Origin: Crambe crambe | Lineage: Eukaryota; Porifera; Demospongiae; Poecilosclerida; Crambeidae | Assembly: GCA_963924555.1 (NCBI GenBank) | Contig: OZ004598.1 | Span: 4,488,501 to 4,552,500 of the forward strand | DNA: 64,000 nt | Reading direction: 5' to 3' | Shown: piece by piece, positions 1 through 64,000 of the stretch | Layout: each line of letters starts with the position of its first letter | Position numbering within the stretch: position 1 is the first letter of the stretch | The notes under the pieces: generated by a model | Seen by the model: only the letters and a program-made list of their open reading frames with translations | Told to the model about the DNA's origin: nothing | Databases searched by the model: none | Translations under genes and position numbers: made by a program

Positions 1-845
1 CTACTGAACTACAACAGCAATTGTGAATTATTAGCTATAGATGTTCTGTGTATTGACTATTTCATTTTAGGACTGAGGTGAAATTTAGAGTAGGCATTAC
101 AGATTTAGAAAGTAATCATTCATTATGTAAAGAGACAGAGTAGAACTTTAGCCATACTTTTTAATTTTACATGATAGCTACATGTGTATTTAATTTATTG
201 TATCATGTATGAATAGCTCAAGCCTGTAGCCAGCAGGTGATAACCACTTAGCTAGTTAATACACATTCTAAGGAACATAATAAGCCATCCCTTTTCTAAA
301 ATCCTGGCTACAGGCCTGTAGCTAGCTACATAATAATTATTCATAGTTGCACACAATTATGACTTCATAAGGTTGCTATGGGTAACATGAATTCTATGGT
401 ACTGAAAATCAGAGAAGGGAATAGTTAGCTATGTGTTCTTTGATAGCATATAAGTTATTACTATAGAACAAAGGAACTTCTACTAATCCATGCAGTATGC
501 TTGCTGTTATACTGTCGGAGGGTCCAAAGCTCTCGTGGCACCTCTGCAGGAGTTAGTGTGTTCCTTGATGGTGTGCTCTCAGCAATTCAATTTAAAAAAA
601 AGCTAATTCAGCCTGTATTAGATAGTATAAATAAATCAATGCTTTTTCAAGTCAAAGAGTGGAATAGCCAGTGGTGCTCTCATAATTGAGGAATAGCTAT
701 AGCATATCCCATCCAGAAAAAGAATAAATAAATATCTACATAGTTTTCATCATCTTTGCTAAACCGTAATTAGCTATTACAATATTATAAAAATAATAGG
801 ATTCTGTGTCGGGAATTTCACCATCGAGTTTTTAAATTTATCAAG
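1..845. other. Gene-free left edge
   Basis: AT-rich sequence with many stop codons in all frames and no exon I can defend. It lies downstream of the minus-strand Cys/Met enzyme and probably holds its 3' UTR next to the stop codon and then intergenic DNA. A short reading frame at 501-689 has no recognisable features. Confidence 0.5.
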
Positions 846-3800
846 TCAAACTTTAGAGAGAGCCTGTTCCAGATCTTTGATCAAGTCTTCAGCACTTTCC
901 AGGCCAATGCTGATATCATGCAAAAATGCATAAAAAGTGTTGTCTATTAATTATTAGGTTGGGGTAGCTACGTAATATTTAGGACAATCAATCAGAGAAT
1001 TGAAAAATAGACCCTCCTCTATGACTATGCATGATAGTGTTGTTGTTGTTATTGTTGTTGTTAATTAAAGTTCACACTTCGATTTGTTTACAAAGCCACA
1101 CACACTTGCACACACACACGGTGCAGGCACAATCATTTTTACCTGAGTCTGATCAGATCATCAGTGATTCCTGCTATCTTCTTATCCTCCGCACTCACGT
1201 AGACGTCATTATGAGTGGTGGAGGCAGGATGACATACCAGAGACTCAACACCCCCCAAACTCACTGCATGGACTATTACCTTCAAACTCTATGGAGTCAT
1301 GACAACATGAACGCTAAAGAACACGACATAATACCTACTCACTTCAACAAACTTGATTCCATCTTCTAGTTTTCCTTTCAATTGAAATGACATCATACCA
1401 GAGTATCCTTTGCTTAGCAGTTTCTTGGCCACCAAGTGGTCTGGGTGAGACTGCAAACCGGGGTAGAACACCCGAGAAACCTGGAGCAAGAGTGGATTCA
1501 CAATCTATTTAGCTAAGTGAATTATACATGCAATATCACATTTTGAACATGAGAAAATGCACATATTTTTTTTTTTGCACACACAAGAAACCTTTGCATT
1601 GTTGTACAGCAAAGAATGGATTCACAATCAATCAAAAATGTGGTGGAGGACTTATATTATTATATACTTTCCACTTTCTTCACTACATTAAGTATTGGCA
1701 ACTAAGCTCCTCCACTACTGTACATGATACAAAGCTAAAGAAACACACTCCATTTTACAGACAAGTTATACATCACCCTGAACTCTTTTTATAACCACCA
1801 AACCAAAGTCAATCTCATAAAAATCACAGGTGTAACAGTGTCTGCTTCAAACATTCTCAAACTTCTGTATTAGCAAGCACTCTGAAATTCATAGTGACTT
1901 GCTTTACAGCAAGGATTATGATCTTCCCCCCTGCAGATTCCCACGACTAGCTGCTACATGCCAACTTACTTTTGGATGGGACTCTAAGAATTGGGCAACA
2001 GCCATTGCATTCTGACAGTGCCTCTCCATTCTGATTGCAAGAGTCTTTAGGCTTCGATGGATGATGTAAGCATCAAATGGCGACTATATAAGTCTTTTAA
2101 TAAGTATACATGTGCATGTAGTCAGGGTGGTACACACTTACCATGTTACCGCCAAGCAATATTTGGTGCTCATGCAACTCCTGCCTGTACTCTGAGTTAG
2201 CATACGAGATAGCTCCACCAACTAGGTCAGAATGACCACCTATATACTTAGTGCTGGGTAGAAATTAGAAGAGAAAATTAAATCCAAGGATTATTATAAT
2301 CGTATTGCAGGTATTAGTATTCCTTATGGTTGGATCCTACAGTTTTAGTGCAGAGTTCATACAGTGCTTTGCAAGTTCGGTTGGCACTCTGCTCTACTTT
2401 CCACTCTGCCAGTTGTACTTATATAAACACCTAAGACAACTAGTGCAGCATACATACAGGTACAGCAGATTGCAGTGATCTTGCAATACAAATCCAGAGC
2501 AGCAAAACCAAAATTTACATAGCCTCCTTTCAAGTAGCCCAACTCCAAAGCCATTTGAAAGGAGGCTATGTAAATTTTGGTTTTGCTGTTCTTGATTTCA
2601 TGTTGCAAGATCACTGCAATCTGCTGTAAAAAAGAGCACTGTAGTTTGTAGAACAATTGTGGCAGGGATAGGTGGTGGCCTTGAAGTATTTGTGGCTTGG
2701 GACCGATAAAATGTTTTCATAGCCCTATTGTTCTTAGCCATTAGCTATTCCAGAGCCACTGCCTATCTCTGGCTTATGCATGACATCTGTTGTGCAAACT
2801 ACTGAAGGACTAACAACACCTTTTCCAGCAGTATAACTGAGGTATTATTTTGTCTGTAACCCCATGTCAAGTGTGATTTACTAGGACCCCAGGCGTTCTA
2901 GATCACAACAGTGGTAAAGTCATCAACTGCACACCACTCCATATCTTACCAGCTGTGGATCACCAGATCAACTCCATACTTTATAGGCTGCACCAGAAAG
3001 GGAGTGACAAAAGTGGCATCCACCATTGTGACAACTCCTGGTAGAGACCTTCCCAATGCCCCAAAAGCTTCGATGTCCAATAAAGACATAGTCGGATTCA
3101 TCATTACTTCCCCATACAATACCTGCACAATTGTTTGACACGAACGAAATCAGAAAGAGAGAGACCCTGCACTATTATAGCTAGTGGGATCAATAATTGC
3201 TATGATAGCTAGTTTGTCACAGCTTAGGCCCTGAATATGATTTAGCTACCTTGGTGTTACTCTTGACTGCCTTCCTGAAGCTTTCAATGTCATAATCTTC
3301 CACCCATGTCACCTCCACGCCCAGCTTACTCAGAATAGTCCGAACAGCTGCATTCACTCCACCATAGAGTTTCCGACAAATCACCTAATCAGTGACCTAT
3401 GATAAGTAAGTGGTTTTACTGAATATCACAGCACATACCAAGTTGTCTCCCGCCTTTAGGAAACAGAATAAAGCGGTATTTATAGCACTGAGGCCAGAAG
3501 GAAAGAGAAGAGTACCAGCTGCACCTTCAAGTTTGGACAAAACATTGCAGGCACCATCAGCTGTTGGGTTGCCCCAGCGACTGTAAATATATCCATCCTG
3601 AGAAAAAAGAGGAAGAAGAATAGATCTGTGCATGATACAGGAGGCTTTGATAACAAAAGGTGTGCCGGTGTGGAAAACAGGAGAATATCTTTGAATGTGC
3701 ACACAAATCACCTTAGCCTGTGTCCCTGAGAGCACTTCTCCCTCTTTTGCACTCTCTAAGACATAGGTGGAGGAAGTATAAAGAGGTGTGACAAGAGGTC

Positions 3801-3921
3801 TGGGCTCATGGGTTCCCTTTGTAGCTTCATCCCAGTTCCTTCGGACCAACACTGTCTCAACATCCAGCTCCCAATCCGGAACAAGGTGTTTGTACCTCCC
3901 CTGTGAAGACTCTGAGGCCAT
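846..3921 (-). CDS. PLP-dependent Cys/Met metabolism enzyme (cystathionine/methionine gamma-lyase-like)
   Basis: Multi-exon minus-strand gene of the fold-type I PLP family that contains cystathionine gamma-lyase, cystathionine beta-lyase and methionine gamma-lyase, which cleave or form C-S bonds in sulfur amino acids. Visible blocks in order: N-terminal [26 protein letters not shown] (phosphate-cup region), [25 protein letters not shown] (the Asp that pairs with the PLP pyridine), then [16 protein letters not shown], spliced across the intron between about 2,945 and 2,230, whose Lys is the Schiff-base lysine. Further on are [15 protein letters not shown], the C-terminal [10 protein letters not shown], and a last exon reading [18 protein letters not shown] before the stop. 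I chose the Met at 3921 ([10 protein letters not shown]) because it starts the conserved region closely; an in-frame Met lies at 3990. All catalytic landmarks are present, so it should be active. Which C-S reaction it prefers cannot be told from these motifs. Confidence 0.9.
2461..2628. mobile_element. MITE with Tc1/mariner-like ends in the Cys/Met enzyme gene
   Basis: A 168-bp near-perfect palindrome with ends TACAGCAGATTGCAGTGATC and GATCACTGCAATCTGCTGTA. Its inner arms (AAAACCAAAATTTACATAGC and inverse) are shared with the 7605 element. It lies in an intron of the gene and generates a spurious 99-residue reading frame. Confidence 0.85.
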
Positions 3922-4111
3922 GATCGTGAACTGGAAAAGATCATCATTTTCATAAGCTACATTGCGCCGCATATGCGCATGCGCGCGCATATAGTACAGG
4001 GTAAAGGGTCGTCAGAAACGTTAACGATTAATTTTAACAATATAAGTATTCATTGGTATGGTTAACAACTTTGAACTTCGTGACGTCAATAGATATCCCG
4101 ATAACAGAAAA
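3922..4111. promoter_or_regulatory. Divergent promoter, Cys/Met enzyme and prolidase
   Basis: Only 190 bp separate the two start codons on opposite strands, so both genes must share promoter sequence. It contains an NRF-1-like core TGCGCATGCGC at 3974-3984 within a longer alternating GC/AT stretch, followed by the motif GGTAAAGGGTCGTC at about 4000-4013. A TGACGTCA CRE-like octamer is at about 4081-4088. No TATA box is evident. Confidence 0.55.
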
Positions 4112-7100
4112 ATGGCTGAGTCTGAACAGTCTGTAGCTGGAGGGTAAGTCTTATAGCAGTGAAATTATCACCTCCTCTGACACTGTATAAACTACAACAT
4201 TTTGGATCACTGTATGTGTGTGTTTGTACATGCAGGGCTCATTTCTGTATGGGTGGAGACACCTTACATATTCCCATGGAACTCTTTGCTGAGAACAGAC
4301 GCCGTTTGTGTGAGCAACTGAGGTCTAGGGATGATGTGAAACGTGGTGCTGTGGTGATTCTTCAAGGAGGAGAGCAACAGACAAGATACTGCACTGATAC
4401 CGACATTGTTTTCAGACAGGTGAAATACATTTGCTAAGTGTTACAAGTGCACCAGCTAAAACTTGGTAATGATCATCAATACAGTGGAACTTGGGACCCA
4501 ACCTTTTGTATTTTGTAAAGAGGTTGTCCTCATTTGGAGGTGTAGTGTATTATATAACAGTTCTCCTTGTTGAGAGGTTTATCCTCTTTCAGACTGCCAC
4601 TCTATTCATCTCATGCCTGTACACTTAGAATAAGTTCTTTGCCATCAACATTAATCACTTTTCAATTAACAGGAGTCGTATTTTCATTGGGTTTTTGGAG
4701 TGACTGAGGCCGATTGTTTTGGACTGGTGGAAGTGGATACTGGAAAGACCCTCCTGTTCATTCCTCGTCTTCCTGAAGATTATGCCACTTGGATGGGAGA
4801 GTGAGAGTTTTAGCTACCTTAAGCACAACACCACGTCCAATACTGAAATTATCAGCCATAGCAACCACACTTATTTCTAGCTTTAGGGTGAAACCCTTTA
4901 AGGAGCTCTGTTCTAATTAGAGATAACACAAACACTTTCACTATGAAATGAAACTTGAAGGAAACAGTATATTTTTTGTAGGATACGCAAGGGCACGGCA
5001 TATTTCATAATAGGAAACAAGGAAACATGTCATATCCCTATGAATTTCCCTACTGAGTTTCGTTTCAGGCTAGGATATCTTAGTGTTTGTTATAGAGGGG
5101 GAGTTGGTAGTGAGAAGCTCTTTAATATACCTCTTTTAGAGGAATAACCCCCTATCATTTCCTTACAGAATCTATCCCCCAAAGCACTTTAAAGAGAAAT
5201 ACACATTTGATGAAGTGCATTATACTGATGAAGTGAGTACTGCTCAGATAGTGTCTTATAATGGTATGCAATATCATGTGTGTCTTGTCCAGACAGTGTT
5301 AGTTAACCGTGTTTTATAATTATCATGTGTTTCTTAGATTCTAACATTAGTCAAGGCAAGGAACCCATCCATGATTCTGACCTTGGTGAGCTATTTTAGT
5401 CTCAGGAAAGGAGTTTCTCCTTTAATTAGTTGCAACTTTTCTGTGTTCTATCTACATGACTTTATGTCAATGCAGTGGGGACAGAATACAGACAGCAAGT
5501 CATGGTGTAGAGAGGCTGTTTTTGAGGGCATTGGCGAGTAAGGACAACAAATATTATGTAATTGTCAGTCAAGCAGCTGGTTGTCAATCATGTACATGCA
5601 TCTATTTTGCTTAGATTCAAGGATATAGTGAACAACACTGTTTTGCATCCCGAGATCATGGAATGGTGAGTTAATGTGTGTATGGTACAGTCGCACCTAT
5701 GTACAGAGGAACCTTCGATAAGAGGACAAACCTCTCAACTCTAAAAGTACCTTTGTATATACACTCTATACAAAATAACCCCCAAAAGAGGACAATCTCT
5801 CTATGAAAGACAAAATGCTGAGTCCCAAGTGTGTCCATTATTCAGAGGGTCCCTAACTTGTTTATTTTGCTATGGTGATATTGCTATGGTGATATTGCTA
5901 TGGTGATATTGCTATGGTGATATTGCTATGGTGATATTGTTATGATCTAGTCGAGTGATCAAAGCACCACGAGAGCTTACAGTACTACGCTACGTGAACG
6001 AAATCAGCAGTCAAGCTCACTGTGAGGTGATGAGAGCGATGCGACCGGGCATGAGGGAGTGGGAACTGGAGAGCCTCTTCAAGCACTTCTGCTATGCCAA
6101 AGGAGGCATGCGCCACGTCTCCTACACTTGCATCTGTGCCAGGTGAGGTCTTACAACCTTGTACCCAGGCGTGAACCCTTACTTTGCCTCCTTGAAAGAC
6201 AATTTTTTGTGCATTAACATTGAGCCTGTATAATTTGTACCCAGGTCTGTTTTTTTGCAGAGCAGAAGGAATTAATTTTCTATTTTCTTCCTTTCTTCTA
6301 GTGGTCACAATTCTGCCACTTTGCATTATGGTCATGCAGGGGAGCCAAACTGTAAAGAAATCGCTGATGGAGACATGTGGTAAGGCTACATCCAGGGCTC
6401 TCATCTTTTCACATTGTTGGCTATTATACATAATGTCAACCATTCATGCATTCTGTTTGGGAGTATTTGTAGTCATGGAGATGAATTACTTGAACTATAT
6501 ATAATATCTTGCAGTTTGTTTGACATGGGAGGCGAGTACTGTTGCTATGCCAGTGATATCACTTGCTCCTTTCCGGCCAATGGCAAGTTTAGTGAAGAGC
6601 AGAAAGTCATCTACAACGCTGTGCTCAAGGCTAACCGAGCAGTCCTTGCTGCTGTCAAGCCAGGGGTTTGCTGGGTAGACATGCACAAACTTGCTGAACG
6701 AGTCCAATTGGAGGAGTTGTGCAAGGCTGGTGTCGTGAAAGGGGATATTGATGCCATGATGGAAGTCCGTATGGGGGCTGTCTTCATGCCTCATGGCCTC
6801 GGGCACTTTATGGGAATTGATGTCCACGATGTGGGAGGCTATCCCGAGGTATCATAGGCTAGTACCTCATGGCCTTGGGCACTTTGGGGTATCACAAGAT
6901 GTTAGTAGACTAGAGGTCTCATAAGCAAATGTAAGTAGGCTTAGTACCTCATGGCCTTGGGCACTTTGAGGCTTGGTACCTCATAGCCTGGGGTATCATA
7001 TACCACTAACTAGTAACTCATGGTGCTGTGAACATAGGCTATGGCCTGAAGCCAGATCTGGGTGTGTGGGAGGCTACCCTGGGGCATCTCATCAACACTA

Positions 7101-8763
7101 TTGAGACACTAGCCAACCACAATAATGATAATAGCCAGACACCTTAAGGGTGCTTGCAACCCTCAGCCCAGGTATGGTTGCTAGGGAAGTATAACTCCAG
7201 AGCTGTTTAGAGCATTGAGTTTTTCTGAATTTCAATATTAATTTTTTCTTATTTTTTCATGCCTGACCTTGTGATTTGAGAAGTCTAAGCTAGATAGAAA
7301 AAAACTAACTGTTATGTTTATCACCTTAACTTATGAAAGCTGCATGCAAAAAATGAGCTGATTCGAACCAGTGGTTCCTGAGATGTACGAAGTAATCAAA
7401 ATTTTATGGTTTAAGGTATTTTAGCCACACCATGCCCCACCCCCTCTTAATAATTATTACATAGTGTGTAGATTGATCCTATCTGAAGATAAGACTATAA
7501 AATTATCCGACTAGCTGGGGGTTGCTATTGTAAGCACCCTTAATAGTCACGGTCTGGATGTGTGGCTTAATTCATGACACAAATAGTCTGGCTGACCTTT
7601 CTTGTACAGTGGATTGTAGTAATCTTGCAACGTGAAATTCAGAACACCAAACCAAAATTTACATAACCTCTTTTCAAAGGACTTGATTGTGGCTTTAGAG
7701 TTGGGCTACTTAAAAGGAAGCTATGTAAATTTTGGTTTGGTGTTCTGAATTTCATGTTGCAAGATCACTGCAATCCACTGTATGCTCCACTTGGCATAGT
7801 CAGGCTGACCTTTCTTGTATGCTCCACTTGGCAATAAGTCAGAAATATGGTAAGCTATTATCCTACCTTGCTGTACATTGACCCAATCCATTAGGTACTT
7901 ACTCTAGGTTAGCAAAAGAAACCTCATAGCCATGCCTATTGTGTGTATTGTAGGGGGTGGAGCGTATTGACGAGCCAGGTCTCAGGTGCCTACGAACTGC
8001 CCGTGTGCTAAAGGAAGGCATGTGTCTTACCATTGAACCTGGCATCTATTTCATCGATCATGTGAGAAATACTAAATTGCACATGCTACACTACTATTCC
8101 AACAACAAAAAATATATTACTGCTGCATCATTGTATTCTAACTTGTATTCTAACTTGTATTCTAGCTTGTATTCTAACTTGTATTCTAGCTTGTATTCTA
8201 ACTTGTATTCTAGCCTGTAACTTTTTTATGTGCAGTTGCTTAACAAAGCTCTGCTCAACCCTGCCCAATCTTGCTTCATTAACAGAGAGTTGCTCCAGAA
8301 GTACAGGAGATCAGGAGGAGTAAGTGGTCATAGTCTATTAGAGGTCTAAATAATACCCACCCATATTACCTATTCTAGCAGAGGTCTAAATAACACCCAC
8401 CCATATTTTCCCTATAAATATTTCCTCAAAGTACCCATTCTAGCATACTAAGACAGAGTTAGAAGTAAGACTAAGATTTGGTTGGACTAAAACTCTGAAA
8501 TTGGTCAAACAGTCAGTGACCAGCATTCATTTCTAGCTCTGTTAAGGTGTGTGTTATTTAGACCCCAACAAAATAAGTACGGTCTATTTGCGAATCCTAA
8601 TACTAATTGCCTTATCATGTGACTTCAGGTTCGTATTGAGGATGATGTAGTAGTGACTGCTACAGGTGCGGAGTTGCTTACTAATGTTCCTCGCACTGTT
8701 GAAGAGATAGAAAGCTGGATGCAGAAAGGAGAGAAGACCTGGAAGCCAGTACCTCCCACTTAA
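4112..8763 (+). CDS. PEPD: Xaa-Pro dipeptidase (prolidase)
   Basis: Cytosolic metallopeptidase that splits dipeptides with C-terminal proline, the last step of collagen and proline-rich peptide breakdown. The short first exon [11 protein letters not shown] splices in phase into [17 protein letters not shown]. Later blocks follow human prolidase throughout: [54 protein letters not shown], then the catalytic region. Metal ligands are seen in [16 protein letters not shown] (two Asp), [20 protein letters not shown] (His), [11 protein letters not shown] (Glu) and the final exon [10 protein letters not shown] (Glu). The family's usual length is about 490 residues and this gene model is similar. The gene has roughly a dozen small exons; introns hold a MITE (7605-7782) and several tandem repeats. 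It ends tail to tail with NOB1, 90 bp from its stop. Confidence 0.95.
5867..5946. repeat. Tandem repeat of about 14 bp in a PEPD intron
   Basis: Five near-perfect copies of TTGCTATGGTGATA lie just before the PEPD exon that begins after tctag near 5951. Confidence 0.85.
6862..7090 (+). repeat. Intronic partial copies of the neighbouring PEPD exon
   Basis: The exon sequence coding for PHGLGHF (about 6787-6809) recurs in the following intron as CCTCATGGCCTTGGGCACTTT near 6867 and again near 6947. A decayed copy follows near 6980, and at about 7060-7085 there is a copy resembling the exon's end (GTGGGAGGCTACCC). Confidence 0.7.
7605..7782. mobile_element. MITE with Tc1/mariner-like ends (TA target)
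   Basis: A 178-bp near-palindrome begins TACAGTGGATTGTAGTAATC and ends in the matching inverted sequence CACTGCAATCCACTGTA. It has no coding capacity. It sits between TA dinucleotides, and the flanking sequence recurs at 7804-7833 without the insert, showing the pre-insertion site. Confidence 0.85.
8134..8219. repeat. 12-bp tandem repeat in a PEPD intron
   Basis: About seven copies of TTGTATTCTAAC or its TAGC variant follow an exon ending in CATCGATCAT. The open reading frame over it is a repeat artefact. Confidence 0.85.
8338..8570. mobile_element. Inverted-repeat element (GTCTAAATAAT ends) in a PEPD intron
   Basis: The left side carries GAGGTCTAAATAATACCCAC and a second copy about 45 bp inward. 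The right end is the inverse, GTGTGTGTTATTTAGAC. The same ends bound 57119-57236. It looks like a small non-autonomous element, partly duplicated at its left end. Confidence 0.55.
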
Positions 8764-8853
8764 CTCTGAAACTCTTTATAAAAAATACTGGTATTGAATT
8801 GATTATGGAATTACTGGTACTTAATTAAGAATTATACTGATTTATGATATCTG

Positions 8854-11800
8854 CTATTTTTTGCTTGATTTTTGTCTGACTTCATTGGGGTTCCATCTTT
8901 TTCCCCCTCTCCCACTCCCTCGAAATGAAATTTGAGCCCCTCTACTCGTCACATCCTTAATAGCGAACGGGCAACTCTGCATTCACAAGAAAGGAGGGGA
9001 AAAAATTGTAAGGTACCTCTCCCCTCCCATCAGTTTGGTACCTGTGCAATGTAGTCTGGATTCAAAGGATTCACGTGACCACTTCTCGACCTTTTCTGTC
9101 TTGAGGTGACCTTTTGGTCGGGGGCCAGTACTGGGTTGTTGGCATGACGTCCACTCCTTGGAAGAGGGAGGGAATACTAATAAGACAAGGTAGAATGGTT
9201 AGCACTTAACAAGCAGTCTTATGATGTAAATCACAGTGCCTTGAACTAGACTCTCAGTATAGTAGCCTGAAATTACAGCCAATAATTATTAATTCTAGTA
9301 TTTTAGTCTAGAAAGATTTCTGTTTGCTGAATTCTGAAATTTCAATATGTGGGACTGTAGAATTACCCAGCTGTGAAACCTGACAAATCACTCAAAATGG
9401 TTTATCCCAGTTATGAAACCGAGCACACCATGCAAACCACCTCAGAATTGTAGCTGTGAAACCAGAAACACCCCCCTCCCCCAAGATCCTGAATTTATTG
9501 CACCTGCTTACTGTGACCACTTTAGGGTCACAGACAGGTGAGGTGGTTTGGTATAGGTGTATGGTAGGTGAGGAACACTGTAGCATTCATAATTCATATT
9601 CACCATATCTTATGATACTAGCATTAGTATAGTTTTGTTTTGTATACCCTTAGTATAGTTATGGTATACCCTTAGTATACCCTTAGTATAGTTATGGTAT
9701 ACCCTTAGTATAGTTATGGTATTACCCTTAATCCTTTGTGACTAAACTGCTTTTTGCTGAGGAAATGGTAGCTAACGGTGCCATCGTTCCCCACAGTCAC
9801 TGTCACTTTCGCTAATGTCTTGTTCCCACAGTGAGGACAGAACTGCACTACAGTATTGGTGGTGGTTCTAAAAAAAAAACATCAAAGCTTATGAAAGAAT
9901 ATGATAGTATGTACTCTCTCTCTAAGTAGGGATGGCACAGCCAACAGCCATCCCGACTTGTCCTTTTATTTGGAATAAATATTTTTAATAGTAATGGCAC
10001 TACAAAAAGAAGCTGCCTTATGTTTTTAATTCAGAATGTAGACAGCACATCCTGTCAAAGGAACAAGTCTAACTTCCTAAGTTATGGAAACTGAAACAGG
10101 TCAAAATGTTTCCCTAGACTCTATGGTGGAAGTGAATAGGCCAGAGTTCACCATAGTTATGCTACCTCAACTCCCTTTCTCGGGAAAGAAGCGTTTTGTT
10201 GTTACTTCCACCTCAGAGTGAGCTAGACTTGTTCTCCAGCTTGGATGTACCGTTTATAGCAATGATTCTCACTTGAAACAGGCTTTGCACTTTTTTGCAT
10301 ATGTCCTGAGCTGCTTGATTCTGAGTCCATCCGAAGAGATAACAGTCAATCCCATTTGCAGTAATACGTTCTATATTATAATCATGTCAGTATTACAACC
10401 CCACATTGTTACAACCTCCACATTACAGTATCCCAAGTGTACTGTACCTGCATAGCAAAGTCAGTAGTCACACATCCAACTGCAACAGCCCTGGCCTCCT
10501 CTTCTAAAACTCCTCCCATTTCTACACACGCCTGCTCTAAGTTCTCAGGGTTAATCCACCCTTCATCGTCATCATCTTCTTCATGGTCATCACTATCACC
10601 ACCATTGTCCTTGTCTAGACCACTATCTGCAACACCCATCCTGCTCATTTCACTAGGAAGTGATTTATCGTCATTAGAAATCATTTCTTCACTCCCTGAA
10701 GTAGCGTCTGCAGCAGTGATACTAGCATTGCTAACTGCTTTCACACTCAAATTCTTTATATTCTCTTGTAAAGATTCGATGTATGATGAATCAACTACTT
10801 CTTCCTTGGTGCTGCCTGTGGAAACATCAAGTCCAGACTTCTTATCAGATTTGGAAGATGTTTTAGATTTGTTGTAGAAACCCACGACTCCTGGTAAACT
10901 AACTCTCTCCTTTTCTGGTTCCTGAAAGAGAGAACTGAAGTGACATACCACCTCACCACTTAACCTACCCCCTAATTTTTTTTAATGCTACCGTGGAACC
11001 TGCTTACTGTGACCACTTTAAGGGTCACAAACAGGTGAGGTGGTAGTTGGTATAGGTACTGTTGGGACATGCTGTGTTCTGATAATCTGGCGTAGCCAGC
11101 CCCCGAGTGCCAAAGGTGCAAAGGTCTGGTGACACATAATACTTGGACTTGTTGAAATCTGCTAAATGAATATCATTATGTGACGTATTTTGGCGTTTGG
11201 TGAAGTGCAATGACATCACATGTCACTGAATGACGTTATTGAAAAGTGCGCACAATGCACACGCTGTATATAATGGCTGAAAGATGCTGCCAACAGAGCT
11301 GGAGTATCCATTGGGGTTGAAGCATGAGCAGTTGGATGTGCTTTTCTATCTGGGAGAGATGTTTTTGCGGTTCTGCACATTGCATATAATGCCATATGAA
11401 TTGAGAATTGAATTATTGGAAGTGTCATCTGTGTACTTTCTGCCCCTGAATAAGTCCAATTATGTGTCACCAGATTAGTGTGATTAGACAGGCTTCACAG
11501 CCAGACTCCTTTGTTTGCTTATTTGTTTGTTGTTGTTGTTGTTGTTGTTTTTTGGGGGGGAGGGGAGGTACTGTTATTACCTCTCTGGATGGCTGCTTCT
11601 TCAGCTGGGCAATTTTCACTGGTTCCTGCTCACACGTTAACTGGTAGGTGAGGGCCATAATCTTTATGTCCACAGCCGAAAGATATGCCAAGTCTCCTGT
11701 CTTCCTTGCAAAATTTACGACTACCAAAAAAAGTCCATCATAAACCTGTTCATGATCCGTGGTTATACTTACCATGTTGAAGAGCAGCCTGGGTTGGTTC

Positions 11801-11971
11801 TCTAATATGTAACTCGTAAGGGAGTGTCTGCATTTTTCTTCTCGTGTTCTGATCTCTGATCTCAGAGACTACCTCCTTCGCTGTCACTACATAGGAAGAC
11901 AATTTCTCCAGAGGGATACCCTTTATAAAGGCACCAGAATCCGCCACCAAAATCTTAACTTCTGTAGCCAT
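8854..11971 (-). CDS. NOB1: RNA-binding endonuclease NOB1 (20S pre-rRNA 3' processing)
   Basis: NOB1 is the PIN-domain nuclease that cuts site D at the 3' end of 18S rRNA in the late cytoplasmic 40S precursor. The first exon opens MATEVKILVADSGAFIKG, the PIN start with its first acidic residue, then VVTAKEVVSEIRD. The next exon has LSAVDIKIMALTYQL. A long acidic, Ser-rich spacer ends in DDDDEGWINPENLEQA. A later exon encodes the zinc ribbon VVQFCPHCGNKTLAKVTVT. Near the end are RSGRHANNPVLAPDQK and PLNPDYIAQ. I add a last exon, spliced at CAG|GTACCA (about 9046) to an acceptor at about 8973, reading SCPFAIKDVTSRG to a basic tail ending KSSKK. It matches the family's C-terminus in position and character, better than the immediate stop given by read-through. 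The introns contain a 9.5/11.0 kb repeat pair. Confidence 0.93.
9501..9556. repeat. Short palindromic repeat, copy 1 (NOB1 intron)
   Basis: CACCTGCTTACTGTGACC pairs with GGGTCACAGACAGGTG around a short loop. A second copy with the same downstream flank lies at 10997-11058 in another NOB1 intron. Confidence 0.65.
9640..9728. repeat. Tandem repeat of about 22 bp
   Basis: Four imperfect copies of CCCTTAGTATAGTTATGGTA, just downstream of the NOB1 zinc-ribbon exon (minus strand). Confidence 0.8.
10997..11058. repeat. Short palindromic repeat, copy 2 (NOB1 intron)
   Basis: Same hairpin-forming sequence as at 9501-9556, with one extra A in the loop and the shared flank GAGGTGG..TTGGTATAGG. Confidence 0.65.
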
Positions 11972-11981
11972 CTTCTTTTAC

Positions 11982-12182
11982 TAGCCTCGTTCCAAGGCCT
12001 AGCGCCTGGGAACGAGGCTATTCTTTTACCACGTGTTTTTTCGCTGGCACCGCCCCCCGGGCCTAGCTGACCTGCGCTAGGCCCTCCCCTTTTGGTTGCT
12101 TGACACCATCCACCGAGGTCACATGGACCAATCAGATTTGCAGGCAATGATGTCAGCATGAATCTGATTGGTTCATGTGACC
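11982..12182. promoter_or_regulatory. NOB1 upstream region with two inverted repeats and CCAAT boxes
   Basis: Directly upstream of the NOB1 start codon, TAGCCTCGTTCC and GGAACGAGGCTA form a hairpin at 11982-12020. A second inverted repeat at 12117-12182 has arms GGTCACATG.ACCAATCAGA and TCTGATTGGTTCATGTGACC, each containing a CCAAT box in opposite orientation. Promoter function is inferred from position. Confidence 0.5.
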
Positions 12183-12210
12183 TTGCTGGCTGAAGTACTG
12201 CAATCCACTG

Positions 12211-12352
12211 TACAGCGGTTTTCCAAAATCTTGCAACTATATAGCTGCAGAAAGCGAGTCACATGATCAATATGAGCAATCTGACCAACCAGTTCGCTCC
12301 AATCACTTCCGCTTTCCGCTTTCCTGTTGCAAGGTTTTGGAAAACCGCTGTA
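12211..12352. mobile_element. MITE, TACAGCGGTTTTCC type
   Basis: A 142-bp element whose first 26 bases (TACAGCGGTTTTCCAAAATC then TTGCAA) are inverted at its end. TA lies at both borders. Immediately to its left, ACTGCAATCCACTGTA equals the right terminus of the 7605 element, suggesting insertion into or next to an older copy. Confidence 0.8.
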
Positions 12353-12489
12353 TGCGCTGCACAATTACAAGGGAGCATCCCAGCATATGCGCATGCAGGG
12401 CGCCCTTGAATCTGACCGCGCGCACCATGCATCTGATTCATTTCCTTGTTCCTTCCTTTATTAATTCCATGCATGATCCACGAACCACT

Positions 12490-12622
12490 TACAGAGGATT
12501 TCACGATCTTTGCAACGGGAAAGCCAAAAGCGGAAGTAATTGAACCCTACTGATTGGTCAGATTCCTCATATTGATCACGTGACTGGCTTTTGCAGTTGC
12601 AAAGATCGTGAAATCTTCTGTA
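12490..12622. mobile_element. MITE, TACAGAGGATTTC type
   Basis: A 133-bp inverted-repeat element with ends TACAGAGGATTTCACGATC and GATCGTGAAATCTTCTGTA, TA borders and an internal TTGCAA, as in the two elements above. It ends 69 bp before the MARVEL gene's start codon, so it forms part of that gene's 5' region. Confidence 0.8.
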
Positions 12623-12691
12623 CAAAAAAAGGCGCAAGCGAGACGCATCATTTTTTTGCTAAGATTTGAGCTAGCTAAGCTAAAGACAACC

Positions 12692-15600
12692 ATGATCGTG
12701 GGTGAGCAAGTTACTACCGTCACCGTTACAACAACTACGGGGTCTGCAGGTGCTATGGAAGCAGCTGCTGCCCCACCCGCTTACACTACCACGACCACCG
12801 AGACCACTGAGAAAACGGTGCAAGAACAGCCTAGACCTAGTCAGGGGTACAGCGTGGATACCACGTACCCTCGCAGCCTGGAAGGAATTCTAAGAATTAT
12901 AACTGTGGTAAGGAGTTTCTAGCTAATCTCTATGCTTATGCCAAGTATAGACCCCTTGCACGGATATATTATATATTGCACAGATATATTCAGATATATT
13001 TTTCAGTACACTTGCTATCATATTGGAGGCTAATTGAATGGCGTTAGGTGCATCACAGGCTCTTGCCATGCTGCAAGTGTCTGTGTATGTGGCGAGACCG
13101 TGCTGTAGGATGTCATGTGCAATGGGTCTATACTCTTGCAGTCTAATCGCCAGCGTGCATCCGGTTGTATTTACGCAATACAATTTCATTTACATGCTCA
13201 TCACGCGGAATATACGGACACTAGGATACTAGGAAATTTTTATGACCTTGTATTTCTGGATTCTGTCAACATAAATCAACAAGACTTGGGCGGCAGTTTT
13301 AGGCCGGCACAGATGACCTTTAGTGTGAATTTGGTACATGTAGCTATTACCACTAGAGAGTTATCAAGCCATGTCTCAATTTCAAGTGTATTGTTGGATT
13401 ATAGGGCCATTTCCTGTAAACAAGTTACTTCATTTTGATACCAGGTACATTCTATAGAGGAATACTTACTGCATGTATAAATCCAACAATCATTTCTGTT
13501 CAAACATAATAACACAGTATAAATGACACCACATCTTTGCCACAAATACACACTATAATGACTACAGTCTTGACAGCTTTGTTTCTTGAATTTCTACTTC
13601 AGTGCCTGCAGTGATCAATGACAAGTAAAGTACATCAGAGTAAACGTGGCCCCTGCTACATTTGTGTCATAAGGAGAGCGTGCAGTATACACATCCAGAG
13701 AATATGGAACAAATGTTAATTTTGGACCCAATGTCAAGCTTGCCATAACCGAGTAGCAAGAAATGTAAATTTTCACCCAGGACCAAAGGCCCAAACCAGT
13801 AACTACTGGTATATTAAACTGCAATGCAAAACAGGGTCTACAGGCATACTAACATAGCCACACCTTCTAACAGGGAAATAGCTGGTGGCATTCACTGTGA
13901 ATAACATAGTAAACACACTTTCAAGGAACACTACATTCAGGTTTACAGTACCTTGCAACTTGCAAGCTCATAGGGAGTGATTGTGTATCAGATCCAACAC
14001 AGAGAACAGTACTCTAAATATTGCCCATCACCCGACATATCAACCCTTATTTGAGCCAGATCAGTAATGAACAGTCTACCCTATCAAAGTAGACATGAAA
14101 ATTATTTGAGACAGATGAAAAATTCTAACTTGAGAATGATTCTAACACTGCTATGATTATATTAAACATACACTTATATATACAAACATGGGCCATTTGC
14201 TGTAAAATGTAAGTATCAACCTAAAGTATGGACATACATGTTAGAATACATACTGACTATATGTTTGTAGTAAGATAACTTCTGTTCATCTCTCTGAAGG
14301 GCCCTTAAAAGCCATCTAAACTTCCATGACTCTCAACCACCATGGCTATTCTATGCTAAAAAGAGTTACTGTTTACTTACATAGTGGATGGTAAGGTAGA
14401 ATAAGCCTATCACCATCTGTTGAGAACAAACCTACCACCTATAAGGTATCTAGTCTGATGAAAAGCCGAGCTCAAGAGATGTACCTCAGCGGCCATTTTC
14501 TCAAAAATTATGACGTCATCATGTAATACAAAAAGTATTGTAAATGTACACTGGCGTGTAGACTGCTTGGTTATCAAACTGCCTCTCCTAATGTGAGATT
14601 ATCAGGATAATCTATACATACCCATAAAAGGTGAACAGGAGTGATAATTGTGCACAAAATGGTGTGAATGTTGAGATTGCAATGATTAAATAGTTGAATA
14701 AGCCACCATTACAAAAATAACTTGTTTTCTGTCACCTGCCCACATCGATTTTATGATACCACATCCAAATAATTATTATATTACTGTGCTTGCATGCTCA
14801 GTAATGACATCATTGGAATTATATGGCCTAGTAGCTGCCTAGATGTTTGTCAGTGTCCAGGTAGTTATAGGTTTGCCAGTGTTCCCTGGATTATCATTGA
14901 AATTCAAAATGAGCAAGTTTTTGTGAACTATTTACTGCTCTACAAGCAGGAAGTCTGTAGAAAGCTTTCAATGATGAAAGTGTAATAATATTTCGGCATG
15001 GGTACCTATCTTCAGTACACCGGACATCTCGATGCAAAATGGATTGGGGCCTTTGATACTTTGCATGTGGATAGCCAACAGTATGAACTATATAATCATG
15101 CAAAAAACTTAAGTCTAGCTTGAAAATACACTGAACTGCAGGACAATGAAATGTCACAAAAAAATCACTTATTTTGGAGTGGCACAGCAAACTTTCTATT
15201 CATAAAAGGTTTCTGAGACTTGAATGGAGGCTTAACTAGCCCTTTCTCTTTATAGTGTGGAGCAATCAGATTGTTTGTATGTTAAACCAATAAAAAGTTA
15301 TACAAGTTTTATTGGCACTACTTTTCCAACTTTCTCCAAACTGGTCAACTTTAGTACACCGGACATCTCGATGCAAATGGTTCACAGGTGGTCATTAAAA
15401 TAACATGTCCCAGTCTCTACATCACGTGAAGCCTTATGAAACGTCATCAAGTGGTGGTTTAGCCTGACATCCCACAATCAGGTACTTAACGCATCTTAGT
15501 GTAAACTGATAGGTGGACAGGAAACAAGTATTTTATTAATAGTGGCCTTATCACAACCCAATATCTTGCAAGATAGACTTGGTTTATTCCTTGTCCCCAG

Positions 15601-16896
15601 GCTCTCACATGTGCACAGAAGGGGGAGGGGAAGAAAGAGAGCCTGGTACACACTGATCGTAAATTTCACGTGCGACTTCTACCGGCCCTGCACATTATTT
15701 CGTTATATGACACGCGATGATGCTTGGATGTGCTACAATTAGAAAGAGGGGAGAAACTACACTACCAGCACAGTGCAGCTCTGGAATCACCAAGTTGGTT
15801 GTACTGGTGTTACATCACAAAAGGGAGGATTTGATAACACAGGCTCTTCCCAAAGCCAGTAGGTAGCCACATGAATATGCTGCTTCCTTCGTAAACGGCT
15901 CTGATAGAGAGACACTGCTCATCCTTCAATGGAGAGATTGCTAAAACCTAACCTTCCAAGCCAGCTTCTTCAAAACTAGCACTGCTACAAACACTAGACA
16001 CTGCGTAATGACATTACACATTTGTACATAGAATGAACCAAAGAATTATGGAAGAATACAAATTCACAGATTTCTGTGAAAAACCTGAGCATGTGCGGTC
16101 AGTGTGTACCAGGCTCTCTTTCTTCCCCTCCCCCTTCCATGTGCGTGCGAGAGCCTGGGGACAAGGCTAATTCTTATTCAGCAACAGACTTGGTTTATTG
16201 TTATTCTCAATATCCTATTTAGCCTAGCTTAGCTTACTTACACAAACTACTACTATATTGCAACACACTTACAGATACTGATGTTTTTTGTTTGTTTGTT
16301 TTTTCTCTCTCTTTGTAGCCTATAGCAGCTCTGGGGTCCATATTTGTCATTGCCACCATATTTATTGCATCAGGAGGATGGTTCTTCTTCGTTGGTATCA
16401 GCTACATTATCTATGTCGCCATTGTCTTTGTGATAGAAATGTGCATACCAAGGGTGTATGTCCACAGGCTAATTGTAAGTTAAATTAGAGGGGGTTGACT
16501 CTCTTTATTGTATATGAGAGAGATATCTTTTCACTGGATCAAATACATATCTCTTAGGATGGTATAATATCACTTGGATATGCTGCTGTCTGGTTTCTCG
16601 CAGCTATTCTCAACACTGCATTTGGAGTTATCTTTGCTAATGTTCTGCTTGGACTAGCTGCAGTGAGTTTACAAAAATATTGTATCATGACATCTTTATA
16701 TATATACTGTATACCCCAAGAGGATACTAATAAGAGCTCCTGATAAATTACTGCATCTAAACCATGATTATTTTTGTTGTAGCTTTGTGGATACATCTGT
16801 GGTGCCCTGTGCATTGTTCAGGGCATACTTGCTCTCAGAACATGGAGGAACTATGAAGCAGGACGCCATGGATCCAGACCAATAATTTTTGTCTAA
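12692..16896 (+). CDS. MARVEL-domain four-pass membrane protein
   Basis: Four exons join in phase: 12692-12907, 16319-16474, 16558-16662 and 16783-16896, giving 196 residues. The N-terminal 70 residues are Thr-rich and soluble (VTTVTVTTTTGSAGAM, then TTTTTETTEKT). Four hydrophobic segments follow: around RIITVPIAALGSIFVIATIF, FVGISYIIYVAIVFVIEM, LGYAAVWFLAAILNTAF with FANVLLGLAALCGYICGALC, and a short cytosolic tail. This spacing and the early first helix fit MARVEL proteins (CMTM, plasmolipin or physin-like), which act in membrane apposition, vesicle traffic or junctions. The start ATG at 12692 is preferred over the upstream in-frame one at 12608, which lies inside the MITE terminus. Intron 1 is 3.4 kb, the longest in the window. 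Which MARVEL subfamily it belongs to is unclear. Confidence 0.82.
12908..16318 (+). other. Long MARVEL-gene intron
   Basis: No further exon was found. It contains a 25-bp direct repeat (AGTACACCGGACATCTCGAT..) at 15014 and 15353, and an inverted-repeat element at 15589-16185. Confidence 0.6.
15589..16185. mobile_element. Inverted-repeat element, about 600 bp, with a 14-bp flanking repeat
   Basis: The left arm begins CCTTGTCCCCAGGCTCTC and continues through a purine-rich GGGGGAGGGGAAGAAAGAG block to CCTGGTACACACTGAT. The right arm (16095-16167) is the inverse of the same sequence. AGACTTGGTTTATT occurs just outside both ends (15575-15588 and 16186-16199). No transposase frame is visible, so it is non-autonomous. 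Confidence 0.65.
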
Positions 16897-17035
16897 CACC
16901 AAGAAGAAGACATTAGTACTAAACCATAAACAGTTGTATTTTGCGCATGCGCTGAGTACAGCCTTGGCGCAGCGACCCTTTACCGTGCGAGCTGCAGGGG
17001 CGGGGCAGGCTATACATGTGTTGAGTTCTTTAATC
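16897..17035 (+). promoter_or_regulatory. FMO promoter region with NRF-1-like site
   Basis: 139 bp between the MARVEL stop and the monooxygenase start. It holds a TGCGCATGCGCT palindrome at 16942-16953 matching the NRF-1 consensus, and GACCCTTTACC at 16974-16984. The spacing would also allow the two genes to be co-transcribed; the promoter elements argue for a separate start. Confidence 0.5.
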
Positions 17036-18508
17036 ATGAAGATAGCTATCATCGGAGCCGGTGCAGCTGGTCTATGTTGTGCTCGTCACTTTAGTAGATA
17101 TCCTAAAATTTTCCAAATTCAAGTGAACGAACAAAATAAAGAACCAGGAGGGACATGGATATACTCGCCTGGAGACCTAGACTCTACTCATAGCAGCATA
17201 TACAAAAACCTCAGGTAGTACGAGAGCTGTTGGTGGCTAACTATATAAACAGTATTACTGTGATCCTTTACAGAACTAATTTGCCCAAAGAAATTATGCT
17301 GTTCCCTGAGTTTCCATTTCCTTCCAAATTGCCATCTTTTCCGCATCACAGTGATGTGCTCAAGTATTTACAGTGGTATGTTAGCCATTATGACCTTGGC
17401 CGGTTCATCAGGTTTGGAACTGTTGTGGAAGAAGTAACTTCTATTCCTCTCCCAAGCAAAGGATCTACCGTAAAAGGTCCTCCGGCTCAAGATGACAGTG
17501 GTTATTCTCAAGCTGGGGAAAAGTTCAAGGATACTGTCAGATGGAAAGTGACCATAAGGGATGTGAAATCTGGTCAGAGATCAGCTGACATTTATGACGC
17601 TGTCTTAGTGTGCAATGGGTAAATTACAAGGATTTTAATTTTATTTATAATAGCTATTTTGATTATGTCACATTACATCTAGGCATTTCTTCAAACCGAG
17701 CATTCCAGATATTCCTGGTCTATCTGTCTTCCCTGGTGATGTGATTCATAGCCATATTTATCGTGAACCTGAAGTCTACCAAGGCAAGGACGTTCTGCTG
17801 GTAGGTGGAGGGGAGTCAGGAAAAGATCTCATCACAGACTTGTCTCCCTTTGCCAAACATGTATATTTTTGTAACCGAGGTAATCAACTGGTCTGTCCCA
17901 TCCCTGATAATATGGAGGAGTTCCCTGGCATAGCTGAAATCAGGGAAGACGGAAAAGTGTATTTCGTTAATGGTCAAGAGAGGCAGGTGGATAGCATTAT
18001 CATGGCTACTGGTTATCTCTATTCATTTCCGTTCCTCAATAGAGAAGACAGTGGCATCAGAGTAGTAGAAAAGGGGAAGAGAGTCACTCCCCTCTACAAA
18101 CACACTTTTAACTCTGTTCATCCTTCTATGGCTTTTATAGGGATAAATTTTAGTTATGTCCCGTTCCCCTATTTTGACTATCAAGTCCGTTGGGTTCTAT
18201 CAGTCTGGTCTGGTGACACGATTTTGCCAAGTAAAGAAGAAATGTTTCGAGAGGAAGAAGAGTGGTACGAGAAAAGATTACAACAGGGTTTACCTCCTCA
18301 TAAAGCAGGTCACTACTTGGGTGCTGCCCAGTGGGACATGCTGGATGCCTTCGCAAAACTGGGGGGATATGAAGTCATAGCCCCTGTTATTGGAAAGCTT
18401 TATGATCATGTTCATGATGAAAAAAAGGAGAATTTGATGGGATATAAGTCTACTAATTATGTGATCGTAAACAGGGATGAATGGGCATCAGCAAAAATCC
18501 AAAATTAA
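17036..18508 (+). CDS. Flavin-containing monooxygenase (FMO-like)
   Basis: Three exons (17036-17214, 17274-17618, 17683-18508) splice in phase to 449 residues. The FAD site IAIIGAGAAGLCCARHF is at the very N-terminus, which fixes the start although the frame is open further upstream. The GTW of EQNKEPGGTWIY follows. The NADP site LLVGGGESGKD is in exon 3. The family motif appears as HSHIYREPEVYQGKDVLLVG (FMO identifying-sequence region), and ATGYLYSFPFL is the typical late motif. These enzymes oxidise soft N or S nucleophiles using NADPH and O2. Length and the shortened N-terminus fit the smaller FMO (GS-OX-like) class better than mammalian FMO1-5, which are about 530 residues with a C-terminal membrane anchor. 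No anchor is seen here, so it is probably soluble. Confidence 0.9.
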
Positions 18509-18580
18509 ATGTTTGTTATCCTGTTGTATTCTTAAGTTTGTGTGTGTTAGTATATAAATTGCAGTGCCAATCAAATGTTT

Positions 18581-19553
18581 TTATCGTTTGTTCATAATGA
18601 AATTGATCAAAAGGGCAATCATCAAAGCAGTACCAGTATATGCAACAGTCGTTGAACCAGAACCTAGATACAAATTCGATACCAAAATTAATAGGCTTGA
18701 GCATAATTATTAATTCAGTTTTGCTCTTCTGCCTATGATAATACTTTCCATGCAGTGTATACTGTAAGATCATTTTAAAGCATAATATTTATAATTATAT
18801 AGCTATAGCATAATCCAAACTGATTATTAAACCTGGTAGCTATATAGACAAGCATATTTTGAGCTCACTGGTTCAAAGTATCTGGACTATTACATCACCT
18901 ATGCCCAGACAGAGAGGTGATATTAAGTATAGTCTTATGATAACCACAGGTCTCTAAGTTGGGATTCAGTTTGTGGCTTTTAGTAGGTAAAGCAAACTTA
19001 CATTGAAATGGAATTTCAGTATGACTAAAGAGTCCTATAGTTGAGGTATCCGAGGGCATAAAATCCATCTGTAAATACATAATTGTTAGCCAGCTAGCAA
19101 ACTTGATTATTATAATATCAACTCACTTCAAAGGTACTATTAGTTTTATTGTGCCAAAAATTTATGTCGAATACACCAATATTGGGAATGAAAGCTGAGG
19201 TCAACTTTGATATATATAATTTGGCTGAGTGATTTGCTTTAGTAGCCCCTATGACCACCAGTTGATCACAAGGGAAGAAAGTAATCGTGATAGGTGACAA
19301 GGTCGTTCCATTTTTGCAGGTGATACCATCACAGGGCTTATCTTTGGTACAAGTACCAACAGCACTACTATTTCCTGCTCGTATCAACTTATCCAGGGCA
19401 TCACATGTCTCGTTGGACGACGCATGTATGTCTAGAATTGGATAGAGGGTTGACAACAGCTTGTGAGCTACTGTAACTAGCTCTAACTATATTAGGCTAT
19501 ATCGTACGAACTTACTATGGAGTAAGGCAACCACGAGCAGAAATAAATACAGT
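18581..19553 (-). CDS. Orphan Cys-rich secreted or type I membrane protein
   Basis: I do not recognise the family. Exon 1 encodes a signal peptide (MKLYLFLLVVALLH). It splices in phase to IAHKLLSTLYPILDIH and a Cys-rich domain with SNETCDALDKLIRAGNSS and TKDKPCDGITCKNGT. A third exon begins MDFMPSDTSTIGLFS and ends about NLETC. There are about seven Cys and at least six N-glycosylation sequons, so it is secretory. Read straight on, exon 3 stops at 18895. However, an exon at 18663-18581 preceded by a good acceptor reads SGSTTVAYTGTALMIALL then INFIMNKR and stop, a textbook C-terminal membrane helix with basic stop-transfer. I favour that ending, though the exon 3 donor that gives the right phase (after ..NLETC or ..TCG) is weak. 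The role is unknown; it is a candidate surface protein. Confidence 0.55.
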
Positions 19554-19560
19554 TTCATCG

Positions 19561-22500
19561 TACTGTACTAGATGATCAGCATGCATCAGCTAGCTAGCAT
19601 GCAGGAAGTGGACAATACGCATGCGTACAATTCTTATTGCGCAATCAAGCTAACAACCTTATAGTACCTGTGCCCTTAATAGGAAGAATGGTGAAAGTTA
19701 AAAACAAAACAAACAACACAACCATTTATATTCCCGAGAGGTAAGGTTGGGTGGCATTGGCAACCCTCCCTCCACTCCCCACTGCACACAATGAAACATT
19801 TAGAGTTCATGGACAGAGTAGAGGCTTCCTTGCATTATTGTCCATGGAAAAAATTTTGTTTTCTAGGGTTACATATTGGGCAGCTGCTCATGCACTGTGT
19901 GGTCATTCTAGGAATCTTGGGGGGGGGGGGGGGAATCGGCTACTATACTGTAGATTTTAGGATAGTGAATGAGAAATAGGTAGTGGTTTACAAGGACCTA
20001 AGAAACCTGATCCTTTCATGTCCTATACAATCCATGCAGTTGTGTAAACCATAGGATAAAATGCTATTCCCCAAACCTTCCTCAAGAAGTAGCTATTCTT
20101 TACTCCTAAATATGGGGAATGGAATGGAGAATAGTGGTTGGTATCGAAAATGGAGATTTGAAATTTATACAAGAAAAGGGAATCAGAGTGAAGGATAAGG
20201 ATAAATAATAAATGGCATTGTATTCATCCATGGCATCTGCACAAATAGTGTGATGAAATGGATGGCAGTTATGCACACCTAACAGCTGGCCACAAGTTGA
20301 GAAGATGTTATTACACATTGAAGCTGCATGTGTTCATTTTTTAAGTTATAGAGTTTAATTTATTATGCTGATGCACCACCAATATTAGCTACTGTCTAAC
20401 TTTTCATCCACTTAGCTACTCAGTTCATTTCCTTTCATCCTTGTCTTGACAACATCATATGGACAAGACACAATAGCAGGCATCCTCCATAATAAGATGT
20501 GAACATCCTCACAAAAATTTCCCTTGAGGGATGTTGAATGAAACATCACAGTAAAAAGCCCACATAAAGTCCTCTCAAACCAGTTCGCTTCTACATCAAT
20601 GAAGGCTTGTGTCCGGATTTGAGCAAGCTACCATGGCTCTTTCAATGTATTGCATGAAATCTCTGAAGAGACATAGCTAGACAACTACCACATGCATCCT
20701 AATACAAGTTGGGAGTGTGACTGTAACGATTGGAAGTCATTAGTGTATGCAACATTTCTGCTACTGGTAAGGTGTCTCTGATCCACCAAATGAAAATGGG
20801 TAAGGTGTCTCTGATCCAGAAGGTGATGCTATAGATTTGTATAAAGTACATTTAGATACTTAAATTAAATATCCATCTAGGAGAAAATAATCTTTATTGA
20901 GCTTAATGGAATCACCAACAACAAAATATATACAAAATGTGTATGACCAGTTGTGTGAATCAGTCATAGCTAATTTCCAGGGGGGAGGGGGGGGGGGGGG
21001 GCAAACTGCATTTGAGGGCCCTTTCTGAAGTATATTTGCTTGACGAAAATTTCCCGCCTTACTTTATTAACTAGAAACCTGAAGGCCTTTAAGTCGAGCA
21101 CAGCAAGGACTCTATTGCTACTATCTAAAGGCCCATTATAATTATTACATCATGGCGTAAACCGGAATTGCGATTCCACAGGTGTCATTATGCTCCATGG
21201 AGTGATTAATGATAATAACTACATCATGGTGTAAACTGGAATAGCAATTCCACAGGTGTCATTTATGCTCCATGAAGCTTTGCATTGATTAGCTATAGCT
21301 AGTGATAATAATTTTTGTGCATGCCCACACCATAATTAGCTATTGGCTATATTTCTTATTTGCTAATGTAGCTAAGGCTCATGCAGGGGTGTTGCCCAGT
21401 GATTTAGCGTTACTAGCATAGTGATTTTAGCCAACTGAGTCTACCCCTTTCTACACCCTTCTCATGTGTAGCTAGCTTAGCTACCCCATGCATGGTCCTG
21501 CAACCCCACCTATCTAAAAGAAAAGGCCCTTGGGTTCCCAAACAAGTAACATGTTAAGCAACTCATGCATAATATGCCAATAGCTAATGCTATACTCTTC
21601 ATGGAACTTTGTTTCTATGTTTGTGTGGGAATTAACAGCCAGTCCTCTCCTCATATGGCTGCTAAACAATTTGGTTGACTTTAAGAGTAGGGATCCATGG
21701 CTGTGTGGAACAAGAAAGCCTAACCCTCCTAATTTCAATAACCACACCACTGCTCTATCCCTAATTCAGTCAGACAAGTCAGACCAATAAGGCATGTGTG
21801 GGTGTATAATTGACTTATTCTGGTTTTGTCTCTTTCAGGAGAATCAAAATTCTTTCTGGGGGATGCACTTTGCACACTGTTTCTACCTCAAATTAAATTC
21901 CTTGCTAGAACCTGGCCTGACAGTGTTGCCAGGTTCATGGATTTATCCACAATCTGTGGATTTTTGGATAAGAAAATTGTCTATGGATGGATAAAAGAAT
22001 TGTTCGGTATCCTTTTCTGTCTGTGGACTTTTTAAGGGAGCAACCTGGCAACACTGATGATCTTACGGCACAAACAGTCATATTTCAAATTCCTGTATAT
22101 TGCACTCTTCATTGCTCTGACTTGCCAGTTCTATATATTACTTGCATTTGCATTTATTGGTTTTACACCTGGCTATATATAACTTTTTACACCACACATT
22201 TTGTACATAGGGGGAGGAAAGTCATCTTTTTTTTTCTTCTTTTTTTTTTTTGGGGGGGGGGGGGGGGGGCTGAGTGTAATAAAAGTGTGACCACACTAGC
22301 ATGCAAAGTGTGCCATCTAGGGGGGTCTGGGGGCATGCTCCCCCAAGAAAATTTTGGATTTTAAGCCTCATTGGATTGGATGTGGTGCATTCTCTGAGGT
22401 TCTAGGATGATGTCTAAATTCCCACTGGATATTATAGCTTGTTAGCTACTTTTTAAGCTGAAAGTGTGCTTTAAATCTCTTAAAGCACACTTTTATGTGC

Positions 22501-23028
22501 ACTGAATGTTTAGTGCACACTTGAGGAACTGTGGTGAAGGTACACAGAAGCCTAAGATCCACTAGGACTATGCCCTTCCAGCCTCGGTCCCTAGTTAGAG
22601 TAAGTGAGCACCTTAATGTCTTCTTTTATAGACTACTAATTAGCTAGCTACATTGGGTTTCAAACAGGAAAACCTCAGGAATAATTTTTTTTTGTATTCT
22701 TACTGAACCCAATGTGTGTCAGAGCTAGGGCTAGTGTTCTGTAAGGATCAACTGGAATTTGATTGGATCCAAGTCATGTGATCAGCACTAAATTGTTTAG
22801 ATCACTCTGATCTAGTTCCATTTAATGTATGGTGCACTCGAATGATGTACTGTACTTTTATAATTATATTGAAAAAAATTTTGCTCTCATATTTTTACAA
22901 AAACAAAACTGCTATAATATCGCCTAACTAAAGAGAAAAAAATGAAACAGATGGTAAGCTACTTGCTATATTATTATAGTCATCTACGGCATGGTTCACT
23001 ATAATACTTGTTGTTATTGTCAGCTCAG
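19561..23028. other. Gene-poor, repeat-rich stretch
   Basis: Contains an NRF-1-like ACGCATGCGT (19617-19626), a G14 run near 19920, a duplicated 50-bp segment (about 21148-21200 and 21222-21275, both with CCACAGGTGTCAT..ATGCTCCATG), a G-run near 20985-21001, a MITE (21921-22056) and a G-run near 22251-22269. A tiny open frame at 19689 with a good donor leads nowhere convincing. Confidence 0.5.
21921..22056. mobile_element. MITE with CAGTGTTGCCAGGTT ends
   Basis: 136 bp bounded by CAGTGTTGCCAGGTT and AACCTGGCAACACTG (one extra base). Two overlapping reading frames here are a by-product of the element, not a gene. Confidence 0.75.
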
Positions 23029-23895
23029 TCACCATAGTGCATAAAATGCAAGCATTAAAGCAAACAACGAGAATGATGTGAATGTATGAAGCGTAAATGC
23101 ATGAGATTGAGTGGAAACTACACGACTTCCAAGTGGCTGTGCACTTCGGAAAGTGATGGGAGAAATCGTCCCATTTGAATCCATCTCAATTCGCTGCATT
23201 AGCTCAAAGTACTCTTGTGGTACGCGGATTGTGTTCTTCATCACGAACCAAGCCACTATTTCACTGCATGGTGGAGTTGTGAGGGATCCTTCATAGTAGT
23301 AATAATCCCGATTGGTAGGCAGTAGCTGGTCTAAGATGAGCCCTGAAACACTTATGTTTGATTGAAACTGCAGTACTGCAGATGCATTGATTATTGACCA
23401 TGGTGAACTGGACATCGACAATGAAGGATCTGCTTGCATGAGTACTCCAATCACACTGAGATAAGGTCTCTGTGTCATATCTGCTGATCCAGATAGTGTA
23501 TGCACAAAATGGATTTCCATTTCTTGTTGAGTGCCATTGATGAGATGTTCTGATCCTTCATTGCTTCTATTCCCCCAGTGCATGTGAAATTGCAGTAGGT
23601 CATATGTGCCCAGATGAGTACGAGTCCTGACCCTTCCTGTACTGGGGTAAAATATCACAGGGTTAGAAAAAAAACCGCCAATTCCATCGCTCCAACCAGC
23701 AAACTGCAAATCAATGAGATTACGGTTGATTTGAACATTTTCTGTAACGATGTTGATTGGAGATTGTTCCATTCGGTTGTTGGCATTACATACTCCTTGC
23801 CAGTCACCCTGCCTGTCATAAGTAAAATCTTTACCCGCGCCATTGGCAGTGGCAAAAAGGAAAAGAATCAACATTGCAGAGTAACGGGTAGTCAT
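23029..23895 (-). CDS. Secreted, membrane-attached alpha-carbonic anhydrase 1
   Basis: A single exon encodes 288 residues. The signal peptide MTTRYSAMLILFLFATANG is followed by the catalytic domain starting YDRQGDWQGVCNANNRMEQS. Zinc ligands are seen in LLQFHMHWGNRS (two His) and EMEIHFVHTLS (third His, after the conserved Glu). The conserved Thr is in YEGSLTTPPCSEIVAWFV. A Cys pair (GVCNAN and TPPCSE) fits the disulfide of extracellular isoforms. The C-terminus, FTSFSLFALMLAFYALW, is hydrophobic and suggests a GPI anchor or membrane helix. The position of the proton-shuttle His64 falls in GGFFSNPVIF with no His, so catalysis may be slower. I chose the Met at 23895, not the upstream one at 24009, because it begins the signal peptide. 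Such enzymes hydrate CO2 and in sponges are linked to biomineralisation. Confidence 0.93.
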   Translation of the reverse strand: MTTRYSAMLILFLFATANGAGKDFTYDRQGDWQGVCNANNRMEQSPINIVTENVQINRNLIDLQFAGWSDGIGGFFSNPVIFYPSTGRVRTRTHLGTYDLLQFHMHWGNRSNEGSEHLINGTQQEMEIHFVHTLSGSADMTQRPYLSVIGVLMQADPSLSMSSSPWSIINASAVLQFQSNISVSGLILDQLLPTNRDYYYYEGSLTTPPCSEIVAWFVMKNTIRVPQEYFELMQRIEMDSNGTISPITFRSAQPLGSRVVSTQSHAFTLHTFTSFSLFALMLAFYALW

Positions 23896-24270
23896 GGTGT
23901 GGATTAATTCACCTAGTACCTGCAGCGCAGCCTGCATGCAGCGAGTGCTCGCTATTATATATACTGCAGATTTCACTTGCGTTTGAAAATTGCGTGGGCT
24001 ACTGCGCATGTTTTGTATTGCAATTTTATTATTACTGTTGCTAGCTAGTCTAGCCTTTGTAAAAAAAAAAAAAAAAAAAAAAAATTATACACTGGTAATG
24101 AGGGTCAAAGGTCATACGCAAAACTCTATGTTCAAACGGATGTATCAACAGTATCATAGGAAAAAAAAAAAAAAAAAGTGAAATTTGCAGTATATGGAGT
24201 ACAGATCTGCGCGCGCATGCACGGAGAAAAGCGCGCCAAGTTCAAAGGTTAGAGAAGAAATCAGTGCACT
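23896..24270. promoter_or_regulatory. Divergent promoter, carbonic anhydrase 1 and borealin-like gene
   Basis: 375 bp between opposite starts. A TATATATA stretch near 23955 faces the carbonic anhydrase. CTGCGCATGT (about 24002) and TGCGCGCGCATGCAC (24209-24223) are NRF-1-like, the latter close to the borealin-like start. Two A-tracts (24060-24084 and 24161-24177) lie between. Confidence 0.45.
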
Positions 24271-27352
<3,082 letters not shown>

Positions 27353-28381
27353 CTATATCACATTAACAATAGTGACTGGCACATTTTGGGAATAATAGGT
27401 CTATCAAAGCAGGAAGCATAATGCTGCCATAATAGGTTATCAAAGAGAACTCCATTGTTGATCTTGAATGCATTTATCATGTGTGCCTACACTAGCTAGC
27501 CTAACTTGACCAAACTTATCTGCTAATGAGATTGCAAATACGTAGTCTTTCAATACATATGACATCAGCTATGAGCATAATCAAAGAATAATAGGTCAGT
27601 AAAAAAAGAATAATAAAGCTGGAATTAAAGAATAGAATAATAGGGAAGCAAAAAAGCATAATGTGCCAGTCCCTAATTAACAGTGCTTGAAATATGAAAA
27701 ATGATGATGTCCTTATCCGCCATAACTAGCCCTAGAATTTGATTGGATAAAGGAAATTGGCTGAAAAAATATCTTGTTTCAGGCTGTTGTTATTTTGAGC
27801 ACTGCATGGCCCAGGAACAAGTGTCATTAATTTTGCTTGATTGCAATGCAGAATCAGATGCTTAGCACTGGAAAGGACGTCACAGTGACACCTGCTATTA
27901 TTAGATAAATAAACAAACAAACAGCTCCTTCATTATGATGCCTATCAATTACTGTTACTTTTCAAGCAGATATTCGTGTTATGAAACTTGAATTCTTTAG
28001 AACTAATTTTTCAGTGAATCAACACAGTGAAAGAGAAAATGGTATGCATACCTGATGTTTATCAACAGAGCCATAAAGTGCTCAAAGCTAAGCATTATGG
28101 CTAGGGGTTCGTTAGTTAAGGAATCCACATATATACTTGCACTTGTCTGGACTAAACTACTTACACCACCCACTGTATTGGCAATTACACCATTAACTCC
28201 ACACATTTAAAGTTAGACTAATCTCATTGCCTATAGACCAGACTATGTCTTAAGTAAGAGTTGTCATCCAGGTTTGTTGTTCACAGATTACTACACTACT
28301 ATTCATTGTCTCATATTCCTTAAACATCTTATTAATATAGCACACATTCTCCAAACACTCTTGTTAATGTACCAGCTAGCA
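27353..28381. other. Intergenic stretch
   Basis: AT-rich; I see no exon with family similarity. It may contain the 3' UTRs of the two converging genes, the borealin-like gene (+) and carbonic anhydrase 2 (-). Confidence 0.5.
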
Positions 28382-29263
28382 TCATGCACAAAATACTAGA
28401 ATCAGACTAATTATTAAGAACAATAGGAGCGGTCCAGTATTAGTTGGTGCTTGAGAGACGAAAACTCTACGATTGCCGAGTTGCTGTACCTCTCTAAAGT
28501 TGTAGGTGAGACTTCTGCCAGTATCGTAGAGCTCAGTTTGCCTCAGTTGCTCAAAGTACACTTGTGGCATGCGGATTGTGTTCTTCATCACGAACCAGGC
28601 AACCGTTTCATTGCAGGGTGGGGTTGTAAGGGACCCTTCGTAGTAGTAGTAATCCTGAGTGGCAGGTAAAAGCTGGTTTAAGACAAATGCCGAAACACTT
28701 CTATTCATGGGGAATTCTTGGACTGAAGATGCATTGATTATTGACCATGGTGGACTGGAAGTAGACAAAGAATTGTCGGCCTGTACGAGCACTGCAATCA
28801 CAGTATAGTAATGTCTCAGAGTCTTGTCTCTTGTTCCCTCCAGGGTATGCACAAAATGGACCTCCATTTCTTGCTGGATGCCATCGATACGATGTTCTGA
28901 TCCCACTCCAGTCCTGTTCCCCCAGTGCATATGAAATTGCTGCAGGATGTAGGTGCCCAGGTGATTGCGAGTCCTGACCAGATCTGTGTCATCGAGGTCG
29001 AATTGCAGGTTTTGACCGGTATTGGAAAAGACGCCACTGACATTGATATCCCATTTATTAAACTGCAGCTCAATGAGGTTTCCATTAGTTTCTGTGTTTG
29101 CTGTGGTGATATCAATTGGAGATTGCCTTGCTTGGTTGTTTGCATTACAAATTCCACTCCACTCAGTCTGACGGTCATAAAAGAAGCGTATGTTTTCAAC
29201 AGTAGCTGCAGTGAAGGTGCTCCATGTGAGGAGGATCATCATTGACCACTTGATGAGACCCAT
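28382..29263 (-). CDS. Secreted, membrane-attached alpha-carbonic anhydrase 2
   Basis: A second intronless alpha-carbonic anhydrase, 293 residues, clearly a paralogue of the one at 23.0 kb. They share YDRQ..W.G.CNANN, QFHMHWGNR, QQEMEVHFVHTL, SPPWSIINASSV, DYYYYEGSLTTPPCNETVAW and FVMKNTIRMPQ. The signal peptide is MGLIKWSMMILLTWSTFTAA. The C-terminus, GPLLLFLIISLILVFCA, is strongly hydrophobic with no basic tail, which favours GPI attachment. All three zinc His and the LTTPP Thr are present. At the usual proton-shuttle position the sequence reads GVFSNTGQNLQF, again without His. It is transcribed in the same direction as its paralogue, with the borealin-like gene on the opposite strand between them. 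Confidence 0.94.
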   Translation of the reverse strand: MGLIKWSMMILLTWSTFTAATVENIRFFYDRQTEWSGICNANNQARQSPIDITTANTETNGNLIELQFNKWDINVSGVFSNTGQNLQFDLDDTDLVRTRNHLGTYILQQFHMHWGNRTGVGSEHRIDGIQQEMEVHFVHTLEGTRDKTLRHYYTVIAVLVQADNSLSTSSPPWSIINASSVQEFPMNRSVSAFVLNQLLPATQDYYYYEGSLTTPPCNETVAWFVMKNTIRMPQVYFEQLRQTELYDTGRSLTYNFREVQQLGNRRVFVSQAPTNTGPLLLFLIISLILVFCA

Positions 29264-29566
29264 GTTTGCTATGCTGTCTTTTAATCTAAAAATAATAAAT
29301 CAAAATTATCATTGCCCTGCCCTTCCCTCTCTCTCTTAGACCCTTTCATTGCCCCAGCTCTCTTTTCTTTGCCCCACTCCTCCCATATTCGTCCTCCAGA
29401 CCTCCCTAGACCCTTGATAGCCTAGGGCCTGGCATGGGTGGACTAAGATTTGCCAGGCAACAGTGTAGCTATCTAATGCTAGCTAGCTAGCTATGAACAG
29501 GAAGCTCGGCTTCCTCTTAACATACCTTGAAGTCACTCAAGTGCTTTTTCAGCTAGAGGAGCGAGC

Positions 29567-29670
29567 GAGAAATTTTCGTGCACGAGGTATAATTTTCGTG
29601 GATTTCTTGAATTCACTGAGAGCCAATTTTTTTACCCCACAAAATTTTTTTTGTACACACAAAAATACAC
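29567..29670. repeat. AAATTTTCGTGG-type AT-rich element
   Basis: Contains GAAATTTTCGTGCACGAGG, ATAATTTTCGTGGATT and the inverse ACCCCACAAAATTTTTTTTG. Related sequences lie at 45369-45490, 55312-55397 and 61830-61930. Confidence 0.5.
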
Positions 29671-29684
29671 AATAATTATAGTTT

Positions 29685-32604
<2,920 letters not shown>

Positions 32605-32863
32605 CGACAGTCTAGATAACTGTAACATCGTGCATATATATATGCAGAGCAGTGGGCGTATCTTATTTTCCTATTACGGTTAATTAGAATTAATTAGCGT
32701 ATATACGGCATCGCAGAAAAAAATTGAACCATAGCGCCTGTATACACATGATATGAGGCAGAGCTCAGTTGGTTGTGAAGCTACAAGTTGTGTTACACTC
32801 GAAGAAAAATATCCAAGCGAAGAAAAAGCGGTGTAGTTAGACTTTCAACGACTTCTTGGAGTG
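32605..32863. promoter_or_regulatory. Divergent promoter, LDHD and PTP1B-like phosphatase
   Basis: 259 bp between opposite start codons. AT-rich with a TATATATA run near 32636 on the LDHD side. Unlike the other divergent promoters here, it shows no NRF-1-like site. Confidence 0.4.
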
Positions 32864-35486
32864 ATGGATCGCGAATTCATCAAAATCGAGAGGGCACATG
32901 AAGGCTGGCAGCTGATTTTTCAGGTGTGTGACCGGCCAAGGCTCATAAGTAATCTTAATTTTTGAGTAGAAGACTTTCAGTGCCGTTGTGAAGTAGATAT
33001 TTAAGACATCTGAATATGTTAGCTGGCTTTTTGTGTATCCAGCTGCTGATAAGTTGAATTAAAGTCCCCAAATTATTACAATGCTCTCTTTCTCTATACA
33101 GAAACTCTACCAGATTGCTAAGGCAAATGCTGGAAGTCAGGCTATTGCTAAAAAGCCTATGAATGTCATAAGGAATCGATACAGAGATGTACTACCAAGT
33201 AAGTTGAAAGGGAAGAGAAATATGGTTGGTGGAGTTTCTAAATGTGGCTATAGGGGTGTCCTAGGAATATTATTTTGGACACAAAAAAAAGTGTGTTTTT
33301 TAATAGATCCAAGTAATGGGTACTATTACCTATAGGAGTTTCACATTGTAATGTTGGATAGCATCGAATATGACACCTTTAATTTTTTTCACACAACTTT
33401 ACTTGCTAAAATTATTAACCCTTCCTGTGACTTCACATGCCAATATACATCCAGTGGATATATAACTTCCTGGTGAAAAGTTTATATAAATTAATTAGTT
33501 TCCTCTTTTTGAAGTGGAATTCTTGGAAATATTATTCCCCGACTGTAACATGTATGTGGCATGCATGCTGGCAGAGAGGAGTTGCTTTTTGTGGCTTTCC
33601 TTTCATGGAAATCAGAAGTGTTTTACTATAGAGGTGCATCCTAAAAAGGTGTTCCTGGCCACAGGAACATAGTACTATAGCTGCAGGCAATCCTCCACTC
33701 TAAGATTACAGGGTTTCCCCCTTAATGGGGAAGCATTATTCATTTGATACAAATTTAGCATGAGATGTGGAGGAGGATGAAATACTTGAACATTTCCTAA
33801 CATGCTGCCATTTAAGGGTTGAAGTCGGAAGAGTGCTTACCGTTTGCTGTTTTGTTTATCACTGGTAGATTCACTCGTTTACTTTTGTTTTGCTCTCAGC
33901 GCAAAATAATATTGTGCACCAATCATAAAGTGTATATCTGTTTTTGAAAACAAGTTAATCTGCAACAATAATGCATGTAGTAATCATGGCCTAGTACAGG
34001 AAACTCCTGTTTTGAGATTAACTTGTGGAGGGAGTTTTTTTGTTTTTTTTTCTTTCTTCACTGGAATTGAAGCATATGGTTGGTGGTGCTATGGTCAATA
34101 TAATAAAGGTTGTTGTTATCGTCAGAGGGGAAGGATTTGTAGCCTTAAATGGTTTATCATCAGATTCGCTGCAAGTGAAAGGTTTATAGAAACTGTTGGT
34201 ATAGCTAATGAAGCTGAGTGTTTGCATTATAGTGGAAGTGTTTCTTTTACATTACAAGTTGTAGGCAATATGTAGGCTACTGAAATTTTGGGTGTAAGCT
34301 AGTCCATTTAAGTGAGTGTATACATATTGAAGGGTCTAAAACACCGACTGTACATGAAGCCTCTTGGTAGAGCTACACGTACTTCACCTGCCATTTCAAT
34401 ATTGTATCTCAGAAGAACACACACAATAATTATGGCTACATCAAATGCCGTGCTTCCAAATCCCATATACTTTCGTGTGGTGGAATACCTGATAGTAAAT
34501 TGAGCATATTCAGGAGTAAACATTCCCCTCTCCTATTGTATTGTCCTGCAGTTTTTCCTTGCCTCAGTTGGTCGTGTGGTTAACTACACGTGTCCCCCCT
34601 GGTGGAATTACTCGATGTGGTTAACTAAGTACATAATCATGATAAAGAACTCCTTAGTGTTGTCCTGACATTTCAGGACATTAATTTTGATAGGACATTT
34701 ATTCATTCTGGCCACATGATCAGTCATTCTGTCCTGATAACTATTCATGTCGTCAAGGACAGATCAGAGATGGTTTGGACAGAAATATTCTTAAGTTTAC
34801 GGAGTTTCTTATGCACTCGTGTCCTACTTTAGAGATGGTTAGGTGATTATAATAATAAATGGTTATTTGTATCTATTCGTCCTCATCTTTTCATGTGGTA
34901 AATTCACATGCTGTATTTTCCAAGAGCATACTAAGCCACGTCACATGTGTAATGGTACACATGGTACATCCAAAAAAAAGGTGGGGTGCCTTTGAATTCA
35001 ACACCTTGTTTTAAAAAGGGATACTGTGTCGTCCTTCTTTGATCTGACAATCTAGCTAGCAGTGTATGTGTATTCAGATGATGGGTTATGTTCCAAGGAC
35101 ATCCTGAATTTGCTAATATAAACAACAAAATAGCCAAACAACCATTTTACATCTCGGACTGAGGTTGAATAGAGGAATACATAAGTCCCGTCACCCATCT
35201 GTGTTGGATAACTGTTAATTCCCTCCACAAAACATTTTTCTTTCCCCAAACACAAAACGGTCACTGTTGAGAACTCCTCACACACCCACCATTGATCAGA
35301 GACATTTGAAAATCTATCACAATTCTGTATCAATTCTCTCTTGATTGCAGTTGATTCCACAAGGGTCATCCTCAATGATCCCGACAACGACTACATCAAT
35401 GGAAACTTCGTTAAGGTGAGTCGAGGTTATTGGATCAGCAACTCGTGTGTGGTGTGTCTCTAATGTATCTGTGTGTCTCTTTTTAA

Positions 35487-35554
<68 letters not shown>

Positions 35555-38500
35555 CAGTGTTTGAACACACCACAATTGATGGTAGTTCAGGTCCATAATC
35601 ACTTCTTTCTAGCTTTATTATTAGCCTGTGATGCTGTTGAGCTGAAGCCTGTATTGAGCAATTGTGGTGATGATGAGCTGAAGCCTGTACATGTACAGAG
35701 GATTGCAGGTTGAAGATTTTGCTTATTGACATAATATATCACAAGCCATTGTTCAGAACAATAGCTGGTGCCCTCTTATGTAAACAAGCGAAGTCTTCTC
35801 CCTCAACCAACCTGCAATCCTCTGAGCAGTTGTCATGTAATGATTCACTATTGTGGTGTTGATTGCTTTCACTTTGGATCTGGTGGGCATGGCAATCTAT
35901 TTTAAATGTCCATGCTGTGCTTTGATGAAATGCTATGGTAGATATTGATGGTTGATTAGTAGCTTTCATTTAGGAAGGTGGGGTGGGCAGGTAAACTAAT
36001 GGCAGATGGCCTCTTGTGCTGGGGGTTGAAGTTACATCATTTTAGACAATTATATTGTTAATTGGAGGAGATTCTTTGTGATGAAATATGGAGGCAAGCT
36101 TGTTAAACCCCCTCTGCATTAGTAATATGATGGGGAAACCTTGAAGGTGTTATATATTGTAAGGATTAACTCTTTTTATCCTTTTCCCTTCCATAGAATG
36201 AGGAAGTTGGACGTACCTATATTCTCTGCCAGGTGAACTTTGTACTCTATGAATTAATTAATTAGTCAATGTTTTCTTTAATTCAGTTTTGGGCAGACAC
36301 CCTATCATCTCTTCCTATTTTCTTTCATTTTAGCTAGTGTATTGCAAACAACTGACCTCCCCCCTTGAATTTAGATCCATAACAATCATACCACAAGATG
36401 CTTGCAGCTGTCCTGTGACCTGTGACCTGTGAATGAGATTTATAACAGACGGAGGAAATCCTTTACAAATTATGTCATTGTTGGAGTACCCCATTATACA
36501 TAGGCAGATTATTATAATAAGAAAGTTTCTCCTAAGAAAATTGAGATAGTGGGATATATTTGTACATACCCCTTTGTAACAGGATAGCATTCTTAAATCC
36601 ATCCTCCACTTATAAGAGTTGAGTGAGTCCTTGAAGCTGCTCTTCTATAGGAGGAATGTGTTTCCTTATCTGATGACTTAAATGAGGACCTCTAAATAGG
36701 CAAACATAATGCCTCTTGTATCAATGGTTTGGAGAGCATCTTGGAGGAACAATCCTCGCCCTGAATTATGACTGTGAGTGATGATATTGTGTCTGTCTTG
36801 GTTTTCCCCCCCACAGGGTCCTCTTCAGCACACTTGTCCTCACTTCTGGCAGATGGTGTGGGAACAGAAGACAGCTGGAATTATCATGCTCAACAAGTGT
36901 GTCGAGAGAGGCATGGTAAGGGAGGGAGAGAGAGAGAGAGTACAGTGCTGCTATTCTGTGTAACAGAGACCCACATGTTTCCTTCGTAACACTTTTCATG
37001 CTTTCGTTGTTTCATTAAAAGCTGATTCCAAAACAACAGCATGACACCAAAAGAGTGAATTGCAAACAGGGCTACCGTCTCACTCTGACAATTGTGTGTG
37101 GCAGACATGTCATTTAATCAAGATTCCTGTGTTCTGGATGCCAGTTGTGGAACACCTCTATCTGTAGGGAGTTGTCATGTAAATGACATGTTGTGATGCA
37201 TATAAGAGAAGCTGTTGCCATTGTGTGTCTTCAGTAAGGCTGTATCTGTGTTTTGATGACTCTTTGGTGTTGTGGCTTTGTCGATGACCTTTTGTAGAGA
37301 AGTCCAAAGGTGGGGCTGTTAGTTTTGCTGGTTTGTATTTTTCGAAGCTGCTGTATTGCTGCTGAAGCTCAGTGTTATCCACACCACAATGTAGTGTTTA
37401 GTATAGAAAATTACTCATACTTCTAAATATGGATTACAATGTCTAAGGAAGAAGAGGTGTACAGACTCCTCCACTCTTCTATTGTAGTCATTCACGAATC
37501 AGAGAGAGAGAGAGAGAGAGAGAGGTGCAATTGATAGTCTTGAAATGATAATACGATATTATTCTTCATCTTTCAGAACAAGTGTTTCCCTTACTGGCCA
37601 CAAGCAAATGATCCTCCAATGGAGCTGGCCAAGTTTGTGGTGGAGAACATCAAATATGAAGATGAGCCTTCCTATCGTCTCTCACACCTAAAACTAGAGA
37701 ACTTAGAAGTAAGTTTAAAGTGTGATGACAGTATTATATCTATCTTTGTTATCATGATAAACCTCTGAATAATGGACGCACTTGGGACCTCCTTTGTAGA
37801 GAGGTCGTCCTCTTTTAGAGGTTATTTTGTATAGAGTGTCTTATATAAGATACTCTTTTTTTTTCTTTTTTTTTTTCTTTTTTTGAGGTTTCGGAGTGTG
37901 CTTTATTGGAAGTTCCATTGTATCATGATTTTCCTATCTTAATTTTCTAGACTCAAGAAAGTCGAGAGATTCAGCACTTCCACTACACACGGTGGCCCGA
38001 TTTTGGAGTTCCACAGAACCCCGATGTATTCCTAGGGTTTCTCTATGCAGTACGAAACAGTGGAGTACTGGATACAGACAAGGGACCTGCCGTCGTCCAC
38101 TGTAGTGCTGGTATTGGTCGTTCTGGGACCTTTTGCATAGTGGACACTATTCTACGCAGGGTAAGTTAGTCAAGTGTATTGAAAAATTGATAGTCACTGA
38201 AAGATTAACCTAGTGGTAAATGTATTTTTGAGGCAAATGTTGATTCTTGTACATTCCACAGTTGGAGCAGACAGAAGACTTGAATTCTGTTGACCTTCAA
38301 GGAACACTTCTGGACATGCGACGGCAGAGACTGGGTTTGGTTCAGACTGCCGACCAGCTGCGTTTCTCTTACATTGCTATCCTGCAAGGAGCTTTGCAGG
38401 ATCTGGAATTGGAGCCCAGCAACTATGATGACCTCATGGTGGAGGCAGAGGAAGAAGATGAGGAGGAGGAGGAGGAGGACGAAGAAGAAGAGGAAGAAGA

Positions 38501-39816
38501 AGAGGAAGAACTGGAAGAATCTGATAGTGAGTGGTGAGAGATGGAGAACTTGATTTTCAATCCTCTTTATCTGACAGAGGAGGCAGTAGGCTGTAATGCT
38601 TACCACATAGATAAGCCACAATCCACACTTTGATCAGCCTAGAGCCTCTGTGACAGCATGTGTAGCGTAATTCAGGACACAAATGAGTCATGACCCGAGA
38701 GTCAGCTCGCTCGCCCACTGAATTATGTATTTTCTGCATCATAGGTGATGAAGTCCAGGAAGAAGACGCTGAGACACGCATGGAGCGCAAGTTTCCCAAC
38801 CTGACCAAGCGAGCCAGTGCAGCTCAGATCCCTGTACTGGACTCTGATGATACCCCACCCCCCCTTCCTCCTCGCCCCCCTGAGACGATACATCCAGAAG
38901 AGTATGTCTCATCTGAAGAGGAAAGTCCTGCCAATACTCCACCTCTGCCCCCTAGTACACCACCACCACCTAGTACACCACCACCACCCTCCACTGCACC
39001 GCCTGGTAACTATGTGCCATAATCTGTAGCATGCAGGTTATTTTTGTATGTGACGATCCTTTACCGTATGCCTCGCATACGACGACCCTTTACCTATCAT
39101 TGTATAATGATCACTTGCTATTATTGCAGGTCCTCCTTTTAGTCCCGAAGAAGAGAAAAATAAGATTGAATTTCTTGAAGATGATCTGGAAGAATATGGT
39201 TTCAAAATCAGCCCAAGCAATGATGACCCGACAGAGACTAATGTTCCTCAGGAAAATGGAGAAGTAGAGATCCTCGAAGAGTCTCTGAGTGAAGATGAGG
39301 CAAAAGAGACGACCCTCAGCATCCCTCCTCCTCCTCCGGTCCCCCCTCGAAGCCATAGTCTCAGCCCCACTCCAAATACCTCCTCATTCCTTGACTACAA
39401 TAAACTCTTAAAAAAGATGGACGTTCATGGTGAAGATTCATTGCAGAGAAAAGCAACAGGGGATCATTTTTTATTGGAAGGAAGAGGAGGAGAAGATCCT
39501 ATACCTCCCCCTCTTCATCCAAGATTAGTAAACGGATTTAGTAACAATGATGAAGAGGGTTCTCCTCCTCCCCCTCCCCTTCCTGCCAAACAGGCCCGGA
39601 GAACGCAAGGGACTAAACTCCAAGGGATTGCCGAGGAAGAGAGAACTCTCATCGATGAGTTGGAGCTCCTTGAGAAGCTTGTAGATCCTTCATCATCAAC
39701 AGCAACAACAGCAGCAGTGACAACTCAGGATGTTAGGAATGAGGAGACCCCTGCAATTACGGACTCCAATGTAAATATGAATGCTGAGAAGGAAGAAAAA
39801 GAGTAAGTTTATTTAC

Positions 39817-39865
<49 letters not shown>

Positions 39866-40091
39866 GGCTTAGCATGTGTACCACGTCATATTTACACTTT
39901 TGTTTTGTTTTAGAATAATGAGAAAGAAACTGAGAAACGAAAGAAAAGCAAGATTAGACAGCAAAGTTCGAGATATCAAGGAAGCAATGAGAAAAGGTGA
40001 TGGTAATGCTGAGTCAGACTGGTCTATCCCCTGGTTGCTCGTAGGATTTGTAGTAATGTTAGGATATTGTGCCTATTATATCATTCAGTGA
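32864..40091 (+). CDS. PTPN1: Tail-anchored protein tyrosine phosphatase, PTP1B/TC-PTP type
   Basis: Classical non-receptor PTP of the PTPN1/PTPN2 group. [20 protein letters not shown] splices to [11 protein letters not shown], then the pTyr loop [49 protein letters not shown], the WPD loop [14 protein letters not shown], the P-loop [13 protein letters not shown] (nucleophile Cys at 38101-38103) and the Q-loop [12 protein letters not shown]. All catalytic residues are present. After the domain comes an acidic run (38440-38520, almost all Glu and Asp), several proline-rich stretches ([22 protein letters not shown]) and a basic helix. It ends in one membrane span, [19 protein letters not shown], then stop. 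That tail matches the ER anchor of PTP1B. About eleven exons; the 2.1-kb second intron is the longest. It could be ancestral to both PTPN1 and PTPN2. Confidence 0.93.
33204..35350 (+). other. Long PTP1B-like intron
   Basis: About 2.1 kb between the exon ending RYRDVLP and the one beginning IDSTRVIL. AT-rich; I found no additional exon, RNA gene or clear element. Confidence 0.55.
35490..35551. repeat. (CT)n microsatellite in a PTP1B-like intron
   Basis: About 30 CT units, 70 bp downstream of a splice donor and not at an acceptor. Confidence 0.95.
39813..39864. repeat. (TTA)n microsatellite
   Basis: About 17 TTA/ATT units in the last intron of the phosphatase gene. Confidence 0.95.
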
Positions 40092-40342
40092 CATCCCTTT
40101 ATTCACATTTGCATCCACTACTGATTTTTAGTATTATTATTATTATAAATATTACAGTAATTATTAGAATACATTACACTTAATTATGTATTGTCTCTGC
40201 ACTCATTTTGTAATAATTTGAAAATGGGTACGGGTCGTTCAAAAGTAATCTTGAGCTTCGTGGATCATTTAACATTTGTGCTGGGCATGCGCATCTTTGG
40301 GATAGCTCACGATGCGGTCGGGTAAAAGGCGCGCAAATCTAG

Positions 40343-40348
40343 TATAAA
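40343..40348 (+). promoter_or_regulatory. TATA box of histone H4
   Basis: TATAAA within AGTATAAAGTTGG, about 85 bp before the H4 start codon. An NRF-1-like GGCATGCGCATC lies near 40284-40295. Confidence 0.7.
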
Positions 40349-40423
40349 GTTGGCACCTGTTTCGAAGACCGCACCAATTGTTTTTGATTCATCAAACTTC
40401 GATCTGCTCTTCATCTTCATTAA

Positions 40424-40738
<315 letters not shown>

Positions 40739-40761
40739 GCACCTTGAACTTTTTTTCAACC

Positions 40762-40777
40762 GGCTCTTTTAAGAGCC
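40762..40777 (+). promoter_or_regulatory. Histone 3' stem-loop
   Basis: GGCTCTTTTAAGAGCC, a 6-bp stem with a TTTA loop, 23 bp after the H4 stop. This is the SLBP-binding signal of replication-dependent, non-polyadenylated histone mRNA. Confidence 0.95.
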
Positions 40778-41342
40778 ACTACTTGTTCAAATGGTTTCAC
40801 TCTACAGGTTTAATAGGGGGCGTTATTCTGAGCCACGCCCCTACAATAAATTCATTGAACTTTAGGCAGGCTTTCCAGCTTATGCGCTGGGAAATATGAA
40901 CTTACTAAGCTATCTGCGCTACCTTCGGTACCTTGCTTCTCTTCTCGGAGCTTTGGTTGGACTTTTCTCGAGCCAAAAGGCAAGAAACTAGCTTCTTACT
41001 AACTACAGTTCGAAACCCCACCCACCGTTAATTTACTAGTCCGCGGGCATGTCCGGAAATAATGTTCACGTTGCTTAGTCAGCTTTTCTCGAAAAAACAA
41101 TAACGCTAATGGACGCTACCTCGATCTTTCTAAGAGCTGTTCCTCAGGCGTCATAAAAGCTATAGCTTTGAAATTTGCGCAATAAAGAGCCAAAGGGCCA
41201 TAGATAATAAATTTTACCATAACAAAAATTTTTTAATTTTCACCGGACGGAGGGTTTTCCCAGAGCCGGTCACATATATTTATTAATTTTGGGGAAAAGA
41301 ATTAATGTTTGTGGCTAAAGTATGAAAAGTTATGCAGGGTGT
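40778..41342. other. Intergenic between H4 and the receptor kinase 3' end
   Basis: About 560 bp with no exon seen. The last 100 bp probably hold the 3' UTR of the minus-strand kinase gene. Confidence 0.5.
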
Positions 41343-44300
41343 TTAAAGGCCATTGTCAACTGAATTACTTTCAAATGCATCACTATCCCAGTCTTCATTG
41401 CTGTACTCGCACTCGCTGGGAGGTGGGGAAGTACTGATAGAGGAGGAAGTGCTCAAATGACACTCCCCTAGTTGGTCGAAAAGCTCGCTAAAGGTAGGTC
41501 TGTGCATGGGTTCAAGCGACCAGCACATCTTCATGATTTCATATAGTCTATTCGGACAATCAGATGGTTTCTTCAAGATCTTGTGCCTTCGGATAGACTC
41601 TGTGACTACTTCATTGGAAGTGCCATAATATGGCTGCATGGCAAATGAAAATACCTCCCACATTACGACTCCAAAGGACCAGACATCACTTTCAGTTGTG
41701 AATTTTCCGTAAATAATGGCCTCGGGTGACATCCATCGAACAGGGAGAACGACCTGACCCCTCACCCGGTAGTAATCAGATGAGTACAGGTTTTGGCTCA
41801 TGCCAAAGTCGCCAATCTTGACCATGAGACCAGAGTCAGTCTGAGCAGAGTTGCATGACTTGATCAAACAGTTACGACAGGCCAAGTCACGGTGAATGTG
41901 GTTCTTGGATGCAAGGTAGTCCATCCCAACTGCAATCTGCTTGCAAATGTCAGTGAGTTGGTCCACACTGAGAGAGGGAGGTTCGTCGGACAGCGTGGAT
42001 TCTGTACGAGAGCGTGGACGTCCATCGAAAGGATTCATCAAATGTCGTTGGAGGCTGCTAGCATTGGCACGAAGAAATTGGGCCAGGTCTCCTTTGTTCA
42101 TGTACTCAAAAATGAGGTAGTAAGGCTCAGTGTCCATACATACGCCGTAGATTTTAACAATGTTTTTATGATCAAAGTTAAACATCAGCTTTGCTTCTCG
42201 CACAAAGTTCTCCAGCACTTCACCAGAACTGTCTTCTTTCAATGTCTTAACAGCCACTTCTGTTTCTTTCTCGTTCTCAAATAATCCTTCAGCCTTGGCA
42301 TAGAAAACTATACCGAAATTCCCTTGCCCTAACTGTCGGATGTATTTGATGGATGATTTATCGTAGTGTGGAAAACCTTCAATGGCTTCTTGGATTTTGG
42401 GGGATGTAGGAGAGACCTTGCAGTAGCCGTCGTTCAAGACGTAATTCCAATTTTGTTTCCCAGAGATCTTTATCAGTGTTGGCTCCCCTGATATTACGCT
42501 CTTTTTCTTCCTGTATGTGTAGCACACAACGAGAGCAACTCCTACTGCTAACAGGATCAGAAACAATCCAAAAATGATGAAGAACGTGACTAAACCCACG
42601 ACTGTATCTTTATCACTCTTCACTTCTTCGGTGGTGACAAGACCAACTGGAGTTGATGTTATGTGGGATAGTCGTACTGTACAGAAAATATAAAAGGAAA
42701 CAATGACACGTGCATGCTACAGGATTGGTAAAGGGTCACTTCCTGAAAACAATCAATGTTAGGTAAAGGGTTCTCTTTAAGAAAACCATACCTGTAGAAG
42801 CATCAACACAAGCTGAAATGTTGCAGTACTCCCATTCACGATCGGGAGCTGTAAAACACCATGGCATCGACCCTACTCTTCCAAGGTTGCGACAGTAATT
42901 TTCCTCCGCTTCTGGCCATTCCAGTCCCCAAGGCTGACAGGTCTTCCCTGATCTTGTGTGCGAGATCATACCAGCATAGGATTCACCACTGTCTGTTGAA
43001 TTGTAGCAGAGTTCTCCTACAGAGAATTGTATTCAAAAATGACAGAGGAAACCAGCATAACACCACGTTACAGTGGAACATCCAAAGGTCCTAGGACACT
43101 TCAATCATTATTACCGGACATAATGCATACTCATTATTGAGAGGTTCCAGCCTCTATCTGGCTATCACAGAGCTTACCAGAGAGTGTACCACTCATTGCT
43201 AGATGCAATTGAGCTGGTAAGCACGTGTCACTTTCCTCCATGTCACACGAGGGCTCAATGAATGTAAAGTGACTCTCCTCCATTTGACCCTTCAACCTTC
43301 TGAGAATCTGGTTGGGACAGACGTGGAGCAGCTCCTCCAGCTTGCAGTGATCAGAACACATTCTCAATGGAGCAGTTCCTAGGAGAATATTATAATTATA
43401 ACATGGAAATTTTGTGGTTTGAGTATGTTGTCATACTCTGGCCAAAAACGTCAATTACTTAAAGACTAGCAGCTTATTACTCACCATTTGTGGAGCAGGG
43501 AGGAAGAGTGCTGTGGCACATTAGCTTCCTTAGTCCTTTCTCACAAGTCTCTGGCAGCACCATATTGTGAGTTAGGCGGTGGAAGGTGGCAAACAACCAA
43601 TGTTCAGCACTCAGCTCTCCGCTCTGACCCCAGCGAGTTTCGTGACGGTCGATGTAGATTAGGCTTTGATGGTTGTAACCAGGGAGACCAGTACAAAATT
43701 GTCCTGTATAGCTCTTGCAGATTTCTGAGAGAGAGAGAGAGAGGGGGGGGGGGGTGGGGGGGGGGGGGGGGGGGGGGGGGTGTAGATTCAGATCATTTGA
43801 GAAGATAAAAGGCCCTTACTGCATTGTGGTACATCACAGTATTCCCATCTGGAGCTGGCAACTGAAGTGTAACACCATGGACGTTCTCCTCGACTACCCG
43901 GGTTACGACACTCCCTATCTGCCTCGTAGATTTCTTCAGCTAAGTAGACAAGATGGGGGTGTGGATACTGAGAAATCCACTGCTGACATTTCTTCCCTGT
44001 GACAGTTCTGGATTGCACACCACTGTATGTCTGTCCATCACCATCACTACACCAAGAGCGGGAGCCTGAAAAATGGGGAGACAGTCAGGGAAGTGCTCTA
44101 GGACCAATAAGTCCACTCCAACCCCCAAAGGTCTAAGGCCATACCAAATCTTGGCCAACCAAAATCATCTGGATGATGACCCACAAGATAAATTTGAGTC
44201 TGTGCTGCTATGAAAATCTTACCAGGTTGAAAAATAGACCTGGTAAATTTGATACATTGTTAAGCTAATCAGCAAAAAAGCCTTTTCAGACCTCCCAGCT

Positions 44301-47300
44301 GCCACAAATTCAATCAGGTACTGACAATTAAGCTTTACAAGTGCTTGCCTGGTTTCAAAAAAAAAAAAACTGCTGAGGTTAGTTCACCACAAAACCACCC
44401 AATTAAGATATTGAACCAACCAACAGCTTAGATTGTCCACAATTGGTAAATTACCCATCAGCAATTATAAAGGGTCACCACAACCGACTCTAATAGGCTT
44501 CCAAGGAAACATTCCCCATGTATATCAACACTATCGGATCAGCTAACTCCATTGATTTGCTCAAACAGTTGCTTGAAGCTGATCATACCTGATGGGTGAC
44601 CTTTCAGAGCGACATAAGTACATTCTGGTTCGGCCCCAGCTGGGTGCTGACGAGCATCGCAATTGGACAGCATCATCTCGTATATATCGGGGAACATCTC
44701 AGGAGTGATCGCATCACCACAAGCGCCACCAGGGAGGAAAAAATCACAAGAGCTCTTGCAAATCTGCCTCGACCTCAGAGGCCTATTTTGACAAAATGGA
44801 AAAGTGGCATGACAAAGCATGGCCTTGGCCAAGTCGATGCAGTTCAACAGCTGAATTGAAGACTCGTTACTCAATGTTTCATTCACTTTGAAGTCCTCGA
44901 GAGTGGCAACAGCTCTATTCACTTCAGTCTGGAGTTCGTTATTGCTGTTATTGAAGAGGACATCTCTGGCAGAGAGATATGTAGAGCAAAGCGTATCTCC
45001 AAGTGGTAGGCACACCCTGTGAAGGGAAAGGAAATAGAGAAGCTCTGTAAGTCCCCCAACTCAAGGAGCTGCTAGTTTAATTGTGGTCAGAGCTACTCTC
45101 TGAGAGGCAGATGGCTCTATTACACAAAGAGATTGGAAAGGCTTCTAAGTCCCCACAGGTGGGACTCGGATTTAACTTATTCTTTATTAGTCAGGAAAAC
45201 ACTCATCTTATTAATACTTACATGTCTCCATTGCCTTCATTGGCATTGATCTCTGTGTATAATATAGAATAATGGTAATCATAAAGATGAAAGTATTAAA
45301 TTTGTACTGTGCAGGCAAATGATAGGACCAAGTCTGGATATTTTCATTCATTGATTACACACATACTGTATAGTACAAAAAATTTTTGTGGGTCAAAATT
45401 TTCGTGGATTCCGTGGTTTTGAAAATAATACACGAGAATAAGGTTCACACACCAATATTTGCAAAATCACAAAAATTTTGCACTATATGGTACTAACTAG
45501 TGTAAAGGAGTAAAGCAAAAATAGTAAACTCAAAATAATAAGAAAAATATCCCATACAGTAGATTTTCCAAATTGGTTGAGGAGATCCAGTCATTGTGCT
45601 TGCTTCTTCAGAAGACATGCTGCACTTCACGACTCTACAAGTCAACCAACTTGAAGGTCCTAATTTATGTACTTCGGATGCCTCAACCAACTTGAAGGTC
45701 TCTGGAACACAAGAATATTGGCTGATGCACTCACCTACTTCTACCCTTATTGTCTTGTGTGCAATTGTTAGGAGAGGATTGCCTTCAGCAGGGACATAGG
45801 TATTGGAGGCGATGCAATGATAGTCCCCCACGTCGTTCTCAGTAATGAGTAGGCTTTTCCTCACAAGCGACATCGCCGATGTAATAGGGATACTATGACG
45901 AAGCAGCAAGACCCTGGGGCGAGGGATGCCTGCTCCTTCACACCTCAGCTCCACTACTTGATTGACTGAAACTTTCATGACAACAACTTTCTCAGTAGGA
46001 TAGGTCAGAGATGCTTTCTCTGCATAATCACAGTAACAATAATGATGACAACAACAACAGACTCCCAGACAAGATAATCTCCGAATGATAATTTATATTG
46101 AACTGCCAAAAAATCCTCTAAAGGGAAGAAACTTCTCTAGAGGCTGGTCCCCATGTGTCTGTACAATACTGAAAGTTAAAATGACATATCTAACCTTGTA
46201 GACTGAAGAAGTATAGTGGTGATTTCACAGGATCTCTTGTTGGCGAATTCAGGTTATTGTTACGTTTGTTCCTCACATCAAACTGATAGTAGAAGTTTCT
46301 TGAGAATTGCCTAGCCAAATGAAAAGTATAGTCTGTTGCCCGTCGGTAAGCTGTGTTGGAAAATTCTGTCACAACAGTAGGGCCTTGTGGATTCCTAGAA
46401 AACTCATCGTAGTTTCTGTAGCCCCGTACTCTGACTTCGAATCTTCGGCTGCTGTCGCAATACGGCTCCTGTGATCCTGGAGGGCGGACGGTTGCATCCC
46501 AGTCAAGCAGTATTGTGTTGTTGACCATGCTATAAGTCGCTGAGAAATTTACTGGTTCTGGCAGGAAACACGAAACGCCACCATCCTTCGATGGAGCTAT
46601 GCAGAGTTGGCACAACAAAATGAAGTATTATTACTATGCAAAAAAATAAATCTTACCTTTGAAGTTGATCATCTGAGTTACAGTGCCCTCTCCAATGACT
46701 TCAGAATTGATAGTGCAACGGTACTCTCCGTAAAACAAGTCTGGTTTGCAGTTTCGCTGCTTGAAATCGCATTGGTAGTATTTGAATGGCACCCTAGCTG
46801 TGCTATTTGTCTTCTCCAAACAAGTCAAGTGGCTGTAGTAAGAGAAATAGATGTTCCTCTCTTCATACCAATACGGGTGGCTCAAAGGCAGAAAGTTCCT
46901 GTTTTCGGTTTCTCTTTTCCACTCGACCATAGGGAGGGCTTGAATGGGAAGTCCTGATTCCGTCCTGGCACTGCAGTGAAATGTGCAATAGTTCTCTCCC
47001 ACATCCACCCTTGCTTTCCCATAAGGCCGCACTGCAATAAAAAAATCAATAAGACTCACATTTTAAAAGAAACCAATAAGGTATGCTCATAGCTAGCTAG
47101 CTCACTCCATAACTGATAGCTCTTTTGTGTGGTGAAAAATAATATTTCATTGTGCCATGATTTCAAATTACCCCTCCTGTCCAAGCAGAGGCAGTAATTG
47201 GCACTATTTCATCATTGCCACCACATGCAATCATCACCCCTTAGCAGTTTCCTAAAAAGTGAACTGCAAATAGCCATCATTGCTAGCTAACACAGTAATA

Positions 47301-47603
47301 CTGATTATTATCAACATGCAGCAAACTGCATGCAGCTGCATTAGCTAAATGAATGTCAGATCATAATACATCTAGATACAATTATGTAGCCCCTCCTAAA
47401 CTGTACGGTACTTGTACTATAGCTAGCTGCTGCTATTAAAACATGCTACCTGCTATTGACTTGACTCTATCTTAGTAGCTAGCAATGATCCATTACTTTT
47501 AATACGAAGATATCTTACATATAGAGGAAGTTGCAGCAGTAGATCCAAGGGAGACCAGAATAACAGCGCAGAAACACACGAGATAGACGATGTTGCAGGC
47601 CAT
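41343..47603 (-). CDS. ROR/MuSK-like receptor tyrosine kinase with two frizzled-kringle units
   Basis: Start MACNIVYLVCFCAVILVSLG (signal peptide) at 47603. Ectodomain in order: an Ig-like domain (47034-46658), an FN3-like domain (46598-46195), a second Ig (about 46019-45745, ending GDYHCIASNTY), frizzled CRD 1 (45016-44590, VCLPLGDTLCS..CHATFPFC), kringle 1 (44066-43814, CQQWISQYPHPH..PWCYT..WEYC), frizzled CRD 2 (43724-43180, CKSYTGQFCTG..LMCHSTLPPC), and kringle 2 (43018-42793, CQPWGLEWPEAEENYCRN..WEYC). A single 1.3-kb exon then encodes the membrane helix (FFIIFGLFLILLAVGVALVV) and the whole kinase. The kinase has LGQGNFGIVF, AVKTLKE, HIHRDLACRNCLI, GDFGMSQ and the YSSDYY activation loop, so it should be active. 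Vertebrate ROR has one Ig-FZ-KR set. FZ domains suggest a Wnt-type ligand. The FN3 call is the least certain. Confidence 0.9.
43741..43781. repeat. (GA)n followed by a poly-G run
   Basis: In the receptor-kinase gene. On the coding (minus) strand it reads C-run then (CT)n, immediately before the frizzled-2 exon acceptor at 43725. Confidence 0.9.
45369..45490. mobile_element. MITE-like AT-rich inverted repeat
   Basis: Left end TATAGTACAAAAAATTTTTG, right end CACAAAAATTTTGCACTATA. Lies in a receptor-kinase intron. Related sequences at 29567, 55312 and 61830. Confidence 0.6.
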
Positions 47604-47760
47604 CTGAACGTGTCAAAGTATCAACTTTTACAAGAGATCTAATCTTTTATTCAAACTGCGCAAGCGCAAAAATTATTTTACCGCAAGTGTTTGTTGTTAT
47701 AATTTGACCTTTGACCTTAATGAACTGTGAACATTGTAAGATACATCAATAACCAAAGAA
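47604..47760 (-). promoter_or_regulatory. Receptor kinase upstream region
   Basis: Lies between the LYRM4 stop and the receptor kinase start on the same strand. It contains an imperfect NRF-1-like CTGCGCAAGCGC at 47656-47667. Promoter role inferred from position. Confidence 0.4.
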
Positions 47761-48266
47761 TTAGCTCTTTTCAATAACAAGTTTTGGAGCAGAGTACATT
47801 TGACTAATGGAGGTCTACAAATGAAGGGGAAAAAAAAAAGAATTTAATACATAAAGATAAATGCATCAAGTCTTACTTGTCTCTGAAGCATTTTTAATGA
47901 CTGCAAGCCATATTCATACTCTTGCTCTATTTGTTGAAGGCTGGTTAGTGTTTTGTTCTCCTTGAAATGGTCTCTTATTCTTCTTAGAGCATACTTTCTG
48001 TGATAAATTAAAAAATGTATTCTAGCCAGGATGCAGCAAGGAACATAACATTGTGCAGGAAAAATCACATCCTCCTGTCCTCTTAGCTGGTAGCTAGAGT
48101 AGTCACTAAGGTGGTAACCAGGAATTTATCTATGATTCTAAATAATGCGCACTACATACAACTAGAGTTACCTGTAGTTGAAAGAGTGAAACTTGCTGCT
48201 CTGCCGCAGTAGATTTTTGTATAGAGCAAGAACTTGACTTGGTTTAATGGATAAGCTTGCAGCCAT
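47761..48266 (-). CDS. LYRM4: LYR motif protein 4 (ISD11), iron-sulfur cluster assembly
   Basis: Three exons (48266-48172, 47997-47877, 47814-47761) splice in phase to 89 residues, very close to the 91 of human ISD11. Exon 1 reads MAASLSIKPSQVLALYKNLL, with the LYK form of the LYR motif. Exon 2 has KYALRRIRDHFKENKTL and a coiled region. The short exon 3, after ttgtag, reads TSISQMYSAPKLVIEKS and matches the family's GQLYSTDKLIIEN ending. ISD11 binds and stabilises the cysteine desulfurase NFS1, together with acyl carrier protein, in the mitochondrial matrix. The start is only 75 bp from that of the oppositely oriented E4-E2 gene. Confidence 0.95.
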
Positions 48267-48341
48267 CACTGTACTGTTCACTCACTATTGCGTCATTGGT
48301 GCGCATGTGCTGATTCAGCACTTTTTGGTCTGCACAAAAAG
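48267..48341. promoter_or_regulatory. 75-bp divergent promoter, LYRM4 and E4-E2 gene
   Basis: The shortest intergenic space in the window. It holds GTGCGCATGTGCTG (48299-48312), close to the NRF-1 consensus. No TATA box. Confidence 0.5.
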
Positions 48342-49529
48342 ATGTCTTCCAGGGATGAGGGAGAAAGAAGGAGAACTGGAGAGGGAAGTCACCCCAAGAG
48401 GAATCATATCGATAGCAACCAAGGGCCTACCACCTCTGGTCAGCTTTCAAAAGTTCATGCATTCTGTGTAATGGTGGTTTTATATTCAATAGTATACTAT
48501 TGCTATTGGCATAAATGACTGAATTATTCTTGTTGGCTTCACAATAGTATCACCTAGTCTCACTTTTATTCCTGTGCAGGTGTATCACTTCAAGATGTTG
48601 TACTTGAAGTCATTTGCTACTTGTTAGAAACTAAAATAGTGAGCAAAGAAGAAAAACTTCTCCTGTCGCACTTATCCCTTTCCAACCTCCCCTCCCTCCT
48701 TCACCTTCTTCCTTCCCTCCTTCTCCTCCACCTCCTTCCTTCCCCTCTTTCCACTTTCTAGGCTCTCCAAGATGTTCCCATGACAACCAGTAGCATGGGT
48801 GCAAGGGGTCCTAGTGTCCTTCTAAGTTCCAGTGACCTTCCACTCCCATCATCTCCCCATCAGCTTACCAATTTCAGAAATGCCTACTTGAAGTGCAACG
48901 AGAGAAAAATGGTACATTTGATAAGAATTATAATTGTGGTAATTGCGAGCAAAATGGGCCACTAGGGGGTCAAATGAGGGTCACATATACACTTATATCA
49001 TATTCTAGTTCTGTCCTTTGCGATAAGATGATGTCATTGGCTAAAAGCTTATACTTTGCATTTCCCTAGTAGAGGTCCACCTATGATTTATACAGCCCAA
49101 GGGTACAGTAGTGCAAAGCTTATAAAGGCCCAAGGGTACATGTACAGTACAGTAGTACAGAGCTAAAAATAACTATCAATCACCGAGTTAATCACACACA
49201 TTCAACTGACGTGTGTAGGACCGACTGCATTTTAGCATAACCTGTTATGTGAGAGCTAGTGGAAATCCACCCAATTCCTCGTGGCCCCAGGAAATCTGGA
49301 GCTCTCTTGGGCTCTGTGCACAAGAAGTGGCTGCTGAAATGGCCCTCAACCATCTGATTGAAGGTATATTGTCATGTGATCATATGATATGACCATGTGG
49401 GAGTGTTGTACTTTGACCTCTCCTGTGTGTAGGCTCTAGTGGTGACTCTGGGGATGATCTGTGGTCGTCTTATTATGGGAAGAACACAACAAGTGTAAGA
49501 AGAAGAAAACCTTTTTTTAAATTGCCATG

Positions 49530-49596
<67 letters not shown>

Positions 49597-51680
49597 CAAA
49601 TAGTGTTCTCTTTTTGGAGCGACTCTCTGGATGGTCACAGGATGGAATCCAGTTTCCCCCAGCCATGGCCTCTCGCCTGTTCTCCCTTGCCAAAGAGAAT
49701 TCAGTGGGAAGTGCAGCTATCATCAAAGTGGTACGTTATCATGAGCATAAAATTAATCATAAGTGTGAAATACGTTTTTATTTTATTGAACCACAAAATC
49801 CCACCTTGTCAAGGTGTGATCACACTTATCTACAGCTATGAATGATCCCACATGTGACCCAAATGACCCCATTTCACACCTCTCAGAGTGTAAATTGTGA
49901 CTAGGTGCTGAATTCTCTCTAATATAGTCACCTCTGAGTCACCAGTTCAGAGGTGTAAAATGTACCTTCCTACATTCACAGAAAGTTCAGTTTGCACTTT
50001 CTTGTGTAGATAGAGCCAGAGTTACATTTATGGACCTACCTCATCTTCTTCGTCTCCTTATTCCAGAACTATTTCCGACCAATGGCCAACCAAGAGGATA
50101 CGACCAAATCTTTAGTCTTATTTCTATCCTCTCATAACTCTAATGATAAGAGACACCAACCTAAGCTCCAGGAATGAAATCATAGCACTTTACACTAGCC
50201 ATAGTACTCTCTGTTTTCACCTTCTGCTATTCATAAACTGACCACAAGACAGAAAGAACTCCGGTAAGAGGAACTCCACTTGATAGGGTTGAGGCCTTGA
50301 AGGCAGCCTCACAAATGGAGTCGTGGGTAAGCTTGAACCAAAAACTTTGAGGCAACCATACCACCGAGTACTGTGCTCAGGACAGTGTCTCTACCTACTC
50401 CTCTGGGTCAACTATTCACTCTCCCTAACTTTGTTTAAAAATATCAGAAAAAGGATATGTACCTAGCTTGTTAATTGGGCAGGGTTCTTCCCACAACTGG
50501 TCTGACAGTTGGCTATTTTCAGCCACCACTCATTATAGCTACAGTAGTAACTTGTACTGACGTTTGGTTTTAAACATCAAAAGGGACACCTCCTAGTCTT
50601 ATAAAGTGGGTATGGAAAATAAATTTCGGCCACTGCTCAAGAATTCTGGGCAGAACCCTGAATATTTATAACTGAAATTTCGTACAAACGTTAAATAGAA
50701 CCCATTAACTGTGTGATTTTGGTTTCCAATTCATCTCCCCTTACCCTCTAATGAACCAGTGTGGGTAAGCTGCTGACCAGTGGTACATGTGGTCAGTCTG
50801 TCCTGTGGCTTAATTATGAACTGCAGAGATTGACAAGGTTGAACCTAATCCCATTCTGCTGGTCAAGTTGGCCACTGTTATTTACAATGTGGGCAGCTGG
50901 ACTTGGTTGATTTGTAGGCGGAGTTTTAAGAGGTTTATATTGTTTTATTACTTCTTTTTTTTTTTTTCTCCCTCAATTTTCCTCATTTCCTCTCCCTCTC
51001 CTGCCCTCCCCTTGACAACTCCCCCTCCCCCCTGTGCAGGTGAAAGCAGCTGGTCAAGCCATCAGGTCTACCATAAAGTGAGTCCAACACAAGCACACTA
51101 GATATACACTAAGGGAGTCATGTGGTCCAAAAATCCACCAGTCCATAGACTAGTTGAGTTGCTGGACACTTTTACTATCTTCTGTGGTCTGTGAAAGAAT
51201 TAGTGGTTTTTGTGGTGTCTCCACGCTGTCCCACTACTCCAACCAATGGTGTACACTTAGTTCTGCACTATATATGTACCAGCACTACATAAAAACCCTC
51301 GCTGTAAATAGAATTACAGATATTGTGGGGTAATCCATTACTCAAAATAGTTATTATATGCCTACAGTATGTGTACAGTATACCAGTACAGCATGCAGCA
51401 CTGTAATAACATTATAAGGGGTTATAATTGGATAGTGGTTTGATTTGAACACCTTGTCCCCAATTGAGAAAGTGTGGTGCACTATAGTTTGTAGTCACAG
51501 ATGTTTTCATTTCCTTTGATCTAATTATGAGTGGGTTTGCGAATGGGTTCATTTCATTAATTTGATAATGATGATGTGAGAGGATATGGCAGCTGGGTAT
51601 TTGTTTGTTGTTATTTTTTCTAAGTTTTGGCTCTCTTCACTGGCACTGTGGTTGGTTTGTAGTAGAAACACAGTTGGAAA

Positions 51681-51739
<59 letters not shown>

Positions 51740-52372
51740 CAGCAGCTAAGACCTTGTCATCAGGCCATTAGACGGAACAATTCACTCCTCATTTGTATTC
51801 ATCAGAACACAAAAGATATATTTGAGACTCAGGGAGAGAGAGCCCCTCCCCCCCCTGCCCTCATTGGTCCTCACCCCATTTGAATTTCTGTCTCTGTCTG
51901 GGTGGCCTTGCAAAGAATTGTGCAATAGAAAGCATAACAGGTGTACAGGTGTTATACCCATCTGAATGTTATTTACACCTATCAGCACTCCTTTTATAGG
52001 TACCCATTGGAATAGTACTTGTTCTTACTTCTCCTCTTGATTTTTGTTCCTTTCCCTCAGGTATGATGATCTGCTGGTGTCCCACAGCAAACTTTTGGAT
52101 GGTCTAGAACACCTCTTTGTGAATGTGAGCAAAAACCTAATAAGCCCCAGGGGGATACCTACCACATGGCCTCAGGTGGTTGCTATGGAATGTGCCAGCT
52201 CAGCATAATTGCATGCCACATGCAAAGAACCTACCTCAATGCCCACCCCCAGCCAGACAGATAAGCTCACCTCAAGCACACACCTCAATTGTGAAGAGTG
52301 GCCACAAATCACTGCCTTACTCTGAAAGCTGTGTGGTTGAGAGTTGACTCTCTCTGCACAGGGTTTTTGAAT

Positions 52373-52451
<79 letters not shown>

Positions 52452-54411
52452 GGCCAGTGTTGCTGAACTTGCTTCCCAGGCATTGCTGACAGAGCTGAGA
52501 GAAGCCAGCAATGTAAGGAGATGAATAAGACCAGCAGGATGTATGTATCTAATAAACCTCAACCTCATCCTTTCGACCCTGACCCAGTGGATTAGGATGA
52601 GAAGTCTGACCATCAAGACTAGAGTGATATCACATTAAAGTCACATTAGAGTGATTTCACATTAGAGTCACTGGTATCACATTAAGATTGATGATTGCAG
52701 AGCCAGAGCCAGCTCATTTGCCATAGCTACCATCTGGGGGGTCTGGGGAAAGGCCTCCAGTAAAATTCAATTTCAATTGGGTATGATCTAGGCAATGTCT
52801 TATAAGTCATTGTTATTGCATACACACACGTGTACACACATCACATCACAAAACAAAAAAAACTCTGAATGGTGGTACAGCCATAGCCGTACCAGCCGTA
52901 GCGGTGCCTCCGGCCATGTAGAGTACTCAGTAATGTCATAATTATTAGAGTCACTGGTGTCACATTAGAGTAATGGTACATTAGGTGTCACGTCAGAGAA
53001 ATGTCACATTAGAGTGGTGTCACACATAAGGTGATGTAATCTTCACTCTCCCCTTTTTACCAGGGTGAATATTTCGAGAAAAACTCCTATCTATCAGGCC
53101 TGCTTTCTGTTTCGATGGTGATTGATAAGATCAGCATTCTGCTGCTCAGGGAGAAGAAGTACAGCTGTTTCTTGGAGCTTAGAAACTTTCCTAACGTCTC
53201 CTCCACTGAAGCAAACACTTGCATAGTACGCTCTTACAAAAGGCAGTTTATGAACCATCCTTTTAAATTCTATTTTATTATCTTAGACGCATCTTCAAGA
53301 TGGTTTCCATCGTTGTCAGAAAGTTGTTCATGGTGCCCTCATCAAGATGCTCAAGTCCTCAAATAAGAATAAGTATATGTGTGTACATACAGTGGAAAAA
53401 TTATTTAATTACCCTCTCTCTCTCTGCTGCAGTGTGCTGGCTTGGATGGCTGCTGTAGTCAGTCTGAATGAGATGAGAGCAGGACCTCGCTTCAGGAGAG
53501 GGGAACTAAAAGGAGCATGCTCAGATGGTAAATGCAGTTCACAGAACTAGAAAAATAACCCAACCATTTCAAGGAATTGACTCTCCTTCCACCCTCCCTC
53601 CCTTCCTCCTTTCCTCCCCCTCCCTCCCTTCCTCTCCCTCCCTTCCTCTCCCTCCCTCCTCCCCCTCCCTCCTCCCCCTCCCTCCCTTCCTCTCCCTCCC
53701 TCCTCCCCTCCCTTCCTCTCCCTCCCTCCTCCCCCTTCATTTCCCTAACAGGATTCATGCTGAACTTCTGTGCCGTCCTACTGAGCATGTGCAAACCTTT
53801 CCTATGCAGCCACGCCTCTGGGAAGAAGCTGGACCTAATCAGTCCCGCTTATCCCTCCTCCCCCGTCTGCCGTCTGGATCAGGTCAATGAGACCTGTTTT
53901 GCCCAGGGAGTCATTAGTAAGTTGAAAAAGACCACATCTTTCACATGTAATAAAAAATATTATCAAATTCCAGCTACAGATCGCACTTCTGAAGGCCACA
54001 CCCACTTTCTAGGGGAGCCCCCTCCCTCTAGTGGGAGCAGTGTCTCTGCTGCTAGTCAGTTCAAGTTTGTGACGGAGTGTTTCTTCATCACTCAGCGAGC
54101 GCTGCACGTGGGGCTCCTCCCAGCTGTCAACTCTTTCTCTCGGGCCATTTCCGACTTGGGTAGGCAGCTCAAGTTGTCTCAGGGATCAGGAGGAGAGGGG
54201 GAGAGGAAATCCGAAGTCCTGAAGCAACTCTACGCTGTTAGTTGGCTAGTCTAGGAATTTCAAAATTACTTTTGATGTGCTTATAATTGGAGTAGCTGTA
54301 TCAGTTGAGTTGGCTGTGTTCACTGGTGGATCCTCAGTTTGTCCAGCTTTGCAGCGACTTTTACATCACGCAGGCTATCTGGATCACCAAGCAGATTGAG
54401 AGCTGTCATCA

Positions 54412-54458
<47 letters not shown>

Positions 54459-57400
54459 ACTGCACTCTAATCGTTTATCATACTTCTTTCGAAGAAGTTT
54501 TATCATGAAAAAATCACCTCACTTTTAAGATTTTCTTTTCTTAGGATGGTCTCTCAGAAGAGGAAGTGTTACTAAAGCAGAGACAGCTGCTCTCTGGTCT
54601 GCCAGAGTTCTGTGTCAAGGACATGGCTTCTTGGTTCAAGTTTGTGGTTGCATTTAGACCACAACTGCTGCAAGGACTTCAGGTCTGTTACAGGGAGGAA
54701 ACCTCAGAGAGGAAGGAGAGAGCAACTTTCCTCCCTTAACATAGAAACTAAACTATTGAATGAAAAAGTTGTTTTCTTCTTTAGCTGACTCCCATGGTGG
54801 ACTGTTGTGTGGGTCTCCTGGAGCGTCCAGACCTCCTTCCTAACCCTCTGGCTCAAAGTCGCATAGTCTCCACTTTGCTTGTCTTTGTAGATAGCGATAA
54901 GAGAGGTCAAAGTACACAGTAAGTGAGGGATGTTGAGGTTGTGAACGAAATTTTATTCCTTGTTTGTTTTATTTCTCAGGAGACTGCTAGGGGCTGACAC
55001 TTGGGGGTGAGTCATGTCCAATTTCTTTGATTTGATGCTGACCTCTTTCTCTCCTCTCCTCTAGTGGTATTCTAGGAGAATTATCGGCCATGGTCCAAGG
55101 TAACCCCTCCGTGCGCGACAACCTGGGGCCTGCTCTACTGCACACCTATACAGCTGTCACTGTGTTTGAGGGGCTGGACGTGGACAAGGAGGATTTTGAC
55201 AAATATGCTACCAGGCAGGTCTATTATCATCATCCCAAATTGCATGCGTTATCTAGTCATTTCTAACCATTATGCACTAATGAAGCCTAGTTACTCTTAC
55301 CATGTGAAAGTTTTAGTGGGATAAAAAATTTTTCATGGATGATTTTTGCATTTCAAACAAAAATTTTGCCCCACAAAAAATTCATGCTATACAGTATCAC
55401 AACGCTTGTCCTCTGACCAATGGCTACCAGGTATTAGTGTCAAATCTCCCACTTATTGATTTAGCTCTGAGCTGAAAGAGAAATGAGGTTACAATACAAT
55501 TACATAACTAGCACCTGTCACATCTGTGCAATATCTAATATGCAAAGACCAAGAAGTCGCAAGACTGCTTAATCTGGAGCCAAAAAAAAAAAGAAAAAAA
55601 AAAGACAGAGCTGAGGTCAGCCAGCCACAATGAAATTGGCCAATTATATTTGATTGGGCAGAAAGTGTTCTGTGGTGTACTACTATACCCCCTTTGCTCT
55701 GGCTTGCTGGGCACAACATTGCAACTATTGGGTGTTTAAACCTCATTAAGTTATATGATTCTGTGTCTGAATGGCGCAGTGCTTGGTTACTTTGTGGTTA
55801 CTGTATTTGCGTGCAGTTTTGGTCTTCTTTTATGGATGCTGTGTAAATTTAATCTAATAGATATGAAGTGGCGCAGTTACTTCATCGACTGTGGGCTAGA
55901 CCAGACTGCAGGAGCTCCATTCTCAGAGAGTGTGGGCAGAAAAGGTTTCAGGTGCAAATCTAGCTACCTTTTTTTTTTTTCTTTTTTTTTTTTTCAGTGC
56001 TCGGAAGTAACAGCTGCTGATACGAAACAAAAACCCCCATTTTATTAATCATCTGGTCAAATTCCTATTCAACTATGTAGTTGACAGGGTGAAAATCTTA
56101 CCCAAGAAATTTGTGTTTCTGCAGTCTTTCCTAGGAGCTGTTTTTGACACACTTTTGTACCAGCTGAACGATGCTCTCTCAAGGCTGGTCAATGTCAGGA
56201 ACTGTGAGACAGCTCAAGACAGTAAGTTCTTGTCCAAAAGTATATCCATCAATACTAGCATCATAGTCTTTGATAATCCATTCTAGGTGGGAAATGGGAG
56301 TCCTTGCCACACACAGAGAGAATGGAAAAGGAGAATTTTCTCTCTGGTGAGCAGCGTGCTTCAAAAGGGTTTATGACACAGGCCAACAAGCAGCTGGAAC
56401 TGCTGGTGGTGATGTCCGACGCTGAACCTGTGGCACGTTGCCTCTCCATACCACCCCTTGGAAGGAGAACAGCAGCTGCTGTTAGTGGTAGTAGGATTCC
56501 CTTGTGTCTCATTAAAGAGTGTTGTCATAAAAGGGTGTAAGGTTAGGTGTAAGACTACTGTTCTCACAAAAGGGTAAAGGGTGTTGTAAGACTACAGTTC
56601 TCACAAAAGGGTGTTCTCATTAAGGGGGTGTAAGGTTAATGTTCTGGTAAGACTAGAAATTTTGTACCTGCTTTATGAGATTCTCCCTATGGGTATGAGC
56701 TACTTGTTTCTCTCCCTACAGCTTCTTGGTTTCTTGAACACACTTTGTGGTCCAAAGGCTTCAAACTTAAAAGTCAAGGACATGGACAAATATGCATTCA
56801 ATCCTTCAAATATCGTCGTCCAAATTGTGTCCATCATGGTCCGAGTCTGGATCCAAAACCAGAAGAGTACTGATGGTGAGAGCTTTGCCACATCTCTGGC
56901 TAGCCACCCTGACTTCAGCCAAACCACCATGACCAAGTGCTCCTCTGTGCTCCAGAAGACAGTCATGATGGACTCAGAATTACTGGGAAACTTTGCCAGC
57001 TTCCTGGAGCAGGTAAATTATATTCAGGGCCTAGGGGATATGTGGGAGGTAAAGGGTGTCCAGCCTAGAATTGGAGAGGGGATCTGTTTTTGAATAAATG
57101 GCAAATGACATTATATTTAAGAGATCTAAATAATACTCACCCTTAGATTAGCATGTGGTGATTACAATGTTTCTAGTGATGTACTAAAGTAGTTGGTGTA
57201 CATACTAAAGTGTGCATTATTTAGACCTCTAAAATATGGTTTGACCATTGGAAGTGTTGAAGCTAGAATAAGAATTCAGGAATTGTGGTATTTCAACAAC
57301 AGCAGAAAACCTGTGATTGGCTGTCACAATGATTGTGTGCGTACATCGTGTTTGTGAAATCCCAAACAAGAGGGCAAGTGTACTCTAATATTGGTAGTGG

Positions 57401-58894
57401 AAGAGCCATTCAGTCTTGCTGAAAATATGAAGTGTTAGATGACTGAATAAGCTACCAGTGATAAATTGATTTCATTTTGAAGCCAATTCCATTGATGTTT
57501 GAATGATCCAACAACCTGTTTACTGTCTTTAAAGTGTGGTTACAGGTGTGAGCATTAGAGGAAATCAGTTGTGTGATCTTGCTGAAGTCAGCTTGTACAG
57601 GTGTGAACAATAGAGTTAGTTGTGTGACCTTGAAAGTACAAAGACAGATCCTGGTATAACCAGTTGGTGGTTTTTTTTGTTTCTCCCCGATGACCATAAT
57701 TAGTAAGATTTATGTTCCAATGTCATATAAGGTCAACAAGATGCAAATTGAAGATTCTTCTGCATCTGCCATCCAATCACCAAAGAGTGATGGGGAAGAT
57801 TCCAGCGGTGCCGATTGGCAAAAGGTGGCTGACTCCTCACTGGTGGTTGAAGATGAACTTAAAGACATCTACGTAGCTGCTCTGGAGGAGAGCAAGTTTG
57901 ACAGTGCAGAATTAGCAGAGGTCCACACCTTGATAGAGAAAGCTCAAGTGACCCTTGACCCCAGGTCCCCCATGGTCAGTGCAGTCCTCAGGGACATGAA
58001 GCAACTCCAGGAGTCGAACCTCGTCCATCCTGACTCTGCAATTTTTGTTCGACAAGTGAGGAAATTTTTTCATTAAACCCCCTCCCTGTTGACTTTACCT
58101 GTCTTCATTGCTGACGACCCTTTACCCACTTATTCACTTTCAAGATTCTATGATACCCACTACTCCTTGTCTACATTATGTCTAGGACGAGGACCATCTG
58201 GATTTGGTCCGTGTAATGATAACAGGACCTACAGGAACTCCATACAGTAGGGGATGTTTTGTATTTGACATCAATTACCCTGCCTCTTTCCCCAACAACC
58301 CTCCCCTTGTCATCATGATCACCACAGGTGGTGGTACTGTCAGGTATGTAGTTAAATAGTGGTAGGTGTTCTATATCTAGAGGAATGCAAGCTGTATTAC
58401 ATGTATGGTACTGTCAGATCATAGGGGTAGATATTCTGTACCTTAATGTGGATCCTTGTGTTGGAACACTAGGGGTACGTATTCTCTTAATATGTATTCT
58501 TGGGTGGGTGATAAGAACACTATAGGGATGGGTATTAATGTGGGTCCTTGGGTGGGGGTAGGTGTTCTCTTAATATGTATTCTTGGGTGGGTGATAGGAG
58601 GTAGGTATTCTATACTTTAATGGGAGTCCTTGGGTGGGTGATTCTGGAAGCTACACAGACTTGTTATCACAGGTTTAATCCCAACCTGTATGCGGATGGA
58701 AAGGTGTGTCTGAGTCTCCTGGGGACATGGCATGGAGGTGACGCCACAGAAAAGTGGGACCCCGCCCACTCCAATCTGCAGCAGGTTCTGCTGTCCATTC
58801 AGGGCATGATATTGATCCCAGACCCCATGTTCAATGAACCCGGTTATGAGGCCATCAAGGGAACTGAGGAAGGAGATGTGAGGTTTTTTTTGTT

Positions 58895-58925
<31 letters not shown>

Positions 58926-59448
58926 GAATGAGTTTAACTGAGAGTGAGGGGTACAGTGTGTACCATATAAAGATTATAATATATATCAACATCATGGGAA
59001 TGAGAGTGAAAGAGGAAGGGGACAGTTTTGAGACCGGAGGTACATATCAGTATGCCTTATTAAAATGTGAACATCATGTCATGTGATCTTGTGCAGGCAC
59101 GGAGCAGGGAGTATAATGCAGACATTCAGGTGTACACCATTCGCTACTCCATGGTGGAACAACTCAGAAATCCCCCACAAGGTTGTAGTCATAATCATTA
59201 CAATCATAGTAACTGCAATGTTGAATCACTCCAAAATTTCTCACCCAACTCACTTGTTTACAATGATTCTTTCTTACCATCATCTCTGCACAGGTTTCAA
59301 AGACGCTATTCAAGTCCACTTCACAGTTCAACGAGAGGCCATTTTGAAGCAGTGTTCCCAGTGGCTAAAGGATGCCATTTCCCCTCAGCACGAACAGAAG
59401 CTGCGCAAGGCCATTGATGAACTCAGAGCAGAGCTGGATAAAATCTAG
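48342..59448 (+). CDS. UBE4B-like E4 core fused to a BIRC6-type ubiquitin-conjugating (E2) domain
   Basis: A gene of about 25 exons starting [20 protein letters not shown]. The N-terminal third (48.3-53 kb) is poorly conserved. From 53.3 kb it follows UBE4[95 protein letters not shown] and [13 protein letters not shown], the Ufd2/E4 core. UBE4B would next have a U-box. Here FLEQ (57012) splices in phase to [13 protein letters not shown] (about 57731), an acidic linker, then a UBC domain: [40 protein letters not shown] (catalytic Cys 58707-58709), [13 protein letters not shown], ending [14 protein letters not shown]. That E2 resembles BIRC6/Apollon, including the segment just before it. No BIR domain and no U-box are visible. 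The E4 part would hold substrate chains and the E2 supply ubiquitin in cis. Alternative: two adjacent genes split at 57.0-57.7 kb. Confidence 0.8.
49531..49593. repeat. (CT)n microsatellite at an E4-E2 gene acceptor
   Basis: About 31 CT units ending directly in the ctcag acceptor of the exon [13 protein letters not shown]. Confidence 0.95.
51685..51735. repeat. (GA)n microsatellite
   Basis: About 25 GA units in an E4-E2 gene intron, not next to a recognised exon. Confidence 0.95.
52378..52441. repeat. (CT)n microsatellite at an E4-E2 gene acceptor
   Basis: About 32 CT units followed by acacacacag, the acceptor of exon [20 protein letters not shown]. Confidence 0.95.
52617..53035. repeat. 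Degenerate minisatellite, GTCACATTAGAGTGAT units
   Basis: Irregular copies of TCACATTAGAGTGATTTCAC at 52617-52690 and again at 52940-53035 within one intron, separated by unique DNA. Confidence 0.7.
53585..53735. repeat. Pyrimidine-rich (CCCTCCTT)n tract at an acceptor
   Basis: About 150 bp of C/T with TCCCTCC units, just upstream of the exon [11 protein letters not shown] (acceptor aacag near 53750). Proline/Ser frames over it are artefacts. Confidence 0.85.
54415..54455. repeat. (GA)n microsatellite starting inside a splice donor
   Basis: The exon ends CATCAG and the intron begins gtgagagagaga, so the donor's first bases run into the repeat. Confidence 0.9.
55312..55397. repeat. AAATTTTGTGGG-type AT-rich element
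   Basis: AAAAATTTTTCATGGATG and the inverse TTTTGCCCCACAAAAAATTC, ending CATGCTATACAGTA. A member of the family at 29567, 45369 and 61830. Confidence 0.5.
57119..57236. mobile_element. MITE-like element with AGAGRTCTAAATAAT ends
   Basis: Begins AGAGATCTAAATAATACTCA and ends GTGCATTATTTAGACCTCT, an inverted pair about 118 bp apart, inside the intron at the E4/E2 junction. The same ends occur at 8338-8570. Confidence 0.65.
58900..58926. repeat. Poly-T then poly-G run
   Basis: T10 followed by about 22 G just inside an intron of the UBC-encoding part (donor GGAGAT|gtgagg). Confidence 0.9.
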
Positions 59449-59520
59449 CTTCATTTCTCAATACATTTTTTTTTGTTTTCTATATTCAGTGATTGTTTAA
59501 TTTTTATGAATACTGCTCAG

Positions 59521-62500
59521 TCAAGTTCCTTTACTTCTGGATGCTTTGAATTTGGAGACCTTTTTTGGTTTTTCCTGGAATGAATGAACCCTGGTTAGCG
59601 GTAGGTAGACTAATGTAGGGTGGCTGTGTGTGAACTCAATAGTGGGGTATTTTATGTTTGGTTGGAGTTCATTATTATGAACTTGTTGGATGTACATGTG
59701 AACTCACTAATGGGGTGTGTTGGGTTCATATGAACTGTCAATGGGTTGGATGTACACATGAACTCACTAATGGGGTATGTTGGACTTGCTAATAGGTTGG
59801 ATGTACATATGAACTCACTAATGGGGTATGTTGAATGGGCTAATTGGTGGGCACTGTATGATGTATGTGAACTCACAAATGCAGAAGTGGTCATAGGAGT
59901 TGTATGTTCAATGACTTGTCCAGAAAATGGCTATAATGATTGTATATAATTTATATATTCTCAAAGATGAACCATGACTTACCAATGGAGGTCTCTTAGA
60001 GGTGACTTTCACATGACTTTCCTCTTTCTCACCAGTCGATGGTTGTTCCTGATAGTTCACCAATTGAGGGTCCCATCTCACACCTTTGACACCCCTCTCA
60101 ACCCCTGCTCCACTGTCAACACCCACCCTGGTGTCACTCCCCTCTTTATCAGCCCTCTCCTCTTCCTTGGCAGGATGATAAAACTTGTGAAAGATGTCAG
60201 CAGGGCTGGAGAAGAGAGGTGGTTCCTTCTCTTCATCCTTACCTTCTGACCTTTCACTTTCCTACAGTGTGCAAGTCAACAGTTATGATACAGAGGCATC
60301 CCATGATAATATATTTACTCCCCAATTACCTTAAAAGTTTGAGGGTACCAATTTTAGATGTTTGCAGTGAAGTAAGGACTCTTACCTCCATGTCAGGTGA
60401 CCTTTCCCTTGCACCTGTACCAATCAAGCTGCAGTGTTTCACCACTATTCTCAATGGACCACCATCATCACTCGCTCTAGCCGCACTCTCTGAAATCTGA
60501 AATTTCTTCTCCAACTTGATATCGCTTGCCTTGTTCTTCCTTTCATCTTCTTTATCTTCCTCCTCCTCTTCTTCATCTTCCCACCATCTTCTCCCACTCC
60601 CTTCTTCCATCTCCTCCCTCCCTGGCCTCCACCCACTCTCTCCCTCCTCCTCTTCCTCCCTCCACCCCCGTTTCTCCCTCTCTTCTTCTTCTCTCTGCTT
60701 CTCTTCAGCAAGATAAACCTCCTCCTTTCTCTCCAACTCATCCAGTCTCTGCCATAACTCTTTATCTGTGATCTCTTGCTGATCAGCAAAGGCTATTTTA
60801 TAGCAAAAGATATGGCCATTATGCAGGGTCTTCCCCAAGGGCAAGACCATGATCACCATAAAAGGAGAGAAGCTACCCACTGCTTAATTACACTGACTCC
60901 ATCAGGGGGAAGAGCCCACTATGCTTCAAAATGCCTGGGGAGAACCCTGTCATTCCCTCACATACTTACACACATAACACACCAGGCTTATCAGCAGGAG
61001 CAGCTCTCTCATGTGGGGGGTCTTTAGGAGATTTGGGGAAAGCCGCCCGGGGAGGAGGCACTTTTCCGTGTTTGGGGTTTCTAGCCTTCCAAACTGAAAA
61101 AATAATGGTTCAAACAAGACACATTATTACACAAAGAAGTATCATGTTTCAGTTTTTGCATTGAGGGTTCCATCCCACCATTCATACCTACCTCTTTTCC
61201 CTTGGTTTCCTGTAATGTAAGAGGAATCCTCCTTACCACCACACTCCTCTTTAATCTCCACCGCTTTCTCATGTTCCTATAAGTGATCAAACACCTCATT
61301 ATCCCCAAGCACAGGGTAAGTCTAAACCGCTACAAGCTCCTTCCCTCGCCCTTACTTACCTGAAACCATGGCAACCATACAAAGGTGATTATAATACCTG
61401 CTTATTGCATAACATCTGCCAAAGCCTCAAAAATTTAATCAAACAGAAAAGTCATTTTAGTTAATTAATAGTGCTATAAAGGAGTTTTATAGTTCTATAA
61501 ACCACACCCCTATAAACCACACCCCTATAAACAACGCCCCTACATAACAATTGACTATTAAAGGAACTGTTTGGCCTTTCAGTGAGAAGTAGACTAATTT
61601 TTGTATACAAGGGTATGGTTTATGAAAGTCATGTTACTTTAACTGCATACCAATTTAGAAGCAACTGGGTGGCTAAAAATCCATTCTCAGGTCAATAATC
61701 AGAGTTGATTTGATTACAATCAAAGAGAAATGTCTATTAACGATGATGACTAAAGGTATTTCAATCCAGGGGGTTGACTAGCACAGGATAGCGAACCAAC
61801 ACTCATGAGTTAGTATATGAAATAATTTTGGTCAGCAAATGGACAATTTTTGTGGTTTTGAAAAAAATACACAAAAACATGCTCTGCACTTCACAAAAAT
61901 TTTACCCCACAAAATTTCACACTACACAGGTGGTTGGAAATGAGCAGCTGCCATAATCATTGCTACACGTACATGCTGTGTTGTCCTGATCTCCTCAGTA
62001 AAGGCCAGCCTTGCTTCCCACTCCTCCAGCTGCTTCCTCTCCTCTCCCAACATTTTGTTCACATCTACAAGACGAAGAATTTATGATACAAAATGGCTAC
62101 ACCAGACCACAAACACACAGTGTATTCTTCGTCCTATCATCTCCATGGCCTGCTTCACCGTTCTTTTAGCAAACCAGTTGTCGCCTAGCAACACCATCAC
62201 TTCATTTGTGTGGTAGATCTGACCAGGCATGAACCCGAATCCCCCAAAAGGAACCTTTTCAAATAGAAGGTACACAAAACGTACCATGTATTCTCTGGGC
62301 ATGCCAGGCTATTTAGCTAACCATGACATCATGTGTAAGCTGCTCAGGCAGTGTTGCCAGTCTTGCTTGCAAGGCTTCATAATCACCTTTGAACCTTTGC
62401 CTGCATAATGTTAGTGAACTTCCAATAATGGCTACTTCCTTAGATTCTTACCATTTCTTTATATGCTCTCTGCCTAAATTCAGTGCCTGCGAATTTGTGG

Positions 62501-62579
62501 CGAAACTTTGAATATATTCAGCTCTTTTATTTACTACAAAATACCTTAGTATGCTCTTCCTGTAGTCTGGTATAACCAT
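59521..62579 (-). CDS. URI1: Unconventional prefoldin RPB5 interactor (URI1)
   Basis: Prefoldin-like scaffold of the R2TP/prefoldin-like complex that binds RPB5 and helps assemble RNA polymerases. Exon 1 starts MVIPDYRKSILRYFVVNKRA. Next are YEALQARLATLPEQLTHDVM and the family hallmark VPFGGFGFMPGQIYHTNEV then VLLGDNWFAKRTVKQAME. Coiled segments follow (EERKQLEEWEARLAFTEE, then DKELWQRLDELERKEE), then a long Glu/Arg-rich low-complexity region (60.5-60.7 kb), and SSPADIFHKFYHPAKEE. I place the last exon at 59574-59521: the donor CCATTG|GTAAGT near 59985 joins an acceptor cattccag to EKPKKVSKFKASRSKGT and stop, matching the short basic C-terminus of this family. Read-through gives a hydrophobic, unrelated tail. 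It ends tail to tail with the E4-E2 gene, 72 bp apart. Its last intron contains a minisatellite. Confidence 0.92.
59680..59890. repeat. Minisatellite of about 40-60 bp units
   Basis: Repeated GGTTGGATGTACATGTGAAC and ACTCACTAATGGGGTATGTT blocks in the last URI1 intron. The reading frames on both strands here are artefacts. Confidence 0.85.
61496..61545. repeat. 15-bp tandem repeat (ATAAACCACACCCCT)
   Basis: Three copies in a URI1 intron, the last with two changes. Confidence 0.85.
61830..61930. repeat. AAATTTTGTGGG-type AT-rich element
   Basis: ATTTTTGTGGTTTTGAAAAA and the inverse CACAAAAATTTTACCCCAC, ending AATTTCACACTACACAGG. Same family as 45369, in a URI1 intron. Confidence 0.5.
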
Positions 62580-62677
62580 GTTGCAGAGACATCAAGTTAA
62601 GTGGTGCGCATTATTTAGATTCCTACCCACGTGGGTAGAGTCTCTTCTTCTTCAGTGCATGCAGTACAGCTTCCGAA
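62580..62677. promoter_or_regulatory. 98-bp divergent promoter, URI1 and MRPL3
   Basis: Contains a perfect 16-bp palindrome CTACCCACGTGGGTAG at 62623-62638 with a central CACGTG E-box. On its left is GTGCGCATTATTTAGATTC, one end of the MITE-like family seen at 57119. No TATA box. Confidence 0.55.
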
Positions 62678-64000
62678 ATGGCGCTCTTGAGGACATTAGC
62701 TCGAACTATGATAGAACCAAGTTCCCTGAAGAGTCTAGAGACTTTACTAAAGGCGTCAGTACCCTGGAGTCGTGGCCAGAGGACTGTCTACTCCTCAACC
62801 AGCACCGCCACAGACCCAAGTGGTCGCCATCATGACGTAGCAACTGAAGTGGTAGACTCTGAAGCAGTTTCACCACCACTGGTGGATGGTCAGGACCCAG
62901 GAATGGTAGTTTTGAAAAAGAAAGAATGGACAAACCTTTCTCGACGAACAGGCATTTTGGCTATCAAGCTTGGAATGACACAGCTGTGGGAAAAGAATGG
63001 AGTCTCCGTAGCAACTACAGTTTTGCAGGTAGTTCCATCAATCATTGAAATTCAATCTTGTTTTACTTGATTATTTCAGGTTATTGATAATCAAGTGGTT
63101 GCTATGAGAACGAAGGACAAAGAGGGGTACTATGCCATCCAAGTTGGAGCCATAAACCATCCCAAGCCAAAAAATGTGAGTTGGGAGAGAGTGAGGTAAT
63201 TTGCATATTGCTGCCTCAATCTAAGAAAAAACATCAGAGATAAGTGTGGTGCCCCACCCTACTGGAGTGGTCATTTATCAATAACGTGTGTGTCCATGTG
63301 CATCCAATGCTCGCTTTTATCATGTGTGTACTTCCAGTCCAGTATAGATTAATGCTCGGCAAAGAGCATCTTGGTCACACCTAGCCCGCAGCAGTACTGT
63401 CTTTTCTTATCTAATTAGACACCCAGTGTGTCTATGAAGCTTTTTATCCAATCAAGACAATGCTTACTTTGTGTGCATGTGACACAAACAGAATTATTAT
63501 GTATTTTGTCCATTACTACCAACGTCTGTCCAAATGCCATTCTTTTAAATTCTGAATGAGAAGTTGGCAGAAGTGCTATCTGTCATATGGACTGAAAGGA
63601 TCCACTTTTGTGACTGGCATATCGTATCAGGACTTTATTGTTGTGGCGCTTTTATAGTCACATGATTTGTTATAGCTGCGTCCAAAGTCTGTTATGAAGG
63701 TATGGAGAGTAAATTTGTGCTGGCAATAGCTTGGGCCCAACTATTAATGTCTACTTAGGGCAATCCATACTCCTATAATCTGAATAAAGCTGCAGTATGT
63801 GGTTGGCACTTCATGGGCTTAGTACCTTGTTTGCTATGCCTTTCAGATGTTGAAGCCGGTATTGGGACAATTTGAGAAAGCTGGAGTCCCTCCAAAACGT
63901 AAACTGATGGAATTTAGAGTCACTGAAGATGCCTTGCTGCCCGTAGGCTTGGAACTCTCAGCTGCACACTTTGTCCCCGGTCAGCTTGTGGATGTATGTT
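62678..64000 (+). CDS. MRPL3: Mitochondrial ribosomal protein uL3m (partial, runs off the window)
   Basis: Large-subunit protein of the mitoribosome. Exon 1 starts [20 protein letters not shown], basic and without acids at first, a likely matrix-targeting sequence, and ends in the L3 core start [20 protein letters not shown]. Exon 2 (from 63079) reads [20 protein letters not shown]. Exon 3 (from about 63847) reads [20 protein letters not shown] to [13 protein letters not shown] at the window edge. These match MRPL3 in order and spacing. The glycine-rich L3 signature that follows lies outside the window. Confidence 0.9.

Follow-up and report, generated by a model that had tools for sequence, protein, structure and literature searches.

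A Ufd2/UBE4-type core without a detectable U-box and a BIRC6-type ubiquitin-conjugating domain directly downstream in the sponge Crambe crambe: a possible single-chain E4-E2 enzyme

Introduction

Can the E2-recruiting module of an E4 ubiquitin ligase be exchanged for an E2 itself? The U-box of Ufd2/UBE4 proteins normally recruits the partner E2. In the window, by which we mean the whole 64,000-nucleotide stretch of Crambe crambe DNA that we analyzed (G000:C21:4488501-4552500), an E2 reading frame begins 0.7 kb after an E4 core on the same strand, and an earlier reading of the sequence alone had proposed that the two are joined in one chain, with the E2 in the place of the U-box.

The family has been described before. 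In passages of Marin (2010; PMC3087547), the U-box lies at the C terminus of Ufd2-related proteins, and UBE4A and UBE4B are present in most animals, sponges included. Passages of a study of yeast Ufd2 (PMC5303827) report that two N-terminal loops of the protein, far removed from the U-box, bind K29-linked chains, that the E2 suited to both Ufd4 and Ufd2 is Ubc4, and that the U-box is essential for the function of yeast Ufd2.

Materials and methods

The genome searched comprises 143 Mb in 119 contigs, and its genes and introns are of animal type. Exons were built by hand from open reading frames and splice signals. Splice-site matrices were derived from 27 donors and 28 acceptors of these hand-made models, which had been chosen by hand for agreeing phases, so the matrices are based on few sites and are in part circular. 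Leave-one-out scoring was used for the modelled sites, and the full matrix for candidate and decoy sites.

Results

The E4-like core

Nineteen exons on the + strand (50827-57012) join in consistent phases into a model of 749 aa, and its sole Pfam match at E-values up to 1 is Ufd2P_core (PF10408), which scores 291.5 bits (E = 1.7e-86; cut-off 20.4) and spans positions 14-625 of the 628 in the profile. The only relatives of the model in the PDB at E-values up to 0.01 are Ufd2 entries (four distinct sequences, best E = 8.8e-18). The call of a Ufd2 core, made earlier from the sequence, is thus borne out by the profile search, and the exon model bears out the claim that the E4-like exons run to the residues FLEQ at position 57012 on an open phase-0 donor. 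This last core exon (56722-57012, + strand) ends at CAG/GTAAAT, where the slash marks the end of the exon, and the donor scores 7.93. The model includes a GC-AG intron (55215-55860), the donor of which (exon end 55214) was chosen because it restores the frame and a UBE4-like reading, and a 48-nt intron (56077-56124) that is itself open. Further upstream, six candidate N-terminal exons with agreeing phases (48342-49730, + strand; 192 aa) gave no Pfam match; they are not linked to the core, and at least one exon between 49730 and 50827 is absent from the model.

When the whole genome was searched with the Ufd2P_core profile, the best 14 candidates yielded 13 exon matches, which fall in three loci, namely on C18, on C9, and in the window. 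The gene on C18 is UBE4B-like and that on C9 is UBE4A-like, both names being given by resemblance, and both genes carry a U-box. Since these two loci already account for UBE4B and UBE4A, the E4 gene of the window is, to judge by its sequence, a third paralog, in which no U-box can be detected, and not UBE4B, and we rejected the UBE4B label that the sequence-only reading had given to it. Like Ufd2, UBE4A, and UBE4B, the window gene has the Ufd2P core across nearly the entire profile, but it differs from them in having no detectable U-box, whereas the UBE4A-like and UBE4B-like loci of the same genome keep theirs. By per-exon scores, its core is also further from the Pfam profile than are the cores on C9 and C18.

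The search for a U-box

A whole-genome search with the U-box profile (PF04564) gave 10 matches from its best 18 candidates. The best of these belongs to the UBE4B-like gene (C18) and the third to the UBE4A-like gene (C9); in the two genes, the U-box starts 222 bp (C18) and 278 bp (C9) after the last match to the core. None of the 10 matches is on C21, the contig that contains the window. Within the window, neither tblastn with the two U-boxes of the genome itself (best E = 0.17 among the best 20 matches) nor hmmsearch with a profile made from these two sequences (best E = 0.9) found anything convincing, and none of the matches listed by either search falls in the 57.0-57.7 kb gap between the two halves of the locus. 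The reading frames of the gap, inspected by eye, contain nothing U-box-like. On this scope (the best 18 candidates for the contig, and the window itself), the earlier claim that the U-box is absent holds.

The E2 domain

The first E2 exon (57690-58055, + strand) encodes an acidic linker and the start of the UBC domain, and it contains in-frame ATGs at 57690, 57720, and 57741. Four further exons on the + strand (58186-58343, 58673-58877, 59097-59181, and 59294-59448, with the stop at 59448) complete a BIRC6-type UBC, and when read from 57741 (57741-58055 plus the four further exons) they join into 305 aa. The E2 model matches UQ_con (PF00179) at 77.9 bits, against a cut-off of 27, whilst UEV, the inactive relative of E2s, reaches 18.7 bits and stays below its own cut-off of 27. 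In a search of PDB sequences, among the best 60 of 278 matched sequences, BIRC6 comes first at 234 bits, followed by UBE2O (143 bits) and UBE2Z (110 bits). The motif GKVCLS of the window E2 aligns with GKVCLS of BIRC6, and we take the cysteine of GKVC to be the catalytic (active-site) residue. By sequence similarity, the UBC is nearest to that of BIRC6; the description of it as a complete UBC of the BIRC6 type was therefore correct, and of BIRC6 and UBE2O, with which it was to be compared, it is closer to the former (234 versus 143 bits).

The likeness to each of the three relatives has its limits. BIRC6 (BRUCE/Apollon), an E2/E3 hybrid, has the closest UBC, but no BIR or other extra Pfam domain is present in the modelled proteins of the window; for BIR, three modelled proteins were scanned and gave no Pfam match at E-values up to 1. 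UBE2O, an E3-independent E2, combines E2 and ligase in one chain, which is the behavior proposed here, but its UBC is a weaker match than that of BIRC6. To our knowledge, neither BIRC6 nor UBE2O has a Ufd2 core. UBE2Z, of the class with an N-terminal extension, matches more weakly still, and UBE2Z-like genes exist separately in this genome, on C11.

Elsewhere in the genome, the first E2 exon has a single match, which is itself. The UBC of the window is 52% identical to a UBC on C13, the sequences of which we take to be the BIRC6-like genes proper to this genome, just as we take those on C11 to be its UBE2Z-like genes; the positions of introns, read by eye, differ between the window UBC and the C13 UBC. 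There are two very similar BIRC6-like UBC regions on C13, ~4 kb apart (C13:5764981-5768157 and C13:5768897-5772073), and the pair reflects either a tandem duplication of recent date or an artefact of the assembly. The two UBE2Z-like sequences are on opposite strands, ~3 kb apart (C11:5283264-5286452 and C11:5286181-5289369).

The junction between the two halves

Between the donor and the last in-frame ATG of the E2 exon lie 728 bp (57013-57740, + strand) that would be either intron or intergenic DNA. The donor at 57013 is strong: of the 3737 GTs elsewhere in the window, only 1.07% reach its score, which makes onward splicing of the last core exon probable. The acceptor side is weaker. The E2 frame can be entered in phase 0 through three acceptors only, at 57708, 57732, and 57741. 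All three are weak AAG sites, of which the best (57732) scores -0.94. Twenty-four of the 28 modelled acceptors score higher, and the 28 consist of 19 CAG and 9 TAG sites with no AAG. In mitigation, the frame of the UBE4A-like gene on C9 suggests that an AAG acceptor is used in the linker of that gene. The strongest acceptors of the gap are those at 57601 (8.06) and 57546 (6.99), either of which would bring the E4 frame to a stop after one codon. An intron from the donor at 57013 to the acceptor at 57732 would measure 719 bp and exceed 26 of the 27 modelled introns in length.

The sequence-only reading had taken the shared phase of the two halves as support for a join. As a control, we asked how often other ATGs of the window have an equally good in-frame acceptor upstream, and found that 353 of 1072 do. 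A matching phase should therefore arise by chance in roughly a third of cases, and we do not count it as evidence, let alone proof, of splicing.

A poly(A) signal (AATAAA) at 57093 starts on the last base of the stop codon that the E4 frame meets when it is read through the donor. After the E2 stop, the interval 59440-60100 contains neither AATAAA nor ATTAAA; an AATACA lies at 59460. With 28 copies of AATAAA on the + strand of the window, evidence from poly(A) signals is weak.

Several other joins were considered and rejected. Additional in-frame micro-exons between 57012 and 57741 were sought by eye in the lists of sites, and nothing convincing was seen. Joins from the donor at 57042 (phase 2; score 4.6) to the TAG acceptor at 57704 (0.96), or from the donor at 57056 (phase 1; -0.1) to the CAG acceptor at 57664 (0.76), would both bypass the stronger donor at 57013. 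Skipping to the acceptor at 58186 would keep the frame, but by our reasoning the start of the UBC would be lost. A retrocopy carrying the join was also looked for, and no spliced copy is present among the 13 matches of the E2 search or the one match of the first exon.

The gap contains, by eye, two similar tandem stretches (57520-57640, + strand), each with a strong acceptor-like CAG followed by GTGTGA.

Neighboring genes

Exons of a receptor tyrosine kinase lie at 41343-46092 on the - strand; its kinase domain (313 bits) is preceded by two kringles, which score 47.9 and 68.8 bits, and by Fz and Ig matches that are weak and below their cut-offs. We take the layout to be ROR/MuSK-like. An open frame at 40424-40738 (+ strand) gives histone-fold families in Pfam, with PF00125 below its cut-off, and presumably encodes histone H4. 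On the other side of the locus, we take the gene at 59908-62591 (- strand) to be of the URI/prefoldin type and that at 62639-63070 (+ strand) to encode mitochondrial ribosomal protein L3, both by eye; the two pieces of these genes that were scanned gave no Pfam match.

Discussion

The locus holds a Ufd2 core in which no U-box was found and a UBC with its cysteine, on the same strand and in a compatible frame. We tentatively favor, at somewhat under an even chance, the reading that these belong to a single-chain E4-E2 protein in which a BIRC6-class UBC has taken the place of the U-box, and which exists beside the UBE4A-like, UBE4B-like, and BIRC6-like genes of the sponge. What speaks for it is the context, in that the very domain lacking here is the one that recruits an E2, and an E2 comes immediately after. 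E2 exons match at 48 places in the genome, in 28-31 clusters depending on the merging distance, and as E2 loci are so few, the expected probability that a given gene is followed within 1 kb by an E2 on its own strand is ~1e-4, a figure that ignores the fact that the locus was picked for its oddity. The earlier proposal that an E2 replaced the U-box in one chain is supported as regards the core, the UBC, and the missing U-box; the replacement itself is possible, on grounds of position and of the kind of domain that is absent, and as regards the join, there is a strong donor and no good in-frame acceptor. Weak in-frame acceptors, strong ones that would end the E4 frame, the in-frame ATGs of the E2 exon itself, the AATAAA at 57093 with none found after the E2, and the long intron all count against a fusion.

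We infer the splice join, as well as the binding of ubiquitin by the core, its charging, and its transfer. A third Ufd2/UBE4 paralog would have lost its C-terminal U-box, and the downstream BIRC6-class E2 frame would have become the C-terminal part of the protein, through splicing of the exon that ends at 57012 to an exon at ~57732. The Ufd2 solenoid might then hold ubiquitin that is already on a substrate, while the built-in UBC would accept ubiquitin from E1 on the GKVC cysteine and pass it on, so that no U-box would be needed to recruit a free E2. With a UBC tethered in this manner, the protein would resemble BIRC6 and UBE2O, which are hybrid enzymes.

The local sequence is equally compatible with two separate genes or with a shared mRNA. 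It is quite possible, again at less than an even chance and a shade below the fusion, that the locus consists of two neighbors, a Ufd2 paralog without a U-box and a free-standing BIRC6-class E2 that starts at one of the ATGs between 57690 and 57741, and that the two are perhaps co-regulated or share an mRNA with two frames. The core would then be a non-catalytic binder of ubiquitin chains or a competitor of the UBE4A-like and UBE4B-like proteins, and the E2 would be a free enzyme. The same features of the junction are accommodated readily by this arrangement, namely weak in-frame acceptors, strong ones that lead to an immediate stop, the AATAAA at 57093, and in-frame ATGs in the E2 exon, and by our own reading other neighbors in the window are also closely spaced. 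It is harder to reconcile with the strength of the donor at 57013, and with the coincidence that an E2-recruiting domain is missing just where an E2 follows; a spliced terminal exon would, moreover, find no AATAAA or ATTAAA in 57100-57741, although this is a weak argument given the 28 occurrences of AATAAA on the + strand.

Alternatively, the E4 paralog may be decaying, having lost its U-box as a gene no longer needed, beside an E2 neighbor that is unrelated to it. The absent U-box, the more divergent core, and the exon that is missing, or not placed, between 49730 and 50827 would suit such a history. We consider it improbable, because nineteen exons join without a stop into a core of 291.5 bits, even if one of the junctions is the GC-AG intron chosen for its frame. 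Least probable by our estimate, and very unlikely, is a U-box exon that does exist but was missed because it has diverged too far, is split, or dropped out of the assembly: the genome search scored only its best 18 candidates, and short split exons can escape it, but the window is without any N, tblastn, the two-sequence profile, and inspection by eye gave nothing in the gap, and the same genome search readily found the U-box exons of the two other E4 genes.

For the single-chain E4-E2, collections of prokaryote and virus contigs were searched with the predicted fusion protein and with an alignment of two UBC sequences; no relative with the same order was confirmed, a result that says nothing on sponges at large. 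Among the titles and abstract openings of the open-licence papers listed, we found no mention of a natural E4-E2 fusion; passages of one paper (PMC11354881) deal with ubiquitin fusions and E2 classes, and not with an E4-E2 pair.

If the two halves are not fused, a near-complete Ufd2 core that has been kept without a U-box would be unusual in itself, since the U-box is reported, in passages of PMC5303827, to be essential for yeast Ufd2. If they are fused, it would follow that an E2 of the type recruited by the U-box can replace that domain in an E4, and the sponge would possess an enzyme for chain extension to which E1 and ubiquitin might suffice. Such an enzyme would help to address the question of how ubiquitin is transferred by Ufd2, in which the substrate site is distant from the U-box.
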